A stretch of 54,068 bases of DNA from an uncultured Aureispira sp. (GTDB taxonomy: Bacteria; Bacteroidota; Bacteroidia; Chitinophagales; Saprospiraceae). Shown here in pieces: positions 1-54,068 of this stretch. A model generated the notes under the pieces. It did no database searches. It was given only the letters and a program-made list of their open reading frames with translations, and was not told the DNA's origin. The translations under genes were made by a program, and so were the position numbers. The stretch is taken from NCBI GenBank assembly GCA_905480485.1, contig CAJQQM010000005.1, positions 1 to 54,068 on the forward strand. Direction: 5' to 3'. Position 1 is the stretch's first letter, and each line of letters begins with the position of its first letter.

Positions 1-1
1 T

Positions 2-451
2 TTCTGGTTTTGTGTGCATTGTCTAACGACTAGTCAAGCTCAAAATAAATTTTATTTGGTGCGGCCTAAAGCCTCATTACGCTACGGATTTGCCGCGCTC
101 GACAACAAAGGTTTAGAAACTGCATTCCGCCAAAATCAGGCAGTCCAAAAGATTGCCTTACTAAGTAAACTATGGCCGGCCTACCTTGGGGCCAATCAGC
201 AATTATTACTACATATTGCAGGTCGGCTAAAGTCATGCTATCCTTTTATAGAGGCTGCTGTTGAAGCGCATATAAAACGTTTGCCCGGCCCTGATTCAAA
301 AGGACTTCCGCTAGAAACCTTAACGGACATTAAAGCCCAAATAGGTAGCGATAGTTTTGCGACCATTTTTCAACTTTTTAGTCAAAGGCTCCCAATTTAT
401 GGTTATGGAGACCTTCAAGTAAAAGCCTTGTTGAAAGAACTTTTGGACTAA
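2..451 (+). CDS. Secreted hypothetical protein, 5' end outside window
   Basis: The frame is open from the first bases of the window, and the only in-window start would be a GTG at 14, so the gene most likely begins upstream. The first residues (FWFC...TTSQAQ) look like the end of a Sec signal peptide with cleavage after SQA or AQ. The mature part is about 130 residues, mostly helical and rich in Leu, Ala and Gln. I recognise no domain. The stop is 126 bp before the large CHAT gene on the same strand, so the two could be co-transcribed. Function unknown; reality as a gene is fairly secure because of length and codon usage like its neighbours. Confidence 0.6.
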   Translation, partial: FWFCVHCLTTSQAQNKFYLVRPKASLRYGFAALDNKGLETAFRQNQAVQKIALLSKLWPAYLGANQQLLLHIAGRLKSCYPFIEAAVEAHIKRLPGPDSKGLPLETLTDIKAQIGSDSFATIFQLFSQRLPIYGYGDLQVKALLKELLD

Positions 452-577
452 CACCCTAGCCCCTACTATTCGTAAATAATCGACAAAATTGCTTCTTGAA
501 TGAATAGGCTTGGCTACTTATATGTGCAAAAAATATAAAAAAATAGTTTATATTGGGCGTACGCAAAATATTCGTCA

Positions 578-3500
578 ATGCTATCATTTTTTCACTACTC
601 GATTGGTTTATTTCTGCTTTTGTGGCTAAATTGTTGTACGCTGCTTAGGGCCCAAAATCCTGTATCTACTGAAATTGATGCCGCCGAACGAACCCTGCAG
701 CAAATATTGATTCGGTACAGCAACCAACACAAGGCCTATGCCTATGCACGATTAGACCTAAGTAAGTTGTATTATCAAGATATCAATAGTTATGAGAGTG
801 CCGATAGTTTGGCCTATCCCGCGCTACGATTTTTAGCGCTTAAATATGGTCGAAAATCTTTAGAGTATGAACAGGGTTTTCGTTCGATACCTTTTAAAAT
901 TGCAAGCTTAATAGATGCCAATCTCGACCTAGAACCCTACAGAAAACAACCCCTGAAAGGTAGCCCTTCTCATGCACAAAAGTTGCTGAAATTGAGTAAG
1001 GCCTATCAAGAAAATATCGACAACAAGGCCTATTTTAATTGTTTCAAGGCTTTTAAACTTTTAGAAAAATCCCCCTATGACAGTGTCGCTTCGATCTATA
1101 ACTATGCCTACCAATCCATTAACCCTGTTGTGCTTAATTTAGTAGAACAACAAATACGTTTAGATGCAGCGCAAACAAATAGATGGAATGCTCTTGAATT
1201 AGCGAATCAATTTTTGATTGTAGCGCGCCTTCAACTAGCGTATCAAAACAACCCCTTGGTCTTTTCGGATGTCAAAATCAGTTATCGTAATTTTAAAAAA
1301 GCACTTGTACTGTACGATAGTACAGTTGGTAAAGAATCTTTGCAATATCAAGCTGCCTTTTATTTGATGCGAGAAGAAATGCAAAGCTTTTATCCTGCAG
1401 AAACAGCATTTTGGCAACAATTGACACCGCATCAAAAACCAAGTAACGCTTTTGTTGAGCATCTTTCGGAGTTCCTGAAAAAACTCGATAGGGTTTATTT
1501 TGTTGACTATGACAATGAGTATGTTTTTGAACAGGTTTTTAGGTATTTAGAAACCTATCATGGTGGTGCGAAAAATCGTTTGTATCAAAGGCTGCAAAAA
1601 ATGCATCTGTCTTGGAATTTTGATCATCAAGAAACTCAAATCGCCCTTTTACAACAAAAAATTGATTTAGCTTTTTTGAAACATGGTACAGCGTCTAGGT
1701 ATTATTGGTTGGCTAAAATCGAGCTATTAAATTATCAAATGGAATCGACCGACCCTGTCGTTATGATGCATCAATTTCGACAAGCTTTTAAACAAATCAG
1801 CCAATTATACGAAGAAAAAAAACTAAAAAAGCCCATTGCTAGCTGGCTAAAATTAGTGGCTGCACCCTGGAACAAAATTTTGGTAAATGAACGTAAACTT
1901 CAAGCGGTCAATGAACAAGGATTCCCCGAAAGCTTCACAGAACAATTATTTAGAAGTGGTTGGTTTTATTTAGCACAAAATTTACTCGAATCGAGGGGTA
2001 TAGAATTGTACAAAAAAGCCTTAGCAAGATTGACTCCAAATGACAGTAACAAAGCTATGTTTTGGTTGCAGCAATATCTAAATAAGCAACCTTATGATGC
2101 CATTAAAGCCTTAGGGACAACGCTTATAGGCCCTTTTAGTGCGCTTCAAATTGATCAAATGCTAGCCAATCCAATGTCGCAGATTGACAGTCTGTATGGT
2201 CAGCAAAGTGTGCCCTATGCCATCGCTCAAGAACTGTTAGCAGACGCTCATTACAAACATGCTCGTGGAAATAGTCAAAAAGCCCTGTTGTTGTACCAAT
2301 CGGCCCTCTCTAGCTACCTAGCTAAAACCGGATTTTTGGGTCATTACAGGCGGTTATTAAATAAAATATGTTTGAATATAACAAAGCAACAACGATGGTC
2401 GAATACTGACAGTCGCTATTTTTTTGAAGCACATTTAAATACCTTGATTCGTCAAAAAAAATCAAAAGCTTTGATGGCTCCCTATTTGAAAAAGTATGCA
2501 GATTGGTTGTACCAATCGAAGCAACTAATTGATGCCGAAAGAAGATACCGAGCTTATTTAGAAATAGAAACTAAACAACAAGAGGAAAACAGCCAAATAA
2601 AAATTGATTTCCGAGTTGCTGATATATTATTAAAAACCAATCGTTTAGAAGCCTCTAAAAAAAGATTAGAAAATTGCTTGTTCCTTGCTCAACAACAAGG
2701 AGAAGCGCAGTTGCAGTATTTATGCATGAATGGATTGGGCCAATACTATTGGAAAACAGAACAAGTTGTTCAAGCCTTAGAATGGTACCATAAAGCCCTT
2801 GAAAAATTAGAAAAAATTAAAATATCTCTAGGGCCCGGCAGCGATTCTTTGCAACAAAAAATCGCGATTTGGCAATTGCAAAGCTTGCAATTAATGGGAC
2901 AGTTGTTTTTGGAAAATCCAGCTTCTTTTCAATGCGAAAAACACTATCAATCAATTCGTTCATTTTTGGAAGAAAATCCACATTTAGCGCAAAAAGATTT
3001 CCCTTTACTCAATCTAGATTTTGCTTTTTTAGCCTATCAACAACTACAATTTGAAAAATCATTTCGGTATAGCCGTTTGGCCATTAAAAACCTAAAAAAC
3101 AAACCTTTAGAACTTGCAAAAGCGTATCAATCCTTGGCTAAACGTTACCTTGAAATAGGAAATGACTCTATGGCAGGCATCGAATACCGTAAGATGATAC
3201 AAACAGACATGAAAGAGCTTGAAAATAATTATAAGAATTTGTCCGAGCAAGAGCGCTTTTTATACTTTGAACCTATAGCCAAAAGAATCAATCAATATTA
3301 TAATTTTGTAGTTAATCATCCGGACCCTGAACAATTAATTGAAGTATTTAACCTTCATATAAAAACCAAAGGATTGGCATTAGAAACCACAACAAATGTT
3401 CAGGAACTTTGCAAAAGCACCTTCAATGAACGCCTCAAAAAAGACTGCGATGCTTGGTCTTCTATGCGAAAAAAATGGTCAAAATCTATTGACTTGGACC

Positions 3501-4867
3501 TTTCGTCCCAAGCTTTACTTCGCTTGAATTTACGGCAATTAGAACGCCGAATTGTCCAATATTCGACAGACATACAAAACACCTTCGACAGTCCCTCCGA
3601 ATTGGTTGATTTTAAACGATTAAAAAAGCAAATCACTCAGAAATATAGCCGTACCAGAACCGCTTTAGTCGACTTTATTCTTGTCGAGCCGCAAGCCCCT
3701 AATTTGCTGGAAAAAACAGCTTTTTATTATGCACTTATGTTGCATCCTGACAGCATACATCCGATTCTAATACCCCTTACATCAGAAGAAGCACTGCTAG
3801 AGGTTTTGAATACTGATATCCGGCAAAACAACTTAAATTACATAACCGATAATCTAGAAAGTAATTATCTACATGACCTAGTTTGGGCGCCCCTTAGACC
3901 TTATTTAGATAGTATTGAACAGCTGTTTATCTGCCCAAGTGGTCAACTTAACAAAATTGCCTTTAAAACCCTAAAACTAGATACCTGGTCGACAAGTCGA
4001 GTCATGGATTTTTGGACCATCCGATATGTAAGTTCATTGCAAGATTTGGTTGTTGAACATTCCCCACAACAAAACACAGACCCGGAATTGATCGCATTGG
4101 TAGGAGGTGTACAATTTGACGCTATCGGTAGTCCTCGCACGAAAACATCTAGGTATTTTAGGGGAAATAATGTTTTTAAACCCCTTCCGGGAAGCTTTAA
4201 AGAAGTAAAAGAAATTGGTAAACTGTTTGTAAAATACAAGGGTATCCCTTTACTCCTTAGTGGTCAGAATGCTACTGAAGAACGGTTTTATGATTTAATC
4301 GACCAAGGCCCAAGTATTTTACATCTTGCTTCTCACGGTTTCTTTTACGAAAATGAAAGCAAACAGACTATATCTTTATCGGCAGACGATGTTTCTTTTA
4401 GATCAAAATATGAACTAAAATTAGCCCAAGTCAAAGATCCTTTGTTGCGTTCAGGAATTGCCTTGGCAGGTATCAACAGAATCTGGCAAGGGGCATCTGA
4501 AATCGAAGGCTTAGAAAATGGAATACTCACGGCATTAGAAGTAGCCAACTTAGATCTATTTTATACAAAACTTGTTGTGCTGTCGGCTTGCGAAACAGGC
4601 AAAGGAGATATTGATAATAACGAAGGTATTCTGGGCCTAAAACGTGCCTTTAAAAGTGCGGGTGCCCAACAGTTGTTACTAAGCTTATGGAAAGTTCCGG
4701 ACGAACAAACTCAATTATTAATGCTGTACTTTTATGAAGCTTATCTAAATAAAAAATCGGCATATCAAGCCCTAGAAATTGCACAAACACGATTGAGAAA
4801 AATCTACAGCAACCCCTACTATTGGGCTGCATTTCAATTAAATGAATCTGTTTTTTACACACATTAA
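578..4867 (+). CDS. Exported TPR-repeat protein with C-terminal CHAT (caspase-fold) domain
   Basis: A 1429-residue protein starting with a clear signal peptide (hydrophobic SIGLFLLLWLNCC core, then LRAQ). The middle (about residues 120-950) is helical with TPR-like units, for example near 590-615, 700-780 and 870-930. The last ~330 residues form a CHAT domain (caspase HetF associated with TPRs): the catalytic His lies in LHLASHGFF (His1253) and the catalytic Cys in LSACETG (Cys1338), so the dyad is intact. CHAT proteins are caspase-like proteases, often activated through their TPR part. The signal peptide puts this one outside the cytoplasm, unlike the CHAT proteases of CRISPR or gasdermin systems. 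Its stop codon directly abuts the next start (TAA then ATG), which argues for translational coupling with the next gene. The substrate is unknown. Confidence 0.85.
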   Translation: MLSFFHYSIGLFLLLWLNCCTLLRAQNPVSTEIDAAERTLQQILIRYSNQHKAYAYARLDLSKLYYQDINSYESADSLAYPALRFLALKYGRKSLEYEQGFRSIPFKIASLIDANLDLEPYRKQPLKGSPSHAQKLLKLSKAYQENIDNKAYFNCFKAFKLLEKSPYDSVASIYNYAYQSINPVVLNLVEQQIRLDAAQTNRWNALELANQFLIVARLQLAYQNNPLVFSDVKISYRNFKKALVLYDSTVGKESLQYQAAFYLMREEMQSFYPAETAFWQQLTPHQKPSNAFVEHLSEFLKKLDRVYFVDYDNEYVFEQVFRYLETYHGGAKNRLYQRLQKMHLSWNFDHQETQIALLQQKIDLAFLKHGTASRYYWLAKIELLNYQMESTDPVVMMHQFRQAFKQISQLYEEKKLKKPIASWLKLVAAPWNKILVNERKLQAVNEQGFPESFTEQLFRSGWFYLAQNLLESRGIELYKKALARLTPNDSNKAMFWLQQYLNKQPYDAIKALGTTLIGPFSALQIDQMLANPMSQIDSLYGQQSVPYAIAQELLADAHYKHARGNSQKALLLYQSALSSYLAKTGFLGHYRRLLNKICLNITKQQRWSNTDSRYFFEAHLNTLIRQKKSKALMAPYLKKYADWLYQSKQLIDAERRYRAYLEIETKQQEENSQIKIDFRVADILLKTNRLEASKKRLENCLFLAQQQGEAQLQYLCMNGLGQYYWKTEQVVQALEWYHKALEKLEKIKISLGPGSDSLQQKIAIWQLQSLQLMGQLFLENPASFQCEKHYQSIRSFLEENPHLAQKDFPLLNLDFAFLAYQQLQFEKSFRYSRLAIKNLKNKPLELAKAYQSLAKRYLEIGNDSMAGIEYRKMIQTDMKELENNYKNLSEQERFLYFEPIAKRINQYYNFVVNHPDPEQLIEVFNLHIKTKGLALETTTNVQELCKSTFNERLKKDCDAWSSMRKKWSKSIDLDLSSQALLRLNLRQLERRIVQYSTDIQNTFDSPSELVDFKRLKKQITQKYSRTRTALVDFILVEPQAPNLLEKTAFYYALMLHPDSIHPILIPLTSEEALLEVLNTDIRQNNLNYITDNLESNYLHDLVWAPLRPYLDSIEQLFICPSGQLNKIAFKTLKLDTWSTSRVMDFWTIRYVSSLQDLVVEHSPQQNTDPELIALVGGVQFDAIGSPRTKTSRYFRGNNVFKPLPGSFKEVKEIGKLFVKYKGIPLLLSGQNATEERFYDLIDQGPSILHLASHGFFYENESKQTISLSADDVSFRSKYELKLAQVKDPLLRSGIALAGINRIWQGASEIEGLENGILTALEVANLDLFYTKLVVLSACETGKGDIDNNEGILGLKRAFKSAGAQQLLLSLWKVPDEQTQLLMLYFYEAYLNKKSAYQALEIAQTRLRKIYSNPYYWAAFQLNESVFYTH

Positions 4868-6898
4868 ATGCTAAAAATGTCAAAATTTTATTCTTCCTTA
4901 TCTGCCACCTTCATACTCTGGTTAATTTTTAGTGCTAGCCTGCAAGCTCAGGCGATACATGATGCCCTTGAGTTGAGTGCATTTGTCTCGGATAGCTTGA
5001 TGCTTAGCGACGAAAAAAACACAGATAAACTCTATCAGTTATTATCTAAACACTGTGATAGTCTTGCTAAGGAACCTTCGAAGACTTCGATCATCAATGC
5101 TTATAAAAGTAATCCTTTTATAGCTCCGATGCTCAGCGATAATTTGGGTGGTGTAAATACGATTGACAGAACGGCTGCAAGCCGTTCTACGGCATCCCTA
5201 TTACAATCTAGTTCCGGCCTGAGTATCCCAAATGCTACCCTATTAATGGGCTTGACCGACTTTTTGGTAAAGCGTACCAAACAAGAACTCTCTATTGCCT
5301 TTTTTAAAGACTTTCAGACGGCAATTAAAAACGCCCAAGAATTGCAACTATTATTTCCAGCAACAAGCAAAGTCCTCGGAAATATTGGTGAAGACATTTA
5401 TCAATTCAAAGCTTTCTGGGAAGTACTTCGCGCGAGTTTCCTAAAAGATTTGCAATCGATGATGTCTAATCTTGACCGATATATTCAGGCATCTACGTTG
5501 ATTAAAAATCCAACAGTAAAGCATTTAATGCGTGACTTTTTTAAAGTCACAGATATGTTTTACGACAAAAAAACACCGGTTCATATCATTGATTATTTGG
5601 CAAATGATGCATATTTACACCACAATACGCCTCAAACTGACAGCAGTTCTAAACCAATAAGTCTATCGAGTGCCCTCCAGCTTTTGGGAATTATTTCTGG
5701 TTCTGTTCAAACAAAAGAAAAGAATGGATATTGGGTACACCCTAGTTTTTTTGACCAAATAATTAGAAACCCTATAACCATTAATCTATACCTAGGTTTG
5801 GTATACCAACAAGGAAAAAATACCAAAATTGGTCAAAAGACACTGGCGCAACATCTAGAAAGGTGGACCAGCAAAGAGCAAATACAAAATAAAAAACGTT
5901 TGGTTCTGCTGATCAAAACCTTTTTGGACAAAGCCCATGTATTAGTCCGACTGTCCGAATCCATTCGAAGCAAACAGATTGAACAAAGAAGAAATAAAAA
6001 CAAAGAAATCACTGCCGCAGAAAAAGAAGCCGTGTTTGATGATTATTTTCAATTTACTCAAGGCGTTGGCGACTTAATTTTGTATGCATACGATTTTAGT
6101 ACCTTGTTTGGCAACAAGGATTCTCTATCAGATTCGTCTATCTATCATTATTTAAGCATTATCAATGATATTAATACTATTGCACTTAACATACACAAAA
6201 AGCAGTATGTTAATGCCCTTATGAACACTCTTTTTTGCTTAGAAAAACTATTCCCCTCTAATGAATTTGATTGTAAACGCAAACAAATTTTAAAATTTGG
6301 CACCTTTATGGCAACCGCTGTAAAAGCCCAAAATGCCGAAGAGGTATCGGATGTTATTGCCGCTTTTGCTTTGCCTCCTGGCAGTGCAGCTATCAAAAAA
6401 TACGCTCGCTTTAGTATTGCCCTTAATGCCTACGTGGGATTGTCGGCAGGACAAGAACATTTAGAAGGATTGGGTGCAAAACCTTTTTATGCAGTAAGTA
6501 CTCCTATTGGATTTAGTTTTAGTTGGGGATTTGAAAAGTACGGCGCAATCAGTCTTTTGGCGTCTTTTATTGATATTGGGGCGCTTACTGCTTATCGTTT
6601 TGAGGATAGTAATGCTAAAGAATTACCGGATTTAAAATTTGAAAATGTTTTGGCACCTGGCGCTTATTTGGTCTATGACATCCCTAAATATCCTATTTCA
6701 TTGGGCCTAGGAGCGCAATTAGGCCCTAATTTGAGGTCAGTAAGCAATGGAAATTTAGGTATTAGTCAAACAAAAGGGTGGCGATGGGGCGCATTTATTG
6801 CGGTTGATATCCCTATGGTAAGTATTTATAATAGCAACAAGAAGTACCGTGTCTGCAAGCCCTGTAAACAAAAAGCAAAAAAAGTTAAAAAAAATTGA
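4868..6898 (+). CDS. Secreted hypothetical protein coupled to the CHAT gene
   Basis: This 676-residue protein begins at the base after the CHAT stop (ATG at 4868, or the second ATG at 4877, which gives the neater signal peptide MSKFYSSLSATFILWLIFSA...LQAQA). Residues ~30-500 are predominantly helical, with many Lys/Gln-rich segments. The last ~170 residues change character: glycine and aromatic alternation (GLSAGQEHLEG, FSFSWGFEKYG, SLGLGAQLGPN, RWGAFIAVDIP) suggests beta strands, possibly an outer-membrane barrel or beta-sandwich. The protein ends in a short basic Lys-rich tail. No family is recognised. The zero-gap arrangement makes it the likely partner or target of the CHAT protease, but that is inference from position only. 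Confidence 0.75.
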   Translation: MLKMSKFYSSLSATFILWLIFSASLQAQAIHDALELSAFVSDSLMLSDEKNTDKLYQLLSKHCDSLAKEPSKTSIINAYKSNPFIAPMLSDNLGGVNTIDRTAASRSTASLLQSSSGLSIPNATLLMGLTDFLVKRTKQELSIAFFKDFQTAIKNAQELQLLFPATSKVLGNIGEDIYQFKAFWEVLRASFLKDLQSMMSNLDRYIQASTLIKNPTVKHLMRDFFKVTDMFYDKKTPVHIIDYLANDAYLHHNTPQTDSSSKPISLSSALQLLGIISGSVQTKEKNGYWVHPSFFDQIIRNPITINLYLGLVYQQGKNTKIGQKTLAQHLERWTSKEQIQNKKRLVLLIKTFLDKAHVLVRLSESIRSKQIEQRRNKNKEITAAEKEAVFDDYFQFTQGVGDLILYAYDFSTLFGNKDSLSDSSIYHYLSIINDINTIALNIHKKQYVNALMNTLFCLEKLFPSNEFDCKRKQILKFGTFMATAVKAQNAEEVSDVIAAFALPPGSAAIKKYARFSIALNAYVGLSAGQEHLEGLGAKPFYAVSTPIGFSFSWGFEKYGAISLLASFIDIGALTAYRFEDSNAKELPDLKFENVLAPGAYLVYDIPKYPISLGLGAQLGPNLRSVSNGNLGISQTKGWRWGAFIAVDIPMVSIYNSNKKYRVCKPCKQKAKKVKKN

Positions 6899-6976
6899 TT
6901 TTGTATTAAACCTTTATACTTAAGGCGGGTCAAAAAAACATCGAACCGAAATTTTTGATCATTTAATACTATAATC

Positions 6977-7366
6977 ATGAAAAATATAATTGGATTAGTT
7001 GGATTAATTTGCTGCCTAAGTTTCTGTAATACAAATTCTGTTGCAGCTCAAGTTATTGTTAAGGTACGTCCTGCAGCACCGGCTGTTGTTGTCACAAAAC
7101 CAATTAAAGCAAGAAGGGGCTACACTTGGGTCCCTGGACATTGGCATTACTCGCATCGTATTTCTAACTATGTTTGGAAAAAAGGACATTGGCAAAGAAA
7201 CCGTACAGGACATCATTATGTTGCAGGTAGATGGATAAGCTGTGCAGGAGGACATAAGTGGGTGGCCGGATCTTGGAGGCCTGTACAGCTTAGAACAGTC
7301 AGAAAGCCTGTAAAAAGAACAGTTGTTGTACATACTAAACCTCGTAGAGTTCGTATTAGACGATAA
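6977..7366 (+). CDS. Secreted WxxGxW-repeat protein
   Basis: A 129-residue secreted protein with a signal peptide (MKNIIGLVGLICCLSFC, processed near VAAQ). The mature part carries four copies of an aromatic motif [WY]xxG[HRS]W: WVPGHW, WKKGHW, YVAGRW and WVAGSW. This is the pattern of the WXXGXW (YXWQ-type) repeat family found in small periplasmic or surface proteins of many Gram-negatives. The C-terminus is very basic (VRKPVKRTVVV, KPRRVRIRR), so it could bind an anionic envelope polymer; that is inference. It lies 78 bp after the CHAT partner gene and is followed by a strong hairpin terminator, so it may close that transcription unit. Confidence 0.8.
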   Translation: MKNIIGLVGLICCLSFCNTNSVAAQVIVKVRPAAPAVVVTKPIKARRGYTWVPGHWHYSHRISNYVWKKGHWQRNRTGHHYVAGRWISCAGGHKWVAGSWRPVQLRTVRKPVKRTVVVHTKPRRVRIRR

Positions 7367-7392
7367 ATACGGTCTGTAACTGTGTCAAATAG

Positions 7393-7425
7393 AAAAAAAG
7401 GCTGCTCCTTAGAGCAGCCTTTTTT
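7393..7425 (+). terminator. Rho-independent terminator (bidirectional)
   Basis: A perfect 8-bp GC-rich stem (GGCTGCTC / GAGCAGCC) with loop CTTA is flanked by an A-run on the left and a T-run on the right. It ends the rightward WxxGxW unit. Because of the symmetric A/T flanks it can also act on leftward transcripts arriving from the gene ending at 7597. Confidence 0.9.
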
Positions 7426-7596
7426 ATGCTTAAAAATGTAGCCATAATAGACTATTTATAGAGTAAAAGGGTAACTTTTGTACATTTCTAAAATTGTTTT
7501 CTTTTCCAGACCGAAAATATACTGCCGAGGGCTTAGTCGTATTTTGGTATTCAAACCAAACTAGGATACAGACCAACCCTTTTATCCAAAACACGG

Positions 7597-9075
7597 TTAC
7601 ATGTTGAGTAATGTTCTTAAATTGTCAGCATTAATTAATTTTTTTTCCTGGGCCCGCAATTCAAAATGTACTTTGGCATCAGAACCTGCATCTTGAAGTG
7701 CTTTAAAATCAAGTTGCCGATAGGCTTCTGCATCATAAATAGCAATTGATTGGTCTATGCCCACACTTACAAAACGCATAGCATCATCGGGCAGCAAAAC
7801 TACTTTGTCCCATTCACTTTTGGGATATTTAATGATTGTTTTGTTGTCTTTAGGGAAACAAAAAACAAGGTCGACTGCTGCTGCATCTGTTTTTTCGAAG
7901 GTCGCTAGAACTTCTATTTTTTCACCTTCGTCCATCAACTTGTCATAATTATAAATCCCAAAACCTTGTATCTCAAAAGATCGAATAACGGCAGCTTCTT
8001 GTTCCATTCGTTTTTGGGCGGCTTCTATTTGTTGTCTGACTCGTTCTTCTTTTACAGCAATTTCTTGCAGTACCGTTGCAAAATTATTTTTCCACTTTTG
8101 AGCACTGTATTCAAAAATATACTTTAAGGGCGCAACAACTTTTACAGAAGTTACATACTTTTCCCCCTGTGACTTGGTCAAGTGAAGCAGGTAGTGATTG
8201 CTTGATTTTTTTTCTAATTTAAGCGCATCGTCTTTGCCAATTTTTTTCATCCAAGCAGGTGTTTTTTTGTTAGCATACATCCATATTATCATACCTGCAG
8301 GAAGCTGCCTACCCTCGTAGTCTATCATTTCATAAACTTCCCGTCCAATTAATTGAATCTGATAATTGTCTAATCTTTTCAGTAGTTTTTCATCCTTACG
8401 ATTTGCTTGCAGTTTTGTCCAGTCGTTGTTGTATTTAATATCTAATGCCGAATCAAAACCAAAAATAAAATACGGTGGTTGTTTCTTTTTTAATTGTCGA
8501 TTGAGTTGACGTATCTGTTGTTTGATTTTACTTTTATTTTGGTTTATTGTCGGCGCAACGTAATTGACAAATTGCCAGCCTTCGGTACTGTCTAATCTAA
8601 AAAAATTATACTCTAGGCCTACTTCCGTAGAAGCAAATTCTACAAGCACCCCACTACCTTCTTTGAGGAATACCTGCTGTCCGTTTTGCTGACATTGAAT
8701 ATCAAACATACCCGCTGTTTGCATCGTATGACTGCGACCACCCTGTTCATAATTCATAGGAATTCCGGATAAAAATACCTCAACAGCATCGTGGTATTCA
8801 CGGTATTTCAAGGTAGCCTTACCCTTCAAAGGGCTACCTGCAGCATCAATTAGTGTGTTAGGATATACGGTTAATTTGGTTCCTGATGCTAAATCAAAGG
8901 TATTTATTTGCTGTGCATTTACTTCAAATTCGGAATAAGGCATCACTAATTCAGGCAAAGGAGGGCTTATTTTGACTACTTTTGAGCTGTCTTTTCGAAC
9001 ATTGGTCTTACACGAAATAATAGCCAAAGTAATGAAAAATAAAATCAATTCAAATTTCATTTTTTTCATCATCAT
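7597..9075 (-). CDS. Predicted lipoprotein, unknown function
   Basis: A 492-residue protein with three consecutive Met codons at the start and a lipoprotein signal: a hydrophobic stretch ending in LAIISCKT, with Cys22 the likely lipidated residue. The first third is beta-rich and contains a segment GTKLTVYPNTLIDAAGSPLK, which resembles a ZU5-like or DUF-type beta domain seen in Bacteroidota surface lipoproteins (VYPN...G.P..G....K pattern). A basic, helical stretch near 185-205 and a coiled-coil-like helix near 345-370 (REEVRQQIEAAQKRMEQE-like, rich in Glu/Gln/Arg) follow. No catalytic motif is visible. It runs in the same direction as the upstream transglycosylase-like gene with a 38-bp gap, so the two may share a transcript. 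Confidence 0.75.
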   Translation of the reverse strand: MMMKKMKFELILFFITLAIISCKTNVRKDSSKVVKISPPLPELVMPYSEFEVNAQQINTFDLASGTKLTVYPNTLIDAAGSPLKGKATLKYREYHDAVEVFLSGIPMNYEQGGRSHTMQTAGMFDIQCQQNGQQVFLKEGSGVLVEFASTEVGLEYNFFRLDSTEGWQFVNYVAPTINQNKSKIKQQIRQLNRQLKKKQPPYFIFGFDSALDIKYNNDWTKLQANRKDEKLLKRLDNYQIQLIGREVYEMIDYEGRQLPAGMIIWMYANKKTPAWMKKIGKDDALKLEKKSSNHYLLHLTKSQGEKYVTSVKVVAPLKYIFEYSAQKWKNNFATVLQEIAVKEERVRQQIEAAQKRMEQEAAVIRSFEIQGFGIYNYDKLMDEGEKIEVLATFEKTDAAAVDLVFCFPKDNKTIIKYPKSEWDKVVLLPDDAMRFVSVGIDQSIAIYDAEAYRQLDFKALQDAGSDAKVHFELRAQEKKLINADNLRTLLNM

Positions 9076-9113
9076 TTAAGATTTTTAGGCATGAATAAAT
9101 AACATACAAATTT

Positions 9114-9806
9114 TTAAAGGCCTGATTTTGTGCGATAAAAATAACAGGAAATATTCGTATAACAATATTGATTATTCGACGGATAATTAGCCCCATAAGG
9201 GAAGCAGGCAACCGTTGATTGTTGCATCAGCTGACGGTAGCTGTTCTTTAATCCTATATTATAAGCTGCAGCAATACAACGAACTCTATCTGAGGGACTA
9301 GCGTTGAGCAGTTCTTTTGCATATTTTTTATGGGCAATCTTATAAAAACAACATAAATAATCGAGTTGCCAGTTCAACTCTTTCAATCGACGGATGCGTT
9401 CTGTTCGTATATTTTGGATAGAGGTATCGGAATATTGTATGAGTGGGGCAAATATTAGCTGCCATTGACTATCCTGCCGTACTACAGACTCTAGCCTCTC
9501 TACAAAAGAGGGTTTCATTTGAAAATGGCCTATCGAAAAATCAACCACTGCTACCCCTTGATTGGTATAGGTATATTCTAACGCCTTTGTTTCCAGATAA
9601 TCTTTAAAAGTTGAATATCGAATCAGTTCTGGAAATACAATAGCCTTAAGTTCTGCTGCAGGCAAGTGATAATGTAAAGCTTTGGAATCAAATAGGTTTT
9701 TATGCTTGCTGACAAACTGAAGTGCTTTTTGATAGTCTGCACCAAAAACCGCTGTATAATTTACAGAATCAAGGGCTAGACAGCAATATAAAATCAAACA
9801 CAGCAT
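9114..9806 (-). CDS. Lytic-transglycosylase-like (lysozyme-fold) secreted protein
   Basis: A 230-residue protein with a short hydrophobic N-terminus (MLCLILYCCLALDS) that may act as a signal peptide. Three segments match the order of motifs in SLT/lysozyme-fold muramidases: FPELIRYSTF (a candidate catalytic Glu followed by a Ser), then SIGHFQMKPSF (equivalent to the SxGLMQxxP motif), then AAAYNIGL (equivalent to AYNAG). I therefore read it as a divergent peptidoglycan-cleaving enzyme of the envelope. The spacing between the first two motifs is longer than in standard Slt, and the C-terminus has four Cys residues (ACFPYG, QYCYTNISCYFY). A structural prediction would decide between a true enzyme and a relative that has lost activity. 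Confidence 0.6.
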   Translation of the reverse strand: MLCLILYCCLALDSVNYTAVFGADYQKALQFVSKHKNLFDSKALHYHLPAAELKAIVFPELIRYSTFKDYLETKALEYTYTNQGVAVVDFSIGHFQMKPSFVERLESVVRQDSQWQLIFAPLIQYSDTSIQNIRTERIRRLKELNWQLDYLCCFYKIAHKKYAKELLNASPSDRVRCIAAAYNIGLKNSYRQLMQQSTVACFPYGANYPSNNQYCYTNISCYFYRTKSGL

Positions 9807-10069
9807 AGGACTTTATTTTTCAAACGCAATTATTTATAATTTATTACTTTTATCGAATCAAAAATTTAACCTTATAAAACGGCTTTAATTCGCACATTAA
9901 CTACTTCAAAACAAGCGAATAGTAGAAAAGAATATATTTTGCAACTTTTTTTTAGTAGATATTGTATATTGTATGCAGCATATTGAGCCCTAAGACAGCA
10001 GGCTTATCATCCAAAAAAATCAAGGTGAAAAATAATAAATTATTTAAAGCAGCAAAATTTATCAAAAAA

Positions 10070-10729
10070 ATGGCTACGAATAACAATCAGGAAGATTTGA
10101 ACGAACGTGCTGAATCAGCAGTACGTAATCATGTAATTTGGTCGATGGGGGCTGGTTTTATACCCATTCCAATTGCCGATTTTGTAGCGGTGGCTGCGGT
10201 ACAATTAGATATGATTCGAACCATAAGCAATGTATATGGTGTTGATTTTAAAGAGACGGAAGGCAAAGCCTTGGTAACCTCACTGACAGGTTCGGGACTT
10301 TCAAGACTCGGTGCTAATGCCCTCATCAAACTAATTCCTGGTTTTGGTTCGATGCTAGGCGGTGTATCGATGTCGATTGTATCCGGGGCCTCTACCTATG
10401 CCTTGGGACAGGTATTCAAAAAACATTTTGCGGTAGGCGGTACTTTTCTTGATTTTGATACCGATCGATTTCAGCGCTATTATGACGAACAGTTTGAAAA
10501 AGGTAAAACAGTAGCTGAAGATATACAAAAAGAAAAAGAAACGAAGGGAGGCGTAAAAGAAGAAGCTAACCTTCAAGACAATGCTCAAATGAATACCCCA
10601 AAAGATAAGGATAACAATTCCAAGATTATTCAGAAGCTAAAAGAATTAGCTGAACTTAAAGAAATGGGCGTTATTGATGAAAAAGAATTTGCACAAATGA
10701 AAGCAAGGTTGATAGAGAACTATCAATAA
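10070..10729 (+). CDS. DUF697-family membrane-associated protein with C-terminal SHOCT domain
   Basis: I place the start at the ATG at 10070 (MATNNNQEDLNERAES), because the longer frame from a TTG at 9962 adds only low-complexity basic residues. Residues ~10-140 carry the DUF697 pattern: two glycine-rich hydrophobic helices (SMGAGFIPIPIADFVAVAAVQ and the LIPGFGSMLGG/GASTYALG region) separated by a charged segment with YGVDF. DUF697 occurs in YcjF-like and GTPase-linked membrane proteins. After a charged linker, the last ~30 residues (LKELAELKEMGVIDEKEF) form a SHOCT motif, a short helical module thought to mediate oligomerisation. A strong terminator follows. The role is unknown; membrane-stress functions are suggested for relatives. 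Confidence 0.8.
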   Translation: MATNNNQEDLNERAESAVRNHVIWSMGAGFIPIPIADFVAVAAVQLDMIRTISNVYGVDFKETEGKALVTSLTGSGLSRLGANALIKLIPGFGSMLGGVSMSIVSGASTYALGQVFKKHFAVGGTFLDFDTDRFQRYYDEQFEKGKTVAEDIQKEKETKGGVKEEANLQDNAQMNTPKDKDNNSKIIQKLKELAELKEMGVIDEKEFAQMKARLIENYQ

Positions 10730-10744
10730 ACCTATCCTTGTACT

Positions 10745-10781
10745 AAAAAAAACCAATCTATTTAAATAGATTGGTTTTTTT
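10745..10781 (+). terminator. Bidirectional Rho-independent terminator
   Basis: A self-complementary sequence (AACCAATCTATTT / AAATAGATTGGTT, 10751-10776) is flanked by A8 on the left and T7 on the right. It separates the rightward DUF697 gene from the leftward lipoprotein gene ending at 10813, so it can terminate both. Confidence 0.9.
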
Positions 10782-10812
10782 GTTTGGTAGATAATAATCC
10801 AATTAAAACCAT

Positions 10813-11283
10813 TTATTGAATCTGCTTAGCAGCCCGAATACTTTCAAGCATTTGCCGATGGACTGCTTCTATTTTATCCTCCTCTAAGCGAAGGTAACAG
10901 GCTATGGAATCTGCTGTTTGGGCTAAGTAATAGGCTTCCTCGAGTTCTATCCCCTTAAATTTTCGCATCCAACGCATCATGGCATCGTCCGCTTTTTTAA
11001 GACCTAATAGTGCCCCTAACAATTCATCTTGGCTAACATTAAACGTATCAGAGGTATTGAGAACTGCACGTAAGCGATATTGTTGTTGTCCTATCGCTTT
11101 CATCAGCAACATAGCCGTATCATGTTTGGCACCGACTGTATCGTAAAGCACTTGATTAGCAGCATTAAGAACTGTATTGTCTAAAACTATTTGTTGGCTC
11201 GGAGTATTACAAGCTATAAAACAAATCGTAGAGGTACAAAATAGAGCTAAATAAATATAAAGCTGTTTAATTTGAGTTTGCAT
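10813..11283 (-). CDS. Small predicted lipoprotein
   Basis: The start is set at the ATG at 11283 (MQTQIKQLYIYLALF) because it yields a proper lipoprotein signal ending in ICFIACNT, with Cys the lipidation site; the 22 extra residues of the longer frame lack such a signal. The mature part is ~130 residues and helical, with a conserved-looking WMRKF segment in MRWMRKFKG and amphipathic helices on both sides. This resembles the small Bacteroidota lipoproteins that databases often mislabel as viral A-type inclusion proteins. Function unknown. It converges on the DUF697 gene. Confidence 0.7.
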   Translation of the reverse strand: MQTQIKQLYIYLALFCTSTICFIACNTPSQQIVLDNTVLNAANQVLYDTVGAKHDTAMLLMKAIGQQQYRLRAVLNTSDTFNVSQDELLGALLGLKKADDAMMRWMRKFKGIELEEAYYLAQTADSIACYLRLEEDKIEAVHRQMLESIRAAKQIQ

Positions 11284-11600
11284 AATAGTTAGATTGCGCT
11301 TAATTCTGTAAATATATTGCGCGGCAAATATACAGAATACCTTAGGCATTTTGCTATTTATGCTATGCTTAATATACTAATATTAGGCTTATTTTCTTTA
11401 GATAGACCCGAAGCTATTTTTGAAAAAATTAGAGCTAAGACCCTTATACTAAACTTGAACATTGATTAAATTCTATTTTCGAGTGCTTGAAAAAACAATA
11501 ATCTGCTATTGATTGTTATTTTGATTGAGTTCAGTATCTTTATCTGCTTCTTTTTTATATTTTTAGTTTTTATTTAAGGTTCAAAAAATTAAATCGGCCT
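11284..11600. other. Intergenic, AT-rich, 317 bp between divergent genes
   Basis: No open frame of note and no tRNA-like fold. The region must hold the divergent promoters of the small lipoprotein and the thioesterase gene. I could not find a full TTTG/TAnnTTTG pair at proper spacing, only T-rich partial matches just upstream of 11601. Confidence 0.5.
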
Positions 11601-12143
11601 ATGCAAATTAAAGGGAAAACAGTGGATGCTTCGAAAGCCATTATGACCGAAATGATAATGCCCAATGACACCAATCCTATCCATAATTTAATGGGAGGCA
11701 ATTTATTAAGGTGGATGGATGTAGTTGCCGGCATATGTGCCGGAAGGCATTGTGAAAGTTATGTGGTAACGGTTTCTGTTGACCATGTTTCATTTGACAA
11801 ACCCATACCGCTTGGTGATGTCATAACGCTCGAATGTGTCGTCACTAGAGCCTTTAATACCTCCTGCGAGGTTTATGTAGAGGTTTTTTCGTCTAATATT
11901 AAGGGCAAAAACACGCGTCGCTGCAACGATGCCTATTTTACCTTTGTGGCCGTTGACGACAAAGATAAAAAACCTATCAAAGTACCGGCACTCCTACCGC
12001 ATTCTGCAGTAGAGATAAAGCGCTACGATGCGGCACTCAAACGAAGACAACTGCGTTTGTTACTTTCAGGAAGGCTCGGCAAAAAACAAGCTAAAGAACT
12101 ACAAGCCCAACTTTTAAGCGACGAATCATTATTCAGTAATTAA
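11601..12143 (+). CDS. Acyl-CoA thioesterase, hotdog fold
   Basis: A 180-residue single hotdog-domain protein of the YciA/BACH group, which hydrolyses acyl-CoA to free fatty acid and CoA in the cytoplasm. The diagnostic helix start is visible as PNDTNPIHNLMGGNLLRWMD (the family's N-x-x-x-x-x-GG-x-x-L-x-W-M-D pattern, with Asp as catalytic or positioning residue), followed by VDHVSFDKPIPLGD, the beta strand and turn common to the family. A basic C-terminal helix (KRYDAALKRRQLRLLLSGR) extends beyond the core. The 28-bp spacing to yceI on the same strand makes co-transcription possible, though the two have no known joint role. Confidence 0.9.
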   Translation: MQIKGKTVDASKAIMTEMIMPNDTNPIHNLMGGNLLRWMDVVAGICAGRHCESYVVTVSVDHVSFDKPIPLGDVITLECVVTRAFNTSCEVYVEVFSSNIKGKNTRRCNDAYFTFVAVDDKDKKPIKVPALLPHSAVEIKRYDAALKRRQLRLLLSGRLGKKQAKELQAQLLSDESLFSN

Positions 12144-12171
12144 TTATAATCATTTTATACAACTCTATTTT

Positions 12172-12750
12172 ATGAAACTCCTTACCTTATTTCTTACATT
12201 TATTAGTATTAATTTGTGGGCACAAAGCACTTATGTTGTCGATGCCTCTCATTCCTCACTTGTTTTTTCGTTGGGCTACAACTACAGTGACTTTTACGGA
12301 AGTTTTGGCGAGATGGACGGTAAAGCTACGATGGAGAATCCGGACGACTTCAGTACTGCCAAAGTTGAATTTAACGTAAATATTGCTTCGATTAATACTA
12401 ATTCAAAAAACAGAGATGGCCACCTTCAGGGCGAGCGTTATTTTAAAGCCGAGGAACATGCCGCCGCTTCTTTTGAAAGTAAACATATTCAAAAAACTGG
12501 TGATGATGAATATGAAATGACCGGTGCCCTAACCATAGCAGGAGTTACCATGTCTCAGACTGTAGATTTAGAAATTAGTGGTCGTGGCAGTATCGGAAAA
12601 GGAGACGACAAGCGTAATATAATGGGTGTTAAGGCTACTTTCTCTTTCAACAGAAGTAATTTTGGCATAAGCGCAGGTATCCCTAAAATGTCGGATAAAG
12701 TGGCTATTGTTGTATCCTTAAATATGGTAGAAGAAGTTTCCGAAAATTAA
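12172..12750 (+). CDS. YceI-family secreted lipocalin-like protein
   Basis: A 192-residue protein with signal peptide (MKLLTLFLTFISINLWAQS), followed by the YceI beta-barrel pattern: STYVVDASHSSLVFS at the start of the mature protein, KVEFNVNIASINTNSKNRDGHL in the middle with the R-D-x-H-L signature, then YFKAEEHAAASFESK and a closing NRSNFGIS segment. YceI proteins bind polyisoprenoids or amphiphiles in a periplasmic barrel. The stop overlaps, tail to tail, with the stop of the leftward gene at 12747, so the two transcripts converge with no spacer and no terminator between them. Confidence 0.92.
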   Translation: MKLLTLFLTFISINLWAQSTYVVDASHSSLVFSLGYNYSDFYGSFGEMDGKATMENPDDFSTAKVEFNVNIASINTNSKNRDGHLQGERYFKAEEHAAASFESKHIQKTGDDEYEMTGALTIAGVTMSQTVDLEISGRGSIGKGDDKRNIMGVKATFSFNRSNFGISAGIPKMSDKVAIVVSLNMVEEVSEN

Positions 12751-13337
12751 GCGCGGTCGCACATCTCAAAAATCGAAAAATTGTCAATCAACAGGTTTCC
12801 TCGGTAATAATTTAGAGAGGGCTGTTTGTAATAACATTCGATTAGAATAAACTTATAATCCTGATCAGTGGCAAACATGAATTCGTAGGTTTTCCACTCA
12901 TAGTGATCAATAAGGTCAGAACTGACCACAAGCTTTGATCGTTGGCAATGTTCGTTGCCCAACCAAATACGTAAACAGGTAGGCTTAGAATAGCCTGCAT
13001 AGGCCGGAGAAGAGGATAAATCTACTTTAAATTGGTAGCACTTATGCTTTTTAAAGGCCTTTGTTAATTTTTGGGACATCGATTCCCATGAATTATTTTC
13101 GCGAGTAATGAGCCCTACAAAAGTACTGCCATTGGTTGGCTTTTGATAAACGCCCCACGGCCCCGGCATAATATCAGGAGAAGAATCAAGCCCACATTCT
13201 TTCCAACCATCCGGTGTAACAGCGTCGTGCGGAATTCCCTCAAAAGAAGCATTATTTAGCTTTAAGGGCTTGTTCTGCGCATCAGCCGAACAAATGCTAC
13301 ACAAAAAAACAAGAAGAACAAGAGGGTATACTAACAT
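12747..13337 (-). CDS. Secreted protein of an unnamed beta-rich domain family (shared with the OmpA protein at 45.9 kb)
   Basis: The start is put at the ATG at 13337 (signal peptide MLVYPLVLLVFLCSICSADAQ); a longer frame would run into uppP. The whole mature protein (~175 residues) matches the N-terminal domain of the OmpA-family protein at 45923: both have NxSFEG/D...TP..W..CG....SPPD/SPD, G.T[FY]VG[LM][VI]TR[ED]N..WE....L, C[YF].F, LRIW.G...C, W..Y.F, I..[EC].YY..P..N[FY]Y.GN[IL]LID. The pattern of a jelly-roll or carbohydrate-binding-like domain is plausible but not shown. It follows uppP on the same strand and may be expressed with that cluster. Confidence 0.75.
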   Translation of the reverse strand: MLVYPLVLLVFLCSICSADAQNKPLKLNNASFEGIPHDAVTPDGWKECGLDSSPDIMPGPWGVYQKPTNGSTFVGLITRENNSWESMSQKLTKAFKKHKCYQFKVDLSSSPAYAGYSKPTCLRIWLGNEHCQRSKLVVSSDLIDHYEWKTYEFMFATDQDYKFILIECYYKQPSLNYYRGNLLIDNFSIFEMCDRA

Positions 13338-13351
13338 AAAAAAGGTATCGT

Positions 13352-14152
13352 TTAGCTCAATCCAACAGCAATCGAAATTGCCCCAACCACAAAACAATAA
13401 AACGAAAAGTAGACCAATTTACCTTTCTTAACTATGTTTAACATCCATGTACAAGCAAATAAGCCCACGACAAAAGAAGCCATAAAGCCAATCCCCATAG
13501 GTAGGAGTGTTTCAGTAGCTAGGTTAAACTTATCATCTAATAAATCTTTGGCAACTTTACCTAAAATGAGGGGCATTACCATCAAAAACGAAAAACGGGC
13601 AGCTCTTTCTTTGTCGACTTTTAAAATTACACAGGTAGAAATGGTAGCCCCCGAACGAGATATACCTGGTGCTAGGGCTATCATTTGTGCTATCCCAACG
13701 ATAAATGCCTCTTTGAAGCCAATTTTACGGTCGGTGACCGTTGCTTTATCCGCCAAAAACAGCAAAGCACCCGTTAGAAGCAACATGAACCCGATTAACA
13801 AGGCCGAACCCGAAAAGGTAGCATCGATGGTATCTTCAAATAGCAATCCTACCAAGGCTGCTGGAATCATCGACAAAATAATTTTGACCGAAAACCAGAA
13901 AGATTCATTAGCTTTGAATTGAAATAATCCGCTGAATATTTCAGCAATTTCTTTTCTAAAAACGACCCATGTGCTGAACACGGTTGCTAAGTGCAAAACT
14001 ACATTAAAGGTAATGCCAAACGATTCATCCGTCTGAGATGGATTTATGCCTAAAATAATTTTACCGAGTTCGAGATGACCACTGCTACTGACAGGTAGGT
14101 ATTCGGTAAGTCCTTGTATGATGCCTAAAATAAGTGCTTCCAACCAATCCAT
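13352..14152 (-). CDS. uppP: Undecaprenyl-diphosphatase UppP (BacA)
   Basis: UppP dephosphorylates undecaprenyl pyrophosphate to the monophosphate lipid carrier used for peptidoglycan and other cell-wall polymers, and gives bacitracin resistance when overproduced. The start at 14152 (MDWLEALILGIIQGLTE) fits the family. The conserved E-rich motif and serine loop QGLTEYLPVSSSGHLE are intact, as is the second signature APGISRSGATIST. Hydrophobic helices fill the rest of its 266 residues, the usual length. It lies in the order ftsX, DUF3098, uppP that recurs in Bacteroidota; the truB gene often found next is absent here. Confidence 0.96.
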   Translation of the reverse strand: MDWLEALILGIIQGLTEYLPVSSSGHLELGKIILGINPSQTDESFGITFNVVLHLATVFSTWVVFRKEIAEIFSGLFQFKANESFWFSVKIILSMIPAALVGLLFEDTIDATFSGSALLIGFMLLLTGALLFLADKATVTDRKIGFKEAFIVGIAQMIALAPGISRSGATISTCVILKVDKERAARFSFLMVMPLILGKVAKDLLDDKFNLATETLLPMGIGFMASFVVGLFACTWMLNIVKKGKLVYFSFYCFVVGAISIAVGLS

Positions 14153-14209
14153 AAAATAATTAATTAGTGCTAGGTGAACTGAAATCAAAAAACGCCGTTA
14201 GAATCTAAA

Positions 14210-14530
14210 TTAAGCCGCTGTACTCGGCTTAAAAATAGCATATATTACAACCGCCAAACCACTAAGAATAACAAAGGGTGCCAAGGTAATTCGACGCCAA
14301 TTATAGATAGCATTTGCATCCCAATTTTCGGGTGGATTGTTACCCCCTGACATTAGTAACAGCCCTATTACTACTATAACCAAACCTGCTACAATAATTT
14401 GATACTGCTGTTTACCAAAAAAAATAGTGTTTTTTATTTCATTTTTTCGGTTACGAGCTCTTTTTTCTGCATTTGATTCCTTTTTGGAAGCAGTTTCTGA
14501 TTTGCTAATTTTCTTATCTCCTTTTCCCAT
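14210..14530 (-). CDS. DUF3098 small membrane protein
   Basis: A 106-residue protein with a very basic, Ser/Lys-rich N-terminus (residues 1-35) and two hydrophobic helices (IIVAGLVIVVIGLLLMSGG and FVILSGLAVVIYAIF) joined by a loop with NPPENWDANAIYNWRRI. This is the layout of DUF3098, a Bacteroidota family encoded between ftsX and uppP. The linkage suggests a role in division or wall synthesis; no activity is known. The neighbours on both sides run in the same direction with short gaps (42 and 57 bp), so it is likely part of one operon. Confidence 0.88.
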   Translation of the reverse strand: MGKGDKKISKSETASKKESNAEKRARNRKNEIKNTIFFGKQQYQIIVAGLVIVVIGLLLMSGGNNPPENWDANAIYNWRRITLAPFVILSGLAVVIYAIFKPSTAA

Positions 14531-14572
14531 GATGTACTTTCTTGTTGGTAATTTATGTGTGCATTCTCGTTA

Positions 14573-15463
14573 TTAAAATTTCCAGTCTTTTACCGATTTA
14601 CGTAAGTGTTTTCGAACTGTTAGCTGATAATTTAACCAAGCGATGAAAATACCTAGTAAAAAAACCATAAAACAAATAATACTTGACCACATGTAAATTT
14701 TAAAATCGATAAAAACAGGCAAAATATATCTTTTGGCCAAAACAGAAGAAGCTATAAGAAATGCTACGGCTAATAGAATTGAACAGAAAGACGATACAAA
14801 TATATTATTTTTGTACGGATTGAAAAGCCATTCGAAGGCAACTTCTTTTTTTTGCAGGCTTTCAATCATTTTTTTATCTGCAATAAGACGTATTAATAGT
14901 GCGTTTTTGATAAGTTTATGCAGTACAAAATACAACAACAACATAAAAACACCCAAAATAAAAGGAATTTGAAGGGGATTAAATTGCATCCACACAACAG
15001 AATTATGGGCATAAAATACCTCTTGAACCACGGCATCTTTTTGAATCTCTTCTAATATATTTTTGTAATCTTGGATATAAGTATCATTGATATTAAAGCG
15101 AATAATATCAGGCAGTAGATTTTCTTCAAAAAGTAAAAGGTCTTCTTTGTGCAAGGCAGTATCCTGTAATAAGCGTTCTAAGGCTTCTTCTCGGGATACA
15201 AAAACAACCGATTCATTTTTGGTATACACCGCTAGACTTAATTTCTTTTGAAAACTAAACATAGCTACCTCCGATGCATTTTCATCCATTTCAATAAAAA
15301 ATGCAATTGATTCTTTGGTGCTTGAATTGAGTTGAAACAAGTATACAGCAGCTAGCATACACATTCCAATCAAAAACAACAGCATAGAAAAACTGCCGAT
15401 TGGAACCAAAAACCCAGAAATATTGGGCGTCTTTTTTGACTTTTGACCGCTATCCTCCGTCAT
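14573..15463 (-). CDS. ftsX: FtsX-like cell-division ABC transporter permease
   Basis: A 296-residue protein with the FtsX layout: a cytoplasmic N-terminus, TM1 (residues ~20-42), an extracytoplasmic domain of ~120 residues carrying the SREEALERLL segment typical of FtsX ectodomains, then three further helices (about 170-190, 220-245 and 260-285). With FtsE it forms an ABC-type complex that activates peptidoglycan hydrolases at the septum. ftsE is not in the window, as is usual for Bacteroidota where the two are separated. It is the first gene of a leftward cluster with DUF3098 and uppP. Confidence 0.9.
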   Translation of the reverse strand: MTEDSGQKSKKTPNISGFLVPIGSFSMLLFLIGMCMLAAVYLFQLNSSTKESIAFFIEMDENASEVAMFSFQKKLSLAVYTKNESVVFVSREEALERLLQDTALHKEDLLLFEENLLPDIIRFNINDTYIQDYKNILEEIQKDAVVQEVFYAHNSVVWMQFNPLQIPFILGVFMLLLYFVLHKLIKNALLIRLIADKKMIESLQKKEVAFEWLFNPYKNNIFVSSFCSILLAVAFLIASSVLAKRYILPVFIDFKIYMWSSIICFMVFLLGIFIAWLNYQLTVRKHLRKSVKDWKF

Positions 15464-15718
15464 AAAAATAAATCTTGATTTTTGAATATGAAATTATTAA
15501 TACCTATTTTCGCAGCCGTTCAATAATAGGTACAATCAAATGATTAAAAGGCTGAGCGCCACACTTTATCCTGGTTGATAGCGAATGTACACAGAATAAA
15601 ATAATTTTTACGAAACTAGCGCTTGTAATTAATTATCGTTCTGTTAAAAATTACAACTAATTTGGCAACATAAAGCCAAACTCAAACAACCCAAAGCAAC
15701 TAAAAAGTTTTCGAAAAT

Positions 15719-18067
15719 ATGTTCTTAAAATATCCCAAAACCGTTATTTTTCTTTTTTTTGCGCTCAGTATTGCTGGATGCTTCACCGCAATGAATCGTG
15801 TCAAATTTGTTTTTGATTTTGAGCAATTTTTTCCTGAAGGTGATGATGATTTAATATTTTTTCGAGCATTTAAAGAACGTTTCGAACCGGATGATAATTT
15901 CTTGTTGGTAGGCATTCGAAGAGAAGAAGGTGTTTTTGAACAAGCGTTTCTTGAAGACGTGCTTTCATTTTCGCTGGAAGCAAGGCGTATTCAGTTTGAA
16001 GTTCCTTCCGTCGATAGTATAGACCAAGTAATTTACACTAAAGCTTTGAACAATACCGGAGATTCTGTTTTGATGATGCATCCTGTCTTGAGCTCACAAT
16101 CACTAGTTCAGATTGAATTTCCAATTAAGAATGCCTTCACAGGCTTTAGTTTTATTCCAGCCATTCACCTTGAAGATAGTAGTAGGTACGCCCGAGACCG
16201 TGTGAAAATTATGCAAGATGAACGACTGGTCAATAATTTAATTTCGGAAGATGGAAAAATGTTGGTGGTTGTACTGAAAACCGTGGATAATATTCAACAA
16301 GAGGTGGCGATTGAACTCATCAACTCAGTTGAAAAATTAGTTAAAAAATACACCTTCGATGACTACCACTTGTTGGGAAAATCTTATTTTCAGAAAGAGA
16401 TTGTCCGCATACAAGTAAAAGAGTTCTTTATGACCACGGGTATTTCTTTTTTGCTGGTCATCCTAATTTTATTCTTACTGTTCAAGCGTTTTTGGGGCAT
16501 TGTAATAGCGATCGTTTCCATATCAATTGGCATGTTAATGTTTGTAGGAATGATGGGGCTTTTTGGTCAACAACTCGACACAATGGCCCTTCTCTACCCT
16601 ATCATAATGATCATAGTAGCCACCTCTGATGTGGTCCACGTAATGTCAAAGTATACAGATGAATTACATGCAGGCAAAAATAAAAAAGAGGCGATTCATA
16701 CTACCTTACGAGAAATAGGGATGTCTATTTTTCTGACTTCCTCAACCACTGCTATAGGTTTCTTATCCTTGACTACAAGCCGTCTTGCACCTATTAAAAG
16801 CTTTGGTATAAATGCGGCTATGGGAGTGATGGTAGCCTATATTACCGTTATTATTTTTACGACTACCATCCTTACGCTGTTCAGCAAAGAACAGATTATC
16901 AAACTAAGAGACAAACCAATTTTTTGGATATCATGGATGGAATGGGTCAATGAAAAAACTAAAACACATGCTCGAAGTATTGTGGCAAGTATTGTTTTAT
17001 TGGTCGTTTTTTGTTTGGTAGGTATCTCTCAAATTACCACCAACACTTCTTTTAGAAACATCTTGCCTAATAACGCTAAAGTAACCGACGACTTTTTATT
17101 TTTTGAAAAAGAAATGTCTGGCTTTCGTCCCTTTGAAATTGCTATCACCTTGCAAGGAGATTACGATGTAGATGATTTTGAAGTATTGCAACAAATCGAC
17201 CAATTAGAAAATTACTACAAAAAAATTCCGGCCATCAAGAATATGACCTCGATCACAGGATTTTATAAGAGTATTAACAAGGCCTACAATGGCAATAAAA
17301 AAGAAGCATTTACACTTCCTAAAAATGAAAAACAATTTAAAAAATACAGGAAATTGGCTAAACGTATGGCCAAAGGAAGTAATTTTGGAATTTTAGTTAG
17401 CAAAGACAAAAAACATACTCGAATCTCAGGGCGCGTCTTGGACATAGGCGCCGATAGTATCAATGTAATACGCGCTAAAAGTCAGCAGTGGGCAGACAAA
17501 AATCTGGATGCTGCCATTGTAAAAACAAGAACAACAGGGACTGGTGTTATCATTGATAAAAACTCGGACTATATACGTAATTCTTTGTTAAAGGGACTAT
17601 TATTGGCCTTATTGGTTATCAGTGTCATCATCGCCTTTATTTTCAAGAACCTTAAAATGTTAATTATTTCTTTGATTCCCAATGTTATCCCTATGCTTAT
17701 CGCTGCAGCAATAATAGGCTATTGGGCGATACCTTTTGAAGCGGGGGCAGCTATCGTATTTGCCATCATCTTTGGTATTGCTATTGATGATACCATCCAC
17801 TTATTGAGTAAATTTAAACTTACAATCGACAAAGGAATCGATACGGAGGAAGCAATACGAATTACCTTGGTCGAAACTGGAAAAGCCATTTGTTTTACCA
17901 CTATTATCTTATTTTTTGGCTTTTTAAGCTTGTATCTTTCAAGCAGTCCACCCGCTTTTCGGATAGGGATGTTGATGAGTTCGACCTTAATTTCAGCGTT
18001 TGTTTGCGACATTTTAATCATTCCAATAATGCTACGCAAGTGGTTTAAACCCAAAAAAAGCCTATAA
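15719..18067 (+). CDS. RND-superfamily exporter (MMPL/HAE3 type)
   Basis: A 782-residue inner-membrane protein with the duplicated RND plan: TM1 at ~5-25, a large periplasmic loop, a first block of five helices (about 240-385) including the sterol-sensing-like segment, then TM7 near 420, a second loop and a second five-helix block (about 625-770). Polar charged pairs inside the membrane helices, as in VVATSDVVHVM and FGIAIDDTIHLL, match the proton-relay Asp residues of the family. The sequence is closer to the patched/MMPL and HAE3 exporters than to the tripartite AcrB type. No membrane-fusion protein or outer-membrane channel is adjacent, which fits HAE3. The substrate is probably hydrophobic, possibly a lipid or hopanoid; not determined here. 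Confidence 0.88.
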   Translation: MFLKYPKTVIFLFFALSIAGCFTAMNRVKFVFDFEQFFPEGDDDLIFFRAFKERFEPDDNFLLVGIRREEGVFEQAFLEDVLSFSLEARRIQFEVPSVDSIDQVIYTKALNNTGDSVLMMHPVLSSQSLVQIEFPIKNAFTGFSFIPAIHLEDSSRYARDRVKIMQDERLVNNLISEDGKMLVVVLKTVDNIQQEVAIELINSVEKLVKKYTFDDYHLLGKSYFQKEIVRIQVKEFFMTTGISFLLVILILFLLFKRFWGIVIAIVSISIGMLMFVGMMGLFGQQLDTMALLYPIIMIIVATSDVVHVMSKYTDELHAGKNKKEAIHTTLREIGMSIFLTSSTTAIGFLSLTTSRLAPIKSFGINAAMGVMVAYITVIIFTTTILTLFSKEQIIKLRDKPIFWISWMEWVNEKTKTHARSIVASIVLLVVFCLVGISQITTNTSFRNILPNNAKVTDDFLFFEKEMSGFRPFEIAITLQGDYDVDDFEVLQQIDQLENYYKKIPAIKNMTSITGFYKSINKAYNGNKKEAFTLPKNEKQFKKYRKLAKRMAKGSNFGILVSKDKKHTRISGRVLDIGADSINVIRAKSQQWADKNLDAAIVKTRTTGTGVIIDKNSDYIRNSLLKGLLLALLVISVIIAFIFKNLKMLIISLIPNVIPMLIAAAIIGYWAIPFEAGAAIVFAIIFGIAIDDTIHLLSKFKLTIDKGIDTEEAIRITLVETGKAICFTTIILFFGFLSLYLSSSPPAFRIGMLMSSTLISAFVCDILIIPIMLRKWFKPKKSL

Positions 18068-18170
18068 AGGTGTAGACCTTGCCAGCAAATGTCTTCTAAT
18101 TGAAAAAATTTAAGCCCACTATTACAGACAACAAAGCTTAGTTTGGTCTCAATCTATTGGTTTTGTTGAT

Positions 18171-19418
18171 TTATTGAATTTTCATGTAGGAAGTTCTAAC
18201 CTGTGGGTTTTCGCCTAGTTGAGTCCATGCAAAATAAAGTAGACCCTGCTGTTCAATCATTTTTGGAAACCCGCTAGAACGGGCTGACTTTGTCTTAAGG
18301 ACAGATATTGGTGCATCAATTCGACCGTCTTGAAACACCCTTGTAAGCTTTAGAGATGCATCCTTCGATGATTGTTCAAGCCAACTAATCATTGCTGAAC
18401 CATCGGCTAACAAGACGACATCCACTCGACCAATCGGCTCAAAAGCGTTGATAGGGATCGCTTTTTGAAAGCTAGCTCCGGCATTGTCAGAAAAGGCAAC
18501 TTTAACAGCAGCTTGTTGATGAGCTTCGGTATACCAAGCAACGATTACCAGACTATCTTTCGCGTCAATTGCCGGCCCATTAACAGGACAACCACCTATC
18601 TCCCATCCATCTTCAAAGACTGCTTGCGGTCTTGTCCATTCCCCATTGATAAGTCTAGTTTGTGCTATATCTCTAATCTCCTGATCACTTCGGTCACGAT
18701 AAACGAGTATAGGACCTGTAGAAACAATAGCGGCATCGGTTTGACAGCAACTGCATACATTTGAATCAATAAGCATCGGAGCAGTCAACTGTTGATTAGG
18801 CCCAAGAAAGACGCTTCTTAAGGACATTTTTTGGGTAGGTACGCTATCCCCAGCAGCTTTTAGAAAATAATTCCTTCCATCTAACCACATCGCAAGAAGT
18901 TGGTCCTTGTAGGGAAGTAAACTCAAAAAACCATGTTCAGTAGGTGTACTATCAAGGTGCGGAATGATACTATTCTTCGACCAGCTTTTTCCTTTGTCGC
19001 CGGAGGTAATTAGATGAATATCATAAGCATATTTTCCCGTTTCTTGTGCAACTAGAATATGTGCGGCCAATGAATGTTGCCCATATGCCGACATAGTAGG
19101 AAAATCAGCCCAGTTAATAAACCAATTGTTACCCTTTATAATTTGAATAGGCTTAGACCATTTATTTGATGTTAATTCCGAAAAGTACAACCCATAACTA
19201 GTGTCCTTTTCTAACTGAACCCAGCTTAGATAAATAGTACCAGATGAATCTTTCGTAAAGTTGGGTTCGGAACTATGTAGCCCTGCAGGAGAAGGCATAC
19301 TATCAAGCTGCAATAGAGGGCTGTTGTAGCTACTGACCGTTGATTGGCAGCCGTAATAGAGTAGAATCAGAAAAAATAATCCTAAAAAAAAGAGTGGAGA
19401 TCTCAGCAAATACATCAT
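18171..19418 (-). CDS. Sialidase-fold (BNR/Asp-box) lipoprotein with cysteine motifs
   Basis: A 415-residue lipoprotein: the hydrophobic signal ends in LLYYGCQST, with Cys24 the likely lipid site. The remainder is a beta-propeller with Asp-box motifs SGDKGKSWSK and SDNAGASFQK and repeated SW..L and YLSW/FAW strand ends. Two cysteine clusters stand out, NVCSCCQTD near the centre and GGCPVNGPA after it. They could form a metal site or disulfides; they are not part of known sialidase catalysis. The usual sialidase arginine triad is not obvious, so calling it a true sialidase would be unsafe. It is a surface protein of unknown substrate, in a run of leftward genes after parA. Confidence 0.72.
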   Translation of the reverse strand: MMYLLRSPLFFLGLFFLILLYYGCQSTVSSYNSPLLQLDSMPSPAGLHSSEPNFTKDSSGTIYLSWVQLEKDTSYGLYFSELTSNKWSKPIQIIKGNNWFINWADFPTMSAYGQHSLAAHILVAQETGKYAYDIHLITSGDKGKSWSKNSIIPHLDSTPTEHGFLSLLPYKDQLLAMWLDGRNYFLKAAGDSVPTQKMSLRSVFLGPNQQLTAPMLIDSNVCSCCQTDAAIVSTGPILVYRDRSDQEIRDIAQTRLINGEWTRPQAVFEDGWEIGGCPVNGPAIDAKDSLVIVAWYTEAHQQAAVKVAFSDNAGASFQKAIPINAFEPIGRVDVVLLADGSAMISWLEQSSKDASLKLTRVFQDGRIDAPISVLKTKSARSSGFPKMIEQQGLLYFAWTQLGENPQVRTSYMKIQ

Positions 19419-19465
19419 TATATATCGAGAAAAAAAAAGCGAAAGTATGACTGATTTTGAAAACC

Positions 19466-20275
19466 TTATTTCTTTTTCTTTTTAGCCTTTGTTTTGGTTC
19501 TTTTGGCTTTTAAGTTATTCTTCTTTAAGACTTCTTGCGCTAAATTTAAAAAATTGATAGCACCCTTGCAGGAGGCATCATACATAGCAACCGGCATCCC
19601 CTCACCAGGTGCCTCTGCAATTCTAGAATTTCGATGAATAATGGTATCAAAAACGCGTCCTTCAAAGTATTTACGTGCCTCTTGAACCACTTCTTTTGCA
19701 AGGCGCAAACGCGCATCGTACATTGATAATAAAATACCTTCTATATCGAGTTCAGGATTGAGTTGAGTCTTGACTTGACGTATGGTATTCATTAGCTTAC
19801 CTAATCCTTCTAGGGCAAAATATTCACATTGAACAGGTACAAGTACAGCATCTGCTGCCGTTAAAGCATTAACCGTAACTAAACCTAACGATGGCAAACA
19901 ATCAATGAGGATAAAATCATATTGATCTCTGATTTGATGAAGTGCTTCTTTTAGGACAAACTCTCTTCTGAAACGATTGATTAATTCGATTTCGGCACCG
20001 ACAAGATTGATGTGCGCAGGGACTAAATCAAGGCCGGGTGTGTCGGTACGAACGATAGCTTCTTGAATAGCTACCTCATTAATTAAACAATCGTACAAGT
20101 TGTTTGGGTGGTTATCTGGATTAACTCCAATACCGGTAGAGGCATTTGCTTGAGGGTCAGCATCCACTAGTAATATCTTATAATCCAGAATTGCTAAACT
20201 AGCTGATAAATTAATGGCAGTAGTTGTTTTACCTACCCCCCCTTTTTGATTTGCAACTGCAATTATTTTTCCCAT
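19466..20275 (-). CDS. parA: ParA/Soj-type ATPase, no ParB adjacent
   Basis: The start is set at 20275 ([19 protein letters not shown]), giving the deviant Walker A motif KGGVGKTT directly at the N-terminus; the frame could add ten residues upstream without support. Walker B-like DADPQ and LIDCLPS segments and the ParA signature are present. ParA proteins drive chromosome or plasmid partition with a ParB protein. No parB or parS repeat is seen here, in contrast with the usual parA-parB arrangement. The C-terminus ends in a lysine-rich tail ([19 protein letters not shown]), an unusual extension that could add nonspecific DNA binding. Whether it is the chromosomal ParA or a separate positioning ATPase cannot be told from the window. 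Confidence 0.9.
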
Positions 20276-20484
20276 TCTTTTGTAGTAATGATTGATTTCC
20301 AACAAAGATAAAACATTTGTTTGCCAAGGCCTGATTAGCTAGAAATGCGTCCTGTTGTATATTTATATGTATACCTTACGAAAGTACAAAATTCCACCAA
20401 AAACAGCTAAACTGTTTGGCATTATCGTAAAATAAAAATAGCTCAAAAAGAAGGCAACTGCGTTGAAGGATATACAAGGGCAAT

Positions 20485-21153
20485 TCACCAAGGAGGATTG
20501 ATAGCCTCTTCGAGTTTATTTTGCTCTAAAATTTCCAAAAAATTAGTTCTCGAAATAAATCTTGCTCCCATCGAAGCTAAATGTTGTGTTTTAGCCTGAC
20601 AATCTATGAGTTTAAAATTATGTTTGTGTAAATGTTGCGCCAAGTGTATCAAGGCCGCTTTTGAAGCATTTGACACTCTAGAAAACATCGATTCTCCATA
20701 AAAAACTTTCCCAATTGAAATACCATATAAGCCACCGACTAGCTTACCGTCTTGCCAAGCTTCAACCGAATGTGCATAACCCATTCGATGCAAACGAGTA
20801 TAAGCGTCAATCATAGCATCGCCCAACCAAGTACCGCGCTGCCCATTTCGAGGGGCTATAGAACAATTGATAATGACGGTTTCGAACGCTTGATTAAAAC
20901 GGATGTCAAAAACTGATTTTTTGAGAATCCTTCGCATGCTTTTAGACACTTTTATTTCAGAGGGATACAGGACAAATCTTGGGTCGGGACACCACCACAA
21001 AATCGGTTCATTTTGATTGTACCAAGGGAATATTCCTTGTTGATAGGCCAACAACAAGCGTTCAATAGACAAGTCTCCACCTACGGCAATCAAACCCTCT
21101 ACTGAAGCGTTTTGAGGTGGAGGAAACTGCATTTCATTCGTTAACCAAAACAT
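20485..21153 (-). CDS. aat: Leucyl/phenylalanyl-tRNA-protein transferase
   Basis: This 222-residue enzyme of the N-end rule pathway moves Leu or Phe from its tRNA to proteins with N-terminal Arg or Lys, marking them for ClpAP degradation. Family signatures are plain: FPPP near the N-terminus, EGLIAVGGDLSIERLLLAY, GIFPWYNQNEPILWWCPDPRFVL, the RGTWLGDAMIDAY region, SVEAWQDGKLVGGLYGISIG, FYGESMFSRVSNASK, and LIDCQ. All are intact and length is normal. A weak hairpin at ~20400-20419 (AAACAG/CTGTTT) lies downstream and might terminate it. It is followed on the same strand by parA after a 209-bp gap. Confidence 0.95.
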   Translation of the reverse strand: MFWLTNEMQFPPPQNASVEGLIAVGGDLSIERLLLAYQQGIFPWYNQNEPILWWCPDPRFVLYPSEIKVSKSMRRILKKSVFDIRFNQAFETVIINCSIAPRNGQRGTWLGDAMIDAYTRLHRMGYAHSVEAWQDGKLVGGLYGISIGKVFYGESMFSRVSNASKAALIHLAQHLHKHNFKLIDCQAKTQHLASMGARFISRTNFLEILEQNKLEEAINPPW

Positions 21154-21175
21154 AATTCTTTGTTAGCCCTAGTTA

Positions 21176-24100
21176 TCAATAAAGATACTTAGACATCATA
21201 TCGTACAATTCAGCAGGATTAAAAGGTTTGACCACTATATCATCCATACCTGCATCATAAATTCTTCCACGGTGATCCATCAAGGCTGATGCAGTCAAGG
21301 CAATAATGGGGATTTTTTTGTAATGTTCACCCGGCAACATACGGATAGCTTTCGTAGCTGAGTACCCATCCATATTAGGCATATGAATATCCATCAAAAT
21401 GATATCGTATTGGTTCTCTTTGACCTTTTCGAGGGCTTTGACACCATCCGAGGCGTGGGCGAAATCTACCCCCCATTTTTTCAAAAACTTTTTGACAACA
21501 ATCACGTTCACTTCGTTGTCTTCTACCACCAAGACACGAATACCCATCAAAGATTTTGCTTCATTTTCGCGGGGCACACCCAATACTCTTTTGGCATTGA
21601 TAGATACCCCCTTTTTGAAGTTTAATACAAAGAAAAAGTTAGAGCCTATTCCAATTTTACTATCTAATTCAATATCAGAATTTTGCAACTGCAAAAGTCG
21701 TTTGGTAATCGCAAGACCAAGGCCTGTACCACCGTATTTACGGGTGGTGTTAGAGGCCGCTTGCGTAAACATATTAAATATAAAATCAATTTGAGAGTCA
21801 TCGATGCCTATCCCGGTATCTATAACTTCAAATTTTATCTGAACATCTTTGTAACTTTCATTCAAAATGCGCAGGCGCAACGTCACTTTACCTTTTTCGG
21901 TAAATTTGATAGCGTTACTAACTAAATTATTCAGGATTTGAGTTAGGCGGTTAGGGTCCCCAATCAAGAGGTTGACGAGTGGAATATCCGCATCAAGAAA
22001 AAGGCTAATTTTTTTCTTCATGGCGTTGACATTCATACTGTAGTGAATGCTATCTAATAAGCCAAGCAAATCAAATTCTATACGTTCGAAATCAACTTTC
22101 CCTAATTCTATTTTATTGAAATCAAGTACATCATTGATAATAGCCAATAAATTATTGGCAGAGAATTTCAAAATGTTTAAATTTTCAATTTGATGACTAG
22201 AAGGTTCATCCTCAATAAGATAATTTGTAAGGTTAACTACTGCATTCATCGGGGTTCTGATTTCATGCGACATGATGGATAAAAATTCGGCTTTCGCATG
22301 CGAAGATTTTTCAGCTTCTTCTTTAGCTTTTAATAAATCTTGTTCACGTTCGAGTAGCTTTTGAGTTCTGCTAGCAATTTTCTGTTCAAGGTAACGCTTG
22401 TTTTTATCCGAATTTTTGATGAGTAGCCGCACCCCTAACAGCACCAAACCTGCAAACAACACCGCCATCCAAATCATAAATTGCAAGGTCTTGTAAAAGG
22501 GTATATTTAATTCAATCGGTATGCGTAGTTCGTTAGAAGCATACTGCCCTTCGAAATTCTGCGCTTTTACAATCAATGTATATTTGCCATAGGGCAGTCG
22601 ATTTACTCGAATTTCATTTTCGTCGGTGTATTGCCAACCCGTCACAGAACCTTCTATATTGTACCCATAGATGGTTGACATAGGATTGCGATAATCCAAC
22701 ATAGAAAAAGACAACCTAAAAAAGTTATCATTCGGTGCTAAAGTAATTTTGTTCGTATTCTTAAGGAAACTCGTTCTATCTTCTAAACTTTCGGCATTTC
22801 GTTTGAGGCATTCGTACGAAATTACATGTAAAGGAATATCAATCGCCTCTTTTTTGATAAAATCATTGGGATAAAAAGCTACAATTCCGTTAATACCTCC
22901 AAAATAAAAGCGACCTGTCGGAGACTGATAATAAGATATAAAATTGAATTCATTATTGCTTACGCCCTCTCTTGACAAATAGGTATTACACCAATAGGTC
23001 AGTTTGTTAAAGCGCATAATACCATAATTAGAACTCATCCATAGGTAGCCGTTACCGTCTTCTAAAATACCATAAATCACATTATCCGACAATCCATTTA
23101 CCACTGTAAAATGCTCGTATTTACCATTTTTAGGATTCCACTTAATCAAGCCACCTTCGTTGGTACCTACCCAAAAATTATCATCATCTTTGTCTTGATG
23201 TATACAGTAAATATAATCGTGTGGAATATAATACTTTCCTTTTTGAGTAGAATTAAAAACATTGGTAATCGCTTTGGCCTTGTAATTAAATTGATAGATT
23301 CCAGAAGAAGATGCAATGTATAAATTTTGCTGAAGCCTATCTTCCAAAAAGCCATAAACACTACTTTTATTAAGGGATATTAGCCGCCCCTTCGCTTTTA
23401 TTTTTACAAAAAGATTTGAGATTTTATCGTAGTAATATACTCCCCTTGATGTGCCCATCCACATTCTATTATAGCAGTCTCTATAAAATTTAATATTCAT
23501 CGGCTGACCTGCCGGAATAGAATCATCTCTATTAAACAATATACGTTCGGGTACTCGGTCTGTAGGTTTTAATTTTTCGACATAGTCGTTTTGTCCAGAA
23601 AACCACAAGGTACTGTCAGCGTCTTTGTACACATCAAGCTCAGGTTCAGCATCTAGAATCGGACGTACCTTTCCTGTTTTGAGATTTATTTTTTGACGGC
23701 CTGAATAGGTATTCACATACAAAAAACCATCTTCATCCTCTTTCATACCTCGTATGCTATAGGCCTTGGACCCAGGGATAAATTTATCTTTGTAGAGGTA
23801 ACTATAGAATTTGTTGGGTTGTATCGTTAACAAAAATACCCCATTTGTTGTATTAACCCAAGTACCATTATTGTTGTCAAAAAAAACACTGAACACTTTG
23901 TGAATTGAGCGATCCGGGAGGTGTTCTGAAAAATCGTATATCATTTTCCCTTCGGCACTGTACAGTTTTGCATTTTTATTGTCGTTGTACCAAAGCAAAG
24001 CATTCGGAGCCTGCCTTAACAAACTAAACTTATTTAAGGGCTTGATTTCTTGAGAAAACGAGCGCAAAACAGTAGTTTGAAATGGCTCGAGCAAGGGTTT

Positions 24101-24832
24101 GATGAATTTTAGTAAACTATCTTGCCTGCTTCGGGCATAACCTTGCAAGGTAGACCCTTCCAAATGCCAGTCCATCACTTTTCTGTAAGGGACTTTGATT
24201 TTTTCGAGCAAATTACCCTTTCGATCGTAATGTAAAATTAAGCCCTCCAATGACATCCAAATCGATCGTTCTGAAAATAAAATATTATTGAGCTCTAATT
24301 TCAAATCGGGTAAATCTAACAGTTTGGCAAACTGATTGTCTTTGGTGTACTCATATAAAGTATTTTTTTTTGTGAGCAAACAAATCCCAAGTTCGGGTGT
24401 TTGATAAAATCGTTTGACCGCTGAAAGTTTAAAGGGAGCAGCATATAGTAGTTTCCGCTCGAAAGAAACGATTTCTAGACTATTGAGGTTGAGGATATCC
24501 ACTTTATCCAATGGTTTTCCTTTTACACCATCCAAGTAAGTAATCCACAAGCAAGTATCGCCATCTTCGTATATATTGCTAACAACATTGCTAGACAAAC
24601 CGTGCGTTTCTTTGGTAAAAAACTTAAAATTGTAGCCATCGTATCGGTTGAGGCCGTAATTAGTGGCCAACCAAATAAACCCTTTTGAATCCTGAAAAGT
24701 ATTCCGGACAAAGCGATTGGATAAACCATCTTGGATGGATAGTTTTCGGATATTCGCAGAATACGATTGCCCAACCACTAAAGTAGTCGCCAAGCTAAAC
24801 AGTAGAAGAAATATGTAGGGCTTAATGGGCAT
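21176..24832 (-). CDS. Hybrid two-component sensor histidine kinase (reg_prop, Y_Y_Y, HisKA, HATPase, REC)
   Basis: A 1218-residue membrane sensor. After a signal peptide (MPIKPYIFLLLFSLATTLVVGQ), residues ~30-660 form a two-component-regulator beta-propeller (repeats such as GLSNRFVRNTFQDSKGFIWLA and GLSDNVIYGILEDGNGYLWM). A Y_Y_Y domain covers ~700-775 and one transmembrane helix ~780-805. The cytoplasmic part has a coiled coil (~810-845), HisKA with SHEIRTPMN (His856 the phosphorylation site), a HATPase domain with N, G1 (DTGIGI) and G2 (GGTGLGL) boxes, and a C-terminal REC domain with DIILMDIHMPNMDG (Asp1148). There is no AraC-type DNA-binding end, unlike many hybrid sensors of Bacteroides, so output must pass to another protein. 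The propeller could sense a periplasmic ligand, often a glycan in relatives. Confidence 0.93.
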   Translation of the reverse strand: MPIKPYIFLLLFSLATTLVVGQSYSANIRKLSIQDGLSNRFVRNTFQDSKGFIWLATNYGLNRYDGYNFKFFTKETHGLSSNVVSNIYEDGDTCLWITYLDGVKGKPLDKVDILNLNSLEIVSFERKLLYAAPFKLSAVKRFYQTPELGICLLTKKNTLYEYTKDNQFAKLLDLPDLKLELNNILFSERSIWMSLEGLILHYDRKGNLLEKIKVPYRKVMDWHLEGSTLQGYARSRQDSLLKFIKPLLEPFQTTVLRSFSQEIKPLNKFSLLRQAPNALLWYNDNKNAKLYSAEGKMIYDFSEHLPDRSIHKVFSVFFDNNNGTWVNTTNGVFLLTIQPNKFYSYLYKDKFIPGSKAYSIRGMKEDEDGFLYVNTYSGRQKINLKTGKVRPILDAEPELDVYKDADSTLWFSGQNDYVEKLKPTDRVPERILFNRDDSIPAGQPMNIKFYRDCYNRMWMGTSRGVYYYDKISNLFVKIKAKGRLISLNKSSVYGFLEDRLQQNLYIASSSGIYQFNYKAKAITNVFNSTQKGKYYIPHDYIYCIHQDKDDDNFWVGTNEGGLIKWNPKNGKYEHFTVVNGLSDNVIYGILEDGNGYLWMSSNYGIMRFNKLTYWCNTYLSREGVSNNEFNFISYYQSPTGRFYFGGINGIVAFYPNDFIKKEAIDIPLHVISYECLKRNAESLEDRTSFLKNTNKITLAPNDNFFRLSFSMLDYRNPMSTIYGYNIEGSVTGWQYTDENEIRVNRLPYGKYTLIVKAQNFEGQYASNELRIPIELNIPFYKTLQFMIWMAVLFAGLVLLGVRLLIKNSDKNKRYLEQKIASRTQKLLEREQDLLKAKEEAEKSSHAKAEFLSIMSHEIRTPMNAVVNLTNYLIEDEPSSHQIENLNILKFSANNLLAIINDVLDFNKIELGKVDFERIEFDLLGLLDSIHYSMNVNAMKKKISLFLDADIPLVNLLIGDPNRLTQILNNLVSNAIKFTEKGKVTLRLRILNESYKDVQIKFEVIDTGIGIDDSQIDFIFNMFTQAASNTTRKYGGTGLGLAITKRLLQLQNSDIELDSKIGIGSNFFFVLNFKKGVSINAKRVLGVPRENEAKSLMGIRVLVVEDNEVNVIVVKKFLKKWGVDFAHASDGVKALEKVKENQYDIILMDIHMPNMDGYSATKAIRMLPGEHYKKIPIIALTASALMDHRGRIYDAGMDDIVVKPFNPAELYDMMSKYLY

Positions 24833-25148
24833 TTAAAAATAGATGACTTTTATCGAGATATTAAATTACGCTATTTGGTATAAATAATGAAATATACTGG
24901 CTTTAAGATTTTAAATATATTTTATTAGAAATAGGATTAATTTTAGATTAAACTGATCTTGAATCAAAAAAAAGTTTGGGCAAAGTTGTTTAGACTACAG
25001 CTTGTATATCCGACTGTAGGTTTATAAGCACTTTTGCCCAGAAAAACAGAGATACATCTGACTGCAAAGAACGATACACAATTAAATTAATCAAATAATG
25101 GTATATTGACGAGCATTTTGATTTAAATATTAAAACTCCTTACAAAAA
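24833..25148. other. Intergenic region, 316 bp, holds a long imperfect hairpin
   Basis: AT-rich spacer between the leftward hybrid kinase and the rightward peptidase gene. The only structure I find is the inverted-repeat element at 24977-25040. No open frame and no tRNA. Confidence 0.5.
24977..25040 (+). promoter_or_regulatory. 64-nt imperfect hairpin upstream of the C1 peptidase gene
   Basis: The outer arms TGGGCAAAG and CTTTTGCCCA pair (one bulged T), and the inner arms CTACAG (24995-25000) and CTGTAG (25014-25019) pair around a 13-nt loop. Between them, several further pairs are possible, so the whole forms one long helix with small bulges. It lies ~108 bp before the start at 25149. There is no T-run after it, so it is not a standard terminator. 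It may be a leader RNA structure, a protein-binding palindrome or the relic of a small mobile element. Confidence 0.45.
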
Positions 25149-26234
25149 ATGAAGACCATGTCCTTTTTAGTATTGCTTTCTAGCCTGTTTTTTTGCTTTA
25201 GTATTCAAGCTCAATATACCTTTAAACCTTCCAGTGATTTGCACTGTTCCACCATAAAAGATCAAGACCGTACGGGTACTTGTTGGAGCTTTGCAACCAC
25301 CTCTTTTTTAGAGTCTGAAATCTGGAGAACTAAACAACTCAACATTGACTTATCTGAAATGTATAGTGTTCGAGCCACCTACCTAGATAAGGCACAAAAT
25401 TATATATTAAGACAAGGTAAGGCTAACTTTAGCGAAGGTAGTTTGTCGCACGACGTCATCAATGCCCTTCGTCAGGTCGGTATCATTCCGGAAACCGCTT
25501 TTAGTGGAAAACTAAACGCAAACAAACGCCATGACCATGGAGAGCTACTTGCTGCTAGCAAAGGTTTTTTGGATGGGCTTAACCGACGCAAAACATTAAG
25601 TCCGCAATGGAAAGCAGCTATGAATGGTATCTTAGATAGCTATTTGGGGCAAGTCCCTGCTTCTTTTGACTACAAAGGTAAAAAATACAGCCCACAAGAA
25701 TTTGCTAAATTCCTTGAAATAAACCCTGATAATTATATCTCTATCACCTCTTTTACACACCATCCCTTCTACACAAATTTCGTCTTAGAAATTCCGGACA
25801 ATTATTCCAACGGTAGCTATCTAAATATTCCTATTGACAGCCTTGAAAACCTAGTCGATAAAGCCCTTAAAAATGGCTTTACCGTTGCCTGGGATGGAGA
25901 TGTTAGCGAAAAAGGCTTTAGACATGCCAAAGGCTTAGCAATTGTTCCTGTAGAAGCTGACCGAGATGATTTGTGGGAAAGCCCCGGCGCAGAGAAAACC
26001 GTTGACCAAGCCATGCGTCAAGTGTGTTTTGAAAATAAACAAACAACTGATGACCACCTAATGCATCTTACGGGAATAGCCTATGACAAACGAGGCACAA
26101 AATATTATAAGGTTAAAAACTCTTGGGGAACATCCAATGCAAAAAAAGGTTTTTTATATCTCTCAAGCGCTTACTTTAGATTAAAAACTGTAGCCGTTTT
26201 ACTGCATAAAGAAGCTCTAAATCTACAAAAATAA
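25149..26234 (+). CDS. C1-family cysteine peptidase (aminopeptidase C / bleomycin hydrolase-like), exported
   Basis: A 361-residue papain-fold protease with a signal peptide (MKTMSFLVLLSSLFFCFSIQAQ). The oxyanion Gln and catalytic Cys are in KDQDRTGTCWSFATTSFLE, the catalytic His in HLMHLTGIAYDK and the Asn in KVKNSWG, so the triad is complete. The insertion pattern and the order are those of the PepC/bleomycin-hydrolase branch, which releases N-terminal residues. The signal peptide points to the periplasm or outside, which is common for the Bacteroidota copies. It is followed by the DUF711 gene 25 bp later on the same strand, so a two-gene unit is likely. Confidence 0.92.
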   Translation: MKTMSFLVLLSSLFFCFSIQAQYTFKPSSDLHCSTIKDQDRTGTCWSFATTSFLESEIWRTKQLNIDLSEMYSVRATYLDKAQNYILRQGKANFSEGSLSHDVINALRQVGIIPETAFSGKLNANKRHDHGELLAASKGFLDGLNRRKTLSPQWKAAMNGILDSYLGQVPASFDYKGKKYSPQEFAKFLEINPDNYISITSFTHHPFYTNFVLEIPDNYSNGSYLNIPIDSLENLVDKALKNGFTVAWDGDVSEKGFRHAKGLAIVPVEADRDDLWESPGAEKTVDQAMRQVCFENKQTTDDHLMHLTGIAYDKRGTKYYKVKNSWGTSNAKKGFLYLSSAYFRLKTVAVLLHKEALNLQK

Positions 26235-26259
26235 GCCACCTAACATATAATAACTTGCT

Positions 26260-27279
26260 TTGGAAAAAATAATTAGAAGTATTTGTTTGTTTAGCCCAAG
26301 CCCCAATAAAAATGAGGCTGTCATAAAACATCAAGAAATTGCCGATTTGCTACAGGCAAATAAATTTCAGATACAAACACAGCGCCTTTGCTTTCGCAAT
26401 ACATCGATAGAGGCAATTGAGGCTGAATTTGACCAACAACTACCTTATTTATATGCTCTAGGAAGTCTAAACCTGATTCAAATGAAGGCGATTTTGCCTT
26501 CGTTCTTGGAATCCAAACTTCCAATTAGTTGTAATCTTCAGCTCCAAAAAAAGGTAGACATGGATGCCGTTGATATTTTAAAAAAAATAATCCATACATC
26601 TGCTGATAAAACTTTCCATTTTTGCTTTAGCTTTGGTGCTGCCAACAACAGCCCTTTTTTCCCATCTACTCATTATGACAAAACCGGTTTTTCGATTGGA
26701 TTGCAAGCAACTAATTTAGCTGCTATTTGTCCCGACAGCCAAACTTGGATGAAATCTATGCTTGAAGTCTGGAACGAACTTGCTGGCACATTTGCAGAAT
26801 TTCCCGACTTTTTGGGCATCGATAGTTCTATTGCTCCTTTGTTTGATGGTGCGGGAAGTTTTATACATTTTGCCCAGCAACAAGTTGGTCCTTTAGGCAA
26901 GCTATGCACCAGTGATTTTTTTACACAAATTTCAAATTTCATCAAAAAAGAAAATCCCAAACCTATCGGTTTATGTGGGTTGATGTTCCCCTGCCTTGAA
27001 GATTTTGAACTGGCTAAATGCTATGAAAAAGGAGCATTTAATATAGAAAGAACTATTTTCTTATCCTTACATTCCGGTATCGGCATCGATACCTATCCAA
27101 TAGGAATCGATGAATCGCCGGAACGCATTCTACAAATTTTATCTTTAGTTCAGGCCTTATCCAATAAATACCAGAAAGCCCTTAGTGTGCGTTTTGTGTC
27201 TGATGGCTATCATAAAATTGGAGAGAAAAGTAATTTTGAAAATCCGTATTTGAAAGATGTAATTTTGAGACAACTTTAG
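26260..27279 (+). CDS. DUF711 (UPF0210-related) protein
   Basis: A 339-residue cytoplasmic protein that begins with TTG: the frame is closed by a stop three codons earlier and the next Met is ~75 residues in, so TTG is the only sensible start. Family-like segments include IRSICLF at the N-terminus, FFPSTHYDKTGFSIGLQ, LGIDSSIAPLFDGAGSF, CGLMFPCLEDFELAK and HSGIGIDTYPIGID. These match DUF711/UPF0210, a PFL-like fold of unknown function. It is ~100 residues shorter than typical UPF0210 proteins and lacks the usual ACT-domain neighbour. It converges with the VTC gene with only 6 bp between. Confidence 0.8.
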   Translation: MEKIIRSICLFSPSPNKNEAVIKHQEIADLLQANKFQIQTQRLCFRNTSIEAIEAEFDQQLPYLYALGSLNLIQMKAILPSFLESKLPISCNLQLQKKVDMDAVDILKKIIHTSADKTFHFCFSFGAANNSPFFPSTHYDKTGFSIGLQATNLAAICPDSQTWMKSMLEVWNELAGTFAEFPDFLGIDSSIAPLFDGAGSFIHFAQQQVGPLGKLCTSDFFTQISNFIKKENPKPIGLCGLMFPCLEDFELAKCYEKGAFNIERTIFLSLHSGIGIDTYPIGIDESPERILQILSLVQALSNKYQKALSVRFVSDGYHKIGEKSNFENPYLKDVILRQL

Positions 27280-27285
27280 TACAGA

Positions 27286-27921
27286 TTACCAACATTTTTC
27301 GATGCCGGTAACATATTTAGAATTTTTGGTCGCCCTAAAAGGAAAAAACTGAGATATTCTATCCGCTTCTTTTTCTATTTCCTGTTCGTATTTTACTTCT
27401 AAAATAAAAACATGATGCTCTTTTTGTTGATGTTGACGTAATCGATTACAGGTACGTAATGAGGCATAAGCAAGGTTCCAATCGAGGGTTATTCTAAATT
27501 TTTTATCGGGGGTACCATAATATGCCCGTACATATGAATTTTGAAGGGCAGGCTGCAACAAGGCAAAGGTCCCGCTTAATGCATTTACTTCTTGCGTGAT
27601 AGGGCGAAGATTGTCAAACGAAAAAGGAGCTACCTCATAGATTGTTTTGTGGCCGACGTTGTTGCGCCGGTGTTTGATTTCAAGCCTTGGCCTATCAATA
27701 AAAAATGCATCCCATCCATACCATCGCACTCTATATTTGTCGCGATTAGCAATGCCCATTACATTTTCTTTATAGGTGGTTAGTCCAGGCGTATCAAAAT
27801 AAATATTATTTATTTGACGATCAGGATAAATTTTAGAAAGACCTGCAGGATGCATTTTTAGGGCTTGAATAATTACATCCAAGGCTACATTTTCAATTTT
27901 ATATTTACGTTCGTAGCGCAT
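27286..27921 (-). CDS. VTC-domain protein (polyphosphate polymerase-like, CYTH fold)
   Basis: A 211-residue protein with the VTC/CYTH-type tunnel-fold pattern: RYERKYKI at the N-terminus, NNIYFDTPGLTTYKEN, KYRVRWYGW, RPRLEIKHRRNN and, near the end, FILEVKYE. These strands alternate basic and acidic residues and would line the triphosphate tunnel with a metal site. VTC domains polymerise polyphosphate from ATP in yeast; the bacterial copies are annotated by similarity only. The start codon overlaps the stop of the DUF4956 gene by one base (TAATG), a strong sign of coupled translation. In other Bacteroidota this pair is often next to CotH or lamin-tail genes. Confidence 0.88.
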   Translation of the reverse strand: MRYERKYKIENVALDVIIQALKMHPAGLSKIYPDRQINNIYFDTPGLTTYKENVMGIANRDKYRVRWYGWDAFFIDRPRLEIKHRRNNVGHKTIYEVAPFSFDNLRPITQEVNALSGTFALLQPALQNSYVRAYYGTPDKKFRITLDWNLAYASLRTCNRLRQHQQKEHHVFILEVKYEQEIEKEADRISQFFPFRATKNSKYVTGIEKCW

Positions 27922-28610
27922 TATACAATCAAATCAGGCTGATCAATAATCGATATTTTGGTCGCAGAAGATAAAGAAGTTAAGGATTCCTTAGCATCTT
28001 GTATTTTTTGTATTGTACTGCCTTTACAAATAAAACTAAGGTCTAAACCGGTTTCGAAGGTGTCTAGCCGTTTGAGCTCGATGAAATTGAAGTGATTTTT
28101 GAGTGCATCGTGTACTTTCACGACATCAGATAGATCGGTTGTTACATTTACATAAAAACGATCTTCTTGTTTGAAAGATGGTTGATTGCCCATTTTTTTG
28201 GACAAATACAAAAATAAAAGAATAAAACAGACGACAATGATGGCAATAAGTGGCTGATCGGCACCCGTAGCCAAACCAACACCAATAGTTAAGAAAAGGT
28301 AGGTTAATTCTTCCGGATCTTTAATAGCCGCTCTAAATCGGACAATTGACAAGGCTCCTACTAAACCTAAAGATAGAGCTACTGAAGGCTTGACAATCAC
28401 CATAATAGACATAGTCGTTAGGGCGAGGGGCACAAAATTAGACGCAAAGCGGGCACGATTCAATACCGCATTACCATAATAGACATAAAACTTGGCCACA
28501 AACATCGCTAAAAGTGTACAAACAATGAGATTAATGACAAAACTCAAAGGATGAATAATATCACTAAGATTGATAAAGTATCCCCATAAATGGTTTAAGA
28601 AATCTTGCAT
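27921..28610 (-). CDS. DUF4956 membrane protein, partner of the VTC protein
   Basis: A 229-residue protein with four or so membrane helices in the first 150 residues, then a soluble ~80-residue ferredoxin-like C-terminal domain. The diagnostic DUF4956 segment is VKPSVALSLGLVGALSIVRF followed by RAAIKDPEEL. It ends in the one-base overlap with the VTC gene, so the two probably make one membrane complex; a role as the membrane half of a polyphosphate synthase, as in yeast VTC, is inference. Upstream lies the decayed lamin-tail gene, which probably once belonged to the same locus. Confidence 0.9.
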   Translation of the reverse strand: MQDFLNHLWGYFINLSDIIHPLSFVINLIVCTLLAMFVAKFYVYYGNAVLNRARFASNFVPLALTTMSIMVIVKPSVALSLGLVGALSIVRFRAAIKDPEELTYLFLTIGVGLATGADQPLIAIIVVCFILLFLYLSKKMGNQPSFKQEDRFYVNVTTDLSDVVKVHDALKNHFNFIELKRLDTFETGLDLSFICKGSTIQKIQDAKESLTSLSSATKISIIDQPDLIV

Positions 28611-29269
28611 ATCAGATAATGAAGTGTTTTGTTATTAGGCCGAAGCTTAAATTTTTAAAAAAATATTCTATCGATTTAAATGTTGTTCTGCTAATTTAAG
28701 CTTTCGTTTTACAATTCAAAAAAAAAGACTCATTATCGGACAATAAATCGATAAAAATGGTCTTTAATAGCCCAAAAACAACCCCTTTGTAGAAATCTTT
28801 AACGTAGATAGATTTTTTTTGTTGTGATACTGGCCTAGTGTAGGTATAGAGACCGCGCAAATCACTTCCATAAAAAACTATTTTAATAGGTAAGAAATTC
28901 GTTGTTTAACGTTCGATTGTTAAAAGATATTGAACCGAATTGAGATTCATATTAACGGTACATTATTTTTTTCTAGGCGGTATACTGCCTTGGGTAAATT
29001 TAAAATTTTGGATAGCCCCGAACTAGAAACATGCCAAGTATAATCGATGGCATCTGCAGCAATCTACTCAATAATAGTATTACTATCAACAATTTAGATT
29101 GACCCTTGTTTAAAAGAGGTCGAAAACAGCAATTGGGGTTGTTCTATCACTGAAAAAAGAAAAACAATGATGCTGTCTTTGTTTACAGCTTGAAATGTCG
29201 ACATTTAATCCTATTAAGCTTAAAAAGGGTTTCGATCGTCAAAAACACATTTATAATCGGGTTTAGCGT
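28611..29269. other. Non-coding stretch, about 660 bp, downstream part of the decayed locus
   Basis: No intact gene, tRNA or hairpin terminator seen. On the minus strand short open stretches remain, such as ADAIDYTWHVSSSGLSKIL (about 29000-29058) and a ~60-codon open frame near 28690-28885, but I cannot assign them to a family. They may be the rest of the lamin-tail pseudogene or chance. Confidence 0.4.
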
Positions 29270-29833
29270 ATTAGAAAGACCCATTATTTGTCTTGGATAC
29301 TGAATCCATTATATATCCCACAGCCCTACGCAATATAAAATTTCGTTGGTTGCTGATAGTGTAAAATTGGCGTGGAGTAGTCTGTCGAAGCTATCTTGGT
29401 CGCCCCAATCAATACGATAAGAACCTGCGTCTAATATAACAGAAAGCAATTTAAATTGAAATTATTTTGACTGATTGTATGTCCAATAAAATTGAACTGT
29501 CGGAATCATACCGCTTAGTAATGCCCGTCAAAAATTAGTATTAATCCAAGAACAACGATTGATAGATGCTGCCCCCTGAAATCCAGGATAAATATTTGGG
29601 TAGATGGCGCGGTTATTTATCTAATCCATAATACCCAAATAATCAATTGGGCTAGAAAGCGTCAAATGTAGCTTATTTTATAAATCTCATTCGCGATAGA
29701 ATAAGTTGGTGTCTGCCTGTACAGAAGCAACCATCAAATGATTTGAACTATTCAATCGATTAGAGCAATCTGGATGATTTTGAAAAGAAATTGAAAATAA
29801 ACAAATGAACAACCGCAAACTATCGATGTACAT
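29270..29833 (-). pseudogene. Relic of a lamin-tail-domain (LTD) secreted protein gene
   Basis: Several frames on the minus strand carry pieces of one recognisable domain in the right order. From 29833: a signal-peptide-like start MYIDSLRLFICLFSISFQ, then NHLMVASVQADTN (compare the LTD start INEFMASN.AD). At 29636-29586, in another frame, GYYGLDK-stop-PRHLPKYLS resembles GYYLSDN.NN.TKY. At 29452-29315, VILDAGSYRIDWGDQD and then LLHANFTLSATNE match the LTD core (I.AGGYL..WAD.., LHTNFKLSA.GE) very well. At ~29305, DSVSKTNNGSF resembles the closing DSV.F..Q..D.SFGR. Stops and frameshifts separate the pieces, so the gene is dead. LTD proteins are surface or secreted and often flank CotH, VTC and DUF4956 genes. 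Its start overlaps the end of the mscS-like gene. Confidence 0.65.
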
Positions 29834-30644
29834 GAACATCCATCTGAGGAAAAGGTATCGAAATTCCTTCAAGGTCGAAGGCTTTTTTGACATATTCCTG
29901 CATAAAATAAAAAGCATCCCAGTAGTCGGCACCATTTGCCCAAACCCATACGGCCAAATCTACCGAACTATCGTTTAGTTTTTCGACTAGAATTTGGTGT
30001 TCTTTTTCGTTGTTATGCACTAAAAATGGACAACCCTTAATAACCGTCCAAATAACTTCTTTTGCCTTGTCGATATCGTCTTGATATCCAATTCCAAAGC
30101 TTAAATCGACCCGAATGACCCCTGCACCCGTAATATTTTCAATAATTTCGGAGGTAAGAGTTGAATTTGGAATAACAATTAATCGTTGATGAATCGTAAT
30201 CAATACCGTATTAAATATTTGAATTTCCTTTACTTTTCCGATGTAATCCCCGATGCTAATCATATCTCCCGTTCTAAAGGGTTTGAAAAAGAGGATGAGA
30301 ATACCGCTTGCAAAATTACTGAGAGACCCTTGCAGGGCTAATCCAACTGCAAAGCCGGCAGCTGCCAACATCGCAACAAATGATGTAGTTTCGATGCCCA
30401 AAATATCAATCGCACTAATCGATACGATTAGCTTTAGCAAAAGGCCCAATAAGGTAATGATAAAAGGCCTTAAATCCTCATCGAATTTGTTGGCCCGCAT
30501 CATCTTTTCTAAGATTGCCATCGACTTATCAATTAGCTTAAACCCTAAATAAAACACCAACAAACCCAACAGTAACTTAGGGGCATATTCCATCGACATA
30601 GACAGCACCTTGTTGATTAATTCATCTGTATTAATGTTGAACAT
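29820..30644 (-). CDS. MscS-family small mechanosensitive channel
   Basis: A 274-residue inner-membrane channel with three helices. The pore helix TM3 reads AMLAAAGFAVGLALQGSLSNFASGILIL, with the Ala/Gly packing and the conserved QGSLSN turn of MscS, followed by the beta-domain segment FRTGDMISIGDYIGKVKEI and the RLIVIPNS loop. Length is close to E. coli MscS (286). It releases solutes on hypo-osmotic shock. It is 14 bp after the Wzz-like gene and so appears to be the last gene of the polysaccharide unit, an unusual place for such a channel. Confidence 0.94.
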   Translation of the reverse strand: MFNINTDELINKVLSMSMEYAPKLLLGLLVFYLGFKLIDKSMAILEKMMRANKFDEDLRPFIITLLGLLLKLIVSISAIDILGIETTSFVAMLAAAGFAVGLALQGSLSNFASGILILFFKPFRTGDMISIGDYIGKVKEIQIFNTVLITIHQRLIVIPNSTLTSEIIENITGAGVIRVDLSFGIGYQDDIDKAKEVIWTVIKGCPFLVHNNEKEHQILVEKLNDSSVDLAVWVWANGADYWDAFYFMQEYVKKAFDLEGISIPFPQMDVHVHR

Positions 30645-30658
30645 ATCTATTTTGATAT

Positions 30659-31768
30659 TTAGGTTAAACTATCCGATGTGGTTGCTTCTTCTGTTGCTAT
30701 TTTATTGAAATCATTAGCGAAAGCATCCTTTATAAATTTACGCACTAAAACTAAAACAAATATTAATCCGCCTCCTAAAAAGGCCCCAAGTAACATATGT
30801 ACAAATGGATTAGGAATGTAAACATCTAAGGGAAAAAGCGGAGGATCAATAATCATAAAAACAGTAGTCTGTTTCTGACTTTCAAAAGCCTCTTCTGCAG
30901 CATCACGTGTTTTTTGAGCGTTAAAGTAGGATTCTGTTGCTTTTTTAAGCTCAGTTGATAGTTTTTGAGTCTTGATAAGAATATTATTTCGACCTATGGC
31001 TTCGGCACTATTTGAGTTTTTGTAGCGAATATAATTTTCTTCTGCTGTGCTAAGTTGAATGGATAATTCTTGGGTGCGTTTATCAGCCATTTCAAAAAAG
31101 CGTTTCTTTTTTTCGATAGTTGTATTATTGTAGTAAGACTCTATCTCACTGTATAAACGCAAAGACAAAATATAGGCAAACTCTTCGGATTTAGATTTGG
31201 CTTTAAGGTGTATAATAGTCCCTACCGGGTCTATGATGAGATTGTCTCTTACCAAGATTCTGTGTACATACTTGAGCAAGTAATTCCCCCTTCGATCGTA
31301 AGGGTTTATAGAATCTGTTTTGAAGTAGTAATTGGTATTGTTATCATTTTTGTAGTAAAAATTACGCAGGTAATGATTGATTATAAAATCGGTTTTACGT
31401 ACATCACCGACACCAAAATCTATTTCTCTAAATAAAAAATTAATAAAAATCTTACGGGTAAAGATGATTTCTTTGAGCTTGTTAATCGTTAGGCTAACTG
31501 AACCACTTCCTCCTCCTCCAAACAAAGTAGAAATAGAATTTTGTTCTTCTTTAATCAAATCGTTAAATTTAAACGAAAAATCAGCAGTATATATTGTAGG
31601 ATCCTTGAGTTTACGATTACGCATGTAGTAACCCAACAAAAGCGCACATATTAAGATCAACCAAGAGTATTTTAAGACTTCGAATCCATAGGCTTTTAGA
31701 ATCGATAAGAAAAGTTCAAGCTGTTCTTTTATCGATTTTTCTGTTGTATTCACATCTGAACCATCCAT
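30659..31768 (-). CDS. Wzz-like polysaccharide chain-length determinant
   Basis: A 369-residue protein with TM1 near residues 32-47 (YSWLILICALLLGYYM) and a second helix near 325-345 (HMLLGAFLGGGLIFVLVLV), preceded by the proline-rich PPLFPLDVYIPNPF. Between them lies a large periplasmic helical and coiled-coil part. This is the Wzz/PCP layout. There is no C-terminal BY-kinase domain or Walker motif, so it is a PCP protein without kinase. It sits 9 bp downstream of the SLBB exporter gene and probably works with it to set chain length and open the export channel. Confidence 0.85.
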   Translation of the reverse strand: MDGSDVNTTEKSIKEQLELFLSILKAYGFEVLKYSWLILICALLLGYYMRNRKLKDPTIYTADFSFKFNDLIKEEQNSISTLFGGGGSGSVSLTINKLKEIIFTRKIFINFLFREIDFGVGDVRKTDFIINHYLRNFYYKNDNNTNYYFKTDSINPYDRRGNYLLKYVHRILVRDNLIIDPVGTIIHLKAKSKSEEFAYILSLRLYSEIESYYNNTTIEKKKRFFEMADKRTQELSIQLSTAEENYIRYKNSNSAEAIGRNNILIKTQKLSTELKKATESYFNAQKTRDAAEEAFESQKQTTVFMIIDPPLFPLDVYIPNPFVHMLLGAFLGGGLIFVLVLVRKFIKDAFANDFNKIATEEATTSDSLT

Positions 31769-31777
31769 AGTTAATAA

Positions 31778-34204
31778 CTATCTTAGAGCATTTACTAAAG
31801 CGTATACGGTAAAGCCAGAAACAATAAGCGCAAAAGTATCGGTCACTACTTTGTACCAATCGATTGGTTTACGATCTTTTCGGACTTTTTTGATTTTTGA
31901 GTCTACGTAAACCATAGCGCCCTTTTCTACTTTAGGATACACTTTAAAAAATAAAATAGACCGTGTTTTTTTGACTAAACCATTGGCATAACGAACATAT
32001 ATCAGTCGTTTTCGTCCCCCTAATTTCCAATCGATACCTGCCCCGTATTCACGAACATAAAAAGCAGCCCGTTTATTGGGATGAAAGGGGATATTTATTT
32101 TTCTGGGATTTTTAGTTTCTGCAATAAAACGGTCGAGCAGAATTTCCTTTTTTTCTATTTCAGTTTTCACCTTTTCTAGTTCCAAATCTAGCTTTTTCTG
32201 ATCAATTTCTGCATTTTCTTTAACCATAGGATGGTTAATTCTACCCGCAATAGATACCAAATCACGTATTTTAGGGATGACTATCCTATCTTCCTTTTTA
32301 AGAATATAATTAAACTTTGAATTTACGCCTTCAGCTTGCAGCGATTCTAAATCCAATAACACTAAACCTTCCTCTTTACGGATTAATTTCGCTCCTTTCA
32401 AAAAAGCAAGATTTGTCCACCCCCCTGCGCGTTTGATTACATCATAAACACGTTCATTTTCTTTGGCGATTGCATAGATGCCAGGCCAATTAATTTCTCC
32501 TTCAATCCAGATATTTTCTATCGTTTCAAACTCTTTAGACTTACGGACAAAAACCTGATCGTAAGGTTTTAGTTTGAATTCGTTTCCAGACACAACTTTT
32601 AAATTTTGTGGGTCCCCTTCAATATCTAATCGTTTAATTTTAACAAAGGTTTTATTGCCCGTGTCATCTATTTTTAGTCGCGAAACTTCGATGTAACTGT
32701 TAGATGCTTCGCGTCGTATACCATTAGACATATACAACAAATCATTGAGCGAAAGACTGTCACTGTACTCGTATTTACCGGGTTTGCGCACCGCTCCAAA
32801 TATTTTAACCTGATATTTATCTATAAAATCAGACTTGTACTTTACTTCAATTTCATCAAATGGATTTAAGGCGATATTTTCGACAGAACCAGGGTTATCT
32901 AAAACATTGTGTACATTAATCGCAATATAATTAATCGACAAATCCTCTCTAAGTCTTTTGATATAAATTCTTTCCATTACTGCAGAACGAATTACACCTG
33001 CTTTCATGAGCACATCGTAAATAGTTGATGCTTGTTGTAACTGATAGGTTCCAGGTAATTTGACAGCACCTACAACCGTTATGTAATTGGAAAAGGCTTG
33101 CTTAATTGGATTGATAGTGATACGGTCACCATTTAATAAGGGGAAGTTTTTCTTTTGTCGCATCAATTCGGACAAATTAACATCAATTAATTTTTCCTCA
33201 TCATTTTCATAACGTAATATTTGAATATTTCGGCGGTAGGCATCTGATTTTAATCCACCGGCATAGTCAATCAATTGAATCAAATTTTCTCCATCAATCA
33301 GTTCATAAAAAAAAGGTCGCTCTATAGAACCTTCTATTTGTACCACTCTCTCGGCTAAAGGAACGTAGATATAATCATTATTAAATAGAAAAAAATCATC
33401 CGCCGTATTGGGATTATTCAAAAACTTATATACATCTAGGGTTCTTGTTTCATACTCTGAAGAAACCACTTTGATTTTACGTACCGAACCAATTTGAGAG
33501 GGCCCTCCTGCAGCCACCAAACCATTGAATGCTGTATTGACTGCGGGAAAAGTATAAGAACCAGGATTAAATACTTCTCCGGTTATATTTACAGTCAGCG
33601 AGCGAGAATAGTTGAGCTCGATCGATAATTGCGAATTCGATAGATTCATATGATTCTTCAATCGTTCCTCTATGGCTTTTTTGGCATCTGAATATTTCAT
33701 CTCCCGAATATACAATCGTGGAATATGAACGCCTTTCGTTGGATTGGTTAGGCTAATAAAGCCTTCTTCGTCTATCGCTACGGAGGCACTGTAATCGGTG
33801 GCCCCCCAGACGGTTATTGCGAGCTCATCTCCAATACCCAAGAGGTAACTATCAATAGCTTTAATATCTCTAGATCGCGTAAACAAAGAAATAGATTGAT
33901 CTCTGAAATATTGCTGACCCCATATTCTTGCATCCGGCAGTTCTGATTGCCGTGCATCGAATTTTATTTTGCGCTCCTCATCCTCTTTATCTTCATCATT
34001 CTCGAGTAGATTGCTGTTAGGATCCGTCGTATCATCAGTATTATCCTCAGAAGTGTTTACTTTGTCAGCTACCTCTTTGAGCTTTTCAGCAACGACAGGG
34101 TCAATTTCAGGGGCTACTTCGGGCACAACAGGATCCTGCCCCAAAAGGATTGAGGACTGAAGCATAGACAAAAGTAGACATCCAAAAAAAATAAATGATT
34201 TCAT
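31778..34204 (-). CDS. Wza-like polysaccharide export protein with SLBB domains
   Basis: The start is taken at the ATG at 34204 (MKSFIFFGCLLLSMLQSSILLGQ, a clear signal peptide); a longer frame would run toward rfbB. Of the 808 residues, the region after an acidic linker (~35-80) begins the poly-export domain with SYLLGIGDELAITVWG, followed by at least four SLBB-type units marked by NITGEVFNPGSYTFP, VVGAVKLPGTYQL, IFGAVRKPGKYEY and IEGEINWPGIYAI, and a basic C-terminal part with a last helix near 785-805. Proteins of this kind form the outer-membrane export channel for capsule or exopolysaccharide. It is larger than Wza because of extra SLBB repeats, common in Bacteroidota. Confidence 0.92.
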   Translation of the reverse strand: MKSFIFFGCLLLSMLQSSILLGQDPVVPEVAPEIDPVVAEKLKEVADKVNTSEDNTDDTTDPNSNLLENDEDKEDEERKIKFDARQSELPDARIWGQQYFRDQSISLFTRSRDIKAIDSYLLGIGDELAITVWGATDYSASVAIDEEGFISLTNPTKGVHIPRLYIREMKYSDAKKAIEERLKNHMNLSNSQLSIELNYSRSLTVNITGEVFNPGSYTFPAVNTAFNGLVAAGGPSQIGSVRKIKVVSSEYETRTLDVYKFLNNPNTADDFFLFNNDYIYVPLAERVVQIEGSIERPFFYELIDGENLIQLIDYAGGLKSDAYRRNIQILRYENDEEKLIDVNLSELMRQKKNFPLLNGDRITINPIKQAFSNYITVVGAVKLPGTYQLQQASTIYDVLMKAGVIRSAVMERIYIKRLREDLSINYIAINVHNVLDNPGSVENIALNPFDEIEVKYKSDFIDKYQVKIFGAVRKPGKYEYSDSLSLNDLLYMSNGIRREASNSYIEVSRLKIDDTGNKTFVKIKRLDIEGDPQNLKVVSGNEFKLKPYDQVFVRKSKEFETIENIWIEGEINWPGIYAIAKENERVYDVIKRAGGWTNLAFLKGAKLIRKEEGLVLLDLESLQAEGVNSKFNYILKKEDRIVIPKIRDLVSIAGRINHPMVKENAEIDQKKLDLELEKVKTEIEKKEILLDRFIAETKNPRKINIPFHPNKRAAFYVREYGAGIDWKLGGRKRLIYVRYANGLVKKTRSILFFKVYPKVEKGAMVYVDSKIKKVRKDRKPIDWYKVVTDTFALIVSGFTVYALVNALR

Positions 34205-34259
34205 ATGTTCAAAATAAACTAAAAAATAAGACTTCTCCAAGGAGAAGTCCATATATGTA

Positions 34260-35312
34260 TTAATCGTTGTATTGATCTTGATAATATTTTTGATAATTAC
34301 CCGATGTAACATTCTTTAACCATTCGTGGTTGGCCAAATACCATTGGACCGTATTTTTTAGCCCTTCCTGAAAGGTCACCGAAGGTTTCCAGCCCAAAAC
34401 GGCCTCAATTTTAGCCGCATCAATGGCATAACGACGGTCGTGGCCTTGCCTATCGGTCACAAAAGTAATGAGTTGACGAGAAGTACCCTCTGTCTTACCT
34501 AATTCTATATCCATCAAATCGCATAGTAAATGTACTAAATCAATATTTTTCCATTCATTATGTCCGCCAATATTATAGGTTTGTCCTAAAACACCGTTGA
34601 AATAGATAGTATCAATAGCTCGGGCATGATCGTTAACCCACAACCAATCTCTTGTGTATTTACCATCGCCATAAATCGGAAGCGGTTTACCTTCTTTGAT
34701 ATTGTTGATACACAATGGAATTAGTTTTTCAGGAAATTGGTGTGACCCATAATTATTGGAGCAATTAGAAATAACAACCGGCAACTGATAGGTATGAAAA
34801 TAAGCCCTTACTAAATGGTCTGAGCTTGCCTTAGATGCGGAATAAGGAGACCGTGGATCGTAAGCTGTTTCTTCGGTAAACAAACCTGTAGCTCCGAGTG
34901 TACCGTAAACCTCATCGGTAGAAACGTGGTAAAATCGTTTGTTGCTAAAGTCATCGCCCCAAGATTTTTTGGCAGCATTCAGCAAATTGACCGTACCAAT
35001 AATATTGGTTTCAACAAACTCTAGAGGATTGCTGATCGAACGATCTACATGAGACTCAGCGGCTAAGTGAATGACTCCATCAAATTGATATTGCTCAAAA
35101 AGGTTTTCGACGAAGCTACGATCAACAATATCTCCTTTTACAAAGGTATAATTAGCACAGTTATCGATATCCTTTAAATTTTCTAAATTCCCTGCATAGG
35201 TCAATTTGTCAAGATTAATGATGTGAATATCTTGGTATTTTTCAACAAATAACCGAACGACATGAGAGCCGATAAAACCCGCACCGCCTGTGATTAATAC
35301 TGTTTGTTTCAT
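34260..35312 (-). CDS. rfbB: dTDP-glucose 4,6-dehydratase
   Basis: A 350-residue extended SDR enzyme that turns dTDP-glucose into dTDP-4-keto-6-deoxyglucose, the branch point for rhamnose and other deoxysugars. The NAD-binding GGAGFIGSH, the [12 protein letters not shown] segment, STDEVYG and the [11 protein letters not shown] motif (Tyr-x3-Lys) are intact, with [15 protein letters not shown] for nucleotide binding. The other rfb genes (A, C, D) are not in the window. It lies between the UDP-glucuronate decarboxylase and the export gene, all leftward with short gaps, so it belongs to the same polysaccharide unit. Confidence 0.95.
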
Positions 35313-35369
35313 TGGATAATAGGTATATTTGGAAAGATACTTTAGTCAAATATCTTTGTGATGAACAAA

Positions 35370-36311
35370 TTAGTTGTTTAAAGGTACTACTTTTTTGAAA
35401 TATTCATAGGTACGTCTTATGCCCTCAGCCCTATCGATACTTGGAGACCAGCCCAAAATGTCTTTGGCTTTATCAATATTAGGGCGCCTGCGTTTAGGGT
35501 CATTCTCGGGTAGAGGGTGGTAAGATATACTGCCATTACCAACCAAATCAAGGACTTCCTGCGCAAAATCGCCTATGGTAATTTCGTCGGGATTTCCGAT
35601 ATTAACGGGCATGTGACAATCGCTTAAAAGTAAGCGATAGATCCCTTCTACCAAATCGTCTACGTAGCAAAAAGAACGGGTTTGAGACCCATCGCCAAAA
35701 ATGGTGAGCTCTTTGCCTTGAATTGCCTGAGAAAAAAAAGCGGGCAATACCCGACCATCATCCACACGCATTCTTGGTCCATAGGTATTAAAAATACGGA
35801 CAATTCGGGTTTCTAACCCATGATAAGTATGGTAAGCCATTGTTATCGCTTCCTGAAAGCGTTTAGCTTCATCATAAACACCACGAGGCCCTATCGGATT
35901 AACATTACCCCAATAGTCTTCTTTTTGTGGATGTACCAAAGGATCCCCATAAACTTCAGAAGTTGAAGCCACCAAAATTCTAGCTTGTTTGGATTTGGCC
36001 AATCCAAGCAAATTATGTGTGCCCAAAGACCCCACTTTGAGGGTCTGAATGGGAATTCTTAAATAATCAATCGGACTTGCAGGGGAGGCAAAATGTAAAA
36101 TATAATCCAAATGACCGGGCACATGAACAAACTTAGACACGTCGTGGTGATAAAATTCGAATTGTTCCAATTCAAAGAGGTGTTCGATATTATCCATATT
36201 ACCGGTAATCAAATTATCCATACCGACGACTCGGTAGCCTTCGGCAATAAATCGGTCGCACAGATGTGAGCCCAAAAAGCCGGCAGCTCCTGTTATTAAT
36301 ACTCTTTTCAT
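35370..36311 (-). CDS. UDP-glucuronate decarboxylase (UDP-xylose synthase)
   Basis: A 313-residue SDR enzyme that decarboxylates UDP-glucuronate to UDP-xylose. [12 protein letters not shown] binds NAD. The UXS hallmarks [12 protein letters not shown] and [21 protein letters not shown] (Tyr-x3-Lys of the active site) are present, as are [17 protein letters not shown] and [16 protein letters not shown]. Its substrate is made by the neighbouring Ugd, from which it is separated by 25 bp, so the two steps are linked in one operon. The sequence fits UXS better than an epimerase such as GalE or WbpP. Confidence 0.93.
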
Positions 36312-36336
36312 ACTCCTTTTATTAGTTAGGTTTAGA

Positions 36337-37146
36337 TTAGATAGATACTTTATTGTTGGCTAGCGCTACATTAACCGGTAGGCGACCAATACTTAGATAG
36401 GCCAAACCAGCATCTTTAACAATATCTAAATCATAGAGATTACGGCCATCAAAAATGACATTATCATTTAATTGATTTTTCAATTCTCCAAAATCAGGGT
36501 TTCTGAACTCATTCCATTCCGTCATAATTGCCAAACAATCCGCTCCGTTCGTCGCTTCATATTTGGAATCTGTAAACGTAATTTTGTCCCCTATTACAGC
36601 CCTTACATTGTCCATTGCTTCCGGATCGAAAGCACGCACTTCTGCGCCAGCATCCAGCAATTGCTGAATAGTTTCAAGGGCCGGTGCCTCGCGAATATCA
36701 TCGGTATTAGGCTTAAATGCTAAACCCCACAAGGCGACTACTTTTCCTTTTAGATTGCCTTGGTAAAAATCAGACATTTTTTGAGCCATACGAAGTTTTT
36801 GTTTCCTATTGACATCCATCACTGATCTAAGAATCTGAAAATCATAGCCATTACTATCGGATGTTTTGGCCAAGGCTTTGACATCTTTTGGAAAACAACT
36901 CCCCCCGTATCCAATACCGGCAAAAAGGAATCGTTTACCAATTCGACCATCAGACCCCATGCCCTTGCGAACATGATCTACATTAGCACCTACTAGTTCA
37001 CAGAGGTTGGCTATTTCATTCATAAAAGAAATACGGGTGGCTAAGTATGAGTTGGCCGCGTATTTTGTTACTTCTGCCGAACGTTCGTCCATAAAGTAAA
37101 TGGGATTACCTTGTAAGACAAAAGGACGGTACAACTGTTCCATCAC
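36337..37146 (-). CDS. ugd: UDP-glucose 6-dehydrogenase, C-terminal part (split gene)
   Basis: This frame holds the central and C-terminal domains of UDP-glucose dehydrogenase: [19 protein letters not shown], the catalytic cysteine in [28 protein letters not shown] and [10 protein letters not shown] for the UDP-binding domain, and FDGRNLYDL near the end. It starts at GTG 37146 or ATG 37143, overlapping the stop of the upstream frame (TGATG). Adding one A to the AAAA run at 37147-37150 would fuse both parts into a standard full-length enzyme of about 447 residues. The two together would oxidise UDP-glucose to UDP-glucuronate. Whether the split is real, an assembly error, or bridged by frameshifting or reinitiation cannot be told here. 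Confidence 0.88.
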
Positions 37147-37679
37147 TTTTGGGCTTTGGCCGAACTTGTCCCGATGACAACCCGGTCAGGCTTCATAAAG
37201 TCGGGTACGGCAACACCTTCACGCAAAAACTCAGGATTGGATACAACATCAAACAAATCCTCATCTAAATTCTGAGCTAGTAAAGCATGTACTTTTTCGG
37301 CAGTACCAACAGGAACCGTACTTTTGTCTACTATTACGGTATATTTTGTAATAATACGACTCAGTTGATCAGCGACGCCAAGTACATAAGAAAGGTCGGC
37401 TGCACCGTCTTCTCCCGGAGGAGTAGGCAATGCCAAAAAGATAATTTGCGAGGCTTTTACAGAAGAAGCTAAATCGGTTGTAAATTTGAGGCGTCCATTT
37501 TTGGTATTCCTTTCGAACAACACTTCCAAGCCAGGTTCGAAGATAGGGACAACGCCGGCTTTCATTTTTTCAACTTTTTTTTCATCGATATCAACACAGA
37601 TAACATCATTGCCTGTTTCGGCAAAGCACGTACCCGTAACCAGACCTACATATCCGGTACCAATTATTGAAATATTCAT
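37143..37679 (-). CDS. ugd: UDP-glucose 6-dehydrogenase, N-terminal part (split gene)
   Basis: The 178-residue N-terminal NAD-binding domain of UDP-glucose dehydrogenase: GTGYVGLVTGTCFAETGN for NAD, FEPGLE, FLALPTPPGEDGAADLSYV, DKSTVPVGTAEKV and NPEFLREGVAVPDFMKPDRV. The frame then ends at TGA just after SSAKAQK, where the family continues with VMEQLYRPF, exactly what the overlapping downstream frame encodes. The loss of one base in an A4 run is the simplest reading. It is the first gene of the leftward polysaccharide unit, and a good promoter lies ~100 bp upstream of its ATG at 37679. Confidence 0.88.
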   Translation of the reverse strand: MNISIIGTGYVGLVTGTCFAETGNDVICVDIDEKKVEKMKAGVVPIFEPGLEVLFERNTKNGRLKFTTDLASSVKASQIIFLALPTPPGEDGAADLSYVLGVADQLSRIITKYTVIVDKSTVPVGTAEKVHALLAQNLDEDLFDVVSNPEFLREGVAVPDFMKPDRVVIGTSSAKAQK

Positions 37680-37778
37680 GTGCGAAATAATTAAAATTTA
37701 GAGATTAACAAGCTTCTAGAAGTTCGAAACTGTCATTGGGTTTATAATACTGCCAATATACACCATTAATATAAAGAA

Positions 37779-37809
37779 TAAAAATATGCTTGTCAATTTA
37801 GAGCCCAAA
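37779..37809 (-). promoter_or_regulatory. Bacteroidota-type promoter of ugd operon
   Basis: On the minus strand TTTG (37809-37806) is followed after 19 bp by TATTTTTA (37786-37779), close to the TTTG-N19-21-TAnnTTTG consensus of the phylum's main sigma factor. It is placed about 100 bp upstream of the ugd start, leaving a long leader. Confidence 0.6.
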
Positions 37810-37848
37810 TAATAAATGAAATGCAGACAAAACTGCATTAATTGACAA
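37790..37848. promoter_or_regulatory. Nested inverted repeat overlapping the ugd promoter
   Basis: Outer arms TTGTCAATT (37790-37798) and AATTGACAA (37840-37848) are perfect complements. Inside lie ATGCAG (37821-37826) and CTGCAT (37833-37838) with a 6-nt loop. The left outer arm sits between the -33 and -7 elements of the promoter, so this could be an operator that allows a repressor to block RNA polymerase. An alternative is a cruciform-prone repeat without function. Confidence 0.45.
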
Positions 37849-38171
37849 TTATCAACCATTTGATTGCTTATTTTGTATGATAACATAGTAATTTATATGT
37901 TTTGCTTACCGGTCAGAACTAAATTCCGAGCTTTTAGAGGCTTATATTGTGTTGGTGATATATTAAATATTGCATCCGTTTACTGTCAATTTTTTTTGAA
38001 TTAGCCATTACTTGGGCGGCTTTATTTATATCCTTTTCCTACCTTTACAGAATTCGGTTGGGTGTTCCGATTTCGAGAAAAAACTAATTCATTTTCAGGA
38101 CACAAACCAAAAAACTATTGATTGCGCCATTTATTTTGCGGTGTCTATGTTATTTTTTAAGATTTAAATTT

Positions 38172-39611
38172 ATGATTGAAAAAATTAAACAACTCGAATC
38201 TATTGCACTGCAGCTAGAACCTAATGCTGCAAAGCGGGCACAAATGCGGTTAGCTGTGGTAGACTATGCTGAATCATTCCTAGACAACATTGAAGCGGGC
38301 AAAGCCTATCAGGTAACGCAAGACAAGGGTATTCAATTACTCGATTTTCCAGTGACAGAGCAAGGACGTAGTATTCAACAGCTAATAGACTTGATCGAAT
38401 ATAATGTAGACAGGCCTGGTTTAAACCCTGCATCAGGTGGACACATTGCCTATATACCCGGGGGCGGTATTTACCCCGCTGCACTCGGCGACTACCTTGC
38501 CGATATTACCAATCGCTATGCAGGTGTTTTTTATGCCAATCCCGGTGCAGTACGAATAGAAAATATCTTAATTCGATGGATGTGCGAACTTTTTGGATTC
38601 CCCAAGAAGGCCGGCGGCAACCTGACATCAGGTGGCTCAATTGCTAATTTAATTGCCATTGTTACCGCTAGAGATTACAAAAAATTAAAGGCGAGAGATT
38701 TTGAAAAAGCGGTTATTTATTCGACTAAGCAAGTGCATCATTGCACCAAAAAATCTATTAAAATAGCGGGATTGTATGATCTTGTACAACGCGAGGTTCC
38801 GATGGATAAACATTTTAGAATGGATGCACAGGCTTTAGCGACTTGTATCAAGAAAGATAAAGAGGACGGATTGATACCCTTTTTAGTAATGGCTTCGGCA
38901 GGCACAACAGATACAGGGGCTATTGACCCTTTAGAAGCTATTAGTACAATTTGCAAAGCAAATGAATTGTGGATGCATGTAGATGCAGCCTATGGAGGCT
39001 TTTTTATTTTGACCGACGAAATTAAAGAGCAAATGAAAGGGATAGAAAAAGCAGATTCAATCGTTATAGACCCACACAAAGGGTTGTTTTTGCCCTACGG
39101 AAGTGGTGCTGTTTTGGTGAGAGACGCCAAACTCTTGTACGATGCACATCATATGCAAGCAAACTACATGCAAGATAGTTTTGATGATGTAGAAGAATTA
39201 TCTCCTGCCGATTTATCCCCCGAATTAACCAAACCCTTTAGAGGCTTGCGTCTTTGGCTGCCCCTTCAATTATTTGGAATCGCCCCATTTAGGGCTGCTT
39301 TACAAGAAAAAATATGGCTTTGTAGGTACTTTTATGAGGCTATTCAACAAATAGACGGTTTCGAAGTAGGCCCTTATCCAGAGTTGTCCGTTATGATTTA
39401 TCGTTACGTTCCCAAAGTTGGCGAAGCAAATGCGTACAATCTAGACCTTGTCAATCGGGTAAAGGAAGATGGTAGGGTTTTTCTGTCGTCCACCACTATT
39501 GACGGAACAATCTATATCCGTCTGGCAGTTTTATCTTTTAGGACCCACTTGTCTACTATAAATCGATGTTTAGATGTACTTAAAGAACTTACACAAGGGG
39601 CGCAAGCATAA
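38172..39611 (+). CDS. PLP-dependent group II decarboxylase (aromatic amino acid decarboxylase-like)
   Basis: The start is set at the ATG at 38172 (MIEKIKQLESIALQ), giving 479 residues; the longer frame adds 18 hydrophobic residues without support. The fold-type I signatures are there: ASGGHIAYIPGGG near 90-105, NLTSGGSIANLIAI, HVDAAYGGFF (Asp pairing with the PLP nitrogen), and the Schiff-base lysine in SIVIDPHKGLFLPYG. Group II enzymes decarboxylate amino acids such as Trp, Tyr, DOPA, Glu or Asp. The substrate here is not readable from sequence. It is divergent from the ugd operon and convergent with smc. Confidence 0.9.
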   Translation: MIEKIKQLESIALQLEPNAAKRAQMRLAVVDYAESFLDNIEAGKAYQVTQDKGIQLLDFPVTEQGRSIQQLIDLIEYNVDRPGLNPASGGHIAYIPGGGIYPAALGDYLADITNRYAGVFYANPGAVRIENILIRWMCELFGFPKKAGGNLTSGGSIANLIAIVTARDYKKLKARDFEKAVIYSTKQVHHCTKKSIKIAGLYDLVQREVPMDKHFRMDAQALATCIKKDKEDGLIPFLVMASAGTTDTGAIDPLEAISTICKANELWMHVDAAYGGFFILTDEIKEQMKGIEKADSIVIDPHKGLFLPYGSGAVLVRDAKLLYDAHHMQANYMQDSFDDVEELSPADLSPELTKPFRGLRLWLPLQLFGIAPFRAALQEKIWLCRYFYEAIQQIDGFEVGPYPELSVMIYRYVPKVGEANAYNLDLVNRVKEDGRVFLSSTTIDGTIYIRLAVLSFRTHLSTINRCLDVLKELTQGAQA

Positions 39612-39670
39612 ACACCTTATGCTAAAGAAAACCCTGGTAATTAGAGAGGGTATCTCCGTTGAAAACGCCC

Positions 39671-42600
39671 TTAGGAAAGCGTTTCGAGGGCTCTGAAATC
39701 GACCGGCACCACCCTTGAAATCCCGCGTACCATCGTGACTCCATACATAATGTCTACCGATTCCATAGTCTTTTTGTTGTGTGTCACGATTACAAATTGA
39801 GAATTAGCCGAAAAGTCTTTGACAATGTTGTTAAATTTGGCAATATTAGCGTCATCTAAAGGCGCATCCACTTCGTCAAAAATACAAAAAGGTGCCGGCT
39901 TGAGCAGATACAAAGCAAATAACAAGGCCGTAGCTGTTAGTGTTTTTTCTCCTCCTGAAAGCTGATTAATTGATAAAGGGCGTTTGCCTTTGGGTTGTGC
40001 TATTATTTCAATTTTGGAATCGAGCGGACTGTTTGGATGACTCAATTTTAGGTCACAGGTATCGTCTTGGTGAAAAAGGCTTCGGAATACCTCTATAAAA
40101 TAACCGCGTACCTTATTAAAGGCATCTAGGAAGCGCTCCGTTGCTTTTCGTTCAATTTCAGCGATAGTAGCGAGTAAATTATCTTTGGCTTCTACTAAAT
40201 CATTTTTCTGATCTTCAATGAGTTGATTGCGTTCTAAAATTTCGTCATAAGCCTCAATAGCCATTGGGTTGATTGGTCCATAATTATGTAATCGAGCTCT
40301 GAGTTGGCCCACATTAGACTCCAAAACAGCTTCTTCAAATTCAGGATTAGGGTTTTCATTGACCAAATCATTAATTTTAATTTCAAACTCAACGTTCAAC
40401 CGCTCAGCAATCGAGGTGAGTTGCAATTTGACATCGTTAAAACGTCGATCAAGCTGAGCAATTAAATCAACAACTTGGGTATATTGCTTTTGTTGTCCTT
40501 TAAGTGTTTTCTCCGTCTCATTGACGGCTCCTTTGGCATTAAAGTAGATCTTCTCCGCTGCTACTAAATTTTCTAAGTCTTTCTTTTTCGAGGCATAGCA
40601 GTCTTGTAATTCTTGATTAAGACTTTGTATTCCAGCTTGTGCCGAAGATAAATCACCGCCTGTTTCTCCTAAAATTTCTTCATCTTTTTTGCGCTGATCG
40701 TTCAATTCTTTGAGCTGTCGGTGGCAAAAATCTAACTCTTTTTCGAGCGCACTCATAGCATTTTGATGCCGAACTTGCTCTATGTGTTTACGGTTGTATT
40801 CTGTAGAAGATTCCGACATGCGCGCTGCAAAATTTTGAAAATAAGCATCTTTTTCAGATACCGTTTCACGTAAATTTATAGCCCTTTTTTGAAGATGCGA
40901 CAAGTTTGTTTTGTAAGCATCTTCTTTGTCATTCAAGACCGCTAATTGTTGTTCTAGAGCTTCCTGCCGTTGTGCCGTTTCTTGTTCAAATTGATTAAAA
41001 CTATCTAATTTACTTTTTAGGGTAATCACTTGACGTACTTGTGTTGCTAAAGCTTGCTGCTGCTGCTGAATTTTGGATTGAAAGTTGGCAGATTTTAACG
41101 CTTGGAGATCGGTCTTTAAAGAATTCAGTTGCGTCTTCGAGCCAGACGTTTGATTTTGTAATTGATTAATTTGTTGCTCTAAAAGTTCAAGATTTTTTTT
41201 ACGACCTAATTTTTTGCCCTCAAAAGCCCCTACTGATCCTCCACTCAACATTACATCTCCTTGAATATATTTGCCATCTATCGTTAGCCATGTATACGAT
41301 TTCTGTTTGGTTGGGATAGCTTCTTTTTTGGCCACCACCACCACCTTGCCGAGTAAATGCTGCGCCAAAGACTGGTATTTGTCGTCGAAAGATAGAACAT
41401 CGAGCGCGGCTACGCCTACATGCTCAAAATCGGCCTCATCGGTCGATTGCTTGAGCTGGTCTAAAACAAAAAAAGAGGCTTTCCCTTTTTGATGTTGTTC
41501 AAGCAAATGAAAAGCTTGATAAGCCTCTTTGGCATTTTGGACAACAAAATAACTCAAATAGGGATCAAGAAAGTTTTCTATTGCTGTGCGGTACATCGGC
41601 TCGCAATAAAAAATATCGGACAGTAGTGGAGCATTTTTAGTCCAGGTTTTGTCTTTGCTCAAAAATTTGATAGAAGCCGAAAATCCCTCCATTTTTTCCA
41701 CCAAACTTTTAAGTAATTTTTGCTCATTTATTTTTGCATCCAAACGACGGTTCTGACTGCTGAGTTCTTCTTGCTTTTCTTCTATAGCTACTTGTTTTTG
41801 TTCTACAGCATCTTTGCGTTTAGATTCTTGTTGCATTAGCTGCTTTATCGTTTCTTCTTGAGCTTCTTGCTGTGTTCTATAATGCTCTAAAGAGTCTGCC
41901 AAACCTTTGTTTTTACTAGTTCTTTCATTCAAAACGGAGGTCAGGTGCTCTTTATTTTTGTGAATAGATTCTTTTTTGTTTTGTAAAAAAGCCAATTTTT
42001 TTTCTTCTTCAAAAACAGCGGCTTGTAAGGCTTGTTGCTGCTGCAAATAAGTATCTAATTCTTTTTTGGAATCACTGTGTTGTAGTTTTATGGACTCGAG
42101 TAATTCCTTGGCTTCCCCTAATTGAGAATGTAATGCTTTTCCAGTTTTATACTCCTCATCGAGTTGTTGACTTATTTGATTTAATTTTTGATCTGTTTGT
42201 GTCAGTTTTTGCGCATTGCTTCTGATGCGTTCATCTAATTTCTCGTTATTTTGCTCAAGAAAAATAGACTTCTGCGTCAATATCTTTTTTTCATTCTCTT
42301 TGTTTTTAATTTTGTTGGTTGTGTGGTTTAATTGCTTTTGACATCGCGCCAATTGTTGTTCCTCTTCAAGATTTTGTTCTCTGCTGTTGTCTACCTGTTG
42401 TTCTAGTTTTTGGATAGATTCCTGCAAGGTTTTTTTGCGTTGTTGTTCTTGGTCGAGCTGATCGTTGAGTTGCTTGTAAGCATGCTTGCACTCGGCAATT
42501 TTGAAATAACTTAATTCGAGACTCAAGCGGCGGTATTCTGTCTTAAGCTCAAAATAACGTTTGGCACGTTTGGCTTGACGTTCTAAACTTTTAAGGTTTT

Positions 42601-43198
42601 TTTTAATCTCAAAAAGCAAGTCCTCTACCCTAGACAAATCGGCCTCTGTTCCTTTGAGTTTGCTTAAGGTTTCTTTTTTTCGTGCTTTGTATTTAGAAAT
42701 ACCTGCAGCTTGTTCAAATAGTTTAAGGCGCGAGTTATCCTTATCTTGTAAAAGTTCGTCTACCATACCTAAGGCGATAATAGCATAAGAATCGGAGCCC
42801 ATACCTGTATCCACCAACAAATTTGAGATATCCTTTAGGCGACATTTGATACCATTTAGATGATAAGCACTTGTGCCGTCTTTATACAGGGTTCTTTGAA
42901 TAGAAACCTCTTGATATTCTATCGGTAAAATACCTTTATCGTTGATAAAGACTAAACTAACCTCGGCCATTGAGGACGACTTTCGCCCTTTCGTACCATT
43001 AAAAATAACAGAGGTCATGCTTTCGGAACGCAGTTGACTCGTTTTCTGTTCGCCCAAAACCCAACGTATTGCATCGACAATATTAGATTTGCCACAGCCA
43101 TTCGAACCCACAATGCCAATCACATCCTCACTAAAATTGATGATTGTCCGATCGGCAAAACTCTTAAATCCTTTTATTTCTATACTTTTTAATCGCAT
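39671..43198 (-). CDS. smc: Chromosome segregation SMC ATPase
   Basis: A 1175-residue condensin subunit. The N-terminal head has Walker A GSNGCGKSN (residues 31-39) and the KTSQLRSESM segment. Long coiled coils (about 165-500 and 660-1000) flank a globular hinge (about 505-660, containing DGKYIQGDVMLSGGSVGAFEGK). The C-terminal head has the ABC signature LSGGEKTLTATALL and Walker B with FCIFDEVDAPLDDANI. SMC dimers with ScpA and ScpB compact and resolve the chromosome; the scp genes are not in the window. Length and order are normal. A good promoter lies at 43234-43266. Confidence 0.97.
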   Translation of the reverse strand: MRLKSIEIKGFKSFADRTIINFSEDVIGIVGSNGCGKSNIVDAIRWVLGEQKTSQLRSESMTSVIFNGTKGRKSSSMAEVSLVFINDKGILPIEYQEVSIQRTLYKDGTSAYHLNGIKCRLKDISNLLVDTGMGSDSYAIIALGMVDELLQDKDNSRLKLFEQAAGISKYKARKKETLSKLKGTEADLSRVEDLLFEIKKNLKSLERQAKRAKRYFELKTEYRRLSLELSYFKIAECKHAYKQLNDQLDQEQQRKKTLQESIQKLEQQVDNSREQNLEEEQQLARCQKQLNHTTNKIKNKENEKKILTQKSIFLEQNNEKLDERIRSNAQKLTQTDQKLNQISQQLDEEYKTGKALHSQLGEAKELLESIKLQHSDSKKELDTYLQQQQALQAAVFEEEKKLAFLQNKKESIHKNKEHLTSVLNERTSKNKGLADSLEHYRTQQEAQEETIKQLMQQESKRKDAVEQKQVAIEEKQEELSSQNRRLDAKINEQKLLKSLVEKMEGFSASIKFLSKDKTWTKNAPLLSDIFYCEPMYRTAIENFLDPYLSYFVVQNAKEAYQAFHLLEQHQKGKASFFVLDQLKQSTDEADFEHVGVAALDVLSFDDKYQSLAQHLLGKVVVVAKKEAIPTKQKSYTWLTIDGKYIQGDVMLSGGSVGAFEGKKLGRKKNLELLEQQINQLQNQTSGSKTQLNSLKTDLQALKSANFQSKIQQQQQALATQVRQVITLKSKLDSFNQFEQETAQRQEALEQQLAVLNDKEDAYKTNLSHLQKRAINLRETVSEKDAYFQNFAARMSESSTEYNRKHIEQVRHQNAMSALEKELDFCHRQLKELNDQRKKDEEILGETGGDLSSAQAGIQSLNQELQDCYASKKKDLENLVAAEKIYFNAKGAVNETEKTLKGQQKQYTQVVDLIAQLDRRFNDVKLQLTSIAERLNVEFEIKINDLVNENPNPEFEEAVLESNVGQLRARLHNYGPINPMAIEAYDEILERNQLIEDQKNDLVEAKDNLLATIAEIERKATERFLDAFNKVRGYFIEVFRSLFHQDDTCDLKLSHPNSPLDSKIEIIAQPKGKRPLSINQLSGGEKTLTATALLFALYLLKPAPFCIFDEVDAPLDDANIAKFNNIVKDFSANSQFVIVTHNKKTMESVDIMYGVTMVRGISRVVPVDFRALETLS

Positions 43199-43233
43199 GC
43201 AATTATTTGAATCATTGTATGAAAGACAGCATA

Positions 43234-43266
43234 TAAATATAGGACACTCAATTTAAAAGCTACAAA
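43234..43266 (-). promoter_or_regulatory. Promoter of smc
   Basis: On the minus strand TTTG (43266-43263) is followed after 21 bp by TATATTTA (43241-43234), a 7-of-8 match to TAnnTTTG. It lies ~36 bp upstream of the smc ATG. Confidence 0.55.
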
Positions 43267-43318
43267 AAATGATACTTTTTTTGTAAATTACTTAATTCTC
43301 TTTTAGGCGAATAGACCC

Positions 43319-43352
43319 AAAAAAATAAAGACGAAGTTCGTACCTCGTCTTT
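43319..43352 (-). terminator. Terminator after the secreted beta-rich protein gene
   Basis: On the minus strand AAAGACGA pairs with TCGTCTTT around a 10-nt loop, followed by A and then a T7 run. It stands between the stop at 43396 and the smc promoter, so it separates the two leftward transcripts. Confidence 0.75.
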
Positions 43353-43395
43353 GTTCAAATCCGCTAGCTTGCTGTATATACAGTCTTAAAAAGGA

Positions 43396-44010
43396 TTAGT
43401 CAAATGAAATTTGGTCTGCACTAAGTTCTTTGCCATCAATAACCAAGGTGTAAACAGACAAATCTACGTTGCCTTTGTAGGCAGATGTTGAACGTATTGT
43501 TGTTTCCAAAACAACATTTTGTTTAATTGCTTTCATTTTGCGAATCATTGCTGCAGCCTCTTCCGCGTTATTTGACCGGGCAGCAATTGTTGAGGCATCT
43601 ATGTCTTTTGATAAAATATTATCATTCATGACAAAATATCCAGGAGTTTGCACGTTGATTTGAATCACTTCCTCTAAATCCTTGCCGCCTATACGAATGG
43701 CTTTTTCTAAATTTGGCGCGATTACGATGAAGGTTTCACCATCTTTACCACCATCTAAAGAGTAACGACCTGCTTTAACTAATTGTTGTAAAACAGCAAG
43801 CGGTACGTTTGCTTGTACCTCTAATTGAAGTCGAATTGTTCCTTCGTCCCAGATAGACGTACTAAGATTTTGATTACGAATATCGATTTTTATGTTAGGA
43901 CATTCTTTGGGATTGAGCGTTTTGACCAATGTTTTATTGGATTCATGTATTTGTGCAAACAGGGTCGTCGAAGTAAACACAAGACAAAAAACGAAGCTAA
44001 TCCAATTCAT
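43396..44010 (-). CDS. Secreted beta-rich hypothetical protein
   Basis: The start is set at the ATG at 44010 (MNWISFVFCLVFTSTTLFAQ, a good signal peptide), rather than the longer frame with 25 extra residues. The mature part (~185 residues) alternates short strands, e.g. IKIDIRNQNLSTSIWDEGTIRLQLEV, YSLDGGKDGETFIVIAP and VIQINVQTPGYFV, which recalls the repetitive strands of DUF4097-like adhesin domains but without a firm match. Near 135-160 there is a helical insert (STIAARSNNAEEAAAMIRKM). It is followed by a terminator and stands alone. Confidence 0.7.
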   Translation of the reverse strand: MNWISFVFCLVFTSTTLFAQIHESNKTLVKTLNPKECPNIKIDIRNQNLSTSIWDEGTIRLQLEVQANVPLAVLQQLVKAGRYSLDGGKDGETFIVIAPNLEKAIRIGGKDLEEVIQINVQTPGYFVMNDNILSKDIDASTIAARSNNAEEAAAMIRKMKAIKQNVVLETTIRSTSAYKGNVDLSVYTLVIDGKELSADQISFD

Positions 44011-44376
44011 AAACAAGTTGATTTTTAGATGACTGATACAGTAAATGCAATACAAAGTACTATATTTTGACCAAAAACAAAACAAATAGCTATGTATTAA
44101 ATATTAATTAATATGATTACTAGCGTCTAATGCATAATTTAAACCCTAGTAGATATTCATTTTCTGTAAATTTTAATAAAAAACGAAGAACATCCTCGTC
44201 GATAAGCTATCGAAAACATCAAAAGCCAGGCAAAACTACAACAACAGAACTTTTCAAAGGCGCCGAAGAAATATAATTTAGGATGCTGCAATTGCTTGTA
44301 GCTGTTTACGGCTAAAGGCCCATAATGATGCTAAAAATGCAATTTAATTCCAAAAAAACAGCAAACTGACTGCTAT
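44011..44376. other. Intergenic, 366 bp, no gene recognised
   Basis: Between two leftward genes. The minus strand holds a few short open stretches but no start, family match or structure that I can support. No tRNA or strong hairpin. Confidence 0.4.
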
Positions 44377-45648
44377 TTAAAGCTTTTCGTCTTGATGCAT
44401 CAACAATTGAATATTGGAACGAATTTTTTCTTCGAGGTATATTTTTTTGTTTGCTCTCAAATCTTTATACAATGTATCCTCGCTGTGTCGTATCGTAATC
44501 AATTTTAATTGATCGATTACTTCGACAGTGTAGCTTGAAGCCAAAGCATTGATGAGTTGTTCAATTTTTGATTCATCATTATTTACGCAGACCGAAAAAG
44601 CTAAAGCCGTGTTTTGAGTCATATTTACTTTGATGCGATAGCTGGCCAATAATGAAAAGAGTTCAGAAAACTTGCCTTCGTCTACAAAGTAGAAATCTTT
44701 AGACACAATTTTTAACAGCGCTTGTTGATTTTTGACGACAATCATCGGCGGATACACTATGTCAGAATAGGATTGAATGAGGGTTCCGGACTTATCTGCT
44801 TGCAAAAAGGATTTGACATGCAAAGGAATCATTTTATTTTGTAAGGGTCGTATTGTTTTTGGGTGAATTACCTGTGCACCATAATAAGTCATTTCAAGGG
44901 CTTCTGTGTAAGAAAGCGCTTCGATTAGTGGAGGATTATCAAATATCCTAGGGTCGGCTGTAAGAACACCGGGTACATCTTTCCAAATCGTCATGGATTC
45001 GGCGTCGAGACAATATGAAAAAATAGCTGCTGTAAAATCAGAACCCTCTCGACCCAAGGTAGTAGTAAAGTTTTCGGAAGTTCCACCCAAAAACCCTTGC
45101 GTCACAACAATCTTAGTATCAAGCATTGGAGCTACTTTTATTTGAACAGCTTGTAAAGTTTCTACCCAGTCTACTTGGGCGTCACGGTAATTATTATCCG
45201 TGCGAATACAATCTCTGACGTCCATCCATTGGCTATTCAACCCCACATCATTAAAGTAGTAGGCTACAATTAAGGTAGAAAGCATCTCTCCCGTCGAAAC
45301 AATTTGATCGTACAGATAATCATAAGTATCTTGGGGTGTTTCTTCAAGTATCCATTCTAAATCTATAAAGATGTCGTGCATTTCGTCCACAATAGGATGC
45401 TCGGCAGCAAACAATTCCTGTACAATAGCCTGATGATGCGCCTTCACAGCATTCAGTGCTTGATGTATATCTTCTTGATTTTGTTGCCAGTATGCATCTA
45501 ATACCAATTCCATGGCGTTGGTTGTTTTGCCGGAAGCTGAAACAACAATTAGCGTAGGATACGGATACTTATTTTTGACAATTTCGGCGATATTTCTTAC
45601 CCCCGCAGCATCTTTGATGGAAGCCCCTCCAAATTTTAAAACTTGCAT
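44377..45648 (-). CDS. lysC: Aspartate kinase
   Basis: The start is chosen at 45648 (MQVLKFGGASIKDA), which places the ATP-binding KFGGAS motif at the N-terminus as in the family; the longer frame adds 22 residues. It phosphorylates aspartate, the first step to Lys, Met and Thr. Intact landmarks are VVSASGKTTNAME, STGEMLS, GFLGG...TTLGREGSDFTAAIF, and WKDVPGVLTADPRIF. The C-terminal ~140 residues form ACT-type regulatory domains, as in feedback-inhibited enzymes. There is no homoserine dehydrogenase domain, so it is monofunctional. No other lysine or threonine gene is near. Confidence 0.95.
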   Translation of the reverse strand: MQVLKFGGASIKDAAGVRNIAEIVKNKYPYPTLIVVSASGKTTNAMELVLDAYWQQNQEDIHQALNAVKAHHQAIVQELFAAEHPIVDEMHDIFIDLEWILEETPQDTYDYLYDQIVSTGEMLSTLIVAYYFNDVGLNSQWMDVRDCIRTDNNYRDAQVDWVETLQAVQIKVAPMLDTKIVVTQGFLGGTSENFTTTLGREGSDFTAAIFSYCLDAESMTIWKDVPGVLTADPRIFDNPPLIEALSYTEALEMTYYGAQVIHPKTIRPLQNKMIPLHVKSFLQADKSGTLIQSYSDIVYPPMIVVKNQQALLKIVSKDFYFVDEGKFSELFSLLASYRIKVNMTQNTALAFSVCVNNDESKIEQLINALASSYTVEVIDQLKLITIRHSEDTLYKDLRANKKIYLEEKIRSNIQLLMHQDEKL

Positions 45649-45868
45649 ACTTTGTAATTGATCATGAAAAAATACATCCACTATTTTGGACAGCACAAAG
45701 ATAAACCGATTCAAAAACTGCGCAAATTAATCCCTTAAATTAAGAACATAAATTCGTAATAAAATACGCTTAACATAGCGTGAAATTTTCTTGAAAAAGT
45801 TAATATTTTGGTAAAAAAGACTCAATTTGAATCGCCAAGGCTACAAATGAGTATCCTTTTGCACATTT

Positions 45869-45900
45869 TTTGTAAAAATAGGCGTAAAGTTGTATTTTTG
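45869..45900 (+). promoter_or_regulatory. Promoter of the OmpA-family gene
   Basis: TTTG (45869-45872), 20 bp, then TATTTTTG (45893-45900), a perfect match to the Bacteroidota TTTG / TAnnTTTG consensus. It is 22 bp before the ATG at 45923, so the leader is short. Confidence 0.8.
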
Positions 45901-45922
45901 GAATTAACCTAAGTTTAGAAGA

Positions 45923-47101
45923 ATGATTAAAACTGCTTTTCTTTTGCTCTCACTACTTCTGTATTCTACTTTGCGTATAGAAGCTCAAGCAGAAGTAATT
46001 TACCTAGAAAACCCTTCGTTCGAAGATGTCGCTCGTGCCGGCAAAACACCCGCCTCTTGGGCCGATTGTGGGCACAGTCAGGAATCTCCACCCGACGTTC
46101 AGCCCTATGGGGGCTTTAACGTGGTACGTCCTGCTAAGGATGGTCGCACCTATGTAGGTATGGTCACTCGAGACAACAAAACATGGGAGGCACTTGCACA
46201 AAGACTCAGCAAACCGCTACAGAAAGACGCTTGTTACAAATTTTCACTATTTGCCTGCAAATCATCGGTATACATTAGTCCAACCAAAAAGAACCAAAGC
46301 CAACCTACTAATTTTAGTAAAGGAATAATCTTACGTATTTGGGGCGGTAATCATTATTGTGATCGCGCTGAATTACTTGATGAAATTAAAACGCCTGTCG
46401 AACATATAGATTGGCAAAATTACGAATTTGAATTAAAACCCAAAAAGGGTGACTTCAATTTTATATGTATTGAAGCCTACTACAAAACCCCAACATTCAA
46501 CTTTTATAATGGTAATATATTAATAGATAAAGCCTCTGAAATATATTCTTGCGATATACCAACCGATGAACTAGTTGAACAAGACCCCGTAGTTGTAAAA
46601 GAACCTGTTGTCGCTGCGGGAGAACAAAAAGATACCCTTGAAAAAAGACCTAACACGGTAAAACCACTGCCTAATACATCGACCCAAAACCTAACAATAC
46701 AAGACAAAGGAAATTTTGACCCATCCACCATAAAAATAAAAGACCTAGCAATTGGAGATAAGTTCCGTTTAGAAAATCTGTACTTTAGTGCCGATTCATC
46801 ATCTATCAATCGAAACGGCGAAAAAGTATTGTTGGGCTTGTATCGTTTTCTAAAAACCAATTCAAATTTAGCCCTTGAAATTGGAGGTCATACGAATGGA
46901 TTACCTCCAGATGAATTTTGTGACCGTCTGTCTAGTGCTCGAGCCAAGAGTGTCGTGCGGTATCTTAATCAACTTGGAATAAATATTAACCGTATGTCTT
47001 TTAGAGGATATGGCAAACGAAAGCCTATCGGCGATAATAAAACCAAAGAAGGCCAACGTCGCAATCAACGAGTAGAATTTATCGTAACTGATTTGGAATA
47101 A
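45923..47101 (+). CDS. OmpA-family protein with N-terminal unnamed beta-rich domain
   Basis: A 392-residue envelope protein. After a signal peptide (MIKTAFLLLSLLLYSTLRIEAQA), residues ~25-210 are a homologue of the secreted protein at 12747 (shared NPSFED, TYVGMVTRDNKTWE, LRIWGGNHYC, FYNGNILID). A Pro/Val-rich linker follows (~215-265). The last ~110 residues form an OmpA peptidoglycan-binding domain: YFSADSSSINRNG, LEIGGHTNG, then CDRLSSARAKSVVRYL, FRGYGKRKPIGDN and NQRVEFIV. It would anchor the N-terminal domain to the wall on the periplasmic side. Transcribed from its own promoter, it ends at a shared terminator. Confidence 0.9.
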   Translation: MIKTAFLLLSLLLYSTLRIEAQAEVIYLENPSFEDVARAGKTPASWADCGHSQESPPDVQPYGGFNVVRPAKDGRTYVGMVTRDNKTWEALAQRLSKPLQKDACYKFSLFACKSSVYISPTKKNQSQPTNFSKGIILRIWGGNHYCDRAELLDEIKTPVEHIDWQNYEFELKPKKGDFNFICIEAYYKTPTFNFYNGNILIDKASEIYSCDIPTDELVEQDPVVVKEPVVAAGEQKDTLEKRPNTVKPLPNTSTQNLTIQDKGNFDPSTIKIKDLAIGDKFRLENLYFSADSSSINRNGEKVLLGLYRFLKTNSNLALEIGGHTNGLPPDEFCDRLSSARAKSVVRYLNQLGININRMSFRGYGKRKPIGDNKTKEGQRRNQRVEFIVTDLE

Positions 47102-47134
47102 AAAAAGCCCGCATCAAAATGCGGGCTTTTTTTT
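47101..47134 (+). terminator. Bidirectional terminator between OmpA-family gene and giant ATPase gene
   Basis: The stem AAAAGCCCGCAT / ATGCGGGCTTTT with loop CAAA is flanked by A and T runs on both sides. It overlaps the last base of one stop codon and borders the stop of the other, so it ends both converging transcripts. Confidence 0.92.
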
Positions 47135-50100
47135 AATTCTTTTGTGTTTTATCAATTGACTTTTTTTCGACAATCATTTTGGCCGATTTGGCATATTGCA
47201 TCAACTCTTCCAACATTTCAGCTGGTAATTCAGCAATATCAAATGCCAATTTCAATTTACCTTTGGCATTGCGATCTTTAAAAATTTTGATATCGTCAAT
47301 AGTAGGATTATCAATAGCCTCTTCATTATCACCCAACTTCTCTTCAACAATTACGGTTTCTATTACTTTTTCAATAACCTTATGACCTCCAGTTTGCTCT
47401 TTATTTTCATTTTTGGAGCGCAAAAGCCCCAATAAATGAGCCTCTGTCAAAGCGTTGTATTTGGTAATGGCAAATAAATCTTCTTCGATGTTTTTAGAAT
47501 TACTATTCACAAAGGCGATTTTGTCGCAGAGCACTGCATTTCCTTCGACATAAGACTTGACAACCATATCTAAGAAATGGATTTGATAGGGCATTTTACC
47601 CTCAAACAATAAAATCGAGTATTCCGATTGCGCTCGCCATTTCATGTAGTGGTCGGCCCCCCATTCCTGACTGTTTTCCTCGAGTCGTTCAACATCTAGT
47701 TTGTTCTCAACTTTGGTTGTTTTTTGGTCAACACCTTTAATATCTAAGTTGGAACAAGATCGATTATTTTGTTGGGCACAGTTCAACAAATCCTCTACCG
47801 TTATATTATATTTTTCGTAAAGCTGACGCTGTTGCTTGCTATCAAAATAATACAATTCTTTGTCGGCATGATTTTCAACTTTGTATTCAAAAGTAGGTTC
47901 TTGCGGAACACCTGCTGTCTTGACGATGTATGGTAAAGGGGTGTTTTGCGTTAACTTAGGGAGCGTATTGTACAATTTACGCAACCAAAACAGACGTTCA
48001 TCTTCTGAAGTAAAAACGGTTGCTTCTGACTGTAACCACAGAACCGTATTGTGTAAATAATCTTGTTCGTGATTTCTCAAGTCATTCAATTGTTTTTGAG
48101 AGACCGCTGCCCCCGTATTGCTATGAAAGTATTTGCGGACATTCACTAATGTTGAACGCTCGGTGTTTACGCCTACAGCATGCAACAAAGACAGTTTACC
48201 TTTCGGAATTAAGATAACCTTAGAAGTCATTTCGATAGCTGCTACATCCTCTAAAGCATCTGTTTCGTTAGAATCCTCTATTTGGTTTTCATCGTTGGCA
48301 AGTTCAATTTTTTGTTGTTGTTCCACTACCCTCTCTTCTACAATTTCTTGCGCGTCTCCAACCCATTGCATTAACCAAGCGGGGAAACGTTCTTTTACCA
48401 AAGCGAATTTTTCGGGATAAACCAATTGATTGGGAATTAATCCTCCTATACTACCATCAGCATCCGTCTTAAGTTCGAGTTGCAAAGGACGATCAAAATC
48501 ATTCATTTCTGACCACTTAGCGTATAAAAAATTAAGAATTTTGGATTGTAACTGTTCGGGGTTTTCTTCCTCCTTGAGCGCCCTAACCGGAGCACAATAA
48601 AAGATATTTTTATCGATTAATGGTTCTAAAACGAGCTTTTGAGCACCAAAAGTAAAATTGCCTCCTTTTTCCCTCATCTTTAAAAGCTCATCGATAGCAA
48701 CATACGATTGACGATTCAATATGGCAGACTGATCAATAAAACTATTGTTGTTGAGATGAAAACAATCGAAAGAAGCCATTTCAATGGGTTCATTCGCTTG
48801 TGTTCGAACCATAAACTGTTTGATTAGTTTTGAATTATCAGCATCTTTGGCATACAACAAAGCAAATGATAGCTGATAGGCATTCTCAAGAACCTTATGA
48901 TCTTTCTTTAGTTCTTCAAAAATTTCACGAATATGTTTTTCTTCTCCTTCAAAGCAGCGCCGTTGCAAAACAGTAGGTGCTTCATAATCAATAAATTGAT
49001 CGGCTATATTGCGTAATAAGCCTTGAATATCTTTAAAACGAGGTAGGATTTCCGCCAAGAGTAAATTGTATTTACCAAAGCGTTCCACGGCAAATGTAAC
49101 ATTCGAATCAAACCCAATATCGGTCAATTTATGCAATTCTCCTGCTAAATTTTCGATGTAAATTTTAGAACGAACTTTGGCATGATCGGCTTCTTTGTTG
49201 CGAAAAATTTGTAAGGTTTGATGTTCAAAAGAATCTGCATTGTAGGTTTGGCCCTCTTTTAAAACAATCTTGTCTATTTTGCTAAAGACTTGTTCCTGAA
49301 CATCGGCATTGCCTGACTCTACAATTAATGCAGAAAGCAGTTCAGGAGACACCTCTTTGGATTTAGAGATTGCATTAAACAGCTGCGAACCGCGTAGAAG
49401 ACCTTTGTTTCGATAATCCGTATGGTACAATTTAGCAGGTAATAATTTGTAGGTTTCTCCAAATAGGGCATTGATTTTTTCAGCAAGGGCCTGTTGTCCT
49501 TTTTCTACCGCATAAGGTATATTTCTGGCCCGTTTGCCCACTTCACATTCCCTTGGGTTTTCTACACTTTCGATGATGTACAAAAAAGTAAAAAGATCTT
49601 CTTTGGTACGTTCGAAGAAATGCACCAAGCTTGTCGCTTCACTTTTTTCTAAAATTACAAGCTCGTTGGCCATAGATTTAGCTAAAATGCCGTTGCGAGT
49701 CTTGAGGACATTTTCTGTTAAAAATTCGAGTATATCTACATGTGGGGCATACAAATCAGTAAGGCTATTGATTGCCGTTTTCAGCGCTCCATATTTGTCG
49801 GAATGCACCATTTCATCGTGAAAAAACACTTGATTTGCTGCCACAAAACCTACATTATTGTCAACAAAAATATAATCATTGCCTGTCAAAGGTTTTGGTG
49901 CTTTAGCCAATGAGGCATATTTCATCACTCCCTGATAAAAAGATTGTATGTTGGAGGCCACCGAACTGTGGGCAGTTATTGTCGCCCATTCGGTGGATAA
50001 AATATTATTGTAAATATCGGTTTCTTTGGCCAAGTAGTTTTGCAAGGTTAAACTATCTTCGTGTACATCAATCCTAAAATCGTCTAACCAAGCTTCTACC

Positions 50101-52811
50101 GACTTATTGGAGGCTATTAATTTAGACAATACCATTCGTTGGCCATTTTGGTTACAAAAGAGTTCGACACGCGCTAATTCTTTGGTGGGTAAAACAGCTG
50201 CTAAAAGAATAAAAAATGCCTTCTTTTCATCCGGACCTAAATCAGCGGTCTTGCAATGCTCAATTAGATCGGCAATACCCATCTTCCAATCTTTGGTTGT
50301 GGTCGTAGGAAGGGTACGATAAGGGTCTGCAGCCAAATAGTGTACAATACTAGGGTGCGGCAAAGCCAATCCAAGCACCTTTTCTACTGCCGTTCTTAAG
50401 TCTTGGTAGTCTACTTTTATTTTTTCTAGACAGCGGTGATAAAAAACAGCAGCAGGTGTACAAAAGCCTGTAGAAGCGTCTGTATATATGTAATTGGCTT
50501 CATCTAGCTTGGGTTGCCCTGATTTAAGTTTAAAATAAGCCGTTACACTTTTGTAAAACTCTACGAGTTCTTCTTCATTTTCACCGTCAATTCCACCTAC
50601 TAATTCCGACCAAAACGGAACGATGATATGGCTGTAGGTTTCCCATTTATTGCGTTTTGATATATATTGTTGAGCCAATTCTTCCGAATCTTCCTCTTTG
50701 GCTATTTTAAAATTTTCTAGCCAACGTTCTACATTTGCATCAGCCGGTAATAATCCGTTGAGTGGAGCAGCCAACCCTTGTTTGTTGTTGAATAAGGCAA
50801 CACTGCGCAACTCGTCTTTTTTGACTCCATCCAAACCCTTCAAAAAGGTATATAAGCTGTGTTTTTGGGCAACAGTTAAGGTTGCGGACTGCGTTCGTGT
50901 TTCAATTTTTTTGAACAGTGCATAATCATCCGTCAAGTAATCTAACTGAGATTCAATTTGCTGTAGAATAACCGAATAGTCTAAAATATTAAATTCAAGG
51001 ACCGAAAAACCGAGACCTTTGATTGAATCTCTAATAGGCAACATGCGTTCGCTCATCAGAAAGATATCTGCCTGAGCTTGTAAGTCATTTATGGCATAAA
51101 AATGTGCATCCCCTTTAGTCGACGTAAATTTGAAACACTTGATATCTGCAAACTTTTCTAAAAATGCCTCATCAAATTCTACGCGTTTGAGTTCGGTTAC
51201 AAATATATTGTAATCATTCTCCGATAAATTAGAAATAAAATTGTTGAGAAGGCTTAGATTAGCTTCTATAATCAACTCTTTTATGCCCCATCTTTTCAAA
51301 CCCAATTTGGCATTATTAGCTGCTGAACGTAAAATATCGTCTTCTTTTTCAACATCCGTCCAGTACAACCATTCTCTACCTATACCTAAGCTCATTGGTT
51401 CTATGGGTAAGGCTGTACCTTTTGCAATAATCAAATCCTTTAGATAAAAATTGCCTTTATTGGTAGGGATATTCATCTGAATATACTCTAAAAGTGGTTC
51501 ATAAAGGTATTTATTGATAAGTTCTGCATCGTACTCAGTAGACCGGTTACTCATCAACAAGGCCTGATAAATATGACAGTAGGTCTCGAAATCTTCTTGT
51601 TTGTATTTGTTTAGGTTGCGCTTGAGTGAACGGGCAATGTATTTGAAAGTTTCGATATTGGCTTCTCCCTGATCGTCCAAACGCGTACGGTCTGTGATCT
51701 TTGCAAAAGAAGAAGAATGGATAAAATAAGCCATACCGTGTCGTTCGTTGCGCATCGGAAAAAACTGGTATAAACTCGGGGCATCTTTCAAGGCTTGCAT
51801 TTGCGTCAAAGAAGCTGGAAAGCCAAGCGAAATCTCAATTGGACAGCCTGGAAACTCAGGATCAATATTTTTGAAATCTTCTGTACCTGGTAAAATTGAA
51901 TAGCGTTCAAAACGCGTTTCGAATTTTTCAATAATTTCGTCTTGTAGGGCTACTTTTTCTAGGGTTTTGAGGTTATTCATCGCATATCCAATACCCGACT
52001 TGATATTGAGTAGCGACTCTTGCAATTTTTCATGCTTTTTGGGACCAAACCGCAAGAAAAATAATGACCCTTGTTGCAGGGAGAAGTTCTCGAGAAGGTG
52101 TTTGTTTTTGTTTAAAAAAAGTACCAATTCCGATAAATCTTCTTGGTTGAATAATACATCGTCTTGGTATTCTAAATTTTTGATAGTTTCTTCTGGACTT
52201 GTCGGAAAGCAAGCGAGGATAATTTTGAGTAACCAAGGGGCCGTTTCTCCCGAAATCTTATTTTCTAAGGCCATTTTACCCCCTTTGTAGCTTAGTAACT
52301 CCTCAAACTGTTTGTTGTTGTGCCAGCTAAAAAGTAAAGGACCTGCCATATCACGCAATAATTCTTCGGCACCATCTGATTTGCCCATGAGACGATAGGC
52401 CAATTTAAAACCAATACCATAACGCCCGATTTTACCACAATTTTCAACTTTTGTTTTATCAGCTTTCGTCCCTTGAAAAGAATTGAGTAAAGCTTTTAAG
52501 TCTTTTTCTGAAAAAGCGCGCCCATTGTTGAGGACCATAAAGAAATCATCATCATAGATAACGGCGCATTCCGTTGATTGACTATCGGCTGCATTTTGCA
52601 AAAACTCGTAAATAGCTTGTTCGTCTTGTGCATTTTGTAGTTTAGGGGTTAAATCGGCTTTGATATTGTTGACAATACCATTAACCATTTTGTAGAAACC
52701 ACTGTTTTCTCCGTGTGCAGAACCAATGAAATTCTCGTCCCAATTAGGCATGTCATAACCCTGTGCGTTGCGCCAGTTGCTGCGGAATTGCTGTATATTT
52801 TTGATACGCAT
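47133..52811 (-). CDS. Giant sacsin-like GHKL (HSP90-type) ATPase
   Basis: A 1892-residue cytoplasmic protein. Residues ~40-200 form a GHKL ATPase domain of the HSP90/sacsin kind: the N-box EFLQNAADSQ (Glu69, Asn73, Asp76), then the GRYGIGFKLAY loop (residues 129-139) and NGRAFSEKDLKALL before it. The remainder is a long helical and mixed region of unknown folds. It has an internal duplication (residues ~667-826 and ~878-1031). Near 1740-1830 a conserved-looking segment with SEYSILLFEGKMPYQIHFLD resembles the C-terminal part of other sacsin-N-like proteins. No nuclease or helicase motif was found. GHKL proteins of this size are rare and some relatives sit in defence loci; no partner is seen here, so the function is open. 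It has its own promoter and no operon neighbour. Confidence 0.82.
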   Translation of the reverse strand: MRIKNIQQFRSNWRNAQGYDMPNWDENFIGSAHGENSGFYKMVNGIVNNIKADLTPKLQNAQDEQAIYEFLQNAADSQSTECAVIYDDDFFMVLNNGRAFSEKDLKALLNSFQGTKADKTKVENCGKIGRYGIGFKLAYRLMGKSDGAEELLRDMAGPLLFSWHNNKQFEELLSYKGGKMALENKISGETAPWLLKIILACFPTSPEETIKNLEYQDDVLFNQEDLSELVLFLNKNKHLLENFSLQQGSLFFLRFGPKKHEKLQESLLNIKSGIGYAMNNLKTLEKVALQDEIIEKFETRFERYSILPGTEDFKNIDPEFPGCPIEISLGFPASLTQMQALKDAPSLYQFFPMRNERHGMAYFIHSSSFAKITDRTRLDDQGEANIETFKYIARSLKRNLNKYKQEDFETYCHIYQALLMSNRSTEYDAELINKYLYEPLLEYIQMNIPTNKGNFYLKDLIIAKGTALPIEPMSLGIGREWLYWTDVEKEDDILRSAANNAKLGLKRWGIKELIIEANLSLLNNFISNLSENDYNIFVTELKRVEFDEAFLEKFADIKCFKFTSTKGDAHFYAINDLQAQADIFLMSERMLPIRDSIKGLGFSVLEFNILDYSVILQQIESQLDYLTDDYALFKKIETRTQSATLTVAQKHSLYTFLKGLDGVKKDELRSVALFNNKQGLAAPLNGLLPADANVERWLENFKIAKEEDSEELAQQYISKRNKWETYSHIIVPFWSELVGGIDGENEEELVEFYKSVTAYFKLKSGQPKLDEANYIYTDASTGFCTPAAVFYHRCLEKIKVDYQDLRTAVEKVLGLALPHPSIVHYLAADPYRTLPTTTTKDWKMGIADLIEHCKTADLGPDEKKAFFILLAAVLPTKELARVELFCNQNGQRMVLSKLIASNKSVEAWLDDFRIDVHEDSLTLQNYLAKETDIYNNILSTEWATITAHSSVASNIQSFYQGVMKYASLAKAPKPLTGNDYIFVDNNVGFVAANQVFFHDEMVHSDKYGALKTAINSLTDLYAPHVDILEFLTENVLKTRNGILAKSMANELVILEKSEATSLVHFFERTKEDLFTFLYIIESVENPRECEVGKRARNIPYAVEKGQQALAEKINALFGETYKLLPAKLYHTDYRNKGLLRGSQLFNAISKSKEVSPELLSALIVESGNADVQEQVFSKIDKIVLKEGQTYNADSFEHQTLQIFRNKEADHAKVRSKIYIENLAGELHKLTDIGFDSNVTFAVERFGKYNLLLAEILPRFKDIQGLLRNIADQFIDYEAPTVLQRRCFEGEEKHIREIFEELKKDHKVLENAYQLSFALLYAKDADNSKLIKQFMVRTQANEPIEMASFDCFHLNNNSFIDQSAILNRQSYVAIDELLKMREKGGNFTFGAQKLVLEPLIDKNIFYCAPVRALKEEENPEQLQSKILNFLYAKWSEMNDFDRPLQLELKTDADGSIGGLIPNQLVYPEKFALVKERFPAWLMQWVGDAQEIVEERVVEQQQKIELANDENQIEDSNETDALEDVAAIEMTSKVILIPKGKLSLLHAVGVNTERSTLVNVRKYFHSNTGAAVSQKQLNDLRNHEQDYLHNTVLWLQSEATVFTSEDERLFWLRKLYNTLPKLTQNTPLPYIVKTAGVPQEPTFEYKVENHADKELYYFDSKQQRQLYEKYNITVEDLLNCAQQNNRSCSNLDIKGVDQKTTKVENKLDVERLEENSQEWGADHYMKWRAQSEYSILLFEGKMPYQIHFLDMVVKSYVEGNAVLCDKIAFVNSNSKNIEEDLFAITKYNALTEAHLLGLLRSKNENKEQTGGHKVIEKVIETVIVEEKLGDNEEAIDNPTIDDIKIFKDRNAKGKLKLAFDIAELPAEMLEELMQYAKSAKMIVEKKSIDKTQKN
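49719..50813 (-). repeat. Internal tandem duplication in the giant ATPase
   Basis: Two ~155-160-residue modules inside the protein align along their length. Copy A (residues ~667-826) and copy B (~878-1031) share EL..V.LF.N..G, VE.WL..F.I...EDS..L...Y..K, FY..V..Y..L, YI..D...GF.....VF.H and PH..I...L. The DNA has diverged, so the duplication is old. Confidence 0.8.
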
Positions 52812-52874
52812 ATTCTGTAATTTAAGGTGTTTGGTGTTTAAAAGGCTGTATATATAAATACAATCGTAGCTGTG

Positions 52875-52906
52875 TAAATATAGTAAAAGCTTAGATTAAA
52901 AACAAA
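52875..52906 (-). promoter_or_regulatory. Promoter of the giant ATPase gene
   Basis: On the minus strand TTTG (52906-52903), 20 bp, then TATATTTA (52882-52875), a 7-of-8 match to TAnnTTTG. The ATG is ~64 bp downstream. Confidence 0.6.
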
Positions 52907-53136
52907 TTGTTTTGCATTTTAAAACAAAAAGTTTCTGTTGTATCACTCTTCCTATAAAATTAGCTATAATTCAGCGAAAATCTACAAATATTTTCCCTAA
53001 TTTTTAATGTTTTTTCTCTAAACTGCTTCTTTGGCCTCTAGTGGATATTTTACCACGGATGCTAATTAAATTTGGGGTAATTTGAAGCATACTTTTAACA
53101 AAACTTCGGGGCATATGCTATCCTATTGATACACAC

Positions 53137-53160
53137 AGCGGTTTTGCCAAAAGTACCGCT
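53137..53160 (+). promoter_or_regulatory. Short perfect hairpin upstream of the small ORFs
   Basis: AGCGGTTTT and AAAA-gt-ACCGCT pair around a 3-nt loop (ten pairs with a 2-nt bulge). There is no T-run after it, so it is not an ordinary terminator. It could be an operator or leader structure for the ORF at 53272. Confidence 0.35.
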
Positions 53161-53271
53161 ATATTGAAGCTTCCTATCCACTTATTTTGTGCAGCGTCAT
53201 TTCAATTTTTAATTTAAATCCCAATAATCTATTTCAAAAAAACGTAAATTTTAAAATCTAAAAATTCAGCT

Positions 53272-53499
53272 ATGCAACTTGAAAAAGGAGTATCCGTGTA
53301 CTTTGAACGTGAAATAAACAACCTTTTCGGGCATTGGCTACGTATCACATCTATAGATAAAAATATTATCAGGGGAACAATAGACTATTTGAACCTAGAA
53401 ACTAGCTTGCATCAAGCTGAAATATTGAGGGTGATTGGAGATAAGAATTGGAATATCAAGAACTTAAATGCAAGCATAAGTCAAATGGCTATACGTTAA
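53272..53499 (+). CDS. Small hypothetical protein
   Basis: A 75-residue ORF beginning MQLEKGVSVYFEREINNLFGHWLRI... with alternating polar and aromatic residues and no signal peptide. I recognise no family. It lies 28 bp before another small ORF on the same strand, which supports a real two-gene unit. The high AT flanks and absence of a good promoter are against. Might also be the remnant of a longer gene. Confidence 0.45.
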   Translation: MQLEKGVSVYFEREINNLFGHWLRITSIDKNIIRGTIDYLNLETSLHQAEILRVIGDKNWNIKNLNASISQMAIR

Positions 53500-53526
53500 A
53501 AATCAATTGGTTATTTTGTTAATCTT

Positions 53527-53781
53527 ATGCATGAAAAAACAGGGCATTTTGGTCGCTTTTTTTATGCAAGCGCTGAAATCTACCAACCAAAAGCTAGCAT
53601 AGAAATGACAGAAGTTCCTTTGTGGTATATCCTAGGCATAGATGCTAATATCGAACCTTATTTAGTTCATTTTTGTTATTATGGCTGTGTCAAAAAGAGC
53701 GATAATTATCTATTTTTAGAGGAAGTGGATATAGCCGATAAAGATAGGGCTGTCTTTCTGAGTAGCTTCGAAATTGAATAA
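53527..53781 (+). CDS. Small hypothetical protein
   Basis: An 84-residue ORF rich in aromatic residues (FGRFFYASAEIYQP, PLWYILGI, VHFCYYGC) with an acidic C-terminal half (FLEEVDIADKDRAVFLSS). No signal peptide or domain is recognised. It follows the 75-residue ORF closely on the same strand. The two could form a small system such as a toxin-antitoxin or immunity pair, but nothing in the sequence shows that. Confidence 0.45.
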   Translation: MHEKTGHFGRFFYASAEIYQPKASIEMTEVPLWYILGIDANIEPYLVHFCYYGCVKKSDNYLFLEEVDIADKDRAVFLSSFEIE

Positions 53782-54068
53782 ACGAAGTTAGCCCCTAAGT
53801 CAGTACAAAGCAGCCCCTATCAACCTTGCGCCTTTGAAAGCTAAAAAGCGGATGCTGCTTTCTGTTGCTTTTTTTGAAATTCACCTGTTAATTCACTACC
53901 ACTATCGTTTGGTTTGTTGACAAAACCGATACAACGGTATTTAGAAAATATGTTTTAGCGCTTAGCTTCGATTTTTGACGCCTTGCTATTACTGAACAAT
54001 TTCAGCTAGCAATGCATTCAATTCTTTTGGTTCTGTTAATGCGCGCAGCATTTTTTATTTTAAAAAAT

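Follow-up and report, generated by a model that had tools for sequence, protein, structure and literature searches.

The window analysed here is a stretch of 54,068 nucleotides from an uncultured Aureispira sp. (contig CAJQQM010000005.1), which carries a single very long gene on its minus strand. The original prediction had recognized this intact frame of 1892 codons without giving a strand. The gene, its parts and its terminator are as follows:

47100..47133, both strands: bidirectional intrinsic terminator with a 15-pair stem and A and T tracts
47133..52811, minus strand: TmtA-family gene, 1892 aa, ATG start, stop codon 47133-47135, frame uninterrupted
52302..52811, minus strand: GHKL (Bergerat) ATPase domain, residues 1-170, border estimated
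52584..52607, minus strand: motif I, E69 F L Q N73 A A D76
52407..52427, minus strand: motif III, G129 R Y G132 I G134 F135
50952..52301, minus strand: Hsp90-middle-like region with R375, residues 171-620, borders estimated
50262..50906, minus strand: repeat module copy 1, residues 636-850 (profile self-comparison, E about 1e-31)
49641..50261, minus strand: repeat module copy 2, residues 851-1057 (from alignment occupancy)
48177..48314, minus strand: variable acidic linker, residues about 1500-1545, with low model confidence
47136..47411, minus strand: short tail, residues 1801-1892, at the site of the relatives' further domains

The terminator, one found between 46900 and 47400 versus 0.5 in shuffled sequences, is common to this gene and a convergent gene encoding an OmpA domain (45923-47101), and its stem and tracts bear out the earlier description of a lone gene with a strong bidirectional terminator. 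The promoter of its own that had also been claimed finds no such backing. The TANNTTTG box is a promoter motif of Bacteroidota; its nearest copy lies 344 bp upstream of the gene, and in 14 relatives the box is scattered in position or missing within 400 bp.

The protein had been put forward as the best candidate for an undescribed system, which it is not, because the PADLOC TmtA profile PDLC03970 matches it strongly (1180.4 bits in two stretches, the best spanning residues 1-837); two more PADLOC TmtA models match as well. By these profiles, it is a member of the TmtA family, whose name we take to denote the Tiamat system, reportedly first described by Millman et al. in 2022. Family profile, GHKL N-terminus and organization as one large gene are shared with Tiamat, whereas the lack of a recognized effector, an extra repeat module and a core-gene-like inheritance set the window protein apart, the comparison covering family profiles and relatives rather than the Tiamat protein that was tested. 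The mechanism of Tiamat has been called unknown or poorly understood (PMC10482375, PMC12926258, PMC10740426). In phage defence, a GHKL ATPase is also joined to a nuclease in paraMORC3/Shedu with a GHKL domain (VcSduA), where GHKL or nuclease mutants lost their activity (PMC12137116), but the DUF4263 nuclease of Shedu and paraMORC has no Pfam match in the window protein.

Relatives have the GHKL/Hsp90-like platform in common, while their C-terminal domains differ and include a helicase, a nuclease-like NOV_C/DUF3883 domain and DarT. For the window protein, the original statement that no nuclease, helicase or methylase is recognizable holds for Pfam, NCBIfam and PADLOC up to E 1; a further Pfam match, RHH_5 (E 0.68), is at chance level, and the tail has no other. 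Nor do the last 599 residues of L131, a Saprospira copy, match Pfam, and NOV_C is found nowhere in genomes G000, G674 and G099 or in those of the relatives L064 and L066. The tails of L025, L064 and L066 (159, 131 and 49 residues) are shorter than helicase or DarT domains. In the gene tree, the effector-less rows, a label for which a minority of rows were domain-scanned one by one, form one clade of 18 out of 30 rows with support 99/99. This clade, window protein included, is marked by a tail that is no more than short and by an additional copy of the module of about 210 residues. Copy 1 is filled in 14/14 effector-less and 8/12 other aligned rows, being partial or absent in four; copy 2 is filled at 206-207 of 207 positions in 14/14 effector-less rows, but at 0-15 in the 12 others.

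The ATP site was compared across 26 rows of the family. Both motifs quoted earlier, EFLQNAADSQ (residues 69-78) and GRYGIGFKLAY (residues 129-139), were found. E69, N73, D76, G97, F100, K116, G129, G134 and R375 are identical in 26/26 rows, with G132 kept in 25 and F135 in 22; loss of the ATP-site residues in most homologues, which had been named as a ground for doubt, is absent among the homologues examined. The GHKL domain is also the best-conserved part of the protein; its identity to the 13 remaining effector-less rows in the alignment is 72-97%. E69, N73 and D76 would correspond to the catalytic Glu, Asn and Asp of Hsp90 and sacsin, and the invariant R375 is proposed as the catalytic Arg. 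In our pairing, the spacing of the conserved residues fits Glu116, Asn120, Asp123, Phe164, Lys180, Gly188, Gly193 and Arg474 of sacsin (PMC9880540). The supposedly complete ATP site stands with regard to its motifs but has Asn (N96) at the position of Hsp90 Asp79, as sacsin does with Asn160 (PMC9880540, same pairing).

Further evidence agrees with the earlier label of a sacsin-like ATPase. NCBIfam NF047352, a sacsin ATP-binding-like domain, scores 54.9 bits (cut-off 50) and Pfam HATPase_c_3 28.3 (cut-off 25), while Pfam SACS stays below its cut-off with 29.6 versus 32.8. A profile of residues 1-1060 retrieves from the PDB, up to E 1, four sequences (5v44-5v47; E 4e-8), all of them sacsin, although this match is confined to residues 65-141. 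Great length with repeats is another shared trait. In contrast, sacsin, a eukaryotic chaperone-like protein, comprises three nucleotide-binding modules, DnaJ and HEPN (PMC3710099), whereas the window protein has one recognized ATPase module and, up to E 1, no Pfam match to DnaJ or HEPN. Foldseek with the predicted model recovers Hsp90s (best E 1.4e-8), with which it shares the GHKL fold and aligns over their whole length (about 750-780 columns), but at 9-15% identity and a TM-score of about 0.2. No HSP90 family match exists in Pfam or NCBIfam; the likeness to Hsp90/HtpG is at the level of fold alone.

Saprospira and Aureispira form a lineage of marine filamentous bacteria in which the gene is fixed. 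It occurs in 9/9 Aureispira genomes, always with an open frame, and in 6/6 Saprospira genomes, five times as an open frame and once partially, in a genome that is 63% complete. The wider family is patchy, with 9/298 genomes in the order and 6/395 in the class, the window genome being counted in each. Within Aureispira, the gene tree agrees with that of rpoB. Plasmids yielded no match among 72,556 records, a single one of 50,697 phage records matched over 4% of the query, and 58 stretches of viral contigs fit a pattern, none of which was confirmed. A mobile element or a recent arrival in this lineage is rejected on the rpoB-like tree within Aureispira and the near-absence from these plasmid and phage records. 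Compared with SMC, dN is lower in 19/28 genome pairs, i.e. in 19/21 without the outlier G002 and in 0/7 with it, the G002 copy evolving faster than SMC. The gene is in this sense under stronger constraint than SMC outside the G002 pairs. As a gauge of recent transfer, dS says little, being saturated in most pairs.

The neighbourhoods of homologues give a divided picture. Wider relatives often adjoin defence genes (BREX, Qat, Olokun, AbiE, ZorB-like), whereas the neighbours of Aureispira orthologues rarely match PADLOC. Specifically, 98 neighbours of other relatives matched 503 PADLOC models versus four, with at most two members each, for 64 orthologue neighbours (two of these matches being mad2), a contrast that counts models rather than proteins in two hand-picked sets. 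A defence-island setting is thus not apparent around the window gene and eight orthologue loci, given the few PADLOC matches; such islands are the usual surroundings of Tiamat and no property of the protein, and their lack was not used to exclude membership. The window holds no evident partner, as originally noted, and no conserved partner in a fixed operon was found. The most widespread recurring neighbour encodes a protein of secreted type, with Por_Secre_tail in the single copy that was scanned; it is present in 7/9 genus genomes, absent from G002 and separated by one gene in G003; the window contig stops short of its place. Other neighbours recur in subsets of genomes.

We tentatively favour the reading that this protein is a Tiamat-family member without recognized effector, an ATP-driven Hsp90/sacsin-like clamp of defence ancestry that is kept for a core role. 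The likeliest such role would be an ATP-driven stress or protein-quality function. ATP may be bound by the N-terminal GHKL domain and the catalytic Arg supplied by the Hsp90-like middle region, upon which the protein would close as a clamp on its client, possibly as a dimer. The client-binding surface may be formed by the duplicated middle module together with the long C-terminal part of the protein. As in relatives the same platform carries a nuclease-like, helicase or ADP-ribosyltransferase domain at its C-terminal end, their clamp is probably a sensor that releases the effector. The window protein, in which a tail of about 90 residues takes the place of this domain, would then be expected to bind or remodel a protein or complex rather than cleave it.

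Of the two functions that the original prediction had guessed, protein quality and anti-phage activity, the latter is still the main rival and nearly as likely. The protein could provide constitutive immunity, its clamp sensing a phage product and either blocking by binding or signalling to an effector encoded elsewhere. The strong TmtA match and the defence genes beside wider relatives favour this, as does the PIN-domain gene that follows the G002 copy. Tiamat ranks with the commonest systems at an island hotspot in Pseudomonas (PMC12629846) and lies almost always on the chromosome in Actinobacteria (PMC10482375). Moreover, among three effector-less relatives outside the lineage, L025 adjoins a caspase and PDC-M02 and L064 a methylase and a Res-type gene; hence, the lack of an effector alone does not mean leaving defence. 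These two loci also weigh against a core role, as do the fast G002 copy and the PIN-domain gene directly behind it. Constitutive immunity, however, must accommodate fixation in a lineage surrounded by patchy distribution, the missing conserved partner and the lack of a recognized effector.

It is improbable that residues 1058-1892 constitute an unrecognized effector with a new catalytic fold, turning the gene into a complete defence weapon. For the C-terminal model of 848 residues, neither PDB nor BFVD offers a fold match at E <= 0.001, which leaves room for such a fold and counts to that extent against a core role; invariant residues run throughout the region (12 rows), and identity within the tail is 56-80% across the Aureispira and g493 sequences. 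Yet residues 1058-1800 have a low-identity counterpart in the region that precedes the effector of other relatives, the stretch without counterpart measures just 79-92 residues (Aureispira, g493 and one aligned Saprospira row), and no catalytic motif is recognized. A decaying defence-gene remnant, as the lack of a recognized effector might suggest, is largely refuted by the conserved ATP site and the frames open in 9/9 Aureispira and 5/6 Saprospira genomes.

Returning to the favoured core role, a more specific and rather doubtful version is that a bacterial immune ATPase was domesticated: once its effector had been shed and its client-binding module duplicated, it turned into a sacsin-like chaperone that is essential, or nearly so, to the Saprospira/Aureispira lineage. 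A literature search of partial texts, with the original Tiamat report outside its reach, retrieved no description of effector swapping in Tiamat or of fixation in this lineage. A single GHKL platform combined with three or more kinds of C-terminal domain offers a directly testable sensor-plus-effector model for Tiamat, and the effector-less, core-gene-like form represents a natural split of platform from effector that bears on the conversion of defence genes into cell-maintenance genes. If true, domestication would parallel how eukaryotes could have gained sacsin-type chaperones from defence systems.

The TmtA-family gene is the longest among the ORFs listed for the window and encodes a protein with an N-terminal GHKL ATPase domain.

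47133–52811, minus strand: TmtA-family gene, ATG-to-stop open frame of 1892 aa
45923–47101, convergent to the TmtA-family gene: OmpA-domain gene
47100–47133: 15-pair terminator common to both genes

The gene stands alone and shares its terminator with the convergent gene, which bears out the original prediction of a single-gene unit with a strong bidirectional terminator, while the promoter of its own that had also been proposed could not be shown. Likewise, the label of an undescribed system has to be dropped, as the protein matches three PADLOC TmtA models, the best with 1180 bits in two stretches. TmtA denotes the Tiamat defence protein. The mechanism of Tiamat is referred to as unknown or poorly understood in passages of three papers (PMC10482375, PMC12926258, PMC10740426). 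According to an excerpt of another (PMC12409356), every Tiamat match in its plant-associated metagenomes falls on plant sequences, which we interpret to mean that the models also pick up sacsin-like proteins of eukaryotes.

The predicted ATP site is conserved, with Asn (N96) apparently standing for Hsp90 Asp79, as in sacsin. Nine positions (E69, N73, D76, G97, F100, K116, G129, G134 and R375) do not vary across the 26 aligned family rows. Position N96 is Asn in 25 rows and Asp in one, G132 is kept in 25 of 26, and F135 in 22, the ZorB-linked rows (four) having Ser there. In spacing, these motifs agree with the residues of sacsin. Passages of PMC9880540 give sacsin Glu116, Asn120, Asp123, Asn160, Phe164 and Lys180 as counterparts of Hsp90 Glu33, Asn37, Asp40, Asp79, Met84 and Gly100, propose that Arg474 is catalytic and treat ATP binding by sacsin as a debated point. 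R375 may correspond to Arg474. A profile of residues 1–1060 gave four matches among PDB sequences (E ≤ 1), all to sacsin and covering residues 65–141; the single sequence, used without a profile, gave none. The AlphaFold2 model of the same residues (mean pLDDT 81.5, pTM 0.54) found 85 PDB matches with Foldseek at E ≤ 0.001 (best E 1.4e-8), of which the 50 listed consist of Hsp90-type chains plus two entries for MORC3. With TM-scores near 0.2 for these matches and pLDDT below 50 in the nucleotide loops, the model supports membership of the Hsp90-type fold family rather than a pose.

Further downstream, self-comparison of the profile revealed a tandem module of ~210 residues (636–849, repeated as 849–1054), whose second copy is present in each of the 14 aligned effector-less rows, i.e. 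those lacking a recognised C-terminal effector domain; the 12 other rows fill 0–15 of its 207 positions. An acidic linker of variable sequence follows near residues 1500–1545. The copy of the third genus, g493 (L065:4084-10095), reaches 2003 aa because its linker holds a long Asp and Glu run. The predicted model of residues 1045–1892 (pLDDT 73.3) matched no fold in PDB or BFVD at E ≤ 0.001.

Within the Saprospira/Aureispira lineage, the gene behaves like a fixed component. A full-length copy occurs in nine of nine Aureispira genomes (the window genome and eight others searched; 59–85% identity to the window protein). The gene is also present in six of six Saprospira genomes (one copy partial, in a genome 63% complete) and in the one g493 genome seen. 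A C-terminal profile matched 12 times in 298 family genomes, spread over three of 112 genera and without exception within this lineage; genomes G001, G005 and G007 are missing from these matches, their presence among the 298 being uncertain. Outside the lineage, distribution is patchy: at E ≤ 1e-20 and counting the window genome, the family was found in 9 of 298 genomes at order level (including three from Aureispira or Saprospira) and in 6 of 395 at class level, and at phylum level in 43 of 395 at E ≤ 1e-3, mostly as weak matches. Full-length TmtA and rpoB trees show identical order within Aureispira and disagree on near-identical Saprospira rows and on the place of genome G1058 (82/68, weak support). 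The N-terminal tree groups G1058 with Aureispira as rpoB does and orders G000, G005 and G006 differently. In a tree of 30 N-terminal rows, the effector-less state of 18 rows corresponds to one change (support 99/99, 98% of bootstrap trees), with effector labels that predate the later NOV_C search (L133 labelled NOV_C by eye). The ZorB-linked rows, four in number, cluster together as well, and the branching order of effector-bearing rows is unsure because several of their branches are long.

Between the two main Aureispira groups, identity amounts to 77–81% for TmtA, 65–71% for SMC and ~92% for rpoB. The dN of TmtA is below that of SMC in 19 of 28 genome pairs with both genes (G005, without a whole SMC, left out), namely 19 of 21 without the outlier G002 and 0 of 7 with it. 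Hence, TmtA is more constrained than SMC in the main group and less so against G002; rpoB and parE are clearly under stronger constraint than TmtA.

Relatives carry diverse C-terminal domains. Pfam assigned AAA_11/AAA_12 helicase-type domains to loci L108, L110, L026 and L135, DarT to L109 (E 4.9e-20), and NOV_C (DUF3883) to L027, L028, L130 and L134, with L132 just below cut-off, as was L130 when scanned alone as a single protein. L133 is NOV_C-like by eye only, Pfam giving no match, and L129 has ~196 additional C-terminal residues without any domain match. DUF3883 is described as a novel REase domain in an excerpt of PMC3710099. At L109:4195-11351, the DarT-bearing gene adjoins one that encodes a DarG-type macro domain (PADLOC E 2.8e-49), apparently a toxin–antitoxin pair built into the TmtA family. 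Beyond the equivalent of window residue 1800, the 12 other relatives have 169–699 residues, compared with 79–92 in Aureispira, g493 and one aligned Saprospira row and 49–159 in the remaining effector-less rows, so that the longest effector-less tail (L025, 159) nearly equals the shortest tail among effector-bearing rows (L027, 169). Among effector-less rows, Pfam scans covered the whole window protein and the C-terminal part of L131; for the others, the label is based on alignment, on tail length and on NOV_C being absent from those five genomes of such rows in which it was looked for. In a sixth, Aureispira genome G008, NOV_C occurs on contig C45 and in a second TmtA copy near OloA/OloB of Olokun (L027:1047-9879) and is absent at the TmtA orthologue; both family forms thus occur in one genome.

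The gene neighbourhoods were scanned with PADLOC. Among 64 hand-picked orthologue neighbours from eight loci (seven Aureispira genomes and g493; without L020, a near copy of L018, and many short or cut ORFs), four models matched: mad2 (two members, best E 2.3e-21), two Csa3 models (two members each) and ZorB/MotB (one). At 15 other loci (11 with an effector, L129, and three effector-less ones from outside the lineage), 98 neighbours picked by hand matched 503 models, a contrast that is qualitative only since models, not proteins, are counted. Per-protein scans showed L108 next to Qat, BrxL and AbiEii genes, L110 flanked by PglX and PglZ, and L027 next to OloA and OloB. Of the three outside effector-less relatives, L025 and L064 lie beside defence-type genes; at L066 the neighbour identified is a PIN gene only. 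In the window, 34 other ORFs match 29 PADLOC models (25 listed, one member each), many SMC- or ATPase-like matches presumably being the SMC gene; one ORF matches mad3 (E 1.6e-54). In the five Saprospira loci read, the divergently oriented neighbour encodes a coproporphyrinogen oxidase (by eye; Pfam on one). At L021:6138-12962, in Aureispira genome G002, a PIN-domain gene (376 aa, PIN_8) directly follows the TmtA orthologue. Four loci hold a TmtA-family gene ending in NOV_C directly behind a gene pair, the first MotA/ZorA-like by eye and the second apparently MotB/ZorB-like.

L130:6233-12895: TmtA-family gene with C-terminal NOV_C
L132:7283-14444: the same, NOV_C just below cut-off
L134:8291-15476: TmtA-family gene with C-terminal NOV_C
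L028:5535-12233: TmtA-family gene with C-terminal NOV_C

ZorB models match four of the 98 neighbours (best E 2.6e-36), presumably those of these loci, and the arrangement is possibly a Zorya-like three-gene system; an excerpt of a Zorya paper names types I–III and not this arrangement. At L129 (5837-13161, genome G686), the gene behind TmtA overlaps it by one base and encodes a helicase-type ATPase that ends in a PIN_4 domain and may be an effector encoded separately.

Overall, the wider family resembles a GHKL sensor or clamp to which exchangeable effectors are attached. The window protein retains ATPase and core, has no recognised effector and shows core-gene-like inheritance. Aureispira are predatory bacteria. 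For Saprospira, predation is a keyword of PMC10508125. In VcSduA, a GHKL ATPase works with a nuclease, and ATPase mutants and nuclease mutants are each inactive, as stated in part of PMC12137116. Constitutive anti-phage immunity is a serious contender for the window protein, if somewhat short of an even chance, and the placement of L025 and L064 keeps its distance from the favoured reading small. In an excerpt of their MORC study, the authors speculated that GHKL proteins away from restriction–modification neighbourhoods (paraMORC3) gained a distinct function (PMC2292703). We tentatively favour that in these bacteria the window protein may have taken over a core role from defence.
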